NCBI RefSeq assembly: GCF_041242975.1
Contig: NZ_CP162488.1
Span: forward strand, 3,772,001 to 3,836,000
Source: Xanthomonas sp. DAR 35659
GTDB taxonomy: Bacteria; Pseudomonadota; Gammaproteobacteria; Xanthomonadales; Xanthomonadaceae
Reading direction: 5' to 3'
DNA length: 64,000 nucleotides
Positions 1-64,000 of the stretch are shown here, piece by piece. The notes below the pieces were generated by a model, which was not told the DNA's origin, did not search any database, and saw nothing but the letters and a program-made list of their open reading frames with translations. Every line of letters begins with the position of its first letter. Position 1 is the first letter of the stretch. The position numbers and the translations under genes are program-made.

Positions 1-1807
1 ACGCCGCATCCACGCGCGTGGCCGAGGCCAGCGTGGCGGCGGTCGCGGTGCCGAACGTCGCCGCGGCGGCGGTGACGCTGAGCGCCTGCACGGTGATCGA
101 GGCGCTGGTGCCGTCGTAACTGAGCGAGGAGGTCAGGAACACGTTGGACGGCGTGGTGACCGAGCCGAACGTGCCGCTCAGCCCGCCGCTGGTGTCCAGC
201 ACCTTGTAGGCGGTGTTGTTGGCCACGTAATCGCGTTTGCCGAGCACGTACAGCGAGCCGCCCTGCAGGGTCGCGGTGCCGGTCACCGAGAGCTTGTCGC
301 CGACCAGCAGGGCCAGCCGGCCGGTGCTGGCCTGCACGTAGTTGCCGGTCAGGCTCAGCGTCGCGGCGCCGACCTGGAACGTGCCGGCATTGGCGACATT
401 GCCGCGCAGCGGCCCGGTGCCGATGAAGGTGGCGCCATTGCCGACGGTGACGTCGGAGCCGCCGAGGCTGGCCGCGCTGAGCGTGCCGGCCTGGACCTGG
501 GTCGCGCCGCTGTAGCTGTTCTGGGTGCCGCTCAGGGTCAAGGTCCCGCTGCCCTGCTTGATCAGGCCGCCGCTGCCGGCGATGTCGTTGGCCCAGGTCG
601 AGGTGCCGGCGAAGGACACGCTGACGTCGCCCCAGTCGAACCGCGCCGGCCCCCACACCGCCTTGCCCACGTTGAGCAAGCCGTAGCCGAAGGTGGCATC
701 CACGCCTGGCGCGCCCAGGTCGGTGGCGGTGCCGAGCAGGGTCTGCCGCACCAGGTCGTTGCTGAAATAGGGAAACGCCTGCCACACCAGCGTGGCCGCG
801 CCCGAGACCAGCGGCGCCGCGAACGAGGTGCCGCTGCCGTAGTAGTAGCCGGGATTGGCGGTGGCGGTGGTCGCCTTGGGATCGACGAACACCTCCGTGC
901 CCGGCGCGACCAGGCAATAGCGCATGGCCGCGCCGCACGCGTTGGAATAGGACTCCAGCGTGCTGCCGGTACTGGCGTCCACCGCCGCCGCCACCAGCCA
1001 GCCGCGCTCCAGGTCCGCCGCCGGGCGGGTGCCGCCGGGACCCGGCTGGCTGGGCAGCGAGGCCACGTCCGACGGCGTCGACTTGGATTCGTTGCCCGCC
1101 GCGAACACCACCAGCCCGCCGTTGCCCACCACGAACGGGCGGTACTCGTCGGCGATCGCGCTGGTCGCGCTGGGATCGGTCCAGTAGATGCCGCCCCAGG
1201 AATTGTTCATCACCTTGACCCCGGCATTGATCAGGTCCTGGTGGATCGAGGCCAGGCCCAGCGCGCCGCTGGTCTGGTTGCCCTTGCCGCTGCCATCGTC
1301 GTCGGGCGAGGTGTCGTTGATGATTCGCGCCGACACGATCTGCGCGCCCGGCGCGATGCCGCCCGGCCAGGCGCCCACCGCCTTGCCCGCGGCCAGTTGC
1401 GCGACCGTGGTGCCATGGCCATCGACGTCGTCGACCTTGACGTTGTTCTGGGCCGGATCGACGTAGATCAGGTTGGACACCACGCGTCCGGACAGCGCCG
1501 GGTGATTGCGGTTCACGCCGGTGTCCACCACGCCGATGCGATAGCCGCTGCCGTCGTAGCCGGCGTTGTGCGCGGCCAGGGTGTTGGTCAGCGCCAGATG
1601 CGCGTCGAACGCCGGCTGCGGCGGCGGCGGCGAGGTCGGCGGCGAAACCGGGGGAGACGACGGCGGCGGGGGCGGCGGCGAACTCGGGGGTGGCGAGGTC
1701 GGCGGCGGCTCGCTGCGGGTCAGCCCGCCACCGCCGCCACCGCCGCACGCGCCCAACGCCATCGCCAGTGCCGTCGCCAACAGCGACCGGGCCATCAACT
1801 TCCGCAT
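1..1807 (-). CDS. Subtilisin-like (S8) autotransporter serine protease, 3' end outside window
   Basis: About 602 codons are present and the frame stays open to the window edge. The N-terminus has a lipobox (ALGAC, Cys21), then a Gly run and a Pro/Ser-rich linker to about residue 70. The subtilase triad is visible: Asp95 in VVDTGV, His131 in DGHGT and Ser328 in GSGTSFAAP. After about residue 390 the chain becomes a repetitive Gly/Thr/Ser-rich passenger with autotransporter-associated motifs (SGTLTLSGT, YSGATQVQAGTLS), so an outer-membrane beta-barrel is expected beyond base 1. GGAGAG lies about 8 bases before the ATG. A lipidated subtilase autotransporter recalls the NalP/SphB1 type, which process other surface proteins; that role is inference here. 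The gene is divergent from the thiolase gene. Confidence 0.9.
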   Translation of the reverse strand, partial: MRKLMARSLLATALAMALGACGGGGGGGLTRSEPPPTSPPPSSPPPPPPSSPPVSPPTSPPPPQPAFDAHLALTNTLAAHNAGYDGSGYRIGVVDTGVNRNHPALSGRVVSNLIYVDPAQNNVKVDDVDGHGTTVAQLAAGKAVGAWPGGIAPGAQIVSARIINDTSPDDDGSGKGNQTSGALGLASIHQDLINAGVKVMNNSWGGIYWTDPSATSAIADEYRPFVVGNGGLVVFAAGNESKSTPSDVASLPSQPGPGGTRPAADLERGWLVAAAVDASTGSTLESYSNACGAAMRYCLVAPGTEVFVDPKATTATANPGYYYGSGTSFAAPLVSGAATLVWQAFPYFSNDLVRQTLLGTATDLGAPGVDATFGYGLLNVGKAVWGPARFDWGDVSVSFAGTSTWANDIAGSGGLIKQGSGTLTLSGTQNSYSGATQVQAGTLSAASLGGSDVTVGNGATFIGTGPLRGNVANAGTFQVGAATLSLTGNYVQASTGRLALLVGDKLSVTGTATLQGGSLYVLGKRDYVANNTAYKVLDTSGGLSGTFGSVTTPSNVFLTSSLSYDGTSASITVQALSVTAAAATFGTATAATLASATRVDAA

Positions 1808-1998
1808 GTGCTCTCTCCAGATCGGCACGCCGGCCACGACGGCCGGCCATCTTCCGTTAGCGACCGCGAACGGACAGCCCTGAACCTGGCCGAATCTACA
1901 CCGGAAATCGGCGCCCGCAACGACCGTCGGGCGTGGCGCGATTGGCAGACGCCGCGCCGAGGCAGATAATCGGCGGCTCATCTTCGTAAGGGTTTGCC

Positions 1999-3174
<1,176 letters not shown>

Positions 3175-3216
3175 TTGGGATTAACCCCTGAAACACAAAA
3201 ATGAATGCGCGTGCGC

Positions 3217-3244
3217 TTGACAGCCGACTTTGGCTTGTCATCAT
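3217..3244 (+). promoter_or_regulatory. Sigma-70-like promoter of the 3297 lipoprotein gene
   Basis: A perfect TTGACA at 3217-3222 is followed after 16 bases by CATCAT at 3239-3244 (4 of 6 matches to TATAAT). The predicted transcript would have a leader of about 45 bases, with GAGGAT 7 bases before the ATG. Confidence 0.5.
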
Positions 3245-3296
3245 GTTGAGGGCGCGCACTCGCGCGTTGCCTAACTAAACGACGAGGATAGACACA

Positions 3297-3638
3297 ATGA
3301 GCATCAACAAGCTGCTGATCGCAATGGCCCTGGGCCTGGCCCTGGCCGCGTGCTCGAAGCAGGAGCAGGCCCAGGACGCCGCGCAGAACGCGAACGAAGC
3401 CGCCACCGACGCGCAGGCCGCCGCCGACCAGGCTTCGGCTGCCGGCACCGGCACCGCCGATTCCGCCCAGGCTGCTGCCGACACCGCTGCGACCGCTGCG
3501 AACACCGCTGCTGACGCCGCCAACACCGCTGCCGCTGCCCCGACCGACGCTGCTGCCGACAAGGCTGCCGACACCGCCAAGGCTGCGGAAGACACCGCCG
3601 ACAAGGCCAAGGACGCCGCCGAAGAAGCCAAGAAGTAA
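3297..3638 (+). CDS. Small alanine-rich lipoprotein
   Basis: This 113-residue protein starts with a lipoprotein signal (LALAAC, Cys19). The rest is low-complexity Ala/Asp/Thr/Lys sequence with a helical, coiled-coil-like pattern (repeated AADTA and DKA units), so a periplasmic lipid-anchored helix is likely. I know no catalytic function for such proteins. It has its own TTGACA promoter, GAGGAT 7 bases before the start, and a strong terminator, so it looks like a well-expressed single-gene unit. A second protein of the same type follows at 4005. Confidence 0.82.
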   Translation: MSINKLLIAMALGLALAACSKQEQAQDAAQNANEAATDAQAAADQASAAGTGTADSAQAAADTAATAANTAADAANTAAAAPTDAAADKAADTAKAAEDTADKAKDAAEEAKK

Positions 3639-3664
3639 TCACTTCTTGCTTCAGGCACGTCTGG

Positions 3665-3697
3665 AAAAGCCGCTGGTTCGCCAGCGGCTTTTTCTTT
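3665..3697 (+). terminator. Rho-independent terminator of the 3297 lipoprotein gene
   Basis: A 12-bp perfect stem (AAAAGCCGCTGG pairing with CCAGCGGCTTTT) closes a TTCG tetraloop and runs into TTTTTCTTT. It lies 26 bases after the stop codon. Confidence 0.92.
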
Positions 3698-4004
3698 GCC
3701 CGACACCCGGGCCGCTACGCCCACTGCCGCGCACCCCGCCATTCCCCTTTTCCGATAAGCGACCGCGATTTTGCAGCGAGTGCGCAGGGATCGGCGACAG
3801 CAAGCCGAGTCCGCCCCATGGCTTCGACAGACGCATCCCAGCGCAAGCGCCATGGCGAGTGTCGGCCTGCGGCAAGCCGATATGCCGCTCCGCTGCCGAG
3901 CGCCCTAGCTGAACACGAGCCCGTCGCGCGCGTCGGCCTTGACATCGGCTGCATGCGCGTCCGCCTAGGCTGCGCCGCATCCCAACCGCAAACGGAGAAT
4001 GCGC

Positions 4005-4364
4005 ATGAACAAGACCCCGATCGTGGCAGCGAGCCTGGTGGCCGCGTTGGCGCTGTCCGCCTGCCAGGGCCCGGAATCGCAGAAGGCGCAGCAGGACGCC
4101 AAGGCCACCGCCGAGCAGACCGGCGAGGCCGCCAAGGAAGCCGCCGACCAGGCCGCGCAGACCGGCCGTGAGGTCGCCGCCGAAGCGCGCGACGCCGCGC
4201 ACCGCGCCGCCAATTCCGAGGCCGTGCAGGACGCGTCCGCCGCCGCCAAGGAAGCCGCCGCCGATGCCACCGAGGCCACCGCCAGCGCCGCACAGAAGCT
4301 CGCCGACAAGGCGCGCGAGAACGCCAATCAGGATCCGCACAACGACAACGCCGAGAAGCACTGA
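4005..4364 (+). CDS. Small alanine-rich lipoprotein (second of the type)
   Basis: Length is 119 residues from this start. I prefer ATG 4005 to the in-frame ATG at 3999 because the Shine-Dalgarno GGAGA (3994-3998) abuts 3999 but is spaced 6 bases from 4005. The signal ends in LSAC, making Cys20 the lipidated residue. The mature chain is Ala/Glu/Lys/Asp-rich and helical, without Trp or internal Cys, like the 3297 product. A TTGACA at 3939-3944 could be its -35 element, but no good -10 lies at the right distance. The two genes may be an old tandem duplication; similarity is compositional rather than clearly alignable. Confidence 0.8.
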   Translation: MNKTPIVAASLVAALALSACQGPESQKAQQDAKATAEQTGEAAKEAADQAAQTGREVAAEARDAAHRAANSEAVQDASAAAKEAAADATEATASAAQKLADKARENANQDPHNDNAEKH

Positions 4365-4385
4365 GCGGCGACGTTTGATCCAGCA

Positions 4386-4420
4386 CCCGCCGCATCCGCG
4401 CAAGATCCGGATGCGGCGGG
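4386..4420 (+). terminator. Hairpin after the 4005 lipoprotein gene, possible terminator
   Basis: CCCGCCGCATCC (4386-4397) pairs perfectly with 4409-4420 across an 11-base loop. Only TT follows, so it may terminate weakly or simply protect the 3' end. Confidence 0.5.
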
Positions 4421-4808
4421 TTACCGCGCAGAGGCCATCACCCTTTTCGCGCCCCTTCTTCTCAGCGGCATCGTCCGCCGCCTTCGCCGCATCGATTGAT
4501 CCTGGCGTCGACTCGACGGCCATTCGAATCGATTCGCTCGCAGGCACCAAGATCTCCCTGCGTAAACGTCCTGCATGCGATCGGACGAAACGTCTCCCGC
4601 GCGCCGACGCCGCGCCCAGATCGGACATGATCCGGATCCACCAGGTGCTCGGCGTGTTTGCCGGCAGGGCCGACAATCTCCCCATTAGCGGACACATTTT
4701 GCGTTGCTGCCGATCGACGCAACGCGCTCATCGCAGCGCGAATCCCGCACACAACGTGACCTGTGGCTCCCTTTCACCGGGCCGGCGCCTCAAGATGACC
4801 TGGCTGGT
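4421..4808. other. Intergenic stretch without a recognised gene
   Basis: Short open frames exist on both strands, but none has a credible start, codon pattern or family resemblance. The right end carries the candidate promoter of the GGDEF gene. Confidence 0.5.
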
Positions 4809-4821
4809 TACAATCCGTGGA
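4809..4821 (+). promoter_or_regulatory. Candidate -10 element giving a leaderless diguanylate cyclase mRNA
   Basis: TACAAT (5 of 6 matches) at 4809-4814 ends 6 bases before ATG 4821. Transcription would therefore begin at or next to the A of the start codon. No Shine-Dalgarno precedes that ATG, and no clear -35 was found. Confidence 0.4.
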
Positions 4822-6530
4822 TGTCGACGTTCCACCGTGTGCGGATCAGAACCCGCCTAGCGCTGCTGTTCTCCGCCCTGGTCTTCGTGTCGATCGGATT
4901 CGGCGTGTTCACCGGCGCCCAGCGCTCGATCTCCGATGCCGCGCGCGTGGCGCACACGCACCAGGTGTTGCGCAGCATCGACGAAGTGCAGTCGACCCTG
5001 CTGCAGGCCGAGACCGCGGTGCGCGGCTACGAGCTCACCGACAACCAGGCCTACCTGAGCAACTACCGCGACAGCGCCGAACGCGTGCCGCGGCACCTGG
5101 CGCAATTGCAGACGCTGGTCGCCGACAACCCGGTGCAACTGGCCAACCTGCGCATCCTGCAGCAGTTGGTGCAGGCGCGACTGGCGCAGATGCAACAGAT
5201 GCTCGAACTCTACCAGCGCGACGGCCGCGAGGCCCTGCAGCGCGCGATGGCGCCGAACGTGTTCAAGGATTCCAGCGCGATCCGCGACCACGTGCAGCAG
5301 ATGATCGAACTGGAGCAACAGTTGCTGCAGAGCCGCGACCGCTCCAACCAGCGCAGTTCCGACCTGCTGCTGGCGCTGGCCCTGGCCGGCATCCCGTTCG
5401 GGCTGGGCAGCGTGGGCGTGGTGTACGCCCTGCTGTTCCGCGAGCTGCGCAATCGCGCCGCCGCCGAGCAGGCCGCCTCGGTCGCCAACGAGAAACTCGG
5501 CAGCAGCATCGAGGAACTGCAGCGCGCCAGCGCCGATCTCAATGCGCTCAGCCGCTACACCGGCCTGCTGCAGAGTTGCATGGATCCCAAGGAGGCGCTT
5601 GCGGTGACCGCGCGCATGCTGGCCGCGCTGATGCCCGACGCCGGCGGCAGCGTGTACCTGCTGCGCGCCTCCAGGGACCGCGCCGAATCCATCGTCGCCT
5701 GGGGCCAGGCGCCGGTGCGCAGCGAGCCGACCGTGGCGCCCGAGGAATGCTGGGCGCTGCGCCGCGACAAGGCGCACTTCGTGCATGGCGCGCGCCACGA
5801 CTCGGCGTGCGCGCACCTGCTCGAGGATCCGCAGGCGGTCGGCGCCAGCACCGCCTGCATTCCGCTCTCGGCGCAGGGCACGCAACTGGGCTTCGTGTTC
5901 CTGGCCGGACCTGGGCCCGGCCCGCTGCCGCGCATCGCCATCGCCGAGGCGGCGGCCGAGCAGCTGTCGCTGGCGCTGAGCAACCTGCGCCTGCGCGAAT
6001 CGCTGCGCCTGCAGTCGATCCGCGATCCGCTCACCGGGCTGTTCAACCGGCGCTACCTGGAGGAGTCGCTGAACCACGAGCTGGCGCGCTGCGCGCGCCG
6101 CTCGATGCCGCTGTCGCTGCTGATGCTGGACGTGGACCACTTCAAGCGTTTCAACGACCTGCACGGCCACGGCGGCGGCGACAGCCTGCTGGCCGCGGTC
6201 GGGCAGATGCTGTCCTCGCGGCTGCGCGGCGAAGACATCGCCTGCCGCTACGGCGGCGAGGAATTCACCGTGATCCTGCCGGAGACCGGCCCGGAGGCGG
6301 CCCTGGCGATCGCCGAGCAGTTGCGCAGCGCCGCGCAGCAACTGGGCACCACCCTGGACGGCAAGGCCCTGCCCGGGATCACCGTGTCGATCGGGCTGGC
6401 CAGCTATGCGCGCGATGGCGTGGTCGCCACCACCCTGCTGCGCAAGGCCGACGCGGCGCTGTACCGGGCCAAACGCAGCGGCCGCAACCAGGTGCAGCCG
6501 TTCGATCCGGCCCTGGACGGCGGCGCCTGA
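4821..6530 (+). CDS. Membrane diguanylate cyclase (CHASE3-GAF-GGDEF)
   Basis: Length is 569 residues from ATG 4821; an in-frame start at 4704 would add 39 unlikely residues. Transmembrane helices lie near residues 12-30 and 181-205. They bracket a periplasmic CHASE3-like sensor with the typical ETAVRGYELT...YLSNY pattern. A GAF-like segment covers about 250-395. The GGDEF domain begins near Asp402 (RDPLTGLFNRRYL). Its active-site loop is GGEEF (478-482), which should be catalytic, and an inhibitory-site RGED (469-472) sits five residues before it. The protein should make cyclic di-GMP from GTP in response to a periplasmic signal. No EAL domain is present. Confidence 0.93.
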   Translation: MSTFHRVRIRTRLALLFSALVFVSIGFGVFTGAQRSISDAARVAHTHQVLRSIDEVQSTLLQAETAVRGYELTDNQAYLSNYRDSAERVPRHLAQLQTLVADNPVQLANLRILQQLVQARLAQMQQMLELYQRDGREALQRAMAPNVFKDSSAIRDHVQQMIELEQQLLQSRDRSNQRSSDLLLALALAGIPFGLGSVGVVYALLFRELRNRAAAEQAASVANEKLGSSIEELQRASADLNALSRYTGLLQSCMDPKEALAVTARMLAALMPDAGGSVYLLRASRDRAESIVAWGQAPVRSEPTVAPEECWALRRDKAHFVHGARHDSACAHLLEDPQAVGASTACIPLSAQGTQLGFVFLAGPGPGPLPRIAIAEAAAEQLSLALSNLRLRESLRLQSIRDPLTGLFNRRYLEESLNHELARCARRSMPLSLLMLDVDHFKRFNDLHGHGGGDSLLAAVGQMLSSRLRGEDIACRYGGEEFTVILPETGPEAALAIAEQLRSAAQQLGTTLDGKALPGITVSIGLASYARDGVVATTLLRKADAALYRAKRSGRNQVQPFDPALDGGA

Positions 6531-6635
6531 TCCGTACAGCGGCGACACGCCAAGCTCGCTTTAGAGATGACTGTCACAAAAGAGACGCGATAGAGCGGCG
6601 ATAGTCCGGGTTCCCCCGACTGGAGACGTTCGCGC

Positions 6636-7175
6636 ATGTCCATTTGGAAAGATCAGGGTACCCCGCGCAAGGATGGCCTGCCGCTGCCTGGCACGCCCGC
6701 CCCCGCCCCCGTCGCCGAACCGCGCCCCATCGACCCGCCGGCGGGCGAACCGGCGGTCGCGGTCGCCGCGGCCGCCCCCCTCCCCGCGCGTGCCGCCGCG
6801 CCGGCGGCGAAGGAGTCGCTGATCGCCGCCGACATCACCATCGAAGGCAAGATCGAAGGCACCGGCCACATCCGCATCGCCGGCAAGTTCAAGGGCGACG
6901 TCAACGTGCAGGGCGACCTGACCATCGAGACCGGCGCCAAGCTCAGCGGCGGCGTGCGCGCCAACAAGGTCACCATCGCCGGCGAGTTGGAGGGCAACAT
7001 CGAATCGGCCTCGCAGGTGGACCTGCTGGCATCCGGCGCGCTGATCGGCGACGTCAAGGCCGGGTCGCTGACCGTGGCCTCCGGCGCGCGCATGCGCGGC
7101 CAGGCCGACTTCGGCTGGGAAGACGACAAGGGCCGCAAGGGCGGCAAGCCGACGGAGCCCGACGCCGGCGCATGA
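6636..7175 (+). CDS. Bactofilin (polymer-forming cytoskeletal protein)
   Basis: The 179-residue protein has a disordered Pro/Ala-rich N-terminus (about 1-60). A bactofilin core follows at about 62-160, made of short beta repeats such as ITIEGKIEGTGHIRIAGKF and GDLTIETGAKLSGG, the right-handed beta-helix that self-assembles without nucleotide. The C-terminus is charged. Bactofilins scaffold cell-wall, stalk or polar machineries in other bacteria; the role here is unknown. GGAG lies 10 bases before the ATG. The stop overlaps the next gene's start (ATGA), implying translational coupling. Confidence 0.93.
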   Translation: MSIWKDQGTPRKDGLPLPGTPAPAPVAEPRPIDPPAGEPAVAVAAAAPLPARAAAPAAKESLIAADITIEGKIEGTGHIRIAGKFKGDVNVQGDLTIETGAKLSGGVRANKVTIAGELEGNIESASQVDLLASGALIGDVKAGSLTVASGARMRGQADFGWEDDKGRKGGKPTEPDAGA

Positions 7176-7537
7176 GTACGCCGCGTCCCGGCACTCCGGG
7201 GGCGACCCGGACCTGCCCGCATTGCAAGGCGACGATCCTGGAGAGCGCCAGCGTCTGCCCGGCCTGCAGGCACCATCTGCGCTTCGACTCGGCGGCGCTG
7301 CAGCAGTCGGCGCCGACCGCGATGGTGCCGCTGCGCGTGCAGGGCACCATCCAGCACCCGGCAGACGGCACCGCGTGGGAGTACACCGTGGTGGTGACGA
7401 TCCGCAACGGCCGCGGCGAGGAGATCAAGCGCCAACTGGTCGGCGTCGGCGCGATGCTGGATGGGGAGGAGCGCAGCTTCACCCTGTCTGTCGAGGCGAC
7501 GCAGGCCAAGGGCGGCAAGCGTGGTACCCGGCATTGA
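7172..7537 (+). CDS. Small zinc-ribbon protein coupled to bactofilin
   Basis: The 121-residue protein starts with ATGA overlapping the bactofilin stop. Residues 15-33 hold a zinc ribbon made of two CxxC knuckles (CPHC and CPAC). A predicted beta-rich domain without a signal peptide follows (about 48-115, with VQGTIQHP, EYTVVVTIRNGRGEE and RSFTLSVEA). I know no assigned function. The overlap with bactofilin suggests the two act together, for instance as polymer and cytosolic adaptor, but that is inference from position. Confidence 0.8.
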   Translation: MSTPRPGTPGATRTCPHCKATILESASVCPACRHHLRFDSAALQQSAPTAMVPLRVQGTIQHPADGTAWEYTVVVTIRNGRGEEIKRQLVGVGAMLDGEERSFTLSVEATQAKGGKRGTRH

Positions 7538-7541
7538 GGGC

Positions 7542-7565
7542 GGGATTGGGGAATCGGGAATCGGG
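7542..7565. repeat. Short GGGAATC/GGGATTGG repeat fragment
   Basis: It contains GGGATTGGGGAATCGGGAA just after the zinc-ribbon stop. It belongs to the GGGAATGG family seen in fuller form at 20717, 21368 and 28676. Confidence 0.5.
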
Positions 7566-7575
7566 AAAAGCGTAG

Positions 7576-8134
7576 CCCCACTCCCACCGGGAGAGGGGTT
7601 GGGGTGAGGGTACGACGCGAAAGCGACGCGCGGAGTTTGGGTGCACGAGGCTGCGCCCGTACCCTCATCCGCCCCTGCGGGGCACCTTCTCCCAAGGGGA
7701 GAAGGAAAAGCCAGTAGCCCCTCTCCGTCGGGAGAGGGGTTGGGGTGAGGGTTCGGCGCGAAGCGACTCGCGGAGTGTGGGGTGCACGAGGCTGCGCCCG
7801 TACCCTCATCCGCCCCTGCGGGGCACCTTCTCCCAAGGGGAGAAGGAAAAGCCAGTAGCCCCTCTCCCATCGGGAGAGGGGTTGGGGTGAGGGTTCGGCG
7901 CGAAGCGACTCGCGGAGTTTGGGGTGCACGAGGCTGCGCCCGTATCCTCATCCGCCCCTGCGGGGGCACCTTCTCCCAAGGGGAGAAGGAAAAGCCAGTA
8001 GCCCCTCTCCCACCGGGAGAGGGGTTGGGGTGAGGGTCCGGCGCGAAAGCGACTCGCAGAATTTGGGGTGCACGACGCTCCGCACGCACCCTAATCCGCA
8101 ACTGCGGGACACCTTCTCCCGAGGGGAAAAGGGA
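7576..8134. repeat. Four tandem copies of a ~142-bp structured intergenic repeat
   Basis: Copies start at 7576, 7718, 7859 and 8002 (periods 142, 141, 143). Each contains nested inverted repeats: CCCCTCTCCC(N3)GGGAGAGGGG, then GGGGTGAGGGT pairing with the later ACCCTCATCC, then GCCCCTGCGGGGC, then CCTTCTCCC(N3)GGGAGAAGG. Copies differ by scattered substitutions; the fourth is the most diverged at its end. The array fills a convergent junction (zinc-ribbon gene against aidB). It has no coding potential of its own. Confidence 0.9.
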
Positions 8135-8195
8135 GCAGTCGGCCAGCCCCGCTCTACCCGCCAACCAGGACGCGATGCGCAGCCATGCCCCACGC

Positions 8196-9836
8196 CTACG
8201 GCAATGCACGCGCCAGCAATTCCTCGACCGGCACGCCCGCCTCCAGCGTGCCGAACGCCAATCCATGCGCGCCTGCCAGGCGGCTGCGCACGAACGCGGC
8301 GGCGGCTGGGCTGGCGCTACGCAGCAGCAGCGCGGCCTGCAGGGCCAGCGCGATGCGTTCGGCGAGGCGCCGTGCGGCGTATTCGTCCACCTCGGCAGTG
8401 CCGGCCAGCGGCGCGCGCAATGCGTCCAGCGCCGCGTCGTAGGCCGGATCGGTACCCGCCGCCGTCTCCAGTTCGGCCAGCACTACGGCCGCGCTGGCCG
8501 GCTCCCGCGCCAATGCGCGCAGCACGTCCAGGCACTGGATGTTGCCGCTGCCTTCCCAGATCGAATTCAACGGCGCCTGCCGGTACAGCCGCGGCAGGAT
8601 CGACTCCTCGACATAGCCGGCGCCGCCCAGGCATTCCTGCGCTTCGTTGACGAAGGCCGGCGCGCGCTTGCACAGCCAATACTTGCCCAGCGCGGTGGCG
8701 ATGCGGGCGAACGCGGCCTCGGCCGGGTCGCGCTCGCCCGCATCCACCGCGCGCGCCACGCGCATCGCGAAGGCGGTGGCCGCCTCGGACTCGATCGCCA
8801 GGTCGGCCAGCACGTTGCGCATCAGCGGCTGCTCGATCAGGCGCTTGCCGAAGACGATGCGATGCCGCGCGTGATGCAGCGCCTGCGCCAAGGCCATGCG
8901 CATCTGCGCGGCCGCGGCGAGCATGCAGTCGAGCCGGGTCAGCATCACCATGCCGATGATGCGCGCCACGCCGCGCCCTTCCTCGCCGATGCGCTGCGCC
9001 CAGGCGCCGGCGAATTCCACCTCGCTGGAGGCGTTGGACCAATCGCCGAGCTTGTCCTTCAGCCGCATCAGGCGCAGCGCGTTGAGTTGGCCGTCGGGCA
9101 GGCGTCGCGGCAGCAGGAAACAGCTCAGGCCGCCCGGTGCCTGCGCCAGCACCAGGAAGCCGTCGGACATCGGCGCCGAGAAGAACCACTTGTGCCCGAC
9201 CAGGCTGTACGCGCCGGCGCCGTCCAGCGGCGTGGCGACGGTGGCGTTGCTGCGCACGTCCGAGCCCCCCTGCTTTTCGGTCATGCCCATGCCGAGGGTG
9301 ATGCCGGCCTTGTCGGCGATCGGCACGTCGCGCGGGTCGTAGTGCGGCGCGGCGGCCTTGTCCCCCCACGCGCGCAGCGCCGGCTGCTGGCGCAGCACCG
9401 CGACCGCGGCATGGGTCATGGTCAGCGGACAACTGGTGCCGGCTTCGGCCTGGTGGTGCAGATAGCTCAACGCCGCCCGCGCCACGTGCGCGCCCGGCTG
9501 CGGCGCGTGCCAGGACAGGCCAGCCACGCCGTGCGTCTTCGCCGCATCCAGCAACTGGTGGTAGGCCGGATGGAACTCCACCGTGTCGATGCGATGGCCG
9601 TGGCGGTCGTGCGTGCGCAGCCGCGGCCGGTCGCGGTTCGCGTCGAAGCCGAGCCGGTACAGCGTGTCGCCGGCGAGCGCGCCGTAGCGCGCCAGTTGCG
9701 CGGCGAAGCCGTCGCCGCCCTCGCGCGCGACCGCGGCGCGCAAAACCGCATCGTCGTTCCATACGTCGCGCGGCTCGAACGGCGGCGGCTGGTTGTCGAC
9801 CACGTGCGTGGCGAACGCGGGCAGGTCCCGTGGCAT
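8196..9836 (-). CDS. aidB: AidB-like acyl-CoA dehydrogenase, adaptive alkylation response
   Basis: The 546-residue length matches AidB (about 540). The frame stays open far upstream, but the ATG at 9836 has GGGAGG at good spacing and begins the conserved N-terminus with THVVDNQPPP. Family marks include GMGMTEKQGGSD, GHKWFFSAPMSD, the FAD-site region with CLGGAGYVEES, and WEGSGNIQCLDVLRA. AidB is a flavoprotein that binds DNA and is induced by alkylation damage in E. coli. Here it is divergent from a DNA-repair operon with only about 110 bases between, which fits a genome-protection role better than fatty-acid catabolism. Confidence 0.92.
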   Translation of the reverse strand: MPRDLPAFATHVVDNQPPPFEPRDVWNDDAVLRAAVAREGGDGFAAQLARYGALAGDTLYRLGFDANRDRPRLRTHDRHGHRIDTVEFHPAYHQLLDAAKTHGVAGLSWHAPQPGAHVARAALSYLHHQAEAGTSCPLTMTHAAVAVLRQQPALRAWGDKAAAPHYDPRDVPIADKAGITLGMGMTEKQGGSDVRSNATVATPLDGAGAYSLVGHKWFFSAPMSDGFLVLAQAPGGLSCFLLPRRLPDGQLNALRLMRLKDKLGDWSNASSEVEFAGAWAQRIGEEGRGVARIIGMVMLTRLDCMLAAAAQMRMALAQALHHARHRIVFGKRLIEQPLMRNVLADLAIESEAATAFAMRVARAVDAGERDPAEAAFARIATALGKYWLCKRAPAFVNEAQECLGGAGYVEESILPRLYRQAPLNSIWEGSGNIQCLDVLRALAREPASAAVVLAELETAAGTDPAYDAALDALRAPLAGTAEVDEYAARRLAERIALALQAALLLRSASPAAAAFVRSRLAGAHGLAFGTLEAGVPVEELLARALP

Positions 9837-9947
9837 GCATCTCCCTCCCAGAAGCGCTGGCCGCATTGTGGCCGATCCAGCCCGATAGCGTGAACCGCAG
9901 CGCCCGATTCTCATCTCCTGCACACCGCCTTGGACACAGTGGCGGGC

Positions 9948-10952
9948 ATGCCCACCGCCGCCACCAAGGACCTGATCGTGCTGCGCCCGGAAGGGCTGTA
10001 TTGCCCCGCCGGCGACTTCCACATCGATCCCTGGCGGCCGGTACCGCGCGCGGTCATCACCCACGGCCACGGCGATCACGCGCGCGCCGGCATGGGCGAG
10101 TACCACTGCACCGCCGCCAGCTTGCCGATCCTGCGCTGGCGGCTCGGGGAGCAGGCGTACCACGCCTACGCGTACGGCGAACGCTTCGCGCTGGGCGCGG
10201 CGACCGTCTCGCTGCACCCGGCCGGGCACGTGCTCGGCTCGGCGCAGGTGCGTGTGGAGGTGGACGGCGACGTGTGGGTGGCTTCCGGCGACTACAAGCG
10301 CCAGCCCGACCCGACCTGCGCGCCGTTCGAGGTGGTGCGCTGCGACACCTTCATCACCGAGGCCACCTTCGCCCTGCCGGTGTACCGCTGGCCGGACACC
10401 AGCACGGTGGCGCGCGAGATCGTCGCCTGGCGCCACGAATGCGCCGCGCGCGGCGAGGCGGCGGTGCTGTTCTGCTACGCGCTGGGCAAGGCGCAACGGG
10501 TGCTGGCCGAGCTGCAACCGTGGGACGACCAGCCGGCACTGCTGCACGGCGCGATCGCCGCCGGCGTGGCGGTGTACCGGCAGGCCGGGATCGCGATGCT
10601 GGACACGCAGCCGGTGGCCGACCTGGACAAGCGCGCCGACTACGCCGGGCAACTGGTGCTGGCGCCGCCGTCGGCCGCGGGCAGTCCCTGGCTGCGGCGC
10701 TTCCGCCATGCCCAGCTCGGCTTCGCCTCAGGCTGGATGCGGCTGCGCGGCAACCGCCGCCGGCGCAACTACGACCGCGGCTTCGTGGTGTCCGACCACG
10801 CCGACTGGCCCGACCTGCTGCGCACCATCGCCGAGACCGGCGCGCGGCGCGTCATCGCCACCCACGGCAACACCGACGCGATCATCCGCGCGCTCAACGA
10901 ACGCGGCGTCGCCGCCGAGGCGTTCCGCACCGACTACGGTGCCGAGGAATGA
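9948..10952 (+). CDS. Ligase-associated MBL-fold DNA exonuclease
   Basis: Length is 334 residues from ATG 9948; a TTG start at 9930 would add six. The metallo-beta-lactamase metal motif is HGHGDHA near residue 45, with later metal ligands in HPAGHVLGSAQ and SGDYK. The C-terminus has VVSDHADWPDLL and ATHGNTD, typical of the nuclease (beta-CASP-like) branch. In the Lhr/Exo/Lig/Pe clusters described from Pseudomonas putida the homologue is a metal-dependent DNA exonuclease. Its stop overlaps the ligase start (ATGA). Confidence 0.9.
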   Translation: MPTAATKDLIVLRPEGLYCPAGDFHIDPWRPVPRAVITHGHGDHARAGMGEYHCTAASLPILRWRLGEQAYHAYAYGERFALGAATVSLHPAGHVLGSAQVRVEVDGDVWVASGDYKRQPDPTCAPFEVVRCDTFITEATFALPVYRWPDTSTVAREIVAWRHECAARGEAAVLFCYALGKAQRVLAELQPWDDQPALLHGAIAAGVAVYRQAGIAMLDTQPVADLDKRADYAGQLVLAPPSAAGSPWLRRFRHAQLGFASGWMRLRGNRRRRNYDRGFVVSDHADWPDLLRTIAETGARRVIATHGNTDAIIRALNERGVAAEAFRTDYGAEE

Positions 10953-12541
10953 AGCGCTTCGCAGCGTTGTACCGGCAACTGGACCAGAGCACCGCGACGC
11001 TGGACAAGCGCGCCGCGCTGGTCGCCTACTTCGAGCAGGCGCCGCCGGCCGACGCGGCCTGGGCGATCTGGCTGCTCAGCGGCGGCAAGCTGCGGCGCAT
11101 CGCCAACACCCGCGAATTGCGCGAGTGGATCGCGCAGGAAAGCGGCCTGCCCGGCTGGCTGGTGGACGACAGCTACGACCATGTCGGCGACCTGGCCGAA
11201 ACCCTCACCCTGCTGCTCGACGACCCGGCGGAGACGTCGGATCCGGCGCCGCTGCGCGACTGGATCGAGGAACGCCTGCTGCCGGTGGCCGCGCAGGACG
11301 ACGCCGCGCGTCGCGCCGCCGTGGTCGCCGGCTGGCGCAGCCTGGCCTTCGACGAGCGCCTGCTGTTCAACAAGCTGCTGACCGGCGCGCTGCGCGTGGG
11401 CGTGTCGCAGCGGTTGGTACAGCAGGCGCTGGCGGCGATGTCCGGGATCGACATCGCGCGCATCGCCCAGCGCATGCTCGGCGCGTGGTCGCCGACGCCG
11501 GCCGCGCTGGAGGATCTGCTCTCGCATGACGTGTTGCCCAGCGATCGCCAGCAGCCCTACCCGTTCTTCCTTGCCTCGCCGCTGGAACACGACGCTGCCA
11601 CGCTGGGCGCGATCGATGAGTGGCAACTGGAATGGAAATGGGACGGCATCCGCCTGCAGCTGATCCGCCGCGACGGCGAGGTGGCGCTGTGGTCGCGCGG
11701 CGAGGAACGCCTGGATGGACGCTTCCCGGAAATCGAGGCCGCCGCGGCGACGCTGCCGCGCGATGCGGTGATCGACGGCGAACTGCTCGGCTGGCGCGCG
11801 GGCGAGGACGCGCCGTTGCCGTTCACCGCCCTGCAGACCCGCATCCAGCGCCGCAAGCCCGGCGCCAAGACCCTGGCCGACACCCCGGCGCGGGTGCTGG
11901 CCTACGACCTGCTGGAATTGGACGGCGTCGACCTGCGCGAGCAACCGCTGGCGCAGCGCCGCGCGCAGTTGCAGGCCTTGCTCGATACGCATGCGGATCC
12001 GCGCATCGTGCTGTCGCCGCAGGTGCGGGCCGCGGCGTGGGACGAGGCCGCAGCACTGCGCGCGAAGGCGCGCGAACGCGGCGTGGAAGGGCTGATGCTC
12101 AAGCGCGCCACGTCGCCGTATCAATCCGGGCGCCGCCGCGGCGACTGGTGGAAGTGGAAGATCGAGCCGCTGACCATCGACGCGGTGCTGCTGTACGCGC
12201 AGGCCGGCCATGGCCGCCGCAGCACGCTGTACACCGACTACACCTTCGGGCTGTGGGACGGCGACCACCTGGTGCCGGTGGCCAAGGCGTATTCGGGCCT
12301 GGACGACAGCGAGATCCTGGCCTTGGACCGCTGGATCCGCGCGCACACCACCGAGCGTTTCGGCCCGGTGCGCGCGGTGACCCCGTACCACGTGTTCGAA
12401 CTCGGCTTCGAGGCGGTGAACAAGAGCAGCCGGCACAAGTCCGGCATCGCGGTGCGTTTCCCACGCATCCTGCGCTGGCGCCACGACAAGCCCTACGCCG
12501 AGGCCGACCGGCTAGCCACGCTGCAGGCGCTGGCGCGATGA
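10949..12541 (+). CDS. ATP-dependent DNA ligase of a repair cluster
   Basis: The 530-residue protein has an N-terminal all-helical domain (to about 210), a nucleotidyltransferase domain and an OB fold. The adenylated lysine is Lys230 in EWKWDGIRLQ. Other ligase motifs are visible: WSRGEERLDGRFPE (III), DGELLGW, EGLMLKR (IV) and WWKWKIEP (V). The sequence suggests an ATP enzyme additional to the NAD-dependent LigA expected elsewhere. It overlaps both neighbours by four bases (ATGA at each end), so the operon is tightly coupled. It carries no LigD polymerase or phosphoesterase domains; separate genes here supply the nuclease and phosphoesterase. Confidence 0.93.
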   Translation: MKRFAALYRQLDQSTATLDKRAALVAYFEQAPPADAAWAIWLLSGGKLRRIANTRELREWIAQESGLPGWLVDDSYDHVGDLAETLTLLLDDPAETSDPAPLRDWIEERLLPVAAQDDAARRAAVVAGWRSLAFDERLLFNKLLTGALRVGVSQRLVQQALAAMSGIDIARIAQRMLGAWSPTPAALEDLLSHDVLPSDRQQPYPFFLASPLEHDAATLGAIDEWQLEWKWDGIRLQLIRRDGEVALWSRGEERLDGRFPEIEAAAATLPRDAVIDGELLGWRAGEDAPLPFTALQTRIQRRKPGAKTLADTPARVLAYDLLELDGVDLREQPLAQRRAQLQALLDTHADPRIVLSPQVRAAAWDEAAALRAKARERGVEGLMLKRATSPYQSGRRRGDWWKWKIEPLTIDAVLLYAQAGHGRRSTLYTDYTFGLWDGDHLVPVAKAYSGLDDSEILALDRWIRAHTTERFGPVRAVTPYHVFELGFEAVNKSSRHKSGIAVRFPRILRWRHDKPYAEADRLATLQALAR

Positions 12542-15078
12542 CCTCGCCGCAGGCGCGCAAGCGCCCAGCCGATGCACCGTTGTACGCGTGGTTCGCCGCG
12601 CAAGGCTGGCAACCGCTGCCGTTCCAGCGTGCGCTGTGGACGCACTATCTGGGCGGCGTCTCGGGCCTGCTGCATACGCCCACCGGCAGCGGCAAGACCC
12701 TGGCCGCGTTCGGCGGCCCGCTGCTGGAAGGCCTGCGCGAACAGGCCGCGCTGCAGGCCGCGACAGCCAAGCGGCCGCGCCGCGCCAAGGCGGCCGCTAC
12801 CGACCGGACCGCAGCGGCGCAGCGGGCGCGCCGGCAGCCGCAGCGCGCGCTGAAAGTGCTGTGGATCACCCCGCTGCGCGCGCTCGCCGCCGACACCTTG
12901 CGCGCGCTGCGCGAACCGGTGGCGGCGCTGGGCCTGGACTGGCAGGTCGGCCTGCGCACCGGCGATGCCAGCGCGCGCGACAAGCGCCTGGCGCGCAGCG
13001 GCAAGCTCGACGTCCTGGTGACCACGCCCGAGTCGCTGGCGCTGCTGCTGTCCTATCCCGACACCGCACCGCAGTTGGCGACGCTGCGCTGCGTGATCGT
13101 CGACGAGTGGCACGAACTGCTCGGCAACAAGCGCGGCGTGCTGCTGCAACTGTGCCTGGCGCGGCTGCGCGCGTGGGCGCCGGCGCTGCGCACCTGGGGC
13201 CTGTCGGCCACGCTCGGCAACCTCGACGAGGCACGTGACGTGTTGCTGCCGCATCTCGCCGACGCGCCGATCGTGGCCGGGGTCAAGCCGCGCACATTGA
13301 CCCTGGAAACGCTGGCGCCGGCCAGCGGCGAGCGCTTCCCCTGGGCCGGGCACCTGGGCCTGTCGCAATTACCGCGGGTGCTGGAAAACCTGTTCGCGGT
13401 GCGCACCAGCCTGCTGTTCACCAACACCCGCGCGCAGGCCGAACTGTGGCACCAGGCACTGGAATCGGTATGGCCCGAGGACACGCAGAGCCTGGCCCTG
13501 CATCACGGCTCGCTGGATCCGGCGCTGCGCCGCGCCGCCGAGCAAGGCCTGCGCGACGGCAGCCTGCGCTGCGTCGTCGCCACCTCCAGCCTGGACCTGG
13601 GCGTGGATTTCCCCGCGGTCGACCAGGTGCTGCAGATCGGCAGTCCCAAGGGCGTGGCGCGGCTGCTGCAACGCGCCGGCCGCGCCCGGCATCGTCCCGG
13701 CGAAGCCGGCCACGTGCTGTGCGTGCCCACCCACGCGCTGGAATTGGTCGAATACGCCGCCGCGCGCCGCGCCATCGCTCATGGCCGCGTCGAATCGCGC
13801 CCGGCGCCGCGGCTGTCGCTGGACGTGTTGGCGCAGCATTGCGTGACCTGCGCGCTGGGCGGCGGCTTCCGCGCCGACGCGCTGTTCGCCGAGGTGCGCG
13901 GCAGCGCCGCGTTCGCCGCGCTCGACGCCGCCACCTGGGCCGCGGTGCTGGAGTTCGTGGTGCAGGGCGGGCGCGCGCTGGCGCAGTACCCGGACTACCG
14001 CAAGGTGGTGCGCGACGAGGACGGCGTGTACCGCGTGCACGACCGCCGCATCGCGCTGCGCCACCGACTGTCGATCGGCACCATCACCAGCGACGGCAGC
14101 GTCGCGGTGCGCTTCCTGCGCGGCGGCCGGCTCGGCGCGGTGGAGGAGCAGTTCGTCGGCCGCCTGCGCCGCGGCGACCGTTTCCAGTTCGCCGGGCGCC
14201 TGCTGGAGCTGGTGCGGCTGGAGGACATGACCGCCTACGTGCGCCTGGCCAAGGGCGGCGACGGCAGCGTGCCGAAATGGATGGGCGGGCGCATGCCCTT
14301 GTCCTCGGCGCTGGCGCACGAAGTGGAAGCGGTGTTCGCCGAGCCGCGCGGCGAGGAGGAACTGCGCGCGCTGGCGCCGCTGCTCGGCCTGCAGCGCGCA
14401 CTGTCGGCGCTGCCGGCGCCGGGGCGGCTGCTGGTGGAAAGCGTGCGCGCCCGCGGCGGCCGCCACGTGTTCGTCTACCCGTTCGCCGGGCGCCAGGTGC
14501 ACGAGGGCCTGGCCGCGCTGCTGGCGCTGCGCTGGGGCCGGCGGCAGCGCAACACTTTCAGCTTCGCCGCCAACGACTACGGGTTGGTGCTGTCGCCGGC
14601 ACAGGACGTGGTGGTCGAGGACGCGTTGCTGCGCGAACTGCTCAGCCCCGAGCATCTGTTCGAGGATCTGCGCGAAAGTCTCAACCTGGGCGAACTGGCG
14701 CGCCGCCAGTTCCGCGAGATCGCGCGCGTGTCCGGCCTGCTGCCGCCGAGCCTGCCCGGCGGCACGCCGCGCAGCCTGCGCCAGTTGCAGGCCTCCAGCG
14801 GCCTGCTGTACGACGTGCTGAGCCGCTTCGACCCCGGCCACCTGCTGCTGGCGCAGGCCGAGCGCGAAGTGCTGCAGGGCGAAATGGAACTGACCCGGCT
14901 CGCCGCCACTCTGCACGACTGCGCCGCGCGCGAACTGGCCGTGTACACGCCGCGCAGCCTGACCCCGCTGTCGTTCCCGCTGTGGGCCGAGAGCATCCGC
15001 GGCCAGCTCAGCACCGAGGACTGGAAGGCGCGGGTGATGCGCGCGGCCGCGCAGCTGGAACAACGCCATGCGCGCTGA
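12538..15078 (+). CDS. Ligase-associated Lhr-type DEXH DNA helicase
   Basis: The 846-residue superfamily 2 helicase starts in an ATGA overlap with the ligase. The Walker A is TPTGSGKT (Lys53) and the Walker B box DEWH (189-192), with SATLGN as motif III. The second RecA domain has SSLDLGVDFP and QRAGRARHRPGE. The C-terminal half carries the Lhr-core winged-helix and DUF4145-like regions. Lhr-core helicases translocate 3'-to-5' on single-stranded DNA and unwind DNA or RNA:DNA duplexes. The Ala/Arg/Lys-rich insertion at about residues 75-103 looks like a flexible loop. Confidence 0.92.
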   Translation: MTSPQARKRPADAPLYAWFAAQGWQPLPFQRALWTHYLGGVSGLLHTPTGSGKTLAAFGGPLLEGLREQAALQAATAKRPRRAKAAATDRTAAAQRARRQPQRALKVLWITPLRALAADTLRALREPVAALGLDWQVGLRTGDASARDKRLARSGKLDVLVTTPESLALLLSYPDTAPQLATLRCVIVDEWHELLGNKRGVLLQLCLARLRAWAPALRTWGLSATLGNLDEARDVLLPHLADAPIVAGVKPRTLTLETLAPASGERFPWAGHLGLSQLPRVLENLFAVRTSLLFTNTRAQAELWHQALESVWPEDTQSLALHHGSLDPALRRAAEQGLRDGSLRCVVATSSLDLGVDFPAVDQVLQIGSPKGVARLLQRAGRARHRPGEAGHVLCVPTHALELVEYAAARRAIAHGRVESRPAPRLSLDVLAQHCVTCALGGGFRADALFAEVRGSAAFAALDAATWAAVLEFVVQGGRALAQYPDYRKVVRDEDGVYRVHDRRIALRHRLSIGTITSDGSVAVRFLRGGRLGAVEEQFVGRLRRGDRFQFAGRLLELVRLEDMTAYVRLAKGGDGSVPKWMGGRMPLSSALAHEVEAVFAEPRGEEELRALAPLLGLQRALSALPAPGRLLVESVRARGGRHVFVYPFAGRQVHEGLAALLALRWGRRQRNTFSFAANDYGLVLSPAQDVVVEDALLRELLSPEHLFEDLRESLNLGELARRQFREIARVSGLLPPSLPGGTPRSLRQLQASSGLLYDVLSRFDPGHLLLAQAEREVLQGEMELTRLAATLHDCAARELAVYTPRSLTPLSFPLWAESIRGQLSTEDWKARVMRAAAQLEQRHAR

Positions 15079-15706
15079 ACTGGACTGGTGCCTGGCCGGC
15101 GAGCCGATGCTGCTGCTCGGCGAACGCGCGCTGTACTGGCCCGCGCGGCGGCGGCTGCTGATCGCCGACCTGCATCTGGGCAAGGCCGACGTGTTCCGCC
15201 GCGCCGGCATCGGCCTGCCCAGCGGCGGCACCGCACTCGACCTGCAGCGCCTCGCTGCGTTGATGCAGGCGCAGGCGGCGCAGGAACTGTGGATCCTCGG
15301 CGACGTGCTGCACGGCGCTGCGCCCGCCGCCGCTTGGCAACGCGACTGGCATGCCTGGCGCGCGGCGCATCCGCAGTTGCGCGTGGCCGCGATCGCCGGC
15401 AACCACGACCGCGCGCTGGCCGGCGCCGGATTGGACATCGCGCTGCTCGGCGAACAGGTCGAGGACGGTCCGTTCGCGCTGCGCCACGACCCGGCGCCGC
15501 ACGCGCATCTGCACGTGCTGTGCGGGCACCTGCATCCGCTGGCGAAACTGCCCGGCATGCGCCAGCGCTGGCCCGCGTTCTGGCTGCGCGAACGGATGAC
15601 GGTGCTGCCCGCGTTCTCGCAGTTCACCGCCGGTGTGGTCCCGATCCTGGAGGCAGGCGAACGCCTGGTCGCCTGTGTCGAGGGCGAGGCGCTGGCGTTG
15701 CCGTAG
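15068..15706 (+). CDS. pdeM: Ligase-associated DNA damage response endonuclease PdeM
   Basis: The 212-residue calcineurin-like phosphoesterase overlaps the helicase end by 11 bases. Metal-binding motifs are visible: ADLHLGK, GDVLHG, GNHD and CGHLHP. It is the fourth member of the exonuclease-ligase-helicase-phosphoesterase set and likely processes blocked DNA ends with Mn2+. Translation should be coupled, since the start lies inside the helicase gene. A long inverted repeat follows 57 bases downstream at the convergent junction. Confidence 0.9.
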   Translation: MRAELDWCLAGEPMLLLGERALYWPARRRLLIADLHLGKADVFRRAGIGLPSGGTALDLQRLAALMQAQAAQELWILGDVLHGAAPAAAWQRDWHAWRAAHPQLRVAAIAGNHDRALAGAGLDIALLGEQVEDGPFALRHDPAPHAHLHVLCGHLHPLAKLPGMRQRWPAFWLRERMTVLPAFSQFTAGVVPILEAGERLVACVEGEALALP

Positions 15707-15762
15707 CGACGGGGAAACGCGCTACCCAGCGGGCATCGCGCGCCCTGTGGCATCGCACCCTT

Positions 15763-15826
15763 TGTAGGAGCGGCTTCAGCCGCGACGCCTTACCGGTAAA
15801 GCGTCGCGGCTGAAGCCGCTCCTACA
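15763..15826. repeat. Perfect inverted repeat of the GTAGGAGCGGCTTCAGCCGC family
   Basis: Arms of 26 bases (15763-15788 and 15801-15826) pair perfectly around a 12-base centre that itself contains the palindrome TTACCGGTAA. It lies between the convergent pdeM and monooxygenase genes and could act as a bidirectional terminator. Confidence 0.92.
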
Positions 15827-15857
15827 GAAAAGCCAGGGCGCTTCGTCGGCATCGTGT

Positions 15858-17114
15858 TCAGCGCGGCTGTTCCACCAACGGCGCCGCCGTCGCCTCCGCC
15901 AGCGCCTGCAAAAATCCAGGCGCCAGCGGCAGCTTGCCGAACCAGCCATGCTGCGTGCCGCTGAGCACGCGCAGCATGTGGCCGCGGCCGCCGGGCATGC
16001 GCCCGGCCGGCAGCATGCCGAGGTCGCGCACCCGCGCCACCAGGTCGCGCTCGGACTGGAACAGCGGCGTCAGCCAGCGGCTCCAGAACTGGTACACCGC
16101 CACGTGCGCCTGCCGCCGCGCCTGGTAGCGCGCCAAGGCCGCGTCCAGGTCCGGCGTCTCGCGCAAGGCCTCGCTCAGCGCCCAGGCATCCATCAGCGCC
16201 ATGTTGACGCCCTGCCCCAACTGCGGACTCATCGAATGCGCCGCGTCGCCGGCCAGCACCAGGCGGCCGCGGTACCAGCGCCGCTGCACCGCGTCGCGGT
16301 AGCTGGCGCGCGCCAACTGCGCCGGCGCGCACACCTGCGCCAGGCGCTCGCGCGCCTGCGGCCACAACTGCGCGACCTCGTCCAGCCACGCCTCCATGCC
16401 GCGCGCCTGCCAGGCCTCGAACTCGGCGGTGGGCAGGCTCCAGAAGAAACTCATGCGCGGCTCGGGATCGCCGGGCCGGGTGCCGACCGGCAACAGCCCG
16501 ATCATCTTGCGCGCGGCCACGTAGCGCTGCCGCAACTCGTCGGCGAAGGCCCAGCCGCCGCGCGGCAGTAGGCACCACAGCGCGCCCCACGGATAGACCC
16601 GGTCCAGCCGCGTGCCCTGCACCTGCGCGCGCAGCGCCGAGGCCGAGCCGTCGCAGGCGATCACCAGATCGAACGGGCCGTGCCAGCGGCCGTGCTGGTC
16701 CTGCACCCGGCGCAGGCCGTCGTCGATGGCGACGATGCGCGTGTCGCGCTGCAGCTCGGCGTAGCCGTCCCAGGCCTGCGCCAGCAGCGAGAACAGCGCG
16801 CCGCGCTGCATGCCCAGCCCGAACAGGCGCGCGTCCAGGTCGCGGTAGCGCATGTCCATCACCGCGCGGCCGCACGGCGTCTCGCCGTACAGGCGCCGCA
16901 CCGGCGCGCCGTGCGCCAGCGCCTGCTCGAGCAGGCCGATCCGCCACAGCACCTGCAGCCCGGTCGGCTGCAGCAGGAAACCGGCGCCGACCGGACCCGG
17001 CTGCGGCGCGCGTTCGAACACCTGTACTCGATGGCCGTCGCGCGCCAGCAGCAGCGCCAGGGCCTGGCCCGCCGTGCCATAGCCGACGATGCCGATCTGC
17101 ATCCGTTGCGTCAT
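15858..17114 (-). CDS. FAD-dependent aromatic-ring monooxygenase-like protein
   Basis: Length is 418 residues from ATG 17114 (a GTG at 17123 would add three). The N-terminal dinucleotide fold is GIVGYGTAGQALA, ending with Glu of VFERA for FAD. The second FAD motif is LAGDAAHSMSPQLGQGVN, and CDGSASALRAQ corresponds to the DG motif, so this is a class A flavoprotein hydroxylase (PHBH fold). The substrate cannot be read from sequence; no catabolic or ubiquinone genes adjoin it. It is probably transcribed alone, since the cspA terminator lies just upstream. Confidence 0.88.
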   Translation of the reverse strand: MTQRMQIGIVGYGTAGQALALLLARDGHRVQVFERAPQPGPVGAGFLLQPTGLQVLWRIGLLEQALAHGAPVRRLYGETPCGRAVMDMRYRDLDARLFGLGMQRGALFSLLAQAWDGYAELQRDTRIVAIDDGLRRVQDQHGRWHGPFDLVIACDGSASALRAQVQGTRLDRVYPWGALWCLLPRGGWAFADELRQRYVAARKMIGLLPVGTRPGDPEPRMSFFWSLPTAEFEAWQARGMEAWLDEVAQLWPQARERLAQVCAPAQLARASYRDAVQRRWYRGRLVLAGDAAHSMSPQLGQGVNMALMDAWALSEALRETPDLDAALARYQARRQAHVAVYQFWSRWLTPLFQSERDLVARVRDLGMLPAGRMPGGRGHMLRVLSGTQHGWFGKLPLAPGFLQALAEATAAPLVEQPR

Positions 17115-17155
17115 TGCGTCCACTACCCCGCGGCGCCGCGATGGCGACGCCTCCC

Positions 17156-17181
17156 ATAAAAAACCCCGCCGAAGCGGGGTT
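17156..17181 (-). terminator. Rho-independent terminator of cspA
   Basis: On the minus strand AACCCCGC pairs with GCGGGGTT around TTCG, followed by a run of six or more T. It sits 28 bases past the cspA stop and just before the monooxygenase start. Confidence 0.93.
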
Positions 17182-17208
17182 CAAAAACAGCTCAGCCGAG
17201 CAAGCGAT

Positions 17209-17415
17209 TTACTCGACAGGCGTGATATTGGAGGCCTGCGCGCCCTTCGGACCCTGGGTCACGTCGTAGCTGACACGCTGTCCTTCCTGCAGGCTGCGGA
17301 AGCCCTTGGAATTGATCGCCGAGAAGTGCGCGAACACGTCGGCGCTGCCGTCTTCCGGCGAAATAAAGCCAAATCCCTTGGCGTCGTTGAACCACTTGAC
17401 GGTACCGTTCGGCAT
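17209..17415 (-). CDS. cspA: Cold-shock domain RNA chaperone
   Basis: The 68-residue protein is a single cold-shock domain. Both RNA-binding motifs are present: KGFGFI (RNP1) and VFAHF (RNP2), with the start TVKWFN. It binds single-stranded RNA and DNA and melts mRNA secondary structure. Several paralogues usually exist, so the exact csp name is uncertain. It has its own promoter just after the preceding gene's stop, a leader of about 53 bases that begins with a hairpin, and a strong terminator. Such small, independent units are typical of csp genes. Confidence 0.93.
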
Positions 17416-17452
17416 GGTGATGCGAGACCTTGTGCAATGATGGGTGGTGGTT

Positions 17453-17468
17453 GTGCGGCATACCGCAC
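17453..17468 (-). promoter_or_regulatory. Hairpin at the predicted 5' end of the cspA mRNA
   Basis: GTGCGG pairs with CCGCAC around a 4-base loop. With the promoter at 17475-17503, transcription would begin about at the first base of this stem. Such 5' hairpins can stabilise an mRNA or respond to temperature. Confidence 0.4.
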
Positions 17469-17474
17469 CGGCGG

Positions 17475-17503
17475 AGTATGCAAAGCTTGGGCAGCGAAGA
17501 CAA
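17475..17503 (-). promoter_or_regulatory. Predicted cspA promoter
   Basis: On the minus strand TTGTCT, a 17-base spacer and CATACT (each 4 of 6 consensus) immediately follow the stop codon of the phosphorylase gene. Confidence 0.5.
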
Positions 17504-18250
17504 TCACCCGCGCGCCAGTTCGCCGATCAGCTCCGGCAGCCCCGCCGAGGCTGCCTCCACGTTCGCCAGCACCTCGGCCAGGGTGATCTCCTGGGCGTCG
17601 CCGCAGCCGGCGGCCCAGTTCGCCACGATCGCCAGGCAGGCGTAGTCCAGCCCCAGTTCGCGCGCCAGCCCGGCCTCCGGCATGCCGGTCATGCCGACCA
17701 GGTCGCAGCCGTCGCGGCGCAGCCGCGCGATTTCCGCAATCGTTTCCAACCGCGGTCCCTGGGTGGCGCCGTAGCAGCCGCCATCGACCACCGCCACGCC
17801 GGTCAAGCGCGCGGCGGCCAGGACCTTGCTGCGCAGCAGCGGCGTGTAGGGATGGCCGAAATCCACGTGCAGCACCTCGCTGCCCGGCTCCTCGCACAGG
17901 GTGGAGATGCGCCCCCAGGTGTAGTCGATCAACTGGTCCGGGCAGGCCAGCACGCGCGGCCCGAAGCGCTCTCCGATGCCGCCGACGGTATTGAGCGCGA
18001 GCACCCGGGTGGCGCCGATCTGCTGCAGCGCAGCGAGATTGGCGCGGTAGTTGATCTTGTGCGGCGGCAGCGAATGGCCCTCGCCGTGGCGGGCCAGGAA
18101 CGCGACCCGGTGGCCGAGCAGCGTGCCGACGCGCAGCGGGCCGGACGGGCTGCCGTAGCGGGTGTCGACCTCGCGGGTTTCCACGTCGTCCAGTTGCGCG
18201 AGCGTGTAGACGCCGGTGCCGCCGATCACGGCCAGTGCGATGTTGTCCAT
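17504..18250 (-). CDS. S-methyl-5'-thioinosine / purine nucleoside phosphorylase (MTAP family)
   Basis: The 248-residue protein carries the MTAP/PNP-family phosphate loop (GGTGVY), the RHGEGH motif, NYRANL, and [10 protein letters not shown] in the nucleoside pocket. Human MTAP reads MTTVPE there. The MTGMPE form is that of the methylthioinosine phosphorylase of Pseudomonas aeruginosa, so hypoxanthine plus methylthioribose-1-phosphate are the likely products. It lies 77 bases after hpt on the same strand, so the hypoxanthine it releases could go straight to IMP. The substrate choice is inference from that one motif. Confidence 0.85.
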
Positions 18251-18327
18251 GCGGATCCTCGATCAAAACGGACGCGCGCCGCCGACCGGCCGCGCGCGGA
18301 GACGATGGCGGCGCCGTGCGGCGCGCG

Positions 18328-18882
18328 CTACTCCTTCATCGCGTAGATCGCCGGCAGGTTGCGCAGGGCTTCGTTGACGTCCATGCCGAAGCCGAACACG
18401 TAGCGGTCCGGGACCTCCACGCCCGTGTAGTCGGCGCGCACGTCGTCCAGGCAGCGGTCGTGGCGCTTGACCGTCAGCGCGGCGATGCGCACGTCGGTGG
18501 CGCCCTGCTCCAGGCACCACTCGCGCACCGCCTTCAGGGTCAGGCCTTCGTCGAGGATGTCGTCGAGCAGCAGCACGCGGCGGCCGTACAGCGCGGTGGC
18601 CGGGCGGTGCTTCCACACCAGTTCGCCGCCGACGGTCTCGCCGCGGTAGCGGGTGGCGTGCAGGTAGTCCAGCTGCAGGTCCTGGCCGCGCGCGCCCAGT
18701 TCCAGCGCCAGTTGCCCGGCGAACGGCAAGGCGCCGTGCATGATGGTCAGGTAGACGGGAATCTCGCCGCGGTAATCGGTGGCGATGGCGTCGGCAATGC
18801 GGGCGATGGCCTCATCGAGTTGCGGACGATCGACCAGCAGGTCGGCCTGGGCCAGGGCCTGGGCGATGGTGAGAGTGGACAT
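18328..18882 (-). CDS. hpt: Hypoxanthine-guanine phosphoribosyltransferase
   Basis: The 184-residue type I phosphoribosyltransferase has the PRPP loop VLLLDDILDEGLTLKAV near residues 104-120, the flexible-loop region with LDYLHATRYRGE, and a C-terminal purine-contact segment PDRYVFGFGMDVNEALRN. It converts hypoxanthine or guanine plus PRPP to IMP or GMP in the cytoplasm. Its ATG shares one base with the nagZ stop (TGATG), so it is co-translated with nagZ. The downstream phosphorylase would supply its substrate. Confidence 0.92.
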   Translation of the reverse strand: MSTLTIAQALAQADLLVDRPQLDEAIARIADAIATDYRGEIPVYLTIMHGALPFAGQLALELGARGQDLQLDYLHATRYRGETVGGELVWKHRPATALYGRRVLLLDDILDEGLTLKAVREWCLEQGATDVRIAALTVKRHDRCLDDVRADYTGVEVPDRYVFGFGMDVNEALRNLPAIYAMKE

Positions 18883-19889
18883 CAGGCGGTTCTTCCGAAG
18901 GTGGCGAGCAAGTGGGATTGGGTGTGGCCGTAGCGGGCATCGGCGAGCAGGCCGTCCCAGCCGAGCGCGCCGCGCCCGATCAGGCCGAGCAGCGCGGCGG
19001 TATTGAGCGGGCGGTCGCGCACGGCCTGCAAGGATGCGTCGACCAGTTCCGGGTGGCAGACCAGGACCACGTCGCAGCCGGCGTCCAGGTGCGCGACGAC
19101 CCGCGCGGCGACGCCGCCGGCGGCGAACGAGGCGGCCATGCCGATGTCGTCGGAGAACACCACGCCGCGGAAGCCCAGCTCCTGGCGCAGGATCTGCTGG
19201 ATCCAGCGCGGCGAATACCCGGCCGGCTCCGGCGCCACCTGCGGGTAGACCACGTGCGCCATCATCACCGCGTCGGCGCCGGCGGCGATGCCCGCGGCGA
19301 ACGGGACCAGGTCTTCCTGGCGCAGCGTCTCCAGCGCGCGCGGATCCTCCGCGGTGTCGACGTGGGTGTCTTCGAGCACGGTGCCGTGGCCCGGGAAATG
19401 CTTGAGCGTGGCGGCCATGCCGACGCTGTGCATGCCGCGCACGTAGGCGGCGGTGAACGCGGCCACCACCTGCGGATCGTCGCTGAAGGCGCGGTCGCCG
19501 ATCGCGCGGTTGCCGCGCGCCAGGTCCACCACCGGGGCGAAGCTCAGATCCACGCCGCTGGCGCGCACCTCGCTGGCCATCAGCCAGGCGTGCTGCTCGG
19601 CCAACGCCAGCGCCGCGTCGCGATCACGCGCGTACAGCGCGTCGAAGCCGTGCAGCGGCGGCAGCGCGCTATAGCCCTCGCGGAAGCGCTGCACGCGCCC
19701 GCCCTCCTGGTCCACGCAGATCAGTTGCGGGCGCGGCGCCGCGGCGCGGATCGCCGCGGTCAGTTCCTGCAGTTGCGCGCGCGAGGCGAAATTGCGCTTG
19801 AACAGGACCACGCCGGCGACCGCGTCGTGCTGCAGCCAGTCGCGTTCCTGGGCGGTGAGTTCGGTACCGGCGACGCCGATCGCGAGCAT
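18882..19889 (-). CDS. nagZ: Beta-N-acetylhexosaminidase (GH3) of peptidoglycan recycling
   Basis: The 335-residue length is right for NagZ. The frame is open further upstream, but ATG 19889 has AGGAGA at good spacing and starts the conserved MLAIGVAGTELT. GH3 marks are VDQEGGRVQRF, the mobile-loop motif KHFPGHGTVLEDTHVD with its catalytic histidine, and the nucleophile region VVFSDDIGMAA. The enzyme removes GlcNAc from GlcNAc-anhydroMurNAc peptides in the cytoplasm. Its coupling with hpt (overlapping stop and start) puts cell-wall and purine recycling in one transcript. Confidence 0.93.
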   Translation of the reverse strand: MLAIGVAGTELTAQERDWLQHDAVAGVVLFKRNFASRAQLQELTAAIRAAAPRPQLICVDQEGGRVQRFREGYSALPPLHGFDALYARDRDAALALAEQHAWLMASEVRASGVDLSFAPVVDLARGNRAIGDRAFSDDPQVVAAFTAAYVRGMHSVGMAATLKHFPGHGTVLEDTHVDTAEDPRALETLRQEDLVPFAAGIAAGADAVMMAHVVYPQVAPEPAGYSPRWIQQILRQELGFRGVVFSDDIGMAASFAAGGVAARVVAHLDAGCDVVLVCHPELVDASLQAVRDRPLNTAALLGLIGRGALGWDGLLADARYGHTQSHLLATFGRTA

Positions 19890-20034
19890 GCGGGGGATTC
19901 TCCTGCCAGCGCGGTGGGTGCGCCTGGGCGGGCATTGTCGCAGATGCCGGCGCCGGCGGCAGGCCGCCACGCCGCGTGCCCTGCCGCGGCGCCGTGCCGG
20001 CCCTGCGCCGCTGGGGCGGCACGCCGCGACGCGG

Positions 20035-20712
20035 CTACACCGCGCAGCCGTCGGGGCCGCAGGCCGGGTCCGTGGCCGGGGCCTGTGCCAGCAATCCGCG
20101 CAGGGCCGCGGCGAAGGCCTCCGGCGGCTGCGCGCCCTGGATCGCATGGCGCCCGTCGATGACGTAGGTCGGCACCGCGCGAATGCCCATCGCCTGCGCC
20201 TGCTGCAGCTGCGCCTGGATCTCGGCCAGGCCCTCGTCGCCGTCCAGCAGCGCCTGCACGCGCGCCGCGGACAGCCCGCCGGCGGCGCCGGCCTGCAACA
20301 GCGTGGCGGTGTCGGCCAGGTTGCGGCCCTCGGCGAAATGCGCGTGGAACAGCGCCTCGGCCACCGCATCCACGTCGCCCTCGCGCGCGGCCAGCCACAG
20401 CAGCCGGTGCGCCGGCAGCGTCGTCACCCGCACCTGGCCGCGGTCGAAATCGAACGGCAGGCCTTCGGCGCGTGCGGTGGCCTGGGTCTGCGCCAGGATC
20501 TGTTCGGTGCGCGCGGCGCCGCCGAACTTGGCCGCATAGGCCTCGCGCAGCGGCACCGGCTCGGTGCCGGCCTCGGGATCGAGCAGATAGGGATGCCAGT
20601 GGATCTCCAGCGCCGGCGCCTGCGCGCCGAGCGCGGCGATGCCTTGCTGCAACCGGCGCTTGCCGATCCAGCACCAGGGACAGACGACGTCGGACCAGAT
20701 ATCGATGCGCAT
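20035..20712 (-). CDS. DsbA-family (FrnE-like) thiol oxidoreductase, cytoplasmic
   Basis: The 225-residue protein starts directly with the thioredoxin fold and has no signal peptide. The active site is Cys11-Pro-Trp-Cys14 in DVVCPWCW, and the cis-Pro loop is RAVPTYVIDG. A second cysteine pair lies at the C-terminus (CGPDGC). This matches the FrnE/2-hydroxychromene isomerase-like branch found in stress responses and some biosyntheses. The substrate is unknown. A GGGAATGG repeat begins right at its start codon, so its translation signal overlaps repeat DNA. Confidence 0.88.
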   Translation of the reverse strand: MRIDIWSDVVCPWCWIGKRRLQQGIAALGAQAPALEIHWHPYLLDPEAGTEPVPLREAYAAKFGGAARTEQILAQTQATARAEGLPFDFDRGQVRVTTLPAHRLLWLAAREGDVDAVAEALFHAHFAEGRNLADTATLLQAGAAGGLSAARVQALLDGDEGLAEIQAQLQQAQAMGIRAVPTYVIDGRHAIQGAQPPEAFAAALRGLLAQAPATDPACGPDGCAV

Positions 20713-20716
20713 GGCT

Positions 20717-20882
20717 GGGAATGGGGAATGGGGAATGGGGAATGGGGAATGGCAAGAGCATAGAGCCGATTGCCGTGCGAAGCAGGGATTCGGGACTCGG
20801 AATTCGGGATTGGCAAAAACGTAAAGCCAAACGCCGCACGCGGCCTGCTTTTACGATTCCCTACTCCCGATTCCCCATTCCC
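20717..20882. repeat. GGGAATGG-type dispersed element with inverted ends
   Basis: The left end is five GGGAATG heptamers in a row (20717-20752). The right end (20856-20882) is the reverse complement type (ATTCCCTACTCCCGATTCCC). The centre has GTAAAGC and GCTTTTAC stretches. The right end overlaps the last codons and stop of the CYTH gene, which therefore ends in GMGNRE. Confidence 0.75.
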
Positions 20883-21367
20883 GGCCACTTGGAGAACGGA
20901 TGCGAGGCCAGCGCCACATTGTAATAACGCGGGTCGTCGGTGACTTCGGCGCCCAGCCAGTCCGGCGTGGCGAACGCCTCGTCGGCGCTGTCCAGCTCGA
21001 TCTCGGCGACGACCAGCCCGGCGTTGTCGCCGAGGAATTCGTCCACTTCCCACAGATGGCCCTGGTGCCGCACCAGATGCCGGCGCTTGTCGATCAGCCC
21101 CCCCACGCACAACGCCAGTAGCGCGCGCGCATCGTCCAGCGGAATCGGATACTCGAACTCCTGCCGGGTATGCCCGAGCTCGCGCGACTTGAGGTTGAGG
21201 AACGCCTCCTCGCCCTGAATGCGCACGCGCACCGACGCCTTCTGCGCCCCGCTGACCAGCGCCGCCTGGTCGTTGATGTAACCCTGCGCCATCGGGGTCA
21301 CCGCATGCGCGGCAGCGCGCCAACCGTCGCCGGTCACCAGGAATTTGCGTTCGATTTCGATGGCCAT
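20861..21367 (-). CDS. CYTH-domain protein (triphosphate tunnel metalloenzyme)
   Basis: The 168-residue protein starts with the CYTH signature EIERKFLV. Charged strand residues line the tunnel (RVRIQ, LNLKSRE, EFEYPI, WEVDEF, AEIELDS). Family members hydrolyse inorganic triphosphate or make cAMP; small bacterial single-domain versions are more often triphosphatases, so I prefer that. The last six residues and the TAG stop are read from a GGGAATGG repeat. The native C-terminus probably ended close to SKWP. Confidence 0.88.
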   Translation of the reverse strand: MAIEIERKFLVTGDGWRAAAHAVTPMAQGYINDQAALVSGAQKASVRVRIQGEEAFLNLKSRELGHTRQEFEYPIPLDDARALLALCVGGLIDKRRHLVRHQGHLWEVDEFLGDNAGLVVAEIELDSADEAFATPDWLGAEVTDDPRYYNVALASHPFSKWPGMGNRE

Positions 21368-21475
21368 GGGAGTCGGAATGGAGAATGGAGAATGGAGAAT
21401 GGAGAATAGAAAAAGCTTAAATCAGCGCACATCTGCCGCTGTTACGAATCCCTACTCCCGATTCCCCACTCCCGG
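21368..21475. repeat. GGGAATGG-type dispersed element between CYTH gene and rlmD
   Basis: The left end is a run of GGAGAAT heptamers (21375-21408), and the right end is GAATCCCTACTCCCGATTCC (21446-21465) with CCACTCCCGG after it. It has the same organisation as the element at 20717. The right end supplies the final residues (GVGNRE) and TAG stop of rlmD. Confidence 0.75.
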
Positions 21476-22804
21476 CTTCTCGAACACCGCGATGCTCTCC
21501 ACATGCGCCGTATGCGGGAACATGTCCATCGCGCCGGCCGCCTTCAGCGCGAAGCCCTGCTCGTTGACCAGGTAGCCGGCGTCGCGCGCCAGCGAGCCGG
21601 GATGGCAACTGACGTAGACGATGCGCTGGAAGCGCTCCAGCGGCAGTTGCCGCAGCACCTCGATCGCGCCGGAACGCGGCGGATCCAGCAGCAGCTTGTC
21701 GAAGCCCTGGCGCATCCACGGCGCCTGGCGCTGGTCCTGGGTCAGGTCGGCGGCGAAGAACGCGGCATTGTCCAGGCCGTTGCGCTGCGCGTTCGCGCGC
21801 GCGCGCGCCACCAGGCCCGCGTCGCCCTCCACGCCGACCACCTCGCGCACCGTGCGCGCCAGCGGCAGGGTGAAGTTGCCCAGCCCGCAGAACAGGTCGA
21901 GCACGCGGTCGTCGGGGCCGGCGCCCAGCAGCTCCAGCGCCAGCGCGATCATCTTCTGGTTGAGCGCGGCGTTGACCTGGATGAAGTCCAGCGGCCGGAA
22001 CGCCAGCTCAACGTCCCACTGCGGCAGCCGGAACGACAGCGGCACCTCCTGTGGGTACAGCGGATGCACGCTGTCCACGCCGCCGGGCTGCAGGAAGATC
22101 GCGAACCCGTGTTCCTGGGCGAAGGCGATCAGCGCCGCCTGGTCGCCCGCGCTGAGCGGTTGCATGTGGCGGAAGGTCAGCGCCACCGCCGCATCGCCGG
22201 CGATGAACTCGATCTGCGGGATGTCGCGCTTGCCCTCCAGACTCTCGACCAGTTCGGCCAGTGCGCCGACCTTGAAGCCGATCTGCGGGATCACCGTATG
22301 GCACACCGACAGGTCGGCGACGAAGCGCGGATCGAGCTCGCGGAAGCCGACCAGGGTCTTGTCCTTCTTCTCCACCCGGCGCACCGAGAACCGGCCCTTG
22401 CGCCGATAGCCCCAGGGCTCGCCCGCCAGCACCGGCAGCACCGTCTGCGGGGTCACGTGGCCGATCCGCTCCAGGTTCTCGGTCAGCACCCGCTGCTTGG
22501 CCACGATCTGCTGGTCCTCGGCCAGGTGCTGCAGCACGCAGCCGGCGCAGACGCCGAAGTGCGGGCAACGCGGCGGCACCCGCTGCGGCGAGGCCTGCAG
22601 CACCTGCACGGTGCGCGCCTCGTCGAAATGGCGATTGCGCGCGGTGGGCTCGGCGAGCACGGTCTCGCCCGGCAGCGCGCCGGTGACGAAGGCGACCTTG
22701 CCGCCCTCGCCCTCGCGGCGGGCGACGCCACGGCCATCGTGGCTGAGGTCGGCGATATCGGTCTGGAACGGGGTGCGGTCTAGGCGGTTTCTGGATCGGG
22801 CCAC
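21452..22804 (-). CDS. rlmD: 23S rRNA (uracil-1939-C5)-methyltransferase
   Basis: The 450-residue protein has an N-terminal TRAM domain (ADLSHDGRGVAR...). The 4Fe-4S cluster cysteines are in CPHFGVCAGC with a fourth in SVCHTV. The SAM-binding domain has DLFCGLGNFTLPLA and DPPRSG, and the catalytic cysteine is in YVSCHPGSLARD. It methylates U1939 of 23S rRNA using SAM. The start is GTG. The C-terminus GVGNRE and its stop come from a dispersed repeat, as in the neighbouring CYTH gene. Confidence 0.95.
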   Translation of the reverse strand: MARSRNRLDRTPFQTDIADLSHDGRGVARREGEGGKVAFVTGALPGETVLAEPTARNRHFDEARTVQVLQASPQRVPPRCPHFGVCAGCVLQHLAEDQQIVAKQRVLTENLERIGHVTPQTVLPVLAGEPWGYRRKGRFSVRRVEKKDKTLVGFRELDPRFVADLSVCHTVIPQIGFKVGALAELVESLEGKRDIPQIEFIAGDAAVALTFRHMQPLSAGDQAALIAFAQEHGFAIFLQPGGVDSVHPLYPQEVPLSFRLPQWDVELAFRPLDFIQVNAALNQKMIALALELLGAGPDDRVLDLFCGLGNFTLPLARTVREVVGVEGDAGLVARARANAQRNGLDNAAFFAADLTQDQRQAPWMRQGFDKLLLDPPRSGAIEVLRQLPLERFQRIVYVSCHPGSLARDAGYLVNEQGFALKAAGAMDMFPHTAHVESIAVFEKPGVGNRE

Positions 22805-23069
22805 GTGGCGGCAGGCTGCGGGCGGAAAAGGGCGGCCATTGTCGCAGATGCGTCCGGGCCTGCCGATGCGTGCGGATCCGCGCCGCGTCCGGGGGGAGCG
22901 TGTCGCGCGCGGGGGCCGCGCGCCTCGGCGGCCTCGCCCCGGGTGAAGGGCCCCGGCCTCGGCGACCCGTGCTGCGCAACGGCTTGCGCAGGCCGCCGCA
23001 GCGTTGCAAAGTGGTGCGACGCATCGTCGCAGCCGCTAAGATGCGCCCAGGCCGCATGGAGGCATAAGG

Positions 23070-23780
23070 ATGGCATCGACCCAGGACCCTGTGACGCGAC
23101 TCTTGCTGGTCGAGGACGACCCGATCAGTCGCGCGTTCTTCCAGGCCACGCTGCAGGCCCTGCCCGCGCAGGTCGATCTGGCCGACAGCGTCGCCGCGGC
23201 CTTGGCCTGTGCGCAGACGCCGCACCACGACCTGTGGCTGATCGACGCCAACCTGCCCGACGGCACCGGTGCCGACCTGCTGCAACAGCTGCAGCGGCAG
23301 CGTCCCGGCACCCTGGCCCTGGCGCATACCGCCGATGCCAGCGACGCGGTCCGCGCGCAGCTGCTCGGCGCCGGCTTCGCCGAGGTGCTGCTGAAACCGC
23401 TCGGGCCCGACCGCCTGCTGCAGGCGGTACGCCGCCTGTTGGCGCGCGGTCGCGCCGGTGCGGCGCCCGGCGCCGCCGAGGTCGCGGTGGACTGGGACGA
23501 GACCACGGCGCTGGCCGCGCTCAACGGCGAGCGTTCGCACCTGATCGCGTTGCGCGAGCTGTTCCTGGCCGAACTGCCGGGCACCCGCGACGCGGTCGCC
23601 TCGGCGCTGCAGACCAGCGACGAGCAGGCCGTGCGCAGCCATCTGCACCGGCTGCAGGCCAGCTGCGGCTTCGTCGGCGCCGCGCGCCTGGCCCGCGCGG
23701 TGCGCCAGCTGCATGGCGACCCGGCGTCCTCGCAGGCGCGTCACCAGTTCAGCGAGGCGGTGGCGGCGTTGTTGCATTGA
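23070..23780 (+). CDS. Orphan response-regulator/histidine-phosphotransfer protein (REC-Hpt)
   Basis: The 236-residue protein joins a receiver domain (1-122) to an Hpt domain (about 140-236). The receiver has Asp16/Asp17, phosphoacceptor Asp59 (LIDANLPDG), Thr87 and Lys109. The Hpt helix has His193 in HRLQASCGFVGA, which fits the HxLKG...GA pattern except that Lys and Gly are replaced by Gln196 and Ala197. Both phosphotransfer residues are present, so it may be a relay shuttle. No kinase is adjacent. GGAGGCATAAGG precedes the ATG. Confidence 0.85.
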   Translation: MASTQDPVTRLLLVEDDPISRAFFQATLQALPAQVDLADSVAAALACAQTPHHDLWLIDANLPDGTGADLLQQLQRQRPGTLALAHTADASDAVRAQLLGAGFAEVLLKPLGPDRLLQAVRRLLARGRAGAAPGAAEVAVDWDETTALAALNGERSHLIALRELFLAELPGTRDAVASALQTSDEQAVRSHLHRLQASCGFVGAARLARAVRQLHGDPASSQARHQFSEAVAALLH

Positions 23781-24155
23781 GGCTGGGAGTGGGGAATGGG
23801 GAATCGGGATTCGTAAGAGCGGGCGTCTCGCTCGCTGTGGGCTGCGTGTGGACGTCGCGGGTCGTCGCGCATCTTCGATACGCAGCCGCGGGCGACGGAC
23901 GTCAGGTACATCGCGCTGTCTGCGCTGAAGGCCGGGGCCGCGGGCCTTCATCCCATCATGCATCTGGCCGCCAGCCGCAGCCCCTGTAGGAGCGGCTTCA
24001 GCCGCGACGAACGCAACCGGCAAACGTACCTACCACGCAATCGGTGGAGCTGACTGACCTCAGCGGAATCCCGCCGGCTGACGCCACGGCTGCAGGCATC
24101 TAGGCACACCAGCACGCGCATCCGCACTGGCTTCCGACTCCTACAGCCGCGCGGC
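23781..24155. other. Convergent intergenic region with repeat fragments
   Basis: It holds a GGGAATGG-type fragment (23785-23812) just after the REC-Hpt stop and one arm of the GTAGGAGCGGCTTCAGCCGC family (23985-24008) without its partner. I see no gene. Confidence 0.6.
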
Positions 24156-24956
24156 TCAATCGGCCTTCGGCGCCGGCGTCTCCGGCGTCCCGGCTACAGC
24201 CACCTCGTCCAGCGATTCAGGCACGTCCACGCCGCGGCGCTGGCGGGCCAGATCCTGCAGCATTTCCCACGACTTCAGCCCACGCCCGCCGAGGTGATGC
24301 AGCAACACCACGCGCATGCCGCGGCGCAGGCTGGGCAGGTCCTCGGCGACCGGTTCGGTGTCGTCGGCCAGCGCCAACAGGGCGCGGCCGGTGGCCATGC
24401 CGCTGCGCTGGTCGTGGCCGCGGTCGCTCAACAGGCGGCGCGGCCCGTGCTCGGCATCGAGCACGTAGCGCGCCGCCGGGTCGATCGGTTCGCCGTCGCC
24501 GTCGTGGCGCAGGTCGAAGCCCACGCCCAAGGCCTCCAGCAGGTCGCGTTCGAAGCAGCGCAGCGACCAGGCCAGCGGCGCCTCGGCGGCGAGCCGCGCG
24601 CGCACCCGCGCGTAGGCCAGGTACAGGTCCGGCGCGGGATCGTCGCGCGGCGCCAGGCGCAGGGTCAGTTCGTTGATGTAGAAGCCGGCGAGCATCGCCT
24701 CGCCGCTCAGCCGCGGCGCCGTGTCCACGGCCTCGGCCGCGCGCAGTTGCGCCAATTCGCCGCGCCGCTGCGCGCTGAGGCGGATCGACTGCAAGGGCTG
24801 CAGGGCGGCGCGCAATGGCTGCTTCTTCGGCCCCTGCACGCCGCGGGCCAACACGCCCAGCCGACCGTAGCGCGCGCTCAGGACTTCCACCAGCAGGCTG
24901 GTCTCGCGCCAGGGGCGCGCATGCAGGACGAAGGCGGGTTCGTGTTCGATGAACAT
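24156..24956 (-). CDS. recO: DNA repair protein RecO
   Basis: The 266-residue protein has an N-terminal OB fold ([31 protein letters not shown]) and a helical domain with the family motif [17 protein letters not shown]. The zinc-binding cysteines found in some RecO proteins are absent, as in many Proteobacteria. RecO loads RecA onto SSB-coated gaps with RecR. It follows era in the same direction but is separated from it by an unrelated secreted-protein gene. Confidence 0.92.
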
Positions 24957-25097
24957 CTCAGGCCAGCACCCGCCATCGCGGTCTCAGCCCAAGCAACGAC
25001 GTCCGCAATCGATCGGTCGCGCGATCGCCAACGCCATCTTGCGGTGCTCTCGGCATCCCGGCGTCGGCAACCATGCCGCGCGCACCATGGACATCCG

Positions 25098-25868
25098 CTA
25101 GGGTGCGCTGGCGGCGGCAATGCATTGCTTCAAGCGATCCCTGGCTTGGTGACCGTCGTGCCACTTGATCTCGAACACCTGCTTCTTGTCGATGGACAAT
25201 CGGTAATGCGCTTGGTCCTCTATCCCGCCGAGCAAGGCATCAGCCGTCGGGACCGCAAACGCGATCGTGACCAGCCCGGTCCCGGGCGTGACATAGCGAT
25301 AGGCGCGCACGGTCTGCGGATTTCCATCGCCACCGTCCAGCGTGACCTTGACCACGTCGTCCTTCTTGGCGTGCGGCAATCCGGCGCCGGTGAAGGCCAA
25401 CGTCGCCCCTCGGTAATCGCCCGACGGACCGGCGATGGTGGCAAGCCCCTGCAAGCTGGCGTAAGCAGCCACACAGCTGTCGCCCGGTTTGGCGCCGGCG
25501 CCAGGCGCGAAGTACTGCCAGTATCCATCGCGCAAGCGCTGATAGAGAGGGTCGTTGGCCATCTTCGCCGCATCGCCGGCCAGGATTTTCGCCATCGCCA
25601 TGACCGCGTTGGCCATCCCTCTGGCCGGATCGGATTCCGGCTGCGCCGCACCCGGGGGGGCACCATCACGCACACACAGCGGCGTCGGCGCGATACCGGG
25701 TCCACCCGGCGCCATCCCCACCATCCGTTCGCCTGATCCGGCGGCATTCGAGCATGGAAAGGTCTGCGCGTTGACCGCGAACGGCAGCGCCAGCAACGCC
25801 GGCACCACCATCCTGCTGAAAACCGCGCGAGACGGGAGACCGCAAAAACCGGATTTCGCCCATCGCAT
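25098..25868 (-). CDS. Secreted protein of unknown function between era and recO
   Basis: I do not recognise this 256-residue protein. It has a Sec signal peptide (basic start, hydrophobic VVPALLALPFAV, cleavage near NAQ-TF). The mature part has four cysteines (in FPCSN, PLCVRD, DSCVAA and KQCIAA) that could form two disulfides. A Gly/Pro-rich stretch is followed by a beta-rich region (AFTGAGLPHAKKDDVVKVTL). AGGGG lies 8 bases before the ATG. It looks like a periplasmic or secreted soluble protein. It interrupts the usual era-recO neighbourhood. Confidence 0.75.
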   Translation of the reverse strand: MRWAKSGFCGLPSRAVFSRMVVPALLALPFAVNAQTFPCSNAAGSGERMVGMAPGGPGIAPTPLCVRDGAPPGAAQPESDPARGMANAVMAMAKILAGDAAKMANDPLYQRLRDGYWQYFAPGAGAKPGDSCVAAYASLQGLATIAGPSGDYRGATLAFTGAGLPHAKKDDVVKVTLDGGDGNPQTVRAYRYVTPGTGLVTIAFAVPTADALLGGIEDQAHYRLSIDKKQVFEIKWHDGHQARDRLKQCIAAASAP

Positions 25869-25892
25869 CTCGCATCCCCTGTTGTTAGGGCG

Positions 25893-26795
25893 TCACTCCC
25901 CGTAGCCGAAGGCCTTCAGCGCCGCCTCGTCGTCCGACCAGCCCTCGCGCACACGCACCCAGGTCTCCAGGAACACCTTGGCGCCGAACAGGCGCTCCAT
26001 CTGCTGGCGGGCCTTGGCGCCGATGTCCTTGAGCCGGGTGCCGCCCTTGCCGATCACGATCGCCTTCTGGCCCTCGCGCTCGACCCAGATCACCGCGCCG
26101 ATGCGCAGCAGCGCGCCGTCCTCGGCGAAGCGCTCGATCTCCACGGTGGTCGCGTACGGCAATTCCTCGCCGAGCTGGCGCATCAACTGCTCGCGCACCA
26201 ATTCGCCGGCCAGGAAGCGCTGGCTGCGGTCGGTGATCTCGTCCTCGCCGAACATCGGCGGCGCTTCCGGCACCAGCGCCAGCAGGTCGCGCACCAGCGC
26301 CTCCAGGCCCTTGCGCTTGAGCGCGGAGATCGGGTGCACCGCGGCGAAGCTGCGGCCGTCGCTGACCTGCTGCAGGAACGGCAGCAAGGCGGTCTTGTCC
26401 TTGAGCCGGTCGACCTTGTTGACCACCAGCACCACCGGGACGCCGGCGTCGCTGAGCACGTTGAACGCCAGCGTGTCCTCCTCGTCCCAGCGCCCGGCCT
26501 CGATCACCAGCAGGCCGGCGTCCACGCCTTCCAGCGAGCCGCGCGCGGCGCGGTTCATCACCCGGTTCATCGCGCGCTTCTGCTCGCGGTGCAGGCCGGG
26601 GGTATCGACCAGCACCAACTGCCCTTCCGGGAAGCTGGCGATGCCCAGCAGGCGGTGCCGGGTGGTCTGCGGCCGGTTGGAGACGATGCTGACCTTGGCG
26701 CCCACCAGGGCGTTGGTCAGGGTGGACTTGCCCACGTTGGGGCGGCCGATCACGGCCACGCTGCCGCTGCGGTAAGGGGTCGCTTGCTCGTTCAC
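25893..26795 (-). CDS. era: Ribosome-assembly GTPase Era
   Basis: Length is 300 residues from GTG 26795, which overlaps the rnc stop by four bases. The G motifs are present: GRPNVGKS (G1, 17-24), the DTPG switch (G3) and NKVD (G4). The C-terminal KH domain carries VIGKGG for binding the 3' end of 16S rRNA. Era acts in late 30S assembly. The frame continues further upstream inside rnc, so the overlap start is chosen from family length. Confidence 0.95.
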
Positions 26796-27472
26796 TTGCT
26801 CGAATCCAGTTGCTCGATGGCGGCGGCGGCGGCCTGTTGTTCGGCCAGCCGTCGCGAGGTGCCCTCGCCCTCGGTGACGAGGGCGGGCTCGGCGAGTACG
26901 CAGCGTACCCGGAATAGTTTGGCGTGGTCGTCGCCGGTCTCGCTGATCAGCTCGTAGGCCGGCAACGTCCGTTGCCGCGCCTGCAGCCATTCCTGCAGGC
27001 GGGTCTTGGCATCCTTCTCGGCCTTACCGACCGGCAGTGCGGCCAGCGCCGTCTCGAACCAGGGCAGGATCACCGCACGGCAGGCCTCGAATCCGGCGTC
27101 CAGGTAGATCGCCGCGACCACCGCCTCGACCGCATCGGCCAGGATCGAGTCGCGGCGGTGCCCGCCCGACTTCATCTCGCCCGGCCCCAGGGTCAGCCGC
27201 TCGCCCAGTTCCAGCTGGCGGCCGATGCTGGCCAGCGAGGCCTCGCGCACTAGTTCGGCGCGGGCGCGGGTCAGCGCGCCCTCGTCGGCCTTGGGCCAGC
27301 GCTGGTACAGCGCCTCGGCGATCATCTGGTTGACGATGCTGTCGCCGAGGAATTCCAGCCGCTCGTTGTGCGGCGCGCCGGCGCTGCGATGGGTCAGCGC
27401 CTGCGCCAGCAGCTGCGGGTCGGCGAAGCGGTGCCCGATCCGGTCGCCGCGCTGGAAGGTCTTATTCGCCAC
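26792..27472 (-). CDS. rnc: Ribonuclease III
   Basis: The 226-residue protein has the signature [12 protein letters not shown] with catalytic Glu40 and Asp44. The second acidic pair is in [19 protein letters not shown], and a C-terminal double-stranded RNA-binding domain starts at about residue 150. It processes 16S/23S precursors and cleaves sRNA-mRNA duplexes. It overlaps the upstream DUF4845-like gene by 11 bases and era by four. Confidence 0.95.
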
Positions 27473-27839
27473 CGCGCTTCGTCAGGTCCTGGGTGATGTC
27501 GAACTTGCCGACCACGTCCAGGTTGGCGATCAGTGGCTTGCGCACCTCGTAGGCCACGTGCATCTTCCAGCCCGAATCCATGCGGTCGAACTGGACGTCG
27601 TCCGGCTTCACGTTGTCCGAGTTGTTGATGTCCAGGCGGCGGAACAACAGCGTCTTCGCCTGCGCCGGATCCATGTCGGCGCTGCCCGGCTCGGCGGCCA
27701 GGCCCTTCATCGCCGAGCGCACCGCGTAGTACTCCATGTACATCGGGAACAGCTTCATGCCGATGTAGGCGAAGAACCCGACCACCGCCAGCACCACCAC
27801 GAACGAGGTCAAGGTCATGCCGCTTTGCTTGTGCTTCAT
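27462..27839 (-). CDS. DUF4845-like small membrane protein
   Basis: The 125-residue protein has one N-terminal transmembrane helix ([20 protein letters not shown]) preceded by a pilin-like basic start KHKQSG. A periplasmic alpha/beta segment follows. It occupies the lepB-rnc gap where gammaproteobacteria commonly have this uncharacterised protein. GGGGAAG precedes the ATG. The function is unknown; linkage with LepB suggests a role at the membrane or in secretion. Confidence 0.85.
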
Positions 27840-27862
27840 CGCGCTTCCCCTTACGCCAGAAA

Positions 27863-28663
27863 TCACTGGATGCCGGTTCCGATCCGCGAGGGATCGAAAC
27901 TGCCGCTGCAGAACCACCCTTCGCAATTGAGCCAGACCAGGAACGCCTTGCCGCGCAGGTTCTCCTCGGGCAGGAAGTGGGTCTGGGTCCAGAACCGGCT
28001 GTCCTCGCTGTTGTCGCGATTGTCGCCCATCACGAAGTACTGGCCCGCCGGCACCTCCCAGTCGCCCTGGCCGGCCGGACTGTTGCGGCCCAGCCATTCC
28101 AGTTCGGTGTGGGTGCGGCCCGGCAGGTACTCGGTGAGCAGCGTGGCGCCGGTCATCTCCGCGCCCTTGCCCTTGCCGACGTACTCGCCGCGCACCTGGT
28201 ACTTCATCGGCGTGCCGTTGATGTAGAGGGTGTCGCCATGGAAGCCGATGCGGTCGCCGGGCAGGCCGATGACGCGCTTGATCCAATTCTCGTCCGGCTT
28301 GTGCGGCGGCTTGAACACCACCACGTCGCCGCGCTTGGGCTCGCCGACCGGAATCACCTTTTGGTTGGTGATCGGCAGGCGGAAGCCGTAGGAGAACTTG
28401 TTGACCAGGATGAAATCGCCGACCAGCAGGTTCGGCATCATCGAGCTGGACGGGATCTTGTACGGCTCGGCGATGAAGCTGCGCAGGATCAGCACCACCG
28501 CCAGCACCGGGAAGAACGCCCGCGAATAATCCACCAGCACCGGCTCGGAATCGAGCAGGCCGGCGCGCGCGGCGCGGCGCTTGGCGAAGAACAGCTTGTC
28601 CAGCAACCAGATGATGCCGGTGGCGAAGGTCAGGACCACCAGCGCGATTTCAAACCATTTCAT
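27863..28663 (-). CDS. lepB: Signal peptidase I
   Basis: The 266-residue protein has two N-terminal membrane helices (about 5-22 and 48-62) and a periplasmic catalytic domain. The nucleophile is Ser74 in PSSSMMPNL and the general base Lys129 in NWIKRVIG. The family motif MGDNRDNSEDSR is intact. It cleaves Sec and Tat signal peptides. It follows lepA with a 100-base gap filled by a dispersed repeat. Confidence 0.95.
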   Translation of the reverse strand: MKWFEIALVVLTFATGIIWLLDKLFFAKRRAARAGLLDSEPVLVDYSRAFFPVLAVVLILRSFIAEPYKIPSSSMMPNLLVGDFILVNKFSYGFRLPITNQKVIPVGEPKRGDVVVFKPPHKPDENWIKRVIGLPGDRIGFHGDTLYINGTPMKYQVRGEYVGKGKGAEMTGATLLTEYLPGRTHTELEWLGRNSPAGQGDWEVPAGQYFVMGDNRDNSEDSRFWTQTHFLPEENLRGKAFLVWLNCEGWFCSGSFDPSRIGTGIQ

Positions 28664-28675
28664 TCTTGTTCCTTC

Positions 28676-28762
28676 GGAATGGGAATCGGGAATCGAAAAT
28701 GGGGAATCGGAAAGGCAAGAGCATGCGCTCTTCCATTCCCCATTCCCTATTCACCATTCCCA
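28676..28762. repeat. GGGAATGG-type dispersed element between lepA and lepB
   Basis: The left arm is GGAATGGGAATCGGGAATCG and the right arm CCATTCCCCATTCCCTATTC, around the palindromic centre AAGAGC-ATGC-GCTCTT. It ends within two bases of the lepA stop and begins 12 bases from the lepB start, so it lies in the shared transcript. Confidence 0.75.
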
Positions 28763-28763
28763 G

Positions 28764-30569
28764 CTACTTATCCATCTGCAGCACAGCCAGGAAGGCTTCC
28801 TGCGGGATTTCCACGCGGCCGACCTGCTTCATGCGCTTCTTGCCTTCCTTCTGCTTTTCCAGAAGTTTCTTCTTGCGCGAGACGTCGCCACCATAGCACT
28901 TGGCCAGCACGTTCTTGCGCATCGCCTTGACCGTGGTACGGGCGATGATCTGCGAGCCGATCGCGGCCTGGATCGCCACGTCGAACATCTGCCGCGGGAT
29001 CAGGTCCTTCATCTTCTCGCACAGTTCGCGGCCGCGGCGGTCGGCGTGGCTGCGGTGCGCGATCAGCGACAGCGCATCGACCTTGTCGCCGTTGATCAGC
29101 ACGTCCACGCGCACGAACGGGCCGGCGTCGAAACGCACGAAGTGGTAGTCCAGCGAGGCGTAGCCGCGGCTGACCGACTTGAGCTTGTCGAAGAAGTCCA
29201 GTACCACCTCGGCCATCGGCAGCTCGTAGCTGATCTGCACCTGGCTGCCCAGGTAGTTGATGCCGATCTGGCTGCCGCGCTTCTCCTCGCACAGCTTGAT
29301 GATGTTGCCGATGTATTCCTCGGGGGTGAGGATGTTGGCGCGGATGATCGGCTCGCGGATCTCCTCGACCATGTTCAACTGCGGCAGCTTGGCCGGGTTG
29401 TCCATGCTGATGATCGAACCGTCGGTCTTGAGCACCTCGTAGACCACGGTCGGCGCGGTGCTGATCAGGTCCAGGTTGTACTCGCGCTCCAGCCGCTCCT
29501 GCACGATCTCCATGTGCAGCATGCCGAGAAAGCCGCAGCGGAAGCCGAAGCCCATCGCCTCGGAGCTTTCCGGCTCGAAACGCAGCGCCGCGTCGTTCAG
29601 GCGCAGCTTGTCCAGCGCCTCGCGCAGGTTGGTGTAGTCCTCGGCATCGACCGGGAACAGGCCGGCGAACACGCGCGGCTGCATTTCCTGGAAGCCCGGC
29701 AGCGGCTTGGCCGCCGGGTCGCTGGCCAGGGTCAGGGTGTCGCCGACCGGCGCGCCGTGCACGTCCTTGATGCTGGCGGTGACCCAACCCACCTCGCCCG
29801 CGCGCAGCGCCGGCAGGACCTTGCGCTTGGGCGTGAACACGCCGACGCTGTCGACCTGGTGGGTGCGGCCGGTGGACATCACCAGCAGCTTGTCGCCGGC
29901 CTTGATCTCGCCCTGCATCACCCGCACCAGCGAGACCACGCCCAGGTAGTTGTCGAACCAGGAGTCGATGATCAGCGCCTGCAGCTTGTCGGTGTCGCGC
30001 GGCACCGGCGGCGGGATGCGGTGCACGATGGCCTCCAGCACCTCCTGCACGTTGAGCCCGGTTTTGGCGCTGACCGCGACCGCGTCCTCGGCGTCGATGC
30101 CGATCACCGCCTCGATCTCGGCCTTGGCGCGCTCGATGTCGGCGGTGGGCAGGTCGATCTTGTTGAGCACCGGCACCACTTCCAGGCCCTGCTCCACCGC
30201 GGTGTAGCAGTTGGCCACCGACTGCGCTTCCACGCCCTGCGCCGCGTCCACCACCAGCAGCGCGCCCTCGCAGGCGGCCAGCGAGCGGCTGACCTCGTAG
30301 GAGAAGTCGACGTGGCCGGGGGTGTCGATGAAGTTCAGGTGGTAGACCTGCCCGTCCCTGGCCGTGTACGGCAGCGAAACGGACTGGGCCTTGATGGTGA
30401 TGCCGCGCTCGCGCTCGATCGGGTTGGAGTCGAGCACCTGCGCTTCCATCTCGCGGGCCTGCAGGCCGCCGCAGAGCTGGATGATGCGATCGGCCAGGGT
30501 CGATTTGCCGTGGTCGACGTGGGCGATGATGGAGAAGTTGCGGATGTTCCGCATCGAATCAGAGGACAT
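28764..30569 (-). CDS. lepA: Elongation factor 4 (LepA), ribosome-associated GTPase
   Basis: The 601-residue length is standard. GTPase motifs are [17 protein letters not shown] and NKIDLP, and the LepA-specific C-terminal domain is present ([25 protein letters not shown]). It binds ribosomes and affects translocation or initiation under stress. ATG 30569 could be replaced by ATG 30554 (MRNIRNFS). It lies downstream of the mucD terminator, so it probably has its own promoter in the 200-base gap. Confidence 0.95.
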
Positions 30570-30711
30570 GAGGTGGGCGGCGGCCAGGACCGTCGTCAGG
30601 ATAACGGGCCATTATCGCATGCCCGGAGCGCCGCGGGCCGCCGTGCGCGGCGCACCCGTGGCCGTGTCGGCGCGGCCCTGCCCACCTGGCGAAATTTCCA
30701 ATGAAATCAAG

Positions 30712-30743
30712 GACGGCCAGCGCAGCTGCGTGCGCTGGCCGTC
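30712..30743 (-). terminator. Terminator downstream of mucD
   Basis: A 13-bp perfect stem (GACGGCCAGCGCA with TGCGCTGGCCGTC) encloses a 6-base loop. On the minus strand it is followed by CTTGATTTCATT, a moderate T-rich tail. It separates the sigma-E operon from lepA. Confidence 0.75.
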
Positions 30744-30768
30744 GGCGCGACCGAGCGGTCGCGGGGGA

Positions 30769-32319
30769 TCACTCGACGCTGATGGCGACGAACTGGCTGG
30801 CCGGGCTGCCCGGCGCGCGCACCAGCAGCATCACCACGTCGCCCTTCTTGGCCCCGGCGGTCAGCTTGTGGAACTGCGCCGCGCTGGAGACCGGAGTGCG
30901 TCCGACCTGCAGCACGATCATGCCCGGACGCAGCTGCGACTTACTCGCCACCGCGCGGCTGACCTGCGCCACCTGCACGCCCTCGTCCGCGCGCAGGCCG
31001 AGCTTCTGCCGGACCGGGGCCGGGATCTCCTCCACGCTGATGCCCAGCGCGCTGCTCTCCGCGGCCTGCGGCGCCGGCGCGGCACCGCCGCGGCCCGGCT
31101 GCTGCGGCCCCATCGCCATGCCGTCGTCGCTGAGTTCGCTCAGGGTCACGCTGATGTCGCGCGGCTTGCCGTCGCGGATCACGGTGACGCGCGCCTTGCT
31201 GCCCGGCGGCAGCATGCCCACCAGCGGCGGCAGGTCCTCGCGGGTGTTGATCTTCTGCCCGTTGAAGGCAACGATGAAATCGCCCGGCTCGATCCCGGCC
31301 TTGGCCGCGCCGCTGCCCGGCTGCACGCCGTTGACCAGCGCGCCGCGGGTGTCGCTCAGGCCCAGGCCCTTGGCCTCCACGTCGCTGATGTTCGGCTGCA
31401 TGGTCACCCCGAGCATGCCGCGGCTGACCTTGCCGGTCTTCTTGATCTGCTCGACCGCGCTCATCGCCAGGTCGATCGGGATCGCGAAGCTGATGCCCAT
31501 GTAGCCGCCGGAGGCGGAGAAGATCTGCGAATTGATGCCGACCACCTCGCCGCGGGTATTGAGCAGCGGGCCGCCGGAGTTGCCCTGGTTGATCGCCACG
31601 TCGGTCTGGATGAAGGGCACGTAGCGCTGGTCGGCGTAGGGATTGCTGCGGCCGGTGGCGCTGACGATGCCGGCGGTGACCGAGTGATCCAGGCCGAACG
31701 GCGAACCGATCGCGACCACCCACTGGCCCGGCTTGAGCCCGTTGGAGTCGCCCACCCGCACCGTCGGCAGGTTCTTGCCGTCGATCTTCAGCAGCGCCAC
31801 GTCGTACTGCTGGTCGCTGCCGACCACCTTGGCGGTGAACTCGCGGCGGTCGGTCAGCTTGACCTTGACCTCGCTGGCGCCATCGATCACATGGTGGTTG
31901 GTCAGCACGTAGCCGTCGGGCGAGATGATGAAGCCCGACCCCATCGAGCGGCCGGCGGGACCGTCGTCGTCGTCCGGTCCCTGCGGGCCGGGCATGCCGG
32001 GCCGCCCGGGCATGCCGTCCGGGCCGAAGAAGCGGCGGAAGAACTCGGGAATCTGGTCATCGTCGGGCATGCCGCCGCCGCCGCGCGTGGCCGCGGCCTT
32101 GCGGCTGATCGTGGTCTCGACGTTGACCACGCCCGGCCCGACCTGCTCGACCAGGTTGGTGAAATCGGGCAGCCCGGCGACCAGCTGCGGCGCCGGCGCC
32201 GCGCGCGCGACCGGCGCCGCGGCGGAAGTCGCGGACGGCTCCGGCTGCTGCGCGCAGGCGGCCAGCGGCAGGGTCAGGGCCAACACGCCCAGCAGATGGT
32301 GGCGGATACGGTGAGTCAT
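30769..32319 (-). CDS. mucD: DegP/MucD-type periplasmic serine protease
   Basis: The 516-residue Do-family protease has a trypsin-like domain with His in TNHHVID, Asp in YDVALLKI and Ser in GNSGGPLL. Two PDZ domains follow (from about residue 300 and 415). The signal ends in LAAC (Cys22), so it may be lipid-anchored rather than soluble. A Met/Pro/Gly/Asp-rich loop at about 85-125 separates the N-terminus from the protease core. It degrades misfolded envelope proteins and restrains the sigma-E pathway. It is the third gene after rpoE and rseA. Confidence 0.93.
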   Translation of the reverse strand: MTHRIRHHLLGVLALTLPLAACAQQPEPSATSAAAPVARAAPAPQLVAGLPDFTNLVEQVGPGVVNVETTISRKAAATRGGGGMPDDDQIPEFFRRFFGPDGMPGRPGMPGPQGPDDDDGPAGRSMGSGFIISPDGYVLTNHHVIDGASEVKVKLTDRREFTAKVVGSDQQYDVALLKIDGKNLPTVRVGDSNGLKPGQWVVAIGSPFGLDHSVTAGIVSATGRSNPYADQRYVPFIQTDVAINQGNSGGPLLNTRGEVVGINSQIFSASGGYMGISFAIPIDLAMSAVEQIKKTGKVSRGMLGVTMQPNISDVEAKGLGLSDTRGALVNGVQPGSGAAKAGIEPGDFIVAFNGQKINTREDLPPLVGMLPPGSKARVTVIRDGKPRDISVTLSELSDDGMAMGPQQPGRGGAAPAPQAAESSALGISVEEIPAPVRQKLGLRADEGVQVAQVSRAVASKSQLRPGMIVLQVGRTPVSSAAQFHKLTAGAKKGDVVMLLVRAPGSPASQFVAISVE

Positions 32320-32419
32320 CGGACGCGAGCCTCCGGTTCGGGAAAGGGAAGGAAAACGCTGGCGGTGCAGCGCGCACCGCGCGCCAGGACGAAGCGCGCG
32401 CTCCGGCCGGCGCCTCGGA

Positions 32420-33379
32420 TCAAGGTTGCTGCGGCGCCGGCGCGGACGCGGTGTCGGCCGGCAGCCGCGGTTCGAACGGATAGAACGCCGCCGGCGCGCC
32501 CTGGCGCGGGAAACTGGCGGTGAACGCGCTGCCGGACGCGGCCGGCGCCAGCGCCGAACGCGGCCATGGCCGGGCCTGCAGCGGGGTGGCGGGCTGGTGC
32601 GCGAACGGATCGTCGGGGTGCTGCTGGGCCAGCACCGGCGCGGCCTGCGCCGGCGTCAGCACCGGCCGTGGCGGCGTGGCCGCGGCGACCGCGCGCACCG
32701 GCTCGGCGCCACGCGCCGCGCTGCCGCGCGCGGCCTGCTGGGTGCGGGTGGCGCCGCGGCGCGCGGCGGCCTCCTGGCGGCGGGTCGCGGCAATGGCGAC
32801 CGCCGGCGCCGCGGCCACCGCCGCGCCGAGATCGCCCTGCGGATCGGCCGGCGCCGGCGTCGGGACCGGCGTCGGCGCATGCGCGGCGGCGGACGGCAGC
32901 GCCGGGGCCGAGGCGGCAGGCGCAGCGGAATCGGCGACCTGCACCGCCGGCGCGGCCGGCGCGGCGTCGGGCAGGCGTTCGCGGGTCATGAACAACGCGA
33001 TCGCGGCGACCGACGCCGCCAGCGCGGCACTGCCGCCCCAGCGCCAGGAACGGCGGCCTCCGGCGGCGGCGCTGGCACGTGCGGCGTCGGCGTGCTGCGC
33101 CTCGGCCGCCACGGCCTGGCGCACGCGCTCGCTGAAATCGACCGGCGCCGGCGCGCAGACGCGGCCGCGCAGGATGTCGCCGCACAGCTGCCAGCGCTCG
33201 TGGCAACCGGACAGTTCGGTGTCGTGCTGCAGGCGGCGCAGCACGAAGCGCGCTTCGTCGGCCGGCAGCTCGCCGTCGATGAGGGCGGAGAGCTGCTGCC
33301 GGTAGTGCAGTTCGAACTTGTCCGGCGGCATGGCGCCGGGGGTCGGCTCGGAATGGGGCATGGGCGTGGTGTCGGTCAT
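32420..33379 (-). CDS. rseA: RseA-like anti-sigma-E factor with long Ala/Pro periplasmic tail
   Basis: The 319-residue protein has an N-terminal RseA domain (about 20-85: YRQQLSALIDGELPADEARF). One membrane helix lies near 114-131 and a periplasmic region of about 190 residues is very rich in Ala, Pro and Arg. It should sequester RpoE at the inner membrane and be cleaved after envelope damage. The tail is longer than in E. coli RseA and low in complexity. Its ATG overlaps the rpoE stop (ATGA). Confidence 0.88.
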   Translation of the reverse strand: MTDTTPMPHSEPTPGAMPPDKFELHYRQQLSALIDGELPADEARFVLRRLQHDTELSGCHERWQLCGDILRGRVCAPAPVDFSERVRQAVAAEAQHADAARASAAAGGRRSWRWGGSAALAASVAAIALFMTRERLPDAAPAAPAVQVADSAAPAASAPALPSAAAHAPTPVPTPAPADPQGDLGAAVAAAPAVAIAATRRQEAAARRGATRTQQAARGSAARGAEPVRAVAAATPPRPVLTPAQAAPVLAQQHPDDPFAHQPATPLQARPWPRSALAPAASGSAFTASFPRQGAPAAFYPFEPRLPADTASAPAPQQP

Positions 33380-33996
33380 ACGCGGTGTCGCTCACGGGTG
33401 GCGCTGTCGGTATCCAGCAGGGGACGCAATTCGGCGTCGATGGCCTCACGCGCGCGGAAGATCCGCGAGCGCACGGTGCCGATCGGGCACCCCATCTTCT
33501 GCGCGATGTCCTCGTAGCTCATTCCGTCCACCTCGCGCAGGGTGATGGCGGTACGCAATTCCTCCGGCAAGCCGTCGACCGCCTTCATCACCGTGCGCTC
33601 CAGCTCCTGGCGCATCAGTTCGCGCTCGGGCGTGTCGGTGTCGCGCAGCCGCGTGCCGCTGTCGAACTGCTCGGCGTCGAGCACGTCGACGTCGTCGGTG
33701 GGCGGCCTGCGGTTGTGCGCAACCAGGTGATTCTTGGCGGTGTTCACGGCAATCCGGTGCAACCAGGTGGAGAACTGGGCGTCGCCGCGGAAATTCCCTA
33801 TCGCGCGGTAGGCGCGGATGAAGGTGTCCTGGGCCACGTCCTGACATTCGCTCCAGTCGGCGATGTAGCGCCCGATCAACCCGACGATCCGGTGCTGGTA
33901 CTTGCGCACCAGCACATCGAACGCCGCGCTCTCGCCGCGCTGCACGCGCCGGACCAGTTCCAGGTCCAGCTCCTGAGGTGTTTCGACATCGGCCAT
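33376..33996 (-). CDS. rpoE: Extracytoplasmic stress sigma factor RpoE (sigma-24)
   Basis: Length is 206 residues from ATG 33996; an in-frame GTG at 34008 lies on the Shine-Dalgarno (AGGAG) itself. Region 2 reads QDVAQDTFIRAYRAIGNFRGDAQFSTWLHRIAVNTAKN and region 4 AITLREVDGMSYEDIAQKMGCPIGTVRSRIFRAREA (each stretch cited only as landmarks). It directs RNA polymerase to envelope-stress promoters. A promoter matching the sigma-E/AlgU class lies 41 bases upstream of the ATG, so it is probably autoregulated. Confidence 0.95.
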   Translation of the reverse strand: MADVETPQELDLELVRRVQRGESAAFDVLVRKYQHRIVGLIGRYIADWSECQDVAQDTFIRAYRAIGNFRGDAQFSTWLHRIAVNTAKNHLVAHNRRPPTDDVDVLDAEQFDSGTRLRDTDTPERELMRQELERTVMKAVDGLPEELRTAITLREVDGMSYEDIAQKMGCPIGTVRSRIFRAREAIDAELRPLLDTDSATRERHRV

Positions 33997-34036
33997 AACG
34001 GGCCGCACTCCTGTCAGCCCAACCTACGTCGGACCA

Positions 34037-34064
34037 TCTGACCGCCATTCCGGAAAAAAGTTCA
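34037..34064 (-). promoter_or_regulatory. Sigma-E (AlgU-type) promoter of rpoE
   Basis: On the minus strand TGAACTT (-35) is followed after 16 bases by TCAGA (-10). The AlgU/RpoE consensus is GAACTT-N16/17-TCtgA. The predicted start is near 34030, giving a leader of about 35 bases. Confidence 0.8.
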
Positions 34065-34168
34065 GCGGCCCTGCGGACCGCCGCCCCACGACGTTAACCC
34101 GCGTTCCGTTAGGCTGGCGCCATGCCAGCGGTCGCGGGACCTGCGCGTCACTCCCCGTGGATTGGGAT

Positions 34169-34198
34169 TTGACGCAAGGGAAACAACCTCTGGATGAT
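34169..34198 (+). promoter_or_regulatory. Candidate promoter of the FadB/FadJ-like gene
   Basis: TTGACG (5 of 6) and GATGAT (4 of 6) are spaced by 18 bases. The start codon lies 36 bases beyond. Confidence 0.4.
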
Positions 34199-34234
34199 AA
34201 CGATCTTCTCCATACATAAGCGGATGGTCCTCCC

Positions 34235-36298
34235 ATGCTCTCAGGCTTCGACGGGCTCCGATTCAGTCACTGGCAAGCGGACATCCGCGGCGATGGCGTC
34301 GTCGTGCTCAGCCTCGACCGCCAGGACGCCCCCGTCAACGCGCTGTCGCAGGACGTGCTGCTGGAGCTGGGCGACCTGCTCGAACGCATCGCCATCGACC
34401 CGCCCAAGGGCGTGGTGATCCGCTCGGCCAAGGCCAACGGCTTCATCGCCGGCGCGGATCTGAAGGAGTTCCAGGAGTTCGACCGGCGCGGCACCGTCAA
34501 CGACGCGATCCGCCGCGGCCAGGCCACCTTCCAGAAACTGGCCGAACTGCCCTGCCCGACCGTGGCCGCGGTCCACGGCTTCTGCATGGGCGGCGGCACC
34601 GAGATCGCGCTGGCCTGCCGCTACCGCGTCGCTTCCAGCGATGCGTCCACCCGCATCGGCCTGCCCGAGACCAAGCTCGGCATCTTCCCCGGCTGGGGCG
34701 GCAGCGCGCGCCTGCCGCGGCTGGTCGGCGCGCCGGCGGCGATGGACCTGATGCTCACCGGCCGCACCGTGTCGGCCTCGGCGGCGCGGGCGATGGGCCT
34801 GGTCGACAAGGTCGCCGCGCCGGCGGTGCTGGTCGATACCGCGGTGGCGCTGGCGCTGTCCGGCAGCACCCGTCCCTTCAAGCAGCGCGCCACCGCCTGG
34901 GCCACCAACACCTGGCCGGCGCGCAAGCTGCTGGCGCCGCAGATGCGCAAGCAGGTGGCGCGCAAGGCGCGCAAGGAACACTACCCGGCGCCGTACGCGC
35001 TGATCGGCGTGTGGGAGCGCAGCGGCGGCAGCGGCATCCAGGCGCGCCTGGATGCCGAGCGCAAGGCGGTGGTCAAGCTGGCCAGCACCCCGACCGCGCG
35101 CAACCTGATCCGCATCTTCTTCCTCACCGAACGACTCAAGGCGCTGGGCGGCAAGGACCATGGCATCCGCCACGTGCACGTGGTCGGTGCCGGCGTGATG
35201 GGCGGCGACATCGCCGCCTGGTCGGCCTACAAGGGCTTCGAGGTGACCCTGCAGGATCGCGAGCAGCGCTTCATCGATGGTGCGCTGAGCCGCGCCGGCG
35301 AGTTGTTCGCCAAGCGGGTCAAGGACGACAGCAAACGCCCGGCGGTGGCGGCGCGCTTGAAGGGCGACCTGGCCGGCGACGGCGTGCCGACGGCGGATCT
35401 GGTGATCGAGGCGATCATCGAGAATCCGCAGGCCAAGCGCGAGCTGTACGCGTCGCTGGAGCCGCGCATGCAGCCCACGGCGTTGCTCAGCACCAACACC
35501 TCATCGATTCCGCTGACCGAGCTGCGCGAGCACATCCAACGCCCGGCGCAGTTCGGCGGCCTGCACTACTTCAACCCGGTGGCGCAGATGCCGCTGGTGG
35601 AGATCGTCTGCCACGACGGCCTGGCGCCGGAGAACCAGAAGCGGCTGGCCGCGTTCTGCAAGGCGATCGACAAGCTGCCCGTCCCGGTCGCGGGAACGCC
35701 GGGCTTCCTGGTCAACCGCGTGCTGTTCCCGTACCTGCTGGAAGCGGCCACCGCCTACGCCGAGGGCATCCCCGGCCCGGTGATCGACAAGGCCGCGGTG
35801 AAGTTCGGCATGCCGATGGGGCCGATCGAACTGATCGACACCGTGGGCCTGGACGTGGCCGCCGGCGTCGGCGCCGAACTGGCGCCGTTCCTGGGCCTGC
35901 CGATCCCGGCGGCGCTGCAGACGGTGGAACCGGGCAAGCGCGGCAAGAAGGACGGGCAAGGCCTGTACGCCTGGGAGAACGGGCGCGCGAAGAAGCCGGA
36001 AGTGGCCAAGGACTATCGCGCGCCCGACGACCTGGAGGACCGCCTGATCCTGCCGCTGCTTAACGAGGCGGTCGCCTGCCTGCACGAGGGCGTGGTCGCC
36101 GATGCCGACCTGCTCGATGCCGGCGTGATCTTCGGCACCGGCTTCGCCCCGTTCCGCGGCGGCCCGATCCAGTACATCCGCACCGCCGGCGCCGAGGCCT
36201 TGCTGGCGCGGCTGCGCGCGTTGCAGGCGCGCTACGGCGACCGCTTCGCGCCGCGCCCGGGCTGGGACGCGCCGGCGCTGCGCGAACCGGCGGCCTGA
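34235..36298 (+). CDS. Bifunctional enoyl-CoA hydratase / 3-hydroxyacyl-CoA dehydrogenase
   Basis: The 687-residue fusion begins with a crotonase domain (1-190) whose catalytic glutamates are Glu123 (GGGTEIALACRY) and Glu145 (GLPETKLGIFPG). An NAD-binding 3-hydroxyacyl-CoA dehydrogenase domain follows (HVVGAGVMGGDIAA, SNTSSIPLTEL, HYFNPVAQMPLVEIV) with its C-terminal helical domain (TPGFLVNRVLFPYL). It carries out steps two and three of beta-oxidation, like FadB or FadJ. A partner thiolase is not adjacent; the one at 1999 is about 31 kb away. Confidence 0.92.
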   Translation: MLSGFDGLRFSHWQADIRGDGVVVLSLDRQDAPVNALSQDVLLELGDLLERIAIDPPKGVVIRSAKANGFIAGADLKEFQEFDRRGTVNDAIRRGQATFQKLAELPCPTVAAVHGFCMGGGTEIALACRYRVASSDASTRIGLPETKLGIFPGWGGSARLPRLVGAPAAMDLMLTGRTVSASAARAMGLVDKVAAPAVLVDTAVALALSGSTRPFKQRATAWATNTWPARKLLAPQMRKQVARKARKEHYPAPYALIGVWERSGGSGIQARLDAERKAVVKLASTPTARNLIRIFFLTERLKALGGKDHGIRHVHVVGAGVMGGDIAAWSAYKGFEVTLQDREQRFIDGALSRAGELFAKRVKDDSKRPAVAARLKGDLAGDGVPTADLVIEAIIENPQAKRELYASLEPRMQPTALLSTNTSSIPLTELREHIQRPAQFGGLHYFNPVAQMPLVEIVCHDGLAPENQKRLAAFCKAIDKLPVPVAGTPGFLVNRVLFPYLLEAATAYAEGIPGPVIDKAAVKFGMPMGPIELIDTVGLDVAAGVGAELAPFLGLPIPAALQTVEPGKRGKKDGQGLYAWENGRAKKPEVAKDYRAPDDLEDRLILPLLNEAVACLHEGVVADADLLDAGVIFGTGFAPFRGGPIQYIRTAGAEALLARLRALQARYGDRFAPRPGWDAPALREPAA

Positions 36299-36309
36299 CC
36301 CTCGCTTCG

Positions 36310-36379
36310 TGTAGGAGCGGCTTCAGCCGCGACAGGCCTTGCCGACGCGCATCCTGTCGCGGCTGAAGCCGCTCCTACA
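36310..36379. repeat. Perfect inverted repeat of the GTAGGAGCGGCTTCAGCCGC family
   Basis: 27-base arms (36310-36336 and 36353-36379) pair perfectly around a 16-base loop. It lies between two convergent genes and is the same family as 15763-15826, with a different loop. Confidence 0.92.
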
Positions 36380-36401
36380 GGGAAGCGCAAGCGTCCTAGT
36401 G

Positions 36402-37382
36402 TCAGGGATGCGTATGCCCGTGCGCGTGGCCATGCCCATGATGCGCATGCCCATCATCATGGCCGTGGTCGTCCGCCGCGGCGCTTGCCGGCGTGCCGCA
36501 CGGCGCGGCGCCGCAATGCCCGGCTTCCATCTGCAGGGTCACATGGTCGATCTCGAAACGCGCATGCAGGCCATCGCACAGCGTCGCGCGCAACGCGTCG
36601 GCGTCGGCATCGGCGGCGACCACCACGTGCGCGGTGAGCGCGGGCGTGCTGGAGGCCAGCGCCCAGACGTGCAGGTCGTGCACGTCCTCCACCCCCGGAA
36701 CGCCGCGCAGATAGCCGCGCACGGCGGCCATGTCCATGCCCTTGGGTACGCCTTCCAGCAACACGTTGACCGCCTCGCGCAGCAGCACCCAGGTGCGAGG
36801 CAGCACCCACAGGCCGATCAGCACCGCCAGGATCGGGTCGATCATCCTCCAGCCGGTGAGACGGATCGCCAGCGCACCAACGATCACCGCGACCGAGCCG
36901 AGCATGTCGCTCCACACTTCCAGGTACGCGCCCTTCATGTTCAGGCTTTCGCCGCTGCCAGCCTTGAGCAGGCGCATCGAGATCAGGTTGACCAGCAGGC
37001 CGAACGCGGCGATGCCGAGCATGCCGATCGTGGCCACTTCCTGCGGCTGGCGGAAGCGCTGCACCGCCTCCCACAGGATGTAGGCGGCGACCACGAACAG
37101 CATGCCGCCGTTGAACAGGGCGCCCAGCGCCTCCAGCCGCGCGTAGCCGTAGGTGCGCTTGGCGTCGGGCGGACGCCGGCTCAGCCGCACCGCGATCAGC
37201 GCGATCATCAGCGCCAGGGTGTCGGTGGCCATGTGCGCGGCATCGGACAGCAACGCCAGGCTATTGGTCAGGAACGCGCCGACGACCTCCACCAGCAGGA
37301 ACGCGGCGGTCAGTCCCAGTGCCCACCACAAGGGCTTCTCGTGGCGGATCTCGGTCGGTGCGTGGCTGTGGTCGTGTCCCAT
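36402..37382 (-). CDS. czcD: CzcD-type cation diffusion facilitator (Zn/Co/Cd exporter)
   Basis: Length is 326 residues from ATG 37382 (a GTG frame extends 13 codons upstream). Six membrane helices are visible. The transport site has HMATD in helix 2 (SDAAHMATD) and the CzcD-like EVWSDMLGS in helix 5, where ZitB-like proteins have HxxxD. Both ends are His-rich: MGHDHSHAP at the start and a C-terminal tail alternating His with Gly, Ala and Asp (about the last 20 residues). Such His clusters buffer metal. It should export divalent cations in exchange for protons across the inner membrane. Confidence 0.9.
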   Translation of the reverse strand: MGHDHSHAPTEIRHEKPLWWALGLTAAFLLVEVVGAFLTNSLALLSDAAHMATDTLALMIALIAVRLSRRPPDAKRTYGYARLEALGALFNGGMLFVVAAYILWEAVQRFRQPQEVATIGMLGIAAFGLLVNLISMRLLKAGSGESLNMKGAYLEVWSDMLGSVAVIVGALAIRLTGWRMIDPILAVLIGLWVLPRTWVLLREAVNVLLEGVPKGMDMAAVRGYLRGVPGVEDVHDLHVWALASSTPALTAHVVVAADADADALRATLCDGLHARFEIDHVTLQMEAGHCGAAPCGTPASAAADDHGHDDGHAHHGHGHAHGHTHP

Positions 37383-37760
37383 GCGAAGGCTCGTAGCGAT
37401 ACAGGCGAAGAATGCCGCCACCTTAGGGCGCCCGCCACGGCGGAGACTATTACACCGCTCCGCCCGCGCTGGTCATGCCGGGCGCGACCATCACGCGCAC
37501 GCAGCCGTGCACTCGCGCTCGAACACTGCATGGCAGCGCACCGTCCTCACGTGGAGCGCGGCATGAGGAATGCCGCATCACCACGCAACGTCGTGCTGCC
37601 ATCGAACCGCAGAGCATGGCCTTCGACGGCGCCGCAGCGGCGTGGGCCTTTACATCGCACCGATGGCCGCCGACCGTAGCGCTTCGCTGGTGTTGGTGGC
37701 GCGCAGCGCGATCCCGCTGGACGACACCGACGCCACGGATCGCGGCGCGTACAGCGGCCC
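37383..37760. other. Intergenic stretch without a recognised gene
   Basis: No convincing gene, repeat or RNA was found. A plus-strand frame ending at 37773 reads somewhat protein-like (GLYIAPMAADRSASLVLVAR) but is short and unsupported. Confidence 0.4.
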
Positions 37761-38768
37761 CTACGGCAGATAGTGAACCAGCAACAGGCTGATGGCGGCC
37801 AGCGCCAGCAGCGACAGCGTGCCAGCGGCCAGCACCCGCCCGCCGGAGGCGAGCACGGACCGCAGGTTCACCGACAGCCCCAGCGCCGCCATCGCCACCA
37901 GGGTCAGATCGGTCGCGGCGCGCTGCGCGATCTCCGCCACCGCCGACGGCAGCAGGCCGGAACTGCGCACCAGCAGCATGCCGATGAAGCCCAGCACGAA
38001 CCACGGCACCACATGATGCAACGGCAGCCGCGCGGCGCCCGGCCGGCCCGCGACGAGGCCGAGCAGCAGCATCACCGGCCCCAGCATCACCACCCGCATC
38101 AGCTTGACCATCGCGCCGACCTGCGCGCTGACCGCGCCCACCGGCAGGGTGGCAGCGAGCACCTGCGGCACCGCATACACGGTCATGCCGGCGAGGATGC
38201 CGTAGTGGCGATCGTCCAGGCCGAACAGCGGCGCCGCGAGCGGCAACACCAGCACGACCACGATGCCCAGCGCGGCGGTGAAGGCGATCGACGCGGCCAC
38301 TTCGTCCGAGTCGGCCTCGATCACCGGCGCCGCCGCCACGATCGCCGAATTGCCGCAGATCGCATTGCCGCAGGCCACCAGCGTGGCCAGGCGCGCCGGC
38401 AGGCCGAGCAGGCGCCCGATGCCGTAGCCGATGCCGATCGCGAGCAACACGATCGCCGCGATCGCGCCCAGCAAGACGCCGCCCGCCGCCCCGATGGCGC
38501 TGACGCTCACCGACGCACCGAGCAGGACGATCGCCACTTCCAGCGGCAACTTGGCGGCGAATGCGATGCCATCGTGCATGCGCGCGGGCAACCGCACCGC
38601 GGTGCGCAGCAGCGTGCCGAACACGATCGCGAACACCAGCGCATCGACCCACGGGCGGCCCAGCCAGCGCAGTTGCACGCGCTCGGCCAGCATCGCCAGC
38701 GCCGCCACCGCCGCGGCGAGCAGCACACCTGGCCACAGCGTTTTGTCGCTCCCGTCCATCTTGCGCAT
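37761..38768 (-). CDS. YeiH-family (UPF0324) membrane protein, putative exporter
   Basis: The 335-residue protein has about ten hydrophobic helices. The family core is visible: VACGNAICGNSAIVAAAPVI, LGLSVNLRSV and the helix pair with AGMTVYAVPQVLAAT. The family is annotated as a putative sulfate or sulfite-type anion exporter, without firm biochemical proof. It is divergent from a LysR regulator, an arrangement like yeiH-yeiE in E. coli. Either ATG 38768 or ATG 38759 could be the start. Confidence 0.88.
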   Translation of the reverse strand: MRKMDGSDKTLWPGVLLAAAVAALAMLAERVQLRWLGRPWVDALVFAIVFGTLLRTAVRLPARMHDGIAFAAKLPLEVAIVLLGASVSVSAIGAAGGVLLGAIAAIVLLAIGIGYGIGRLLGLPARLATLVACGNAICGNSAIVAAAPVIEADSDEVAASIAFTAALGIVVVLVLPLAAPLFGLDDRHYGILAGMTVYAVPQVLAATLPVGAVSAQVGAMVKLMRVVMLGPVMLLLGLVAGRPGAARLPLHHVVPWFVLGFIGMLLVRSSGLLPSAVAEIAQRAATDLTLVAMAALGLSVNLRSVLASGGRVLAAGTLSLLALAAISLLLVHYLP

Positions 38769-38849
38769 TGCCCACGCCCGCCTTGTCGAAGTGGCGGCAG
38801 GATGCGCCCACGCATTCTGTCATTCCATCGCATAATGCTGGATAGTTCG

Positions 38850-38864
38850 TTCGATATCTCCGAA
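38850..38864. promoter_or_regulatory. LysR-type operator candidate (T-N11-A)
   Basis: TTCG-N7-CGAA forms a 15-base interrupted palindrome of the LysR T-N11-A class. It sits 10 bases before the LysR start and 82 from the yeiH-like start. Confidence 0.4.
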
Positions 38865-38874
38865 TGATCCTGCC

Positions 38875-39777
38875 ATGACCCTGGAACAACTCGCCCTGTT
38901 CGTCGCCGTCGCCGAGCGCCAGCACCTGACCCTGGGCGCGCAGGCCGCGCACCGCACGCCGTCGGCGGCCAGCGCCGCGATCAAGGCGCTGGAAACCCGC
39001 TACGGCGTGGCCCTGTTCCATCGCGTCGGCCGCGGCATCGAGCTGACCGCCGCCGGCGCCGCATTCGCCGACGAAGCGCGAGCGATCCTGGCGCGCGCCC
39101 ATGCCGCCGAACTGGCCCTGAGCGAATGGAGCGGCGTGCTGCGCGGCACCCTGGAACTGCATGCCAGCCAGACCGTGGCCAGCTACTGGCTGCCGGCGCG
39201 ATTGATGGCGTTCCATGCGCGCCATCCGCGGATCGAGATCCGCCTGCAGGTGGGCAACACCGAAAGCGTGGCGCGCGCGGTCGCCGAGGGCCGGGCGGAA
39301 CTGGGCTTCGTCGAGGGCGGCGTGCACGACCCGGCGCTGCAGCTGACCGCGCTGGCCCAGGACCGGCTGCTGGTGGTCGCCGCGCCGGCGCACCCGCTGG
39401 CGGGGCGCCGCCGGATCGCGCTGCCGGCGCTTGCGGCGTCCACGTCATGGATCATGCGCGAGCCCGGTTCCGGCACCCGCTCGGAGTTCGAGGGCGCGCT
39501 GCGGGCGGCGCAGGTCGCCCCGGAGACCTTGCGCGTCGCGCTCACTCTGCCCTCGAACGAGGCGGTGCTGTCGGCGGTGCTGTCGGCCGGGCACAGCGTG
39601 GCCGCGGTCTCGCAACTGGCGGCCGCGCCCTGGCTGGAAAGCGGACGCCTGCAGCGCGTGGGCGGCGCCCTGGGCACGCGCACCTTCCATGCGGTGCGCC
39701 ACCGCGAACGCGCGCTCGGCGCGGCCGCGGCGGCGTTGCTGGCCAGCGGCGGCGATGCGGTGACGGTGAGCGGCTGA
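38875..39777 (+). CDS. LysR-family transcriptional regulator
   Basis: The 300-residue protein has the N-terminal winged helix (LEQLALFVAVAERQHLTLGAQAAHRTPSAASAAIKALE) shortened here as landmarks: LFVAVAE and HRTPSAASAAI. A type 2 periplasmic-binding-like effector domain follows. The closest type is YeiE/CbbR-like. It is divergent from the YeiH-type gene and probably controls it and itself. Confidence 0.9.
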   Translation: MTLEQLALFVAVAERQHLTLGAQAAHRTPSAASAAIKALETRYGVALFHRVGRGIELTAAGAAFADEARAILARAHAAELALSEWSGVLRGTLELHASQTVASYWLPARLMAFHARHPRIEIRLQVGNTESVARAVAEGRAELGFVEGGVHDPALQLTALAQDRLLVVAAPAHPLAGRRRIALPALAASTSWIMREPGSGTRSEFEGALRAAQVAPETLRVALTLPSNEAVLSAVLSAGHSVAAVSQLAAAPWLESGRLQRVGGALGTRTFHAVRHRERALGAAAAALLASGGDAVTVSG

Positions 39778-39826
39778 CGTAACCAAGGCGGACGCGCGCG
39801 GCTTCACCGCCGCATCCGGCCATGCC

Positions 39827-41425
39827 TCAGGCCTCCTGCAACCCCGGCTTGCCGTGCGCGACGGCATAGCGCTTCCAACTGCGCAGTGCGCCATTCGGCT
39901 GCATCACCTGGTCCAGCGTCTTCATGTCGCCGATCCACGCATCGCGGGTCACGTCGCACAGCACGTAGCCGCGCTTGTCGGTGGTCGCCTTCAGGTGCGG
40001 ACTGTGGCGCAAGGTGTTCTCGGCAATCGCATCCACGCCCAGGCCATCGGACCCGGAGGTGATCGAGGTCGCCAGGAATTCGCTGGAGACGATGCCCGAT
40101 TCGGCGTTGTCCTGCACCAGGTCGCTGGCGTAATGGCGGTGCGCGTCGCCGCAGGTGGTGACCACGTTGCCGAAACCGACACGTTGGATGTGCGCGAGCA
40201 GGCGGCGGCGGCTGGACAGGTAGTCCGACCACTGGTCGTCGGACGCGATGAGTTGGCCGTCCTTCTCGCGCACGTAGTTGCCCAAGGCGACCTGGTGGGC
40301 GATGGTGTGCCAACGCGGCGCCGCATCGGCCAGCCCGTCGAACAGCCAGCGCTCCTGCGTCGCGCCCATGATGCTGCGCGCCGGCGATTCGATCTGCGCG
40401 CGCTGGCGCATGTCCTCCACCTGCTTGCTGCGGTACTGGCGGGTGTCCAGCAGATGCAGGTCCATCAGGCGGCCGTAGCGCGCACGCCGATACAGTTGCA
40501 GGTGGCCGTCGCGCGGAAACGAGGCGCGGCGCAACGGCATGTTCTCGTAGTACGCCTGGAAGGCCTGCGCGCGGCGCAGCAGGAACACCTCGCTGGGCGT
40601 GCCGTCCTGGTCTTCGGTCCCGGCCCAGTCGTTGTCCACCTCATGGTCGTCGAAGGTCACGAACCACGGCGCCGCCGCATGCGCGGCCTGCAGGTCGGGA
40701 TCGCTCTTGTACTGCGCGTAGCGGCGCCGGTAGTCGTCCAGCGTGTAGATCTCCGGGCCGACGTGGTTGCGCAGGTTGGTGAACGGGCGGCCGTTCATCG
40801 TGCGCGGGCCGGGCCGCGCGGCACCTTCGTAGATGTAGTCCCCGTAGTGGAACACGAAATCCAGCGGCTCCTCGGCGATGCGCCGCCAGGCGGTGTAGTG
40901 GCCCTCCTCGTAGTGCTGGCAGCCGGCGACCGCGAAGCGCACGCGGTCCACCGCGGCGTCCGGCGCCGGCAAGGTGCAGGTGCGGCCGACCGGGCTGGCG
41001 TGGCCGCCGACGCTGAAGCGATACCAATACGGCCGGGCGGGCGCCAGGCCTTCCAGTTCCACATGCAGCGCATGGCCCAGCTCCGGGTGGGCCAGCGACG
41101 ATCCCTGCCGCACCACCTGGGCGAAACGCTCGTCGGCGGCCACCTGCCACTCGACCACCATCGGCCTGGTCGGCATCCCGCCGCCGTACACCAGCGGCTC
41201 GGTCGCCAGCCGCGTCCACAGCACCACGCCGTCCGGCGACGGATCGCCGGAGGCCACGCCGAGGGTGAACGGCGTCGTCGCGAACCGCGGCGTGGCGAGC
41301 AGGTTGCGCGGGATCAACGCCTTGGCGTCGTTCTCCGCCGCCAGCACGGAGGCGGCGCCCATCCAGGCGCCGAACGCGGACAAGCCGGACAAGGCAAGGA
41401 AGCGCCTGCGATTGAAGGTGTTCAT
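39827..41425 (-). CDS. phoD: PhoD-type alkaline phosphatase/phosphodiesterase, Tat-exported
   Basis: Length is 532 residues from ATG 41425, which has GAGGG at good spacing. The N-terminus NRRRFLALSG is a twin-arginine signal. A PhoD N-terminal beta domain follows, then the metallophosphatase core with VAGCQHYEEG, HYGDYIYEG and TFDDHEVDNDW, which carry Fe/Ca ligands in Bacillus PhoD. It should release phosphate from phosphomono- and diesters in the periplasm. Its start lies 10 bases after the TonB receptor stop, so the two are one transcript. Confidence 0.93.
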   Translation of the reverse strand: MNTFNRRRFLALSGLSAFGAWMGAASVLAAENDAKALIPRNLLATPRFATTPFTLGVASGDPSPDGVVLWTRLATEPLVYGGGMPTRPMVVEWQVAADERFAQVVRQGSSLAHPELGHALHVELEGLAPARPYWYRFSVGGHASPVGRTCTLPAPDAAVDRVRFAVAGCQHYEEGHYTAWRRIAEEPLDFVFHYGDYIYEGAARPGPRTMNGRPFTNLRNHVGPEIYTLDDYRRRYAQYKSDPDLQAAHAAAPWFVTFDDHEVDNDWAGTEDQDGTPSEVFLLRRAQAFQAYYENMPLRRASFPRDGHLQLYRRARYGRLMDLHLLDTRQYRSKQVEDMRQRAQIESPARSIMGATQERWLFDGLADAAPRWHTIAHQVALGNYVREKDGQLIASDDQWSDYLSSRRRLLAHIQRVGFGNVVTTCGDAHRHYASDLVQDNAESGIVSSEFLATSITSGSDGLGVDAIAENTLRHSPHLKATTDKRGYVLCDVTRDAWIGDMKTLDQVMQPNGALRSWKRYAVAHGKPGLQEA

Positions 41426-41435
41426 GGCGATGCCC

Positions 41436-44372
41436 TCAGTTGTAGATGAGGTGGAAGTAGAAGAAGCGGCCGTAGTCGTCGATCTCGGTGCGGAAGCGCC
41501 CATCGGGACCGGTGCTGTAGGTCGGCTGCGTGTTGAACAGGTTCTTGGCTTCGTACTTCAGCGTCACGTGCTTGCCGATGCGATGGCTGAAGGCCAGGTT
41601 GAAGGTCATGTACGGGTCGTAGTACGAGTCCAGCCACTGCGTGTCGCCGAAGTCGACCAGCATGCGGCTGCGGTAGGTGCCGGACACGCGCAGTTGCGCG
41701 CCCTGCCACGGCATGCGCCAGATCAGCGAGCCGTTCAACGACCAGTCCGGCTGGTACAGCAGGCGGCCCAGGCGGCGCTCGCTGCCGTCGCTGATCCGGT
41801 AGTCGGTGCGCCCCTGCAGCCGGGTGGCGTTGAAGTACATGTCGAAGCGCTGCTGGCCCACGCGCAGGTTGCGGTTGGCGATGGCGAACTCCACGCCGCG
41901 CAGCGTGGAGGCGTCGGTGTTCATCGGTTGCGTCACCCGGTAGCGCACGTCGCCGATGGTCTCGAAGGTGGTGAGCGTGTAGATGTCGTCGCGGATGCGC
42001 TTGTCGAACAGCGCCACCGAGACCAGGCCGTTGTTGCCGTTGAAGTACAGGTCCCAGGCCAGGTCGAGGTTGGTGGCGCGGCGCGGCTTCAGTTCGGCGT
42101 TGCCCTGCTGGATGGTGCAGAAGTTCCCGCCCTGCCCGTCGTCGCCGCAGTTGGTACTGGTGGCCTGGGCGATGTTGCTCGGGGTCGGCCGCCCGAGCGT
42201 GCGGCTCGCCGAGAAACGCAGGCGCTGGTCCTCGTTGAGCTTGAGGGTGGCGTTCAACGACGGCAGCAGATTGTCGTAGCCGCCCCCGGTCTTGCGCAGG
42301 TCCGCGGTATAGGTCTTGCCGCCGTCGGCGCTGAACGGGCTGTACGCGTCGAAGCGGGTGTGGTCGTAACGCAGGCCCCCGATCAGCAGCAGGCGTTCCC
42401 AGGCGTAGTGTGCCGAGAGGTAGGCGTTGCCGATGTCCTCGACGTACTTGTAATCGCTGGTGACGTTGGCGTTCGGGTAGGCGGCGTTGTTGTCGCCCAG
42501 GGTCGGCGCCAGTTGCTCGCTCCACTTGCGGTTGTCGATCAACGGAAAGCCCGCCACGGTGCCGACCAGGGTCGAACCGGGATACAGGTAGTCGTTGAGC
42601 GTGGCACTGGTCTTGTAGTAATCGAACTCGATGTCCTGCCAGATCTTCAGGTGGCGGTACTCGGCGCCGGCGGCGAAACCGAAGCCGCGCGCGTCGGCCT
42701 CGATGTTGTGGGTGAAATCGACGCGCAGATCGTCGATGCTTTCCTGCGCATCGCGCGGCGAGGTGTAGGCCTGGGCCGGATTGAGCTTGAACGCCGAGGT
42801 GGTCAGCAGGCTCGGCGAGGACACCCCGACCGCGTTCGGAAAGCCGTGACTGTCGTTGGCATAGTCCACGAACAGGTTGCTCGGATAGGCGCGCACGCCC
42901 CAATAGACCTGGGTGTTGTCGAACGTCTCCTGGGTATGGCCGGCCCGCAGGGTGAGCCTGGACAGCTCGCCGGTGTCCCAGCTGACGTTGGCGATGGCGC
43001 CGCGGTTGTTGCGGTCCCAGCGATCGTGCCGGTTCTTGATGTAGATGCTGTTGATCTGGGTGGTGCCGCCGTCCTCGGTCTGGTTGCGGATCGGGAACTT
43101 GGCGTTGCCGTACAGGTCGGTCTTGTTCATCGTCGAGTTCTCGTAGAACCGGTACGAGTACAGCAGCAGCGAGGCGTAGAACGGTTCGTCCGACGGTTTC
43201 CACTCCAGCTTGGCCGAGCCGCCGAAGTTGGTGATGTAGTTGGTGTAGGTGCCGGTGCTGTAGTTGCCCGGCGCACGCAGGCCGTTCCAGCCGGCGGCCT
43301 CGCTGGGTTCGGTGGTGCCGTCGGTCAGGTACTTGCCGGCATCGTTGAAGTAGTAGTTGGATTCGACCCAGCGCTTGATGCTGTTGCGCGAGCGCTGTTC
43401 GTAGCGCGCCACCGCCACGATGCCGAACTGCTGGTCGGCGCCGAACTGGTCGGAGAACACCGCCTTGGCGCTCTTGCCGAAGTGGCCCAGGGTCTTGTGG
43501 TCGCCACCGGCGCTGCGGCCGACGTCGGTCTCGGCGGTGGAGTAGATGCCGGCCACGTCGGCGAACACGTACCGCCCCGAACGGTCGAAGGCGCTGCGGC
43601 TGACGATGTCGATCACCCCGCCGATGGCGTCGGGCGCCTGCTCGGCGCTGAAGCTCTTGTAGATGTCGGTGCGGGTGCCGATGTCGCTGGGGATCAACTG
43701 CAGGTTGTTCATGCGCTCGCCGGATCCGCTGCCGCCCACACTGGCGATGGCGATGCCGTCGATGGTGGTGTAGTTGAGGTTGGGCTGCACCCCGCGCACC
43801 GTCACGTAGCGCGGCTCGCCCGCATCCTCCACCGCGCTCACCCCGGGCGCGGCCATCAGGCTCTCGGCCAGCGTCTCGTCGCCGTAGCTGTCCATCTCGT
43901 CGTAGATCACCGAGTCCCGGATCACCGGCGAGGTCTTCTTCTGCTCGATCACCTCGTGCGCGGCGATCACCTTCACCGCATCCAGGGTGGGCGCGACCGG
44001 CGCCTCCTGCTCGCGCGGCGGCGGCGGCACGGCTGGCGCGGGCGCGTTGCGCGCCGGCGCCGGATCGATGGCGATGACGTTGCCGTCGACCACCGCGTAG
44101 TTCAAGCCGGTTCCGGCCAGCAGCGCATCGAGCGCCTGCTGGACGGTCGCCCCGGCCGGGACCGCTCCGCCGATGGGGACGGTGCCGGTCGGCGAGTACA
44201 GGAACTGCACGCCCGACTGCCGCGAGAGCTGTTCCAGCGCGCGGCCCAGCGGCTGCGCCGCGATCGGCGCGGCGACCCGGATCTGCAGTCCGTCCGGCGC
44301 GGCCGCATGCGCGTGCAAGAGCAGACCGGGAGAGAGGGCGAGGACGATCGACAGGGAGAGCTGCTTCCGCAT
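41436..44372 (-). CDS. STN-containing TonB-dependent outer-membrane receptor (transducer)
   Basis: Length is 978 residues from ATG 44372 (AAGGA spaced 7). A signal peptide (1-24) is followed by an STN signalling domain (about 30-105: ALEQLSRQSGVQFLYS, ALDALLAGTGLNY). A Pro-rich linker and a TonB-box-like segment (about 130) lead to the plug (RYVTVRGVQPNLNYTTIDG) and a beta-barrel ending in FYFHLIYN. The STN domain contacts a FecR-type anti-sigma factor, and FecR and FecI homologues lie immediately upstream. The ligand is unknown; the co-transcribed PhoD suggests a phosphorylated or phosphate-containing compound. Confidence 0.93.
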   Translation of the reverse strand: MRKQLSLSIVLALSPGLLLHAHAAAPDGLQIRVAAPIAAQPLGRALEQLSRQSGVQFLYSPTGTVPIGGAVPAGATVQQALDALLAGTGLNYAVVDGNVIAIDPAPARNAPAPAVPPPPREQEAPVAPTLDAVKVIAAHEVIEQKKTSPVIRDSVIYDEMDSYGDETLAESLMAAPGVSAVEDAGEPRYVTVRGVQPNLNYTTIDGIAIASVGGSGSGERMNNLQLIPSDIGTRTDIYKSFSAEQAPDAIGGVIDIVSRSAFDRSGRYVFADVAGIYSTAETDVGRSAGGDHKTLGHFGKSAKAVFSDQFGADQQFGIVAVARYEQRSRNSIKRWVESNYYFNDAGKYLTDGTTEPSEAAGWNGLRAPGNYSTGTYTNYITNFGGSAKLEWKPSDEPFYASLLLYSYRFYENSTMNKTDLYGNAKFPIRNQTEDGGTTQINSIYIKNRHDRWDRNNRGAIANVSWDTGELSRLTLRAGHTQETFDNTQVYWGVRAYPSNLFVDYANDSHGFPNAVGVSSPSLLTTSAFKLNPAQAYTSPRDAQESIDDLRVDFTHNIEADARGFGFAAGAEYRHLKIWQDIEFDYYKTSATLNDYLYPGSTLVGTVAGFPLIDNRKWSEQLAPTLGDNNAAYPNANVTSDYKYVEDIGNAYLSAHYAWERLLLIGGLRYDHTRFDAYSPFSADGGKTYTADLRKTGGGYDNLLPSLNATLKLNEDQRLRFSASRTLGRPTPSNIAQATSTNCGDDGQGGNFCTIQQGNAELKPRRATNLDLAWDLYFNGNNGLVSVALFDKRIRDDIYTLTTFETIGDVRYRVTQPMNTDASTLRGVEFAIANRNLRVGQQRFDMYFNATRLQGRTDYRISDGSERRLGRLLYQPDWSLNGSLIWRMPWQGAQLRVSGTYRSRMLVDFGDTQWLDSYYDPYMTFNLAFSHRIGKHVTLKYEAKNLFNTQPTYSTGPDGRFRTEIDDYGRFFYFHLIYN

Positions 44373-44510
44373 TGCGGTTCCTTGGAGGAGAAGATGGCGG
44401 CGCCACGTCGCGGATCGACGGCGGCTTCTCCTAAGAAAGAGCGGGAAAGCGCGGAAATGGAGAACGCGGATTCGATGAATTTTTTCTGACAGCGCCGGCA
44501 TGCGCCGCAC

Positions 44511-45554
44511 TCAGCGACTGGAGACCCGCACGGTGTCGCCGTCGCGGCGCACTGCCAGGCGCGCATCGCGCTGCAGGAAGGCCTGCAATGCCGTGACGCG
44601 GTGCGCGTCCAGGCTGCCGGACAGGCGCACCGACGCGGCCGCCGCGTCCTCGACCACCACCTGCACCGCGTTGTGCCGATTGAACGCCGCGGCGACTTCG
44701 TCCAGGCGCTCATCGAGGAAGGAGACCTTGCGCTGCTGCCAGTCCAGCAGCATCGCCGCCGGCATGTCGAGCCGTTGCACCGCGCCGCCGCGTTCCACCA
44801 GCACCACCCGGCCCGCGTCGAGCTGCGCCAGGCGTCGCGCCGCGACCCCGCCACTCCACACCTCCACCTCGCCGGACATCACCCCGATGCGGATGCCCTG
44901 CAGCCGCCGCGACACGTCGAACACGGTGCCGATATCGCGAATCCGCAGCCCATCGACCTGCACCTGGAAGGGCCGCCGATCGGCGGCGATGTCGAAGCTG
45001 GCTTCGCCTCGCAACAACTCGACATGACGCGCCCACCAGCCCATGCGCACGCGCACGACGCTGTCGGCGTTGAGCCGCACTTGCGTGCCGTCGGACAACC
45101 GCAGTTCGCGCAATTGCCCGTGCCCGGACGCCAGCAATAGCGGCCGGGGTTGCAAGTGCGGCAGCGCCAGACCCAGCGCCAAGGCCAGGCAGGCCGCCGC
45201 TGCCGCCAGCGTCCAGCCGCGCCGGCCGCGACGCCCGCGAGGCGCGGCCGCGGCTGCGGCTGCGGCTGGCGCGGCGGAAAACAGCGGCACCACCTTGGCC
45301 GGGACGCCGCGCTCGGCGCGCGGCGCCTGGCCGGCGGTCGCGCCCGCGTCGGGTGCCGCGCCCAGCGCCGCGCCCACCTGGCGATGCAGGTGCAGGGCGC
45401 GCAAGTACTCGCGCACGTGCTCGGGCGAACCCTGCAGCCAGTCGAGGAACGCCACGCGCTGGGGTTCGCTCAACGGCCCCTGGCGGTGCAGCAGGAACCA
45501 GTGCGCCGCCTGCTCGGCCAGCGTGCCGTCGCCGCGGATCGGATCGGTGCTCAT
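44511..45554 (-). CDS. FecR-family transmembrane anti-sigma factor/regulator
   Basis: Length is 347 residues; ATG 45554 overlaps the sigma-factor stop (ATGA). The N-terminal cytoplasmic part has the FecR motif (AAHWFLLHRQGPLS, FLDWLQGSPEHVREY). A membrane helix lies near 100-125 (AAAAACLALALGLALPHL). A periplasmic FecR domain follows (DGTQVRLNADSVVRV) with a C-terminal STN-like segment. It should relay receptor occupancy to the sigma factor. A 138-base gap separates it from the receptor gene. Confidence 0.92.
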   Translation of the reverse strand: MSTDPIRGDGTLAEQAAHWFLLHRQGPLSEPQRVAFLDWLQGSPEHVREYLRALHLHRQVGAALGAAPDAGATAGQAPRAERGVPAKVVPLFSAAPAAAAAAAAPRGRRGRRGWTLAAAAACLALALGLALPHLQPRPLLLASGHGQLRELRLSDGTQVRLNADSVVRVRMGWWARHVELLRGEASFDIAADRRPFQVQVDGLRIRDIGTVFDVSRRLQGIRIGVMSGEVEVWSGGVAARRLAQLDAGRVVLVERGGAVQRLDMPAAMLLDWQQRKVSFLDERLDEVAAAFNRHNAVQVVVEDAAAASVRLSGSLDAHRVTALQAFLQRDARLAVRRDGDTVRVSSR

Positions 45555-46066
45555 GCGTCCTCCCCTGCGCGCACCGCCTTGCGGCAGGCATCCAGTCCTC
45601 TGCCGATGTGCTTGCGCACCATGTGCACGGACACGTCCAGTTGCGCGCCGATCTGCGCGCACTCCAGGCCATCGCGATAGTGCAGTTCCATCATGCGGCG
45701 GGTCGCCGGCGGCAGCCTGGCGATGGCGCCGCGAATGTCGTTCCAGCGCTGCCGGCGTTCGAACCCGCCTTCCACATCCTCTTCGCTGCTGAGCACTTCG
45801 GCCAGCAGCTCGACGTCCTCCAGCGGCGGCAGCGACGCGCGCGAGCGCGCATGCTCGCGGGCCAGATTGGCCGCCACCGTGAACAGGTAGGCCTCGGGAT
45901 TGGCGACCGCTTCGGCGTTCTCGCCGGTGCTACGCAACAGGCGCAGATAGACCTCCTGCGCCAGATCCTCGGCGTCCTCGGCATGCGAGCCACGGCGCAG
46001 GAAGAAGCCGCGCAGCAGGCGCCGCCGCAACTCGTAGCTCTTCTCCCAGATCCTGACGCTGCTCAC
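45551..46066 (-). CDS. FecI-type ECF sigma factor
   Basis: Length is 171 residues from a GTG at 46066, chosen because sigma region 2 begins soon after (GFFLRRGSHAEDAEDLAQEV). Region 4 is ARLPPATRRMMELHYRDG then AQIGAQLDVSVHMVRKHIG. The frame is open back to a GTG at 46183 inside a tandem duplication, which would add residues unlike any sigma factor. No ATG start exists, and no strong Shine-Dalgarno precedes 46066, so the start is uncertain. It should transcribe the receptor operon when released. Confidence 0.88.
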   Translation of the reverse strand: MSSVRIWEKSYELRRRLLRGFFLRRGSHAEDAEDLAQEVYLRLLRSTGENAEAVANPEAYLFTVAANLAREHARSRASLPPLEDVELLAEVLSSEEDVEGGFERRQRWNDIRGAIARLPPATRRMMELHYRDGLECAQIGAQLDVSVHMVRKHIGRGLDACRKAVRAGEDA

Positions 46067-46430
46067 CGCCAATCGACCGCACCGACCATCTAAACGGCCG
46101 ATATTCCGGTTGCAAGATGACAGCACGATGGCATCGCGGCGCTGCCGCGTTGCGTACGGCGGTGCGCCGCAAGATGACAGCACGATGGCATCGCGGCGCT
46201 GCCGCGTTGCGTACGGCGGTGCGCGGCGCTGCGTCTAACCTACTGCGCCCCTATGCCGACGATGCGGTGCGCGCCAGCATTTCCAGCCGCCCGGGACAGA
46301 TCGCGGACGAAGGGACAATCGCTCCATTCGCTGCGCACCGACCCGCACAAGTGCGCCTTCATCCCTTTCAGGATCGCGCGCATCCCATGACGGCCATCCC
46401 CCCTTCCCGTTCGCCTTGTTGGGCGAGCAC
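46067..46430. other. Leader and upstream region of the FecI-type gene
   Basis: It contains the 57-base tandem duplication (46112-46225). The remainder has no recognised gene. Confidence 0.5.
46112..46225. repeat. 57-bp tandem duplication upstream of the FecI-type sigma gene
   Basis: Copies 46112-46168 and 46169-46225 match at 56 of 57 positions, differing only at the last base. The unit starts GCAAGATGACAGCACGATGG. Such near-identity implies a recent event. The unit length is a multiple of three, so any frame through it stays open. Confidence 0.95.
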
Positions 46431-47135
46431 TCACCCCGGGGAATCCGTATCGCGTCGATCCAACTCGAAGCTCACCACCGTCACGCACTTCGGCGATTCC
46501 CGGCGATCGGGAGTCACGGCAATGAACAGGCTCAGGGAAGGCCCCGCCGCCTTGTCGAACGAGATCCGCTGATCGTCGCCGAAGGTGGGCACGTAGACGC
46601 GAAAGCCTCTGGCTTCCAGCGGCGCCCTGATCGCGTCGTAGGCCAGGCATGCGTCCGGGGTCAGGGTCAACTCGACGATGTGGCCCGGATTGTTGGGAGA
46701 CAGCTTCCAGACCGCCCAGGAGTAGCGGCCAGTGCCGACGCGCCCGCTGACGCCTCTCCGCTCCTGCTTGGCGTCCGGTGGCAGCGGCATGCCCAGCACC
46801 TGCTCCACCTTGCGCGGCTCGGAATCGCGATAGGTGCGGATGGCCCTGGCCATCGCGTCGACTTGCTGCAACAACTGACTGACGCCGAGTTCCGGACCCG
46901 GCGGAAGTTCGGAGTAACCATTCCACGTCGCAAGTGAAAGAAGCAAAGGCGTGGCCGCATCGACAATCGATTGAGCGATACGATCCTGCTCGCGCTGCAC
47001 ATCGGCGGAGGTCACGCTTTGCGCGGCATCCTGCTGCTGAGCATTCGACGGCGCCGCGCAAGCGGCAAATCCCAAGAACAGCATTGCCGCTGGAAGGGCT
47101 TTGGCGATTGCGGATCCCTGGCTCATGTACCCCAT
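46431..47135 (-). CDS. Putative lipoprotein of unknown function
   Basis: I do not recognise this 234-residue protein. A signal with the lipobox FAAC (Cys26; Cys23 from the alternative ATG 47126) is followed by a helical, charged region (about 40-110) and a beta-rich C-terminal part (about 135-225: WAVWKLSPNNPGHIVELTL, KCVTVVSFELD). Later cysteines (in DACLAY and PKCVTV) could form a disulfide. It is likely periplasmic and lipid-anchored. It is transcribed toward the sigma gene, not obviously with it. Confidence 0.75.
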   Translation of the reverse strand: MGYMSQGSAIAKALPAAMLFLGFAACAAPSNAQQQDAAQSVTSADVQREQDRIAQSIVDAATPLLLSLATWNGYSELPPGPELGVSQLLQQVDAMARAIRTYRDSEPRKVEQVLGMPLPPDAKQERRGVSGRVGTGRYSWAVWKLSPNNPGHIVELTLTPDACLAYDAIRAPLEARGFRVYVPTFGDDQRISFDKAAGPSLSLFIAVTPDRRESPKCVTVVSFELDRRDTDSPG

Positions 47136-47425
47136 GGCCTACACCCGAGTCTCTGGAGCGAGCAGCTTATCTGCAATCTCCAGGCCCGGACCGAAGCAGG
47201 CTGCCGAAGCGCGCGATGCCGGTGCCACCGCGCGCTGCGGGCCTTGCCCGAAACGCTGCCCTCGTCCAGTCGCTGATGTTCCGGCGGCTCGGCCCAACCG
47301 TGGCGCCTAGGCGACGCCGACGCCAGCCTCCGTCGGCAGTCGATCCGCGCGGCGCCTGTAAGTCCGTGAAACCGCGCCACCCCGCCATGCCCCCTAGCGT
47401 GCATGGCGGCCTGGATCGCAAGCCG
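47136..47425. other. Intergenic stretch without a recognised gene
   Basis: It lies between the unknown lipoprotein gene and the end of the fucosidase gene. I see no repeat, RNA or credible open frame in it. Confidence 0.4.
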
Positions 47426-49354
47426 TCAGCGCAAACGCGAGAATGCACCGATCCCGGCGATCGCCAACCGCTCGGCGGGCACCGCCGTTTCGGCGAACGA
47501 CAGCCGCAGGTAGCGGATCTGACGGACATCGGGGAAATTCACACGCTGGGTCGCAAGCGCGTAGGCGATGTTGGACAGTTCGCCGGCGCCGGCCGGCTGC
47601 CAGTGCTGGCCATCCTCGCTGGTTTCGGCGCGATAGCCCTTCGGCGGTGCGGCGCCGTTGAGCACGGCGCGCGACGGCGTGAGGCTGAAGCCGGCCACTT
47701 GTCGCAGCGCGCCGAGATCGATGGTCACCTGCGCGGGATGACCCGGCTTGGGCGCGGGCAGGAGCCAGACCGTGCTGGCATCGTCGTCGAGCAACGTCTC
47801 CGCCCCTGGCGCGCTGGCCTCGACGATGCGCCAGCCCGCGGTGGACACCACATCGGGCGCGTTCGCCGTCGGCCGAGCGACCGGCACGGGCGCCACCGCG
47901 CGAAACAACGCGAACTCGCTGATCGCCGGACACACCGGCGCCTCGAGCACGACCAGGCGCACCTGGCGCGCGGCGACCGGGCGATCCAGCCGCAGGATCC
48001 GCTGCGCGCCGATGCATTGTGCTTCGGCCAAGCGCCGCCACTGCCCATCGACCTGCGCTTCGATCGCGAAGCGGGTGACGCGCACGCCCAGCGGCAGGTA
48101 TTCGCGCAGCCGGATCAGGTCGAAGCTGCGCAGCGCCGGCAGTTCCAGGGTCAGCGTCGGCGTGGTGACGTCGTCCGGCGTGGACCAGTAGCTGTCCGGC
48201 TGGCGGTCGAGCACGCGCGCCGGTTCGAACCCGGCGCCGCGCGACGCGCTGGCGCTGGCCTTGGCGCCCTTGGCCAGATCGATGGCGAAGCTGGCGCGGA
48301 TCGCGTCGCCGAAGCTCTTCAACACCGCGACGTCATGGTCGGCGATGCGACCGCGCCGGTCGGGCGGAAGATTGAGATTCATGTTGGTGCCGCGCGCGAC
48401 GGAGGTGTCGAAGTAGCGCACCAGGTTCTCCGGGCTGCGCACCTTGCCGTCTTCGTCGGCATGGTAGAACCAGCCTGGGCGGATCGAGGTGTTGGTTTCG
48501 GCCGGCCACCACAGCGCCCCGCCGCGCACGCCGGCATTTCCGTTTTCCTGGGTGTAAGGGGCATTGGGCATGGTCGGCCAGCACGGATCGCCGGCCACGC
48601 CATCCTCGTTGCCCACCCAGCGGATGTCGGCGCCGAGCGGATCGAAGGTGCAGGCCAGCGGCTGGTGCTGGTGGACCAGCGCAATCGTCCGCGGCCAGTC
48701 GTAGTAGGCGGGCGCATCGATCTTGCGCGATTCGCGCGCCCCGCCATAGTAGCCGTCGCCGCCATTGGCGCCGTCGAACCAGAACTCGAACAGCTCGCCG
48801 TAGCCCGTGCACAGTTCGACGATCTGCTTGCGGAAATAGTCGAGATAGCTGGGGCGGCCGTACTCGGCGTGGTTGCGATCCCAGGGCGAGAGATAGAGGC
48901 CGAAGGCCAGGCCCGCGCGTCGGCACGCCGCAGCCATTTCGCCGACGATGTCGCCCTTGCCGTTCTTGTAGGGAGAATTGCGAATGCAGTGTTCGGTCAG
49001 GCGCGTCGGCCAGAGACAGAAGCCATCGTGGTGCTTGGCGGTGAAAATGAGTCCTTTCAGGTTGCCGGCCTTGGCCGCGGCGACGATCTGGTCGGCGGAG
49101 AAATCGCTGGGATCGAACGTGCGCGGGTCTTCGTCGCCGTAGCCCCACTCCTTGTCGGTAAAGGTGTTCATCGCAAAATGCACGAACGCGTATTGCTCCC
49201 AGCGGTGCCAGCGCAGCTGTCGCGCGCTCGGCACGGCGCCCCACGGCGCCGGCCCGTTGCCACGCGGCGCGGCCACGAGCCGCGTGGCGGATGCGCCGAA
49301 GCTCGCGGCGACGGCCGCAACACCCGTGGCAAGAAAGGTACGACGATCGATCAT
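47426..49354 (-). CDS. GH29 alpha-L-fucosidase with C-terminal discoidin-like domains
   Basis: Length is 642 residues from ATG 49354 (GGAGG spaced 6). The N-terminus IDRRTFLATG resembles a twin-arginine signal. The GH29 barrel spans about 40-350, with the nucleophile Asp194 in FEFWFDGANGG and the substrate-pocket HFAMNTFTDKEW and KHHDGF. Two beta-sandwich segments follow (about 385-490 and 525-640) of the F5/8 type C class. It should remove terminal fucose from plant or host glycans in the periplasm. It stands alone, divergent from mutS. Confidence 0.92.
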   Translation of the reverse strand: MIDRRTFLATGVAAVAASFGASATRLVAAPRGNGPAPWGAVPSARQLRWHRWEQYAFVHFAMNTFTDKEWGYGDEDPRTFDPSDFSADQIVAAAKAGNLKGLIFTAKHHDGFCLWPTRLTEHCIRNSPYKNGKGDIVGEMAAACRRAGLAFGLYLSPWDRNHAEYGRPSYLDYFRKQIVELCTGYGELFEFWFDGANGGDGYYGGARESRKIDAPAYYDWPRTIALVHQHQPLACTFDPLGADIRWVGNEDGVAGDPCWPTMPNAPYTQENGNAGVRGGALWWPAETNTSIRPGWFYHADEDGKVRSPENLVRYFDTSVARGTNMNLNLPPDRRGRIADHDVAVLKSFGDAIRASFAIDLAKGAKASASASRGAGFEPARVLDRQPDSYWSTPDDVTTPTLTLELPALRSFDLIRLREYLPLGVRVTRFAIEAQVDGQWRRLAEAQCIGAQRILRLDRPVAARQVRLVVLEAPVCPAISEFALFRAVAPVPVARPTANAPDVVSTAGWRIVEASAPGAETLLDDDASTVWLLPAPKPGHPAQVTIDLGALRQVAGFSLTPSRAVLNGAAPPKGYRAETSEDGQHWQPAGAGELSNIAYALATQRVNFPDVRQIRYLRLSFAETAVPAERLAIAGIGAFSRLR

Positions 49355-49791
49355 TGGCGCCTCCGACTCTGCACGAGCTCGGATCTTAGCTTTTCCGACG
49401 GCGGAACAGCCCTGCTCCGAAGCACGGTCGCTCAAGGCGGAACCTCACACGTGTGCCGTTCCTTCGCGGCATGCTTGGAATGCGCTGCGCACTGTCGCCT
49501 CTCCCCGTTTCCGCGGACACTTTCCGCTGACGCCAGACGACTCGACTGCACTTGGTGCGGGCTCGGCATTGCACGTTCCGCGCACAGATCGGACATTCCT
49601 GGTCTCGCCGATGACCGCTCCGCGGATGCTCGTGGAAACGCGGCGACACCTGGAGTTCTGCAGCGGATCGACAGGTGCGCGGCGGGGCGCGGCTCCATGG
49701 CGGGCGCCGCGCCACCCTGTCATTTGCTGGCCGCCCCCGTCCATACTTGCCCACTGCGCGCTCTTCCGAATTTTCTAACTCTTTGAATCAG
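49355..49791. other. Divergent intergenic region between fucosidase gene and mutS
   Basis: This 437-base stretch holds no recognised gene or repeat. It must contain the promoters of both flanking genes, but no strong consensus was seen. Confidence 0.4.
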
Positions 49792-52404
49792 ATGCAAAAC
49801 CGAGAAAAATCCCAAGCCCCGGGCGGCGCGGTGGAGCACACCCCGCTGATGAAGCAGTTCTTCGCCGCCAAGTCCGAGTACCCGGACCTGCTGCTGTTCT
49901 TCCGCATGGGCGATTTCTACGAGCTGTTCTACGACGACGCGCGCAAGGCCGCGCGGCTACTGGACATCACCCTTACCCAGCGCGGCAGTTCCGGCGGCGC
50001 GCCGATCCCGATGGCCGGGGTGCCGGTGCATGCCTACGAAGGCTATCTGGCGCGGCTGGTGGCGCTGGGCGAGTCGGTGGCGATCTGCGAGCAGATCGGC
50101 GATCCGGCGCTGGCCAAGGGCCTGGTCGAGCGCAAGGTGGTGCGCATCGTCACCCCCGGCACGGTCACCGACGAGGCCTTGCTGGACGAGCGCCGCGACA
50201 CCCTGCTGATGGCGATCGCGCGCAACAAGCACGGCTACGGCCTGGCCTGGGCCGACCTGGCCGGCGGCCGCTTCCTGGTCAACGAGGTGGACAGCGAGGA
50301 TGCGCTGGAAGCGGAACTGGCGCGGCTGGAGCCGGCCGAACTGCTGGTGCCCGACGAGGACCAGTGGCCGGAATTCCTGCGCGAGCGCCGCGGCGTGCGC
50401 CGCCGGCCGCCGTGGCTGTTCGACGCCGACAGCGGCCGCCGCCAGTTGCTGGCGTTCTTCCAACTGCACGATCTGACCGGCTTCGGCATCGACGACAAGC
50501 CGCGCGCCACCGCCGCCGCCGGCGCCCTGCTCGGCTACGTGGAGGAAACCCAGAAGCAGCGCCTGCCGCACCTGACCGCGATCGCGATGGAGACCGCCGG
50601 CGAGGCGATCGCGATGAACGCGGCCACACGCCGCCATCTTGAATTGGATACGCGCGTCGACGGCGACACCCGCAACACGCTGCTCGGCGTGCTCGACAGC
50701 ACGGTGACGCCGATGGGCGGGCGCCTGCTGCGGCGCTGGCTGCACCGTCCGCTGCGCCTGCGCGAGGTGCTGGTGCAGCGTCACCACGCGGTCGGCACGC
50801 TGATCGACCGCGGCGCCGACGCCGACCTGCGCGAGGCGTTCCGCGCACTCGGCGACGTCGAACGCATCCTCACGCGCGTCGCGCTGCGTTCGGCGCGTCC
50901 GCGCGACTTCTCCACCCTGCGCGACGGCCTGGGCCTGCTGCCGAAGGTGCGCGCGATCCTGGCGCCGCTGGATTCGCCGCGGCTGGCGGCGCTGGCCGCC
51001 GAACTGGGCCAGCACGACGAGATCGCGCACCTGCTGGCCTCGGCGATCGCCGAGCAGCCGCCGCTCAAGCTCAGCGACGGCGGCGTGATCGCCGCCGACT
51101 ACGACGCCGAGCTGGACGAACTGCGCCGGCTCAGCACCCATGCCGACCAGTTCCTGATCGACCTGGAGGCGCGCGAGCGCGCCAGCAGCGGCATCGCCAC
51201 GCTGAAGGTCGGCTACAACCGCGTGCACGGCTACTACATCGAGATCAGCAAGGGCCAGGCCGACAAGGCGCCGGTGCACTACAGCCGCCGCCAGACCCTG
51301 ACCAACGCCGAGCGCTACATCACAGAGGAACTGAAGAACTTCGAGGACAAGGTGCTGTCGGCGCGCGAGCGCGCGCTGTCGCGCGAGAAGCTGCTCTACG
51401 AAGGGCTGCTGGACACGCTCGGCGAGCGCCTGGAGCCGCTCAAGCGCGCCGCCGCCGCGCTCAGCGAACTGGACGTGCTGGCCGGCTTCGCCGAACGCGC
51501 GCAGGCGCTGGACTGGACCCAGCCGGAGCTGGAAACCGGCGCCTGCCTGCGCATCGAACGCGGCCGCCACCCGGTGGTGGAAGCGGTGCGCGAGCAACCG
51601 TTCGAACCCAACGACCTGGACCTGCACCCGGATCGACGCATGCTGGTGATCACCGGCCCGAACATGGGCGGCAAATCGACCTACATGCGCCAGAACGCGC
51701 TGATCGTGCTGCTCGCGCACATCGGCAGCTACGTGCCGGCGCGGCGCGCGGTGATCGGCCCGATCGACCGCATCCTCACCCGCATCGGCGCCGGCGACGA
51801 CCTGGCGCGCGGCCAGTCGACCTTCATGGTCGAAATGGCCGAGACCAGCTACATCCTGCACCACGCCACCGCGCAATCGCTGGTGCTGATGGACGAGATC
51901 GGCCGCGGCACCTCCACCTACGACGGCCTGGCCCTGGCCGACGCGGTGGCGCGCCATCTCGCCCACCACAACCGCTGCTACACGCTGTTCGCCACGCACT
52001 ATTTCGAGCTGACCGCATTGGCCGACGAATCGGTCGAAGGCGGCCCCAGCGGCATCGCCAACGTGCACCTGGACGCGGTCGAGCACGGCGACAAACTGGT
52101 GTTCATGCATGCGGTCAAGGACGGCCCGGCCAACCGCAGCTTCGGCCTGCAGGTGGCGGCGCTGGCCGGCCTGCCCAAGGCCACGGTGGCGCAGGCGCGG
52201 CGGCGCCTGGCGGAACTGGAGCAACGCGGCGGCGAAAGCCACGCCTCGCAGATGGCGCCGCAGGCGCTGGACGCGCCGCAACAGTTCGGCCTATTCGCGG
52301 CCGCGTCCTCTGCCGCGCAGGACGCGCTGGCCGCCCTGGATCCGGACGAACTCACGCCCAAGCAGGCGCTGGAGGCGCTGTACCGGCTGAAGTCGCTGCT
52401 GTAG
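49792..52404 (+). CDS. mutS: DNA mismatch recognition protein MutS
   Basis: Length is 870 residues from ATG 49792; the frame opens 39 codons earlier but without family similarity. The mismatch-reading motif is Phe42-Tyr-Glu44 in GDFYELF. The ATPase has GPNMGGKST (Lys628), then [12 protein letters not shown] and [11 protein letters not shown]. It starts methyl-directed mismatch repair with MutL. No clear Shine-Dalgarno precedes the ATG. It is followed by structured repeats at a convergent junction. Confidence 0.96.
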
Positions 52405-52430
52405 CACGGCCTGCGGCCTCAGGCCCTAAG

Positions 52431-52766
52431 CCCCTCTCCCACCGGGAGAGGGGTTGGGGTGAGGGTCCGGCGCGAAAGCGACTCGCGGAGTGTGGACGCA
52501 CGAGGCTTCGCCCGTACCCTCATCCGCCCCTGCGGGGCACCTTCTCCCGAGGGGAGAAGGAAGAGCGTTAGCCCCTCTCCCCCCGGGAGAGGGGTTGGGG
52601 TGAGGGTCCGGCGCGAAAGCGACTCGCGGAGGTTGGGTGCACGAGGCTGCGCCCGTACCCTCATCCGCCCCTGCGGGGCACCTTCCCCCGAAAAGGGGGC
52701 CATGGTCCCGATGGGAGAAGGAACAGCCTTAGCCCCTCTCCCACCGGGAGAGGGATTGGGGTGAGT
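52431..52766. repeat. Array of the ~142-bp structured repeat (two copies plus a partial third)
   Basis: Copies begin at 52431, 52572 and 52733 (periods 141 and 161). The second contains an extra segment near 52690-52720. The third stops after GGGGTGAG. The sequence and nested hairpins match the array at 7576-8134. It lies at the convergent mutS/GST junction. Confidence 0.9.
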
Positions 52767-52799
52767 AATAGTCGGCGCAACAAACGCCTCCTGGATTCG

Positions 52800-53456
52800 C
52801 TAGGCGGCAGCCGGCGCCACACTCACCGGCATATCCGGATTCGGATGCGCAGCAACCAGCGCATCGTCCAGCGCCTTTGCCCGCACTGCAGCGGGGCGCG
52901 CGCCATGGTGCTGGACGAAGGCGATGAACGCCGGACGCGGCTCCAGCACGCCGATGCGCAGGTAGAAGCCGAGCACCCCGGTCGCATACAGGTCGGCCGC
53001 GCTGAAGCGATCGCCGGCCAGATGCGCGCGTCCGGCGATCGCCTGCTCCAGCGTGCGCAACAGGTCGGCCTCGTTGCCGTAGCCGGCACTGCGCGCCGGT
53101 GCCAGCGCCCCGGCTTCCTTGGCGGTGAGCAAGGCCTCGAACGGACCAGCCAGGAACGCCAGCCAGCGATAATAGTCGGCCCGTGCCGGCGAGCCCGACG
53201 GCGGCGCCAATTGCCGCTCCGGCACCAGATCGGCCAGGTAGGCGCAGATGGCCACGTTCTCGGTGACCACGGCGCTGCCGTGGGTCACCGCCGGCACCTT
53301 GCCCATCGGGTTGATCGCCAGGTACTCCGGCGTCTTCATGGTGGTGCCGTAATCGAGGATGACGTCCTCGTAGGGCAGGCCGGTTTCCTCCAGCATCCAG
53401 CGGGCCAGGCGGCCGCGCGACAGGGGGTGGGTGTAGAGCACGATCTTGGTGGACAT
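52800..53456 (-). CDS. Glutathione S-transferase family protein
   Basis: The 218-residue protein has the thioredoxin-like N-terminal domain with a likely catalytic Ser in THPLSRGRLARWML, the cis-Pro and glutathione-site motifs MGKVPAVTHG and VTENVAICAYLAD, and an all-helical C-terminal domain. The substrate is unknown. It follows the WYL-regulator gene by 57 bases on the same strand and is probably its target or co-transcribed partner. Confidence 0.9.
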   Translation of the reverse strand: MSTKIVLYTHPLSRGRLARWMLEETGLPYEDVILDYGTTMKTPEYLAINPMGKVPAVTHGSAVVTENVAICAYLADLVPERQLAPPSGSPARADYYRWLAFLAGPFEALLTAKEAGALAPARSAGYGNEADLLRTLEQAIAGRAHLAGDRFSAADLYATGVLGFYLRIGVLEPRPAFIAFVQHHGARPAAVRAKALDDALVAAHPNPDMPVSVAPAAA

Positions 53457-53513
53457 GGCGGACTTCCGTGGTGAACAGCCTGCAGTCTGGCCGTGCCCTG
53501 CTGACAGCCGCTG

Positions 53514-54209
53514 TCAGGAGTCGCCGGCGTAGCCGGTCGCGGCGCGCCAGCGCTTGATCAGCAGATGCCGACGCGAGGGATAGCGCTCGCCGGCGTCGCC
53601 CAGCGCCAGCACCCGGTCGGCGCGGAAATGGCGAAAATCGCCGCGCAGTTCGCACCACGCCGCGATCATTCCGTAGCCGCCGAGGAAGGCCATGGCGAAC
53701 GGCCAGATCCGCCGTTGCGACGCTACGCCGTCGGCGTCGGCATAGTCCATGTGCAGCACGTGTTCCAGGCGGATGCCGCGACGCAGGACCGGTAGCCACG
53801 GCGCCGGCGGTTGCGCGGGCGTGGCCGCCGGCACCATCAGCCCGCTGGTCTCCAGCGCCAGCCGCAACGGCGCCGGGAGCGTCGCTCCGATCCGGGCGAT
53901 CGCCCGCTGCGCCGCCTGCGCCAGTTCCGGATCGGCCTGGCGCGCCACCCAGCGCGCGCCCAGGGTCAGCGCCTCCAGTTCGTCCTCGCTGAAATTCAGT
54001 TCGGGCAGCAGGAAGCCGGGGCGCAGCACATAGCCGATGCCGGGGTCGCCGAGGATGTCGGCGCCCTGCGCGCGCAGGGTCGCGATGTCGCGGTACAGCG
54101 TGCGCAGGCTGACGCCCAGCGCGCTGGCGAGGTGGGCGCCGGCCACCGGGCGGCGGCGCCCGCGCAATGCGTCCAGCAGGTGCAGCAGGCGGGTGGCGCG
54201 AATGGTCAT
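53514..54209 (-). CDS. YafY/WYL-family transcriptional regulator
   Basis: Length is 231 residues from ATG 54209; the frame extends upstream without similarity. The DeoR-like winged helix is at the start (LLHLLDALRGRRR, LGVSLRTLYRDI). A WYL-type effector domain follows (about 75-231), with IWPFAMAFLGGYGMIAAWCE corresponding to the WYL core. Such proteins sense small ligands or nucleic acids. The adjacent GST gene on the same strand suggests electrophile or oxidative control. Confidence 0.88.
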   Translation of the reverse strand: MTIRATRLLHLLDALRGRRRPVAGAHLASALGVSLRTLYRDIATLRAQGADILGDPGIGYVLRPGFLLPELNFSEDELEALTLGARWVARQADPELAQAAQRAIARIGATLPAPLRLALETSGLMVPAATPAQPPAPWLPVLRRGIRLEHVLHMDYADADGVASQRRIWPFAMAFLGGYGMIAAWCELRGDFRHFRADRVLALGDAGERYPSRRHLLIKRWRAATGYAGDS

Positions 54210-54571
54210 CGCGACAGGATAGTGGGCTTTGCCGCGAACTGACCGACCACTGCGGCATCGCCGCGCCCGCGGCACGGCGGGCGGTCCGCGATCCGGTCCA
54301 CGGTGCCGCAGCGGCAAGAATCGATGCGCGCGGTAGCCCGCCCGAAACCCGCGCACCTATACTCGCCGCAGCGCCCGCAGGCCGGCGGTCGCGATCGGAC
54401 CAGCGCGCGCACGCGCCCAAGCACAAGGAAGCAGCAACGCCCATGTCCACTCGCCAGTACGCCACGGCGCCCACACCGACGCCGCACGCGGCCGTCGCCA
54501 CCGGCATCGATACCGCCGCCCCCGGACGCGGCATCCGTTCCCATCGCATCGGCAGGCACTGAGGAGCCCGC
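54210..54571. other. Upstream region of the Clp-like fusion gene
   Basis: It contains a possible -10 TATACT (54358-54363), without a good -35, and a small open frame (54443-54562) listed separately. Confidence 0.4.
54443..54562 (+). CDS. Possible 39-residue upstream peptide coupled to the Clp-like fusion
   Basis: The frame starts at ATG 54443 with AAGGAA about 12 bases before it. It encodes a Thr/Pro/Ala-rich peptide (start MSTRQYATAPTP, end SHRIGRH) with no known motif. Its TGA is part of TGAGGAG, and GAGGAG is the Shine-Dalgarno of the next gene (GTG 54572). That placement would couple the two. It may be a leader peptide, a true small protein, or chance in GC-rich DNA. Confidence 0.35.
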   Translation: MSTRQYATAPTPTPHAAVATGIDTAAPGRGIRSHRIGRH

Positions 54572-57500
54572 GTGGAGATCTACCTGTTCGTCTGCGGCGT
54601 CATCGTCGGCGCCTTGATGCTGCATGTGTTCAAGCGCGGCGGCACGGCCGAATCGCGCCCGTCGCAGCCGGTTTCGGAACCGCAAGCGCCGCCCGTCCCC
54701 GAACCGCCGCCGCGCGACACGCCGGCCGAGCACGTGCAGCAGTTGCGCCAGCAGGTGGAAGCGCTGGACGAACAGATCCAGAGTCCGCCCGACCTGCTGC
54801 GGATCCCGCAATTCGCGCAAGGCGTGACCCTGCTGGCCAGCCAGGAGTTCTCCGACCAGGCGGTCCTCGATGCGCTCGCCAGCCCCGGCTACGTGCTGCC
54901 ATCGATGGCAGCGGTGGCCTTGCCGCAGCGGCGCCGTACCGACCCGGAAGCGGTGCTGGAATTGCTGCCGCACCTGGGCTCGTATCCGCTCAACTTCGTG
55001 CTCGACTACCTGCAGACGCTGCCCGATGCCGATCACCTGCACGTCGTGCTGCGCCAGGCGCGGGACTGGTGGTGGGGGTTCGTGCCGTTCCGGCAGCGTC
55101 TGCGCGGCTATCTGCACTGGGCGGCGGGCAAGGCGGCAGCGGCGGCGGACCGCGCGGTGGACTTCGACGGCCTGGACGACGAGGCGCTGGGCAAGCTGAC
55201 CGAGACCCTGGGCCAGTTCAAGGAGCCGGTGCTGGAGCCGTTTCTGCAGCGCGTGCACGACGCGCGCGCGCAGCGCCGCGAGCAACGCGTGCTGGGCGGC
55301 TTCGGCCGAGTGGTGACCGCGCTGCCATCGCGCCTGCGCCTGCGCCACCCGGCGCTGGACGCGGCCTTGCAGCGCGCCTACGAACAAGTGGCGGCCACGC
55401 CGCCGCAACCGGTGCTGCTGGTCGGCGAACACGGCGTCGGCAAGAGCGTGCTGATCGACCTGCTCAGCGAGCGCCTGCTGGCCGAGGGCTGGCGCGTGTT
55501 CGAGGCGTCGGCGGCGGAGATCCTCGCCGGGCAGAGCTACATCGGCGAACTGGAAGGCCGCATCCGCGAGATGCTGGCCGTGCTGCACCGCGAACGCGCG
55601 CTGTGGCGCGTGCCGGACTTCTACGACCTGCTGCACAAGGGCGCGCATTCGCGCGACCCGCGCGGCATCCTCGACCTGGTGCTGCCGGCGCTGGAGCGCG
55701 GCGAACTGCGCCTGATCGGCGAGATCACCCCGCGCCAGCTGGCGCAGCTGCAGGTGGCGCGGCCGGCCACCCGCTCGCGCTTCGAAGTGGTCGCGCTGGC
55801 GTCCCCCGCCGCCGCCGAACTGGCGCAGATCGGCACGGACTGGGCGCAGGCGCAGCGCGACACGCTGCACGGCGAGGTCATCGACGCGCGCGCCCTGGCC
55901 GAGGCCGAACGCATGGCCGCGCAGTACTTTCCCGAGCAGCACGAACCGGGCCGGTTGCTGCAACTGCTGGACGAGACCCTGCAGGCCGCCACCAGCGGCG
56001 CCGCGCCGCGCCTGCCACTGGACGACGACGCGCTGCTGCAGGCGGTGGCCAGGCGCAGCGGCCTGCCGCTGGAAGTGATCGACGATCGCCAGCGGCTGGA
56101 ACTGGACGCGCTGCGCCGCTTCTTCCGCCAGCGCGTGCTCGGCCAGGACGAGGCGGTGGAAACCCTGCTCGACCGGATCGCCATGCTCAAGGCCGGGCTG
56201 GTCGACAGCCATCGCCCGATCGGCGTATTCCTGTTCGCCGGCCCCACCGGCACCGGCAAGACCGAACTGGCCAAGGCGCTGGGCGAACTGCTGTTCGGCA
56301 CGCCCGAGCGCCTGCTGCGCCTGGACATGAGCGAGTTCCAGGGCGAGGACGCGCTGGCCCGGCTCACCGGCGACGACAGCGACGGCCAGCGCACGCTGAT
56401 CGCGCGGATCCGCGAGCAGCCGTTCTCGGTGGTGCTGCTGGACGAGTTCGAGAAGGCCCACCCGAAGGTCTGGGACCTGTTCCTGCAGGTGTTCGACGAC
56501 GCGCGGCTGAGCGACCGCAACGGCAATACCGCCGACTTCCGCCACAGCATCATCATCCTGACCAGCAACGTCGGCGCCACCCTCGCCCGCGGCGCGGCGC
56601 CCGGCTTCGCCACCGTCGCCGGCGGCTATTCGCGCAGCACGGTGGAGAAGGCGGTGTACGACACCTTCCGCCGCGAGTTCATCAACCGGCTCGACCGGGT
56701 GGTGCTGTTCAACCCGCTGGACCGTGCGCTGATGCGCGAGATCCTGCACAAGGAACTGGACCGCACGCTGACCCGGCGCGGCCTGCGCAACCGCGCCTGG
56801 GCGGTGGAATGGGAGCCGTCGGCGATCGAGTTCCTGCTCGACCGCGGCTTCACCCCGGACCTGGGCGCACGCCCGCTGCGCCGCGCGATCGAACAGCACC
56901 TGCTCGCGCCGCTGGCGCGCAGCATCGTCGAGCAGCGCGCGCCGGAGGGCGACCAGTTCCTGTTCGTGCGCGGCGCCGGCGATCGCCTGGACGTGCGCTT
57001 CATCGCCCCCGATGCTCCCGCGCCGGCAGCGGACGCGGAGCGCGACAGCGACGCCGATCCGGCCGCGTCGACCGACCTGCGCGACATCGTGTACGCGCCC
57101 AGCGCCAGCGATGCGGTCCTGGCGCGCCTGGACGCGGCACTGCATGCGCTGCACGAGACCCATGCCGCGAGCGCGTGGCGGCTGGCGCGGGACGCGGACT
57201 TCGCGCGCATGGGCGAATCCGATTTCTGGTCGCAACCCACGCGCTTCCAGGTGCTGGACCGGATCGAACGCCGCGACCGCATCGAAAGCGCGCTGGACAG
57301 CGCCGTGCGCATGCGCGCGCGGCTGCACGGCGCGCAGCGCGACGGCGAATTCGTCGCGCGCCTGGCGCAATTGCTGTGGCTGCTGCAACTGGCCAGCGCG
57401 ACGCTGCAGGAGCAGCGCGCGCAGGACGCGCTGCTGGACCTGCGCATCGGCGCCAGCGAGCTGCACCGCCATCGCGCCGACGCGCGGCACTGGTGGCAGC

Positions 57501-57883
57501 AGCTGCTGCAGATGTATCTGGCCTGGGCCGCGCAACGCAACATGCGCGTGGACGTGCTGCAGCAGGATGCCGAACAGGGACGCGCCTGGCTGGCGATCGG
57601 CGGCTTCGGCGCGCTGGACCTGCTGCAGGCGGAGACCGGCCTGCACGTGCAGGAACAGGACGCCGACGATCCCGCCTTGCGCCGGCTCGCCGTGCAGGTC
57701 CGGGTCGCGCCGGATCTGCCCGGACAGCCGCGGCGTGCGCCGCATGGCGACGAGGAACTGCGGGTGTGCCGGCGCTACCGCGTCGCGCCGTCGCCGCTGG
57801 TGCGCGACAGCGTGCGCGGATGGCGCAGCGGGCGCCTGGAGCGCGTGCTGGGCGGCGATTTCGACGTGATGCCGCCGGCCTGA
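54572..57883 (+). CDS. Membrane-anchored double-AAA Clp/Hsp100-like protein fused to a release-factor-2-like domain
   Basis: The 1103-residue protein starts at GTG with GAGGAG 5 bases before. Residues 3-19 form one membrane helix followed by KR, so the bulk is cytoplasmic; a Pro-rich linker and short coiled coil follow. AAA-1 (about 255-500) has Walker A GEHGVGKS (Lys291) and a pore-loop Tyr in QSYIGELEGR. Its Walker B position reads RVPDFYDLL instead of the Clp FIDELH, so it is probably inactive. AAA-2 (about 515-815) has GPTGTGKT (Lys563) and LLDEFEKAH (Asp624, Glu625). The segment between DMSEF and DEFEKAH is five residues shorter than in ClpB and lacks GYVG. The ClpB middle domain is absent. 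Residues about 845-1103 resemble RF2: SDFWSQP (884), LLQMYLAWAAQR (981), LQAETGLHV (1021) and PLVRDSVRG, but no GGQ and no SPF are present. The function is unknown. Confidence 0.85.
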   Translation: MEIYLFVCGVIVGALMLHVFKRGGTAESRPSQPVSEPQAPPVPEPPPRDTPAEHVQQLRQQVEALDEQIQSPPDLLRIPQFAQGVTLLASQEFSDQAVLDALASPGYVLPSMAAVALPQRRRTDPEAVLELLPHLGSYPLNFVLDYLQTLPDADHLHVVLRQARDWWWGFVPFRQRLRGYLHWAAGKAAAAADRAVDFDGLDDEALGKLTETLGQFKEPVLEPFLQRVHDARAQRREQRVLGGFGRVVTALPSRLRLRHPALDAALQRAYEQVAATPPQPVLLVGEHGVGKSVLIDLLSERLLAEGWRVFEASAAEILAGQSYIGELEGRIREMLAVLHRERALWRVPDFYDLLHKGAHSRDPRGILDLVLPALERGELRLIGEITPRQLAQLQVARPATRSRFEVVALASPAAAELAQIGTDWAQAQRDTLHGEVIDARALAEAERMAAQYFPEQHEPGRLLQLLDETLQAATSGAAPRLPLDDDALLQAVARRSGLPLEVIDDRQRLELDALRRFFRQRVLGQDEAVETLLDRIAMLKAGLVDSHRPIGVFLFAGPTGTGKTELAKALGELLFGTPERLLRLDMSEFQGEDALARLTGDDSDGQRTLIARIREQPFSVVLLDEFEKAHPKVWDLFLQVFDDARLSDRNGNTADFRHSIIILTSNVGATLARGAAPGFATVAGGYSRSTVEKAVYDTFRREFINRLDRVVLFNPLDRALMREILHKELDRTLTRRGLRNRAWAVEWEPSAIEFLLDRGFTPDLGARPLRRAIEQHLLAPLARSIVEQRAPEGDQFLFVRGAGDRLDVRFIAPDAPAPAADAERDSDADPAASTDLRDIVYAPSASDAVLARLDAALHALHETHAASAWRLARDADFARMGESDFWSQPTRFQVLDRIERRDRIESALDSAVRMRARLHGAQRDGEFVARLAQLLWLLQLASATLQEQRAQDALLDLRIGASELHRHRADARHWWQQLLQMYLAWAAQRNMRVDVLQQDAEQGRAWLAIGGFGALDLLQAETGLHVQEQDADDPALRRLAVQVRVAPDLPGQPRRAPHGDEELRVCRRYRVAPSPLVRDSVRGWRSGRLERVLGGDFDVMPPA

Positions 57884-58343
57884 GCCAGGCGGGACTGCGC
57901 CGGCTCGGAGTGCATGCGCCGGTCGCGCCAGAGTGAACTGCCGGGCCTGTCCCGGCTCGGGCGCGGTGCGCGCCCTACGGCCAGGGCGGTTGCTGGCAGT
58001 GGCGGCGTTGCCGACATCGCGCTGTCGCCGCTGCTTGCGATAGTGCCCGTCGGCGGTGATGAGCGCCTATGGCTGGCGATCGACTCGATGCCTTAGGCCG
58101 CCCATCAACCTGCCTGGACTGCGACGACGGCGCTGGACGACGACGGGGGACCTGTGGGGATGACGGCGCTACTGCATGTCCCTTGCCGCGAGCGCCACAC
58201 ACGGCGCCTGCGGCCATCTTCCGATGCCGCGCTGCCAGAGAGACCACGGCCTGCGGGAGCACGTACTGGGCGGCGCAGGTCGCCGCACACCGCCCGCCCA
58301 TTCAACGCGTGCAGCGTAGCGCAGGCTCGCCTCGCAGCGACCG
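57884..58343. other. Intergenic stretch without a recognised gene
   Basis: No family resemblance, repeat or RNA was found here. Open frames are short and lack credible starts. Confidence 0.4.
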
Positions 58344-58412
58344 TCTTTGATTACTTTTCGCTATCGAATCATTTCAATAAATCAATTTTATAAATGAATG
58401 GCCCCTCGATAG
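58344..58412 (+). promoter_or_regulatory. AT-rich katG control region with CTATCGA/TCGATAG inverted repeat
   Basis: An AT-rich island stands out from the ~68% GC surroundings. It contains TATAAA (58389-58394) as a possible -10 with no good -35. CTATCGA (58361-58367) and TCGATAG (58406-58412) form an inverted repeat around it. ATAG/CTAT tetranucleotides are the core of OxyR sites, and katG is a classic OxyR target, so activator control is plausible. Confidence 0.45.
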
Positions 58413-58498
58413 TCTGCCTCTACCAAACCACCGCGCCGCCAGCCATGCGTCAGACCCGTTTCCGCTTGTTCCTGTTCCCCACGTCTGCGCATCCGTAG

Positions 58499-60826
<2,328 letters not shown>

Positions 60827-60882
60827 GGACGGCAGGCGCGACGCCGCCTCGGCGCCGCGCCTCGCAAGCTGGCAGCACACGC

Positions 60883-60907
60883 CAACGCCCCGTTCGCCGG
60901 GGCGTTG
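60883..60907 (+). terminator. Hairpin after katG, possible terminator
   Basis: CAACGCCCCG pairs with CGGGGCGTTG around TTCGC, 57 bases after the stop codon. No T-run follows, so termination would be weak or Rho-assisted. Confidence 0.5.
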
Positions 60908-60974
60908 ACGTGTGTGCAGCGACCGCCGCCGATCTGTGGCACGAGCCGAGACACGAAGAGCGGACAACTCCCGC

Positions 60975-60998
60975 GTCGCGGCTGAAGCCGCTCCCACA
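60975..60998. repeat. Single arm of the GTAGGAGCGGCTTCAGCCGC family
   Basis: Reverse-orientation arm with one substitution (CCCACA for CCTACA). No matching partner lies within hairpin distance. Confidence 0.7.
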
Positions 60999-61129
60999 AT
61001 GTGCCGATCGCAATGAGCAAGCCGACCTTGCCGACGACGCGGACCAAGCTGCGGGAGCGACTTCAGCCCCGACTGGGTGCGCCTGCGATGCCTCGTTCCT
61101 GCTAGCTGCAACTACAACGCCCCGCCCTC

Positions 61130-61620
61130 TGTAGGAGCGGCTTCAGCCGCGACAGCATGCCGGCAAGCACCTCAAACAATGCGCGACGATGGTTCGATGC
61201 GAACAAGGCCATGCAGCGAGCGTCACGGATTCGCGCGTCGCGGCGGAAGCCGCTCTTACCGCTGCCCACCGCGATGAGCACGCCCACCTCGACGGGCGCC
61301 GGTCTACTTGCAGAAGGAACTCCAGTCCCGACTACATGCATCCTGCAACGCCTCTTTCCTGCTAGCCGCAACTGCAACGCCAGGCCTCTGTAGGAGCGGC
61401 TTCAGCCGCGACAACATGCCGGCAAAGCACCTCAAACAATGCGCGACGACGGTTCGATGCGAACAAGGCTACGCAGCGAGCATCACGGATTCGCGCCTCG
61501 CGGCTGAAGCGGCGCCTACCGCTGCCCACCGCGATGAACACGCCAACCTCGACGGGCGCCGGTCCACTTGTGGGAAGGACTTCAGTCCCGACTGCATGCG
61601 GCCTGCAACGCCGCTCTTGC
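61130..61620. repeat. Tandem repeat, period 259 bp, two copies
   Basis: Each copy begins with TGTAGGAGCGGCTTCAGCCG (61130 and 61389). It continues through recognisable blocks such as CACCTCAAACAATGCGCGAC, GGTTCGATGCGAACAAGG and CACCGCGATGA. The copies differ by scattered substitutions and single-base indels. A weaker partial copy of the last ~110 bases lies at about 61020-61129, so the unit has expanded more than once. Confidence 0.85.
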
Positions 61621-61759
61621 ACCGCCTTGCCGCTTGCAAACGGCGAACGCGCACATCAACGCATCACCAACCGACCGCGCCGCCACCCGGTTCCAGGGCG
61701 CATCCGCGGTCGATGCAGCCTCGCCCGCACCCGGCCTAAGCGACGCGCGCCAAACGCCG

Positions 61760-62167
61760 CTACAACGCGTCGATATCGCCGAGCGCGCGGATCAATCGCC
61801 GCGCGCGCTTGTCCGGCTTGCTGTCCGGAGCCTGGTAGCCGTTGCGCTCGGCGCTGCGCTGCGCGCGCAGCTGCGCGCGGCGTTCGCGCGAGGCCTCGCT
61901 CTCCTGGTACAGGGCCTGCGCCACACTGGCCGGGCCGCGCGTGTCGCTCAGGCCCAGCACCTGGACCTCGAACACCTCGTCGCCGCGCTGCACGCGCAAC
62001 TGCTCGCCCACGCGCACCGCGCGCGAGGACTTGGGCCGCTGCCCGGCCACGTCCACCTTGCCGGTTTCCACCGCCTGCTTGGACAGGCTGCGGGTCTTGA
62101 AGAAGCGCGCGGCCCAGAGCCACACGTCCAACCGCACCGCAGCCGCTTGTACAACGGGTTCGTTCAT
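61760..62167 (-). CDS. hslR: Heat-shock ribosome-associated protein Hsp15 (S4 domain)
   Basis: Length is 135 residues from ATG 62167, close to E. coli Hsp15 (133); ATG 62191 would add eight. The S4 RNA-binding motif is VRLDVWLWAARFFKTRSLSK and VETGKVDVAGQRPKSSR. A basic Arg/Lys/Gln-rich C-terminal helix follows. Hsp15 binds 50S subunits that carry blocked nascent chains after heat shock. It converges with katG and is divergent from the MATE gene. Confidence 0.9.
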   Translation of the reverse strand: MNEPVVQAAAVRLDVWLWAARFFKTRSLSKQAVETGKVDVAGQRPKSSRAVRVGEQLRVQRGDEVFEVQVLGLSDTRGPASVAQALYQESEASRERRAQLRAQRSAERNGYQAPDSKPDKRARRLIRALGDIDAL

Positions 62168-62576
62168 CGCGTTCAGGACATTCACCTGCATGTTGTTCGC
62201 CCGGTCGCGGTCGGCCGCGGCCTTCAGCGCCAGCCCGCCGGCGCGTCGCTCGCCGGAGCTCTATCCGCCGCGCCGGAGCCTTCCCGGCGCCGCGCCCGGC
62301 TCGGCCGACCGGCCGGACCGTGTCGCCCGGCGCATGGCCACCATACGCGCCGCGCCCGTTGCATGCAGGTGGCGGCGCGGTCGCCGCATTGCAAGTCTCC
62401 GTCACCGCTCGCGCCCCGCCGCGTGCGCGGCAGCCGCGCGACGCAAGGCGCCTGGTTCGCATCGACGCATCCATTCTAGGCCTTGGCCGGCCGCGCCACA
62501 TCTGCCGTCGGTTGCCTCCCGGTGGCCGGGTGCCGGTGCTAGTGTGCACGCCTTTCCCGCCCCTCGCAGGCATCCG
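62168..62576. other. Divergent intergenic region between hslR and the MATE gene
   Basis: No gene, repeat or clear consensus promoter is visible in these 409 bases. Confidence 0.4.
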
Positions 62577-64000
62577 ATGCAAAAGCCCGCCGCGCTGACC
62601 GAAGGCCCGATCGGCCGCCAGTTGCTGCTGTTCTCGCTGCCGATCCTCGCCGGCAACATCGCGCAGTCGCTGAACGGCTCGGTCAACGCGATCTGGGTGG
62701 GCCGCTACCTCGGCGAGGCGGCGCTGACCGCCGCGGCCAACGCCAACAGCATCATGTTCTTCCTGATCGGCTCGGTGTTCGGCATCGGCATGGCCGCCAC
62801 CATCCTGATCGGCCAGGCGATGGGCCGCGGCGACGTGGCGCAGGCGCGGCGGGTGATGGGCACCAGCGCGACCTTCTTCATCGGCATCTCGGTGCTGATC
62901 GCGGCCTGCGGCTGGTGGCTGGCGCGGCACCTGCTGGCGGCAATGGGCACGCCGGCGGCGTCGCTGCCGCTGGCCGAGGCCTACCTGCGGGTGATCTTCC
63001 TGGCGATGCCGCTGCTGTACGCGTTCGCGTTCCTGTCGGCGGCGCTGCGCGGCACCGGCGACTCGCGCACGCCGTTCCGCTTCCTGCTGCTGTCGGTGGC
63101 GCTGGACATCGGCTTCAATCCGCTGCTGCTGTTCGGGCTGGGGCCGTTCCCCAGGCTGGGCATCGCCGGCGCTGCCTGGGCCACGCTGATCGCGCAGGCC
63201 ATCGCCCTGGGCGGACTGTTGCTGTACCTGCGGCACAAGCGCCATGTGCTGTGGCTGGGCCGGCAGGACGCGCGGCTGTTCCGCCTCGATGCGACGATCC
63301 TGCGCGCGCTGGTGGTCAAGGGCGTGCCGATGGGCCTGCAGATGGTGCTGATCTCGCTGGCGATGATCGTGATGATCTCGATGGTCAACGGCTACGGCAC
63401 CGACACCTCGGCCGCGTACGGCGCCGCGCTGCAGCTGTGGACCTATCTGCAGATGCCGGCGATGGCGATCGGCGCCGCCTGCTCGTCGATGGCCGCGCAG
63501 AACGTCGGCGCGCAGCGCTGGGACCGGGTCGCGGCGACCGCGCGCAAGGGCGTGCTGTTCAACTTCCTGCTGACCGGCGCGCTGATCGCGCCGCTGATCC
63601 TGCTCGACCGCTGGACCCTGGCGCTGTTCCTGCCGCCGCACAGCGCCGCGCTGGAGATCGCGCGCCACCTCAACCACATCGCGGTGTGGTCGTTCCTGTT
63701 CTTCGGCGTGACCTTCGTGATCTCCGGCGTGGTCCGCGCCACCGGCGCGGTGATCCCGCCGCTGCTGATCCTGGCGCTGTCGCTGTGGGGCGTGCGCGTG
63801 CCGTTCGCGCATTTGCTGCAACCGCAGTTGGGCGCCGACGCGGTGTGGTGGAGTTTCCCGACCAGCGCCACCTGCGCGATGCTGCTGTCGCTGGCGTATT
63901 ACCGCTGGGGCAACTGGCGCAAGGCGCGGATGCTGGCGCCCTCGCGACCGGACACGCTCGCGCACCCGGCGGAAGTGCCCGCGCAACCGCCGGCCCCGGT
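62577..64000 (+). CDS. MATE-family multidrug/sodium antiporter, 3' end outside window
   Basis: 474 codons lie in the window and the frame is still open at the edge. The N-terminus (GRQLLLFSLPILAGNIAQSL) and the repeated hydrophobic helices are typical of the MATE/DinF superfamily, with the two-lobe pattern (GQAMGRGDVAQARRV in lobe one, QNVGAQRWDRVAATA in lobe two). About twelve helices are complete, and the sequence has reached a Pro/Ala-rich cytoplasmic tail, so only a few codons are missing. It should export cationic compounds using H+ or Na+. Confidence 0.92.
   Translation, partial: MQKPAALTEGPIGRQLLLFSLPILAGNIAQSLNGSVNAIWVGRYLGEAALTAAANANSIMFFLIGSVFGIGMAATILIGQAMGRGDVAQARRVMGTSATFFIGISVLIAACGWWLARHLLAAMGTPAASLPLAEAYLRVIFLAMPLLYAFAFLSAALRGTGDSRTPFRFLLLSVALDIGFNPLLLFGLGPFPRLGIAGAAWATLIAQAIALGGLLLYLRHKRHVLWLGRQDARLFRLDATILRALVVKGVPMGLQMVLISLAMIVMISMVNGYGTDTSAAYGAALQLWTYLQMPAMAIGAACSSMAAQNVGAQRWDRVAATARKGVLFNFLLTGALIAPLILLDRWTLALFLPPHSAALEIARHLNHIAVWSFLFFGVTFVISGVVRATGAVIPPLLILALSLWGVRVPFAHLLQPQLGADAVWWSFPTSATCAMLLSLAYYRWGNWRKARMLAPSRPDTLAHPAEVPAQPPAP

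Follow-up and report, generated by a model that had tools for sequence, protein, structure and literature searches.

The closest described systems are the class-I release factor RF2 (prfB), on the one hand, and the double-ring Hsp100/Clp proteins, on the other. In RF2 complexes, domain 1 is reported to meet the L11 stalk, SPF is described among the stop-codon determinants, and the Trp residue of the switch loop stacks on A1492 (PMC5378476). With ArfA, RF2 is described as occupying the A site with SPF left unbound (PMC5378476). ClpI, a double-ring Clp class of Actinomycetota, was found by bioinformatics and is reported to comprise subclasses with and without LGF (PMC10149685). The protein described below resembles ClpI in forming a separate double-ring Clp class in which LGF is variable, but the ATPase modules and unfolding motifs of ClpI are reported as intact, and a release-factor domain goes unmentioned in its abstract (PMC10149685). 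Among the titles listed in searches of the open-access literature, none describes a fusion between a Clp protein and a release factor.

The window, i.e. the whole 64,000-nucleotide stretch of Xanthomonas sp. DAR 35659 that was analyzed, harbors a gene encoding such a fusion (54572..57883, + strand). The encoded protein, which joins an AAA protein of the Clp/Hsp100 type to an RF2-like domain, comprises 1103 residues; the start codon is GTG, and the letters GGAG are located five bases upstream. Among the matches listed, the nearest named protein is 89% identical and originates from Xanthomonas sp. AM6, the names given to the listed relatives being generic ('AAA family ATPase', 'AAA domain-containing protein', 'ClpC', or 'hypothetical protein'). 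The only other matches in the same genome at E 1e-3 were two loci, the ordinary ClpB and ClpA genes. The fusion is a distinct and new class of two-ring Hsp100/Clp proteins with a release-factor-derived domain.

Conservation was counted in two overlapping samples. The first consisted of 129 distinct proteins, including that of the window, taken among the matches listed by searches matching 5148 and 382 sequences, and leans to Xanthomonadaceae. The second consisted of genome loci fetched by two peptide patterns, one of which was RGWR[ST]GR, so that invariance in this sample partly reflects the search itself; of the 45 loci, 42 were counted (L028, L031, and L051 were left out).

A double ring, probably membrane-anchored, with a degenerate first ATPase site

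The protein begins with a predicted membrane helix at residues 2 to 21 (54575..54634, + strand), which is helical in model md6c74d344067; mean hydropathy is 2.19 over residues 1 to 19, and a single hydrophobic helix is predicted. Directly after this helix, the model contains a low-confidence, disordered linker (residues 22 to 45, + strand). An all-helical domain, delineated by secondary structure, extends from residues 51 to 242 (54722..55297, + strand; 10-residue pLDDT means of 73 to 96). A comparable hydrophobic segment (19-residue mean of at least 1.6) is present ahead of the helical domain in 33 of the 42 loci, some start codons being uncertain. The membrane tether proposed in the first-pass annotation agrees with these predictions and is common but not universal in the family; the fusion protein is probably tied to the membrane.

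Two Clp-type AAA modules follow, with the Walker A residues Lys291 and Lys563 located as initially proposed, in the motifs GVGK and GTGK starting at residues 288 and 560, respectively. The AAA part of a whole-length structure model (mean pLDDT 85.9; pTM 0.55, the relative placing of the domains being untrustworthy) matches structures of ClpC, ClpA, ClpB, and Hsp104. The first module, D1, spans residues 246 to 475 (55307..55996, + strand) and contains K291, SYIG at 322 to 325, and a degenerate Walker B motif, RVPDFYD, at 346 to 352. The Walker A Lys of D1 is present in all 127 readable protein rows and in 41 of 42 loci. Asp is present at the Walker B Asp position, mostly occupied by P or Q, in none of the 127 readable rows (two of the 129 have a gap) and in none of the 42 loci. 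The Walker B Glu position harbors Glu in 19/127 rows and 10/42 loci, and mostly Asp otherwise. A complete ATPase site is thus absent from D1 in the 127 rows and 42 loci owing to the Walker B motif, and the initial description of a dead first ATPase, with VPDFYD (from residue 347) in place of the FIDELH of Clp proteins, was a fair inference. D1 retains an aromatic pore loop (SYIG), with Tyr or Phe in 125 of the 127 readable rows and 40 of the 42 loci.

The second module, D2, spans residues 500 to 811 (56069..57004, + strand), with Pfam matches to AAA_2 (residues 548 to 709, E 4e-38) and ClpB_D2-small (residues 716 to 795). Its ATPase site (Walker A, Walker B DE, sensor 1, Arg finger, and sensor 2) is complete in all 129 proteins and all 42 loci; the residues in the window protein are K563, D624 and E625 (LLDE from residue 622), N666 (sensor 1), R706, and R767 (sensor 2). 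As the first-pass annotation had noticed, DE is kept at 624-625, and GYVG is missing from the D2 pore-loop segment, which falls five residues short of its counterpart in the four Clp sequences aligned. The motif G[YF][VI]G was found at this position in none of the 129 protein rows and none of the 42 loci. An aromatic pore loop is therefore present in D1 of nearly all rows and absent from D2 in both samples, and the two rings appear to divide substrate grip and hydrolysis between them.

Following sensor 1, a disordered loop at residues 675 to 684 (56594..56623, + strand; pLDDT <50) contains PGF at 677 to 679 and aligns with the ClpP-docking loop of ClpA (IGF) and ClpC-like proteins (LGF or MGF). 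The Gly of this x-G-F motif is present in 129/129 protein rows and 41/42 loci, one locus having x-A-F, and the Phe (F679) in every row of both samples. The first position is P in all 129 protein rows and L, V, I, or M in 20 of the 23 loci outside near relatives (L025 to L050 minus L028, L031, and L036). The initial view that the protein is not a classic unfoldase had overlooked the D1 aromatic pore loop and the ClpP-loop-like motif; these features leave room for a threading or ClpP-linked role. A ClpC- or ClpA-like partner of ClpP, in which the RF-like domain would pick substrates or adaptors from the translation machinery for degradation, is nevertheless unlikely. GYVG is found in D2 of no row, so that no route is known by which a chain could be drawn through this ring. 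Ordinary threading into ClpP is disfavored by the absence of this loop; in addition, all 129 protein rows have PGF rather than I/L/V-G-F. A clear ClpP was found in 14 of 15 fusion genomes, the remaining one, G597, having only a weak ClpP-family match (E 6e-5, 608-residue frame) in a metagenome-assembled genome (MAG) that may be incomplete. Since 12 of 14 control genomes also match the ClpP family, the presence of ClpP in fusion genomes says little.

The protein falls outside the Clp classes compared (ClpA, ClpB, ClpC, and ClpV). It scored 222 to 304 bits against the NCBIfam equivalog models for ClpA, ClpB, and ClpV, below all of their cut-offs (885 to 1417), whereas positive controls for ClpB (L099 and L102), ClpA (L112 and L114, TIGR02639), and ClpV (L106) each passed a cut-off. 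In a D2 tree, 27 family members formed one separate clade (support 100/99), and no placement inside the ClpA, ClpB, ClpC, or ClpV clade was found for these members; the long ClpV branch, which may be misplaced, joins the base of the family clade. Among the reference sequences, ClpB, two of the four ClpA, and ClpV were labelled by cut-off, and L109 and L117 are presumed to be ClpC, a label confirmed by no model. The family shares with ClpA and ClpC the two AAA modules, a Clp-type D2, an x-G-F loop at the same place, and a similar fold. It differs from them by the degenerate Walker B motif of D1, the absence of GYVG from D2, a different N-terminus with a predicted membrane helix, the RF-like C-terminus, and its separate D2 clade (100/99). 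The AAA fold is also shared with ClpB and Hsp104, D2 being 39-42% identical to the listed structures of T. thermophilus ClpB NBD2, but ClpB has FIDELH in D1 and GYVG in D2, and the seven ClpB rows lack x-G-F.

A C-terminal domain derived from a class-I release factor

A low-confidence linker in the model separates D2 from the C-terminal domain (residues 845 to 1103; 57104..57880, + strand), which was identified as RF2-like and devoid of a GGQ domain by sequence, profile, and fold matches. Model helices and the RF2 alignment define an equivalent of RF2 domain 1, a helical bundle at residues 847 to 946 (57110..57409, + strand). The alignment further identifies an equivalent of domains 2 and 4 at residues 953 to 1098 (57428..57865, + strand), ending with RRYR-x3-PSPLVRD-x2-RGWRSGRLERVLGGDFD. 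The RF2-like order of motifs suggested by the first-pass annotation was recovered in the motif positions (DFW from residue 884, MYLAWA from 981, ETGLH from 1021, and LVRD from 1076); RRYR starts at residue 1067. PCRF (PF03462) matched the whole window protein with 24.2 bits (E 3.4e-5), barely above the cut-off of 24; RF-1 (PF00472) was not among the 25 of 32 families listed for this protein. PCRF was the sole family listed for the C-terminal domain scanned alone, and it matched all 14 C-terminal domains scanned (E-value limit of 10; best 2.4e-9), but precomputed Pfam lists omit it for some relatives (e.g. P0005 and P0018).

RF2 was the best sequence, profile, and fold match of the domain. A profile of 31 RF-like domains also retrieved release-factor-sized ORFs from genomes spread over the phylum (best E 1.4e-17), and all seven that were opened (L055 to L061) contain GGQ and SPF or SPY. 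Chance resemblance to RF2 is ruled out by these matches and by the retrieved RF2-like ORFs. The C-terminal domain is homologous to class-I release factors; it retains domains 1, 2, and 4, arranged as in RF2. RF2 rather than RF1 ancestry is favored by profile score, without being proven; in a midpoint-rooted tree, the domain branches on its own stem, outside both RF1 and RF2.

The domain has lost the features that define release factors. GGQ and SPF are absent from the C-terminal domain of the window protein, as first reported, and the loss extends to the family: SPF was found in none of the 129 proteins and none of the 42 loci, GGQ in none of the 42 loci, and the letters GGQ in a single protein (P0118), where they fall within the domain-1 region, away from the site that GGQ occupies in RF2. 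The span corresponding to the GGQ domain is 12 to 34 residues long in 31 family domains versus 98 to 99 in 14 RF2 and 99 to 100 in 15 RF1. In the alignment of the same sequences, the stop-codon-reading elements (SPF or PxT, the GGTE tip, and the switch loop) are lost or unconserved in the family domains; this includes the switch-loop Trp and the GGTE helix tip. Since the catalytic and codon-reading features sought are missing, the fusion protein is not a release factor, and it also lacks the GGQ hydrolase domain of PrfH and ArfB. It thus differs from RF2 by the absence of the GGQ domain, SPF, a conserved switch loop, and the GGTE tip, by the junction to an AAA motor, and by its own clade. The core RF signatures W985, E1021, and H1025 are conserved in 128 or 129 of the 129 protein rows and in 42/42 loci. 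Family-specific RGWR-x-GR and RRYR are nearly invariant, which is partly built in for the RGWR motif, the latter being a locus-search pattern. The net charge of the RF-like domain is near neutral to acidic (-11 to +2, n=31), compared with -21 to -9 for the matching part of RF2 (n=14); judged by its composition, the family domain is not obviously RNA-binding, though it is less acidic than its RF2 counterpart.

These losses speak for a rival explanation, in which the RF fold has been co-opted as a protein-protein scaffold that makes no contact with the ribosome, e.g. for binding of membrane-protein substrates or control of hexamer assembly. The near invariance of the family-specific motifs, the separate stem, and the lack of any translation-linked neighbour among those seen (see below) point in the same direction. 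Yet the domain-1 and domain-2/4 halves, by which RF2 meets the L11 stalk and the 30S subunit, are kept together, as are the core RF signatures, and there is no obvious need for both halves in a free scaffold. Such a taken-over scaffold is a possible, if doubtful, explanation; it and the ClpP-linked unfoldase are serious rivals of the ribosome-directed role considered in the last section.

A free-standing form of the RF-like domain was also sought. The 40 short proteins found, mostly on short contigs or carrying ClpB_D2-small, are probably fragments; a few are located on longer contigs (P0151, P0152, and P0160).

The fusion gene is under purifying selection, with an overall dN/dS of 0.26-0.28 in comparisons with L007, L008, and L009. 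Strong constraint is confined to D2 (0.07-0.10 for residues 481 to 815); the RF-like domain has values of 0.27-0.29, and constraint is weakest in the N-terminal half, which contains D1 (0.30-0.34 for residues 1 to 480). This distribution bears on a further explanation, that the protein is a decoy competing with RF2 for a ribosomal site or for partners, the ATPase only assembling or removing it. The decoy would fit the retention of the ribosome-meeting halves of RF2 after loss of catalysis and codon reading, but the much stronger constraint on D2 suggests that the protein is chiefly devoted to work powered by ATP, making this explanation very improbable. The constraint on codon substitution and the occurrence of the same features in near-identical and distant homologues also rule out a sequencing or frameshift error. 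No homologues keeping both Walker B motifs and both pore loops were found in the two samples, the D1 and D2 losses being shared across them; the fusion architecture and the homology to release factors are family traits.

Distribution and genomic context

A scan of one genome per species yielded 45 fusion loci. Named carriers are Xanthomonas, Lysobacter, Luteimonas, Pseudoxanthomonas, Rudaea, and Tahibacter, and fusion-bearing MAGs are labelled, among others, Acidobacteriota, Planctomycetota, Eisenbacteria, Krumholzibacteriota, and Deltaproteobacteria. Labels of MAGs may err: L044, assigned to Gammaproteobacteria, has neighbours in common with L041, assigned to Krumholzibacteriia. In three Acidobacteriota loci (L033, L037, and L040), five gene families follow the fusion in an identical order, which speaks for a single real lineage as the source of these contigs. 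In a Lysobacterales MAG (L028, 1-2990), the fusion gene appears as two ORFs of 192 and 793 residues, due to a split gene or an assembly error.

At E <1e-80, the fusion was detected in at least 22 of 198 genomes of the family Xanthomonadaceae, including at least 5 of 9 of the genus, and in at least 3 of 398 genomes sampled across the phylum. These counts rest on up to 12 (family) or 6 (phylum) candidates scored per genome, so that absences are no proof. The remaining matches listed were much weaker (E 1e-10 to 1e-17), and most were about as long as a release factor. Three (G403, G544, and G577) of the four fusion-less genomes of the genus, the fourth being G561, were covered: a YafY-like gene and katG adjoin in each, and the stretch gave no tblastn match to the fusion protein (E 1e-3).

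The fusion has common neighbours within Xanthomonadaceae (mutS and katG on its two sides in the window) and, elsewhere, within small groups. No conserved operon, partner gene, or translation-linked neighbour was seen at the loci, the ORFs having been called by a home-made picker rather than taken from annotation. Downstream of mutS, at about 52429-52765, the window contains a dispersed repeat roughly 340 bases in length. A 2272-base query containing this repeat gave 61 matches in its own genome, 45-65 in six of seven other Xanthomonas genomes, and 2 in G561, most rows listed falling on the approximately 340-base stretch. A defence or phage system was considered and rejected, the PADLOC and PHROGs matches falling on the AAA part (best PHROG match 'ATP-dependent protease', E 6e-140).

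RF1, RF2, and one or more additional GGQ-family proteins were found in all 15 fusion genomes searched, RF1 and RF2 being distinguished by motif only (L093 has SPY). Replacement of RF1 or RF2 by the fusion protein is thereby ruled out in these genomes. RF3 was over the cut-off in 9 of the 15 (12 at E 1e-60), indicating that it is not a required partner.

A possible role at the ribosome

Binding of the fusion protein to ribosomes is plausible. We tentatively propose that the emptied RF domain acts as a tether, docking in or beside a vacant ribosomal A site with domain 1 at the L11 stalk, and would do so without reading stop codons or hydrolyzing peptidyl-tRNA. The AAA ring, membrane-anchored in most members, would thereby be brought to the factor-binding side of stalled or non-translating ribosomes. 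ATP hydrolysis by D2 would move the grip loops of D1, so that a protein near the A site would be pulled off or remodelled and possibly passed to ClpP in lineages keeping L/V/I-G-F. Extraction of nascent chains is less plausible, since RF2 occupies the A site and contacts the L11 stalk through domain 1, far from the ribosome exit tunnel.

The ArfA-RF2 complex resembles this proposal in that the body of RF2 is described in the A site with SPF touching no stop codon, but RF2 still frees the peptide there via GGQ, and no AAA motor is part of the complex as described (PMC5378476). Several results argue against tethering at the A site: the elements by which RF2 contacts the stop codon and the decoding center are lost or unconserved, the charge of the family domain is near neutral to acidic, and no conserved neighbour is linked to translation. 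The weak constraint on the D1 half disfavors D1 as a finely tuned grip and, along with the lost decoding contacts, weighs most heavily against the proposal. The full combination, a membrane-anchored AAA+ machine remodelling or rescuing ribosomes in several phyla by means of an A-site plug, a split motor, and ancestral ClpP docking, is rather doubtful as a whole.

If the RF-like domain does bind ribosomes, bacteria would possess an Hsp100 motor covalently joined to a translation factor, and this motor would provide a route for handling stalled or idle ribosomes at the membrane. Even without ribosome binding, the family offers a clean natural case of a release factor that shed both of its defining functions and retained its scaffold, and of an Hsp100 protein in which the roles of hydrolysis and pore loops are apparently divided between the rings, the fusion being kept in distantly related bacteria.
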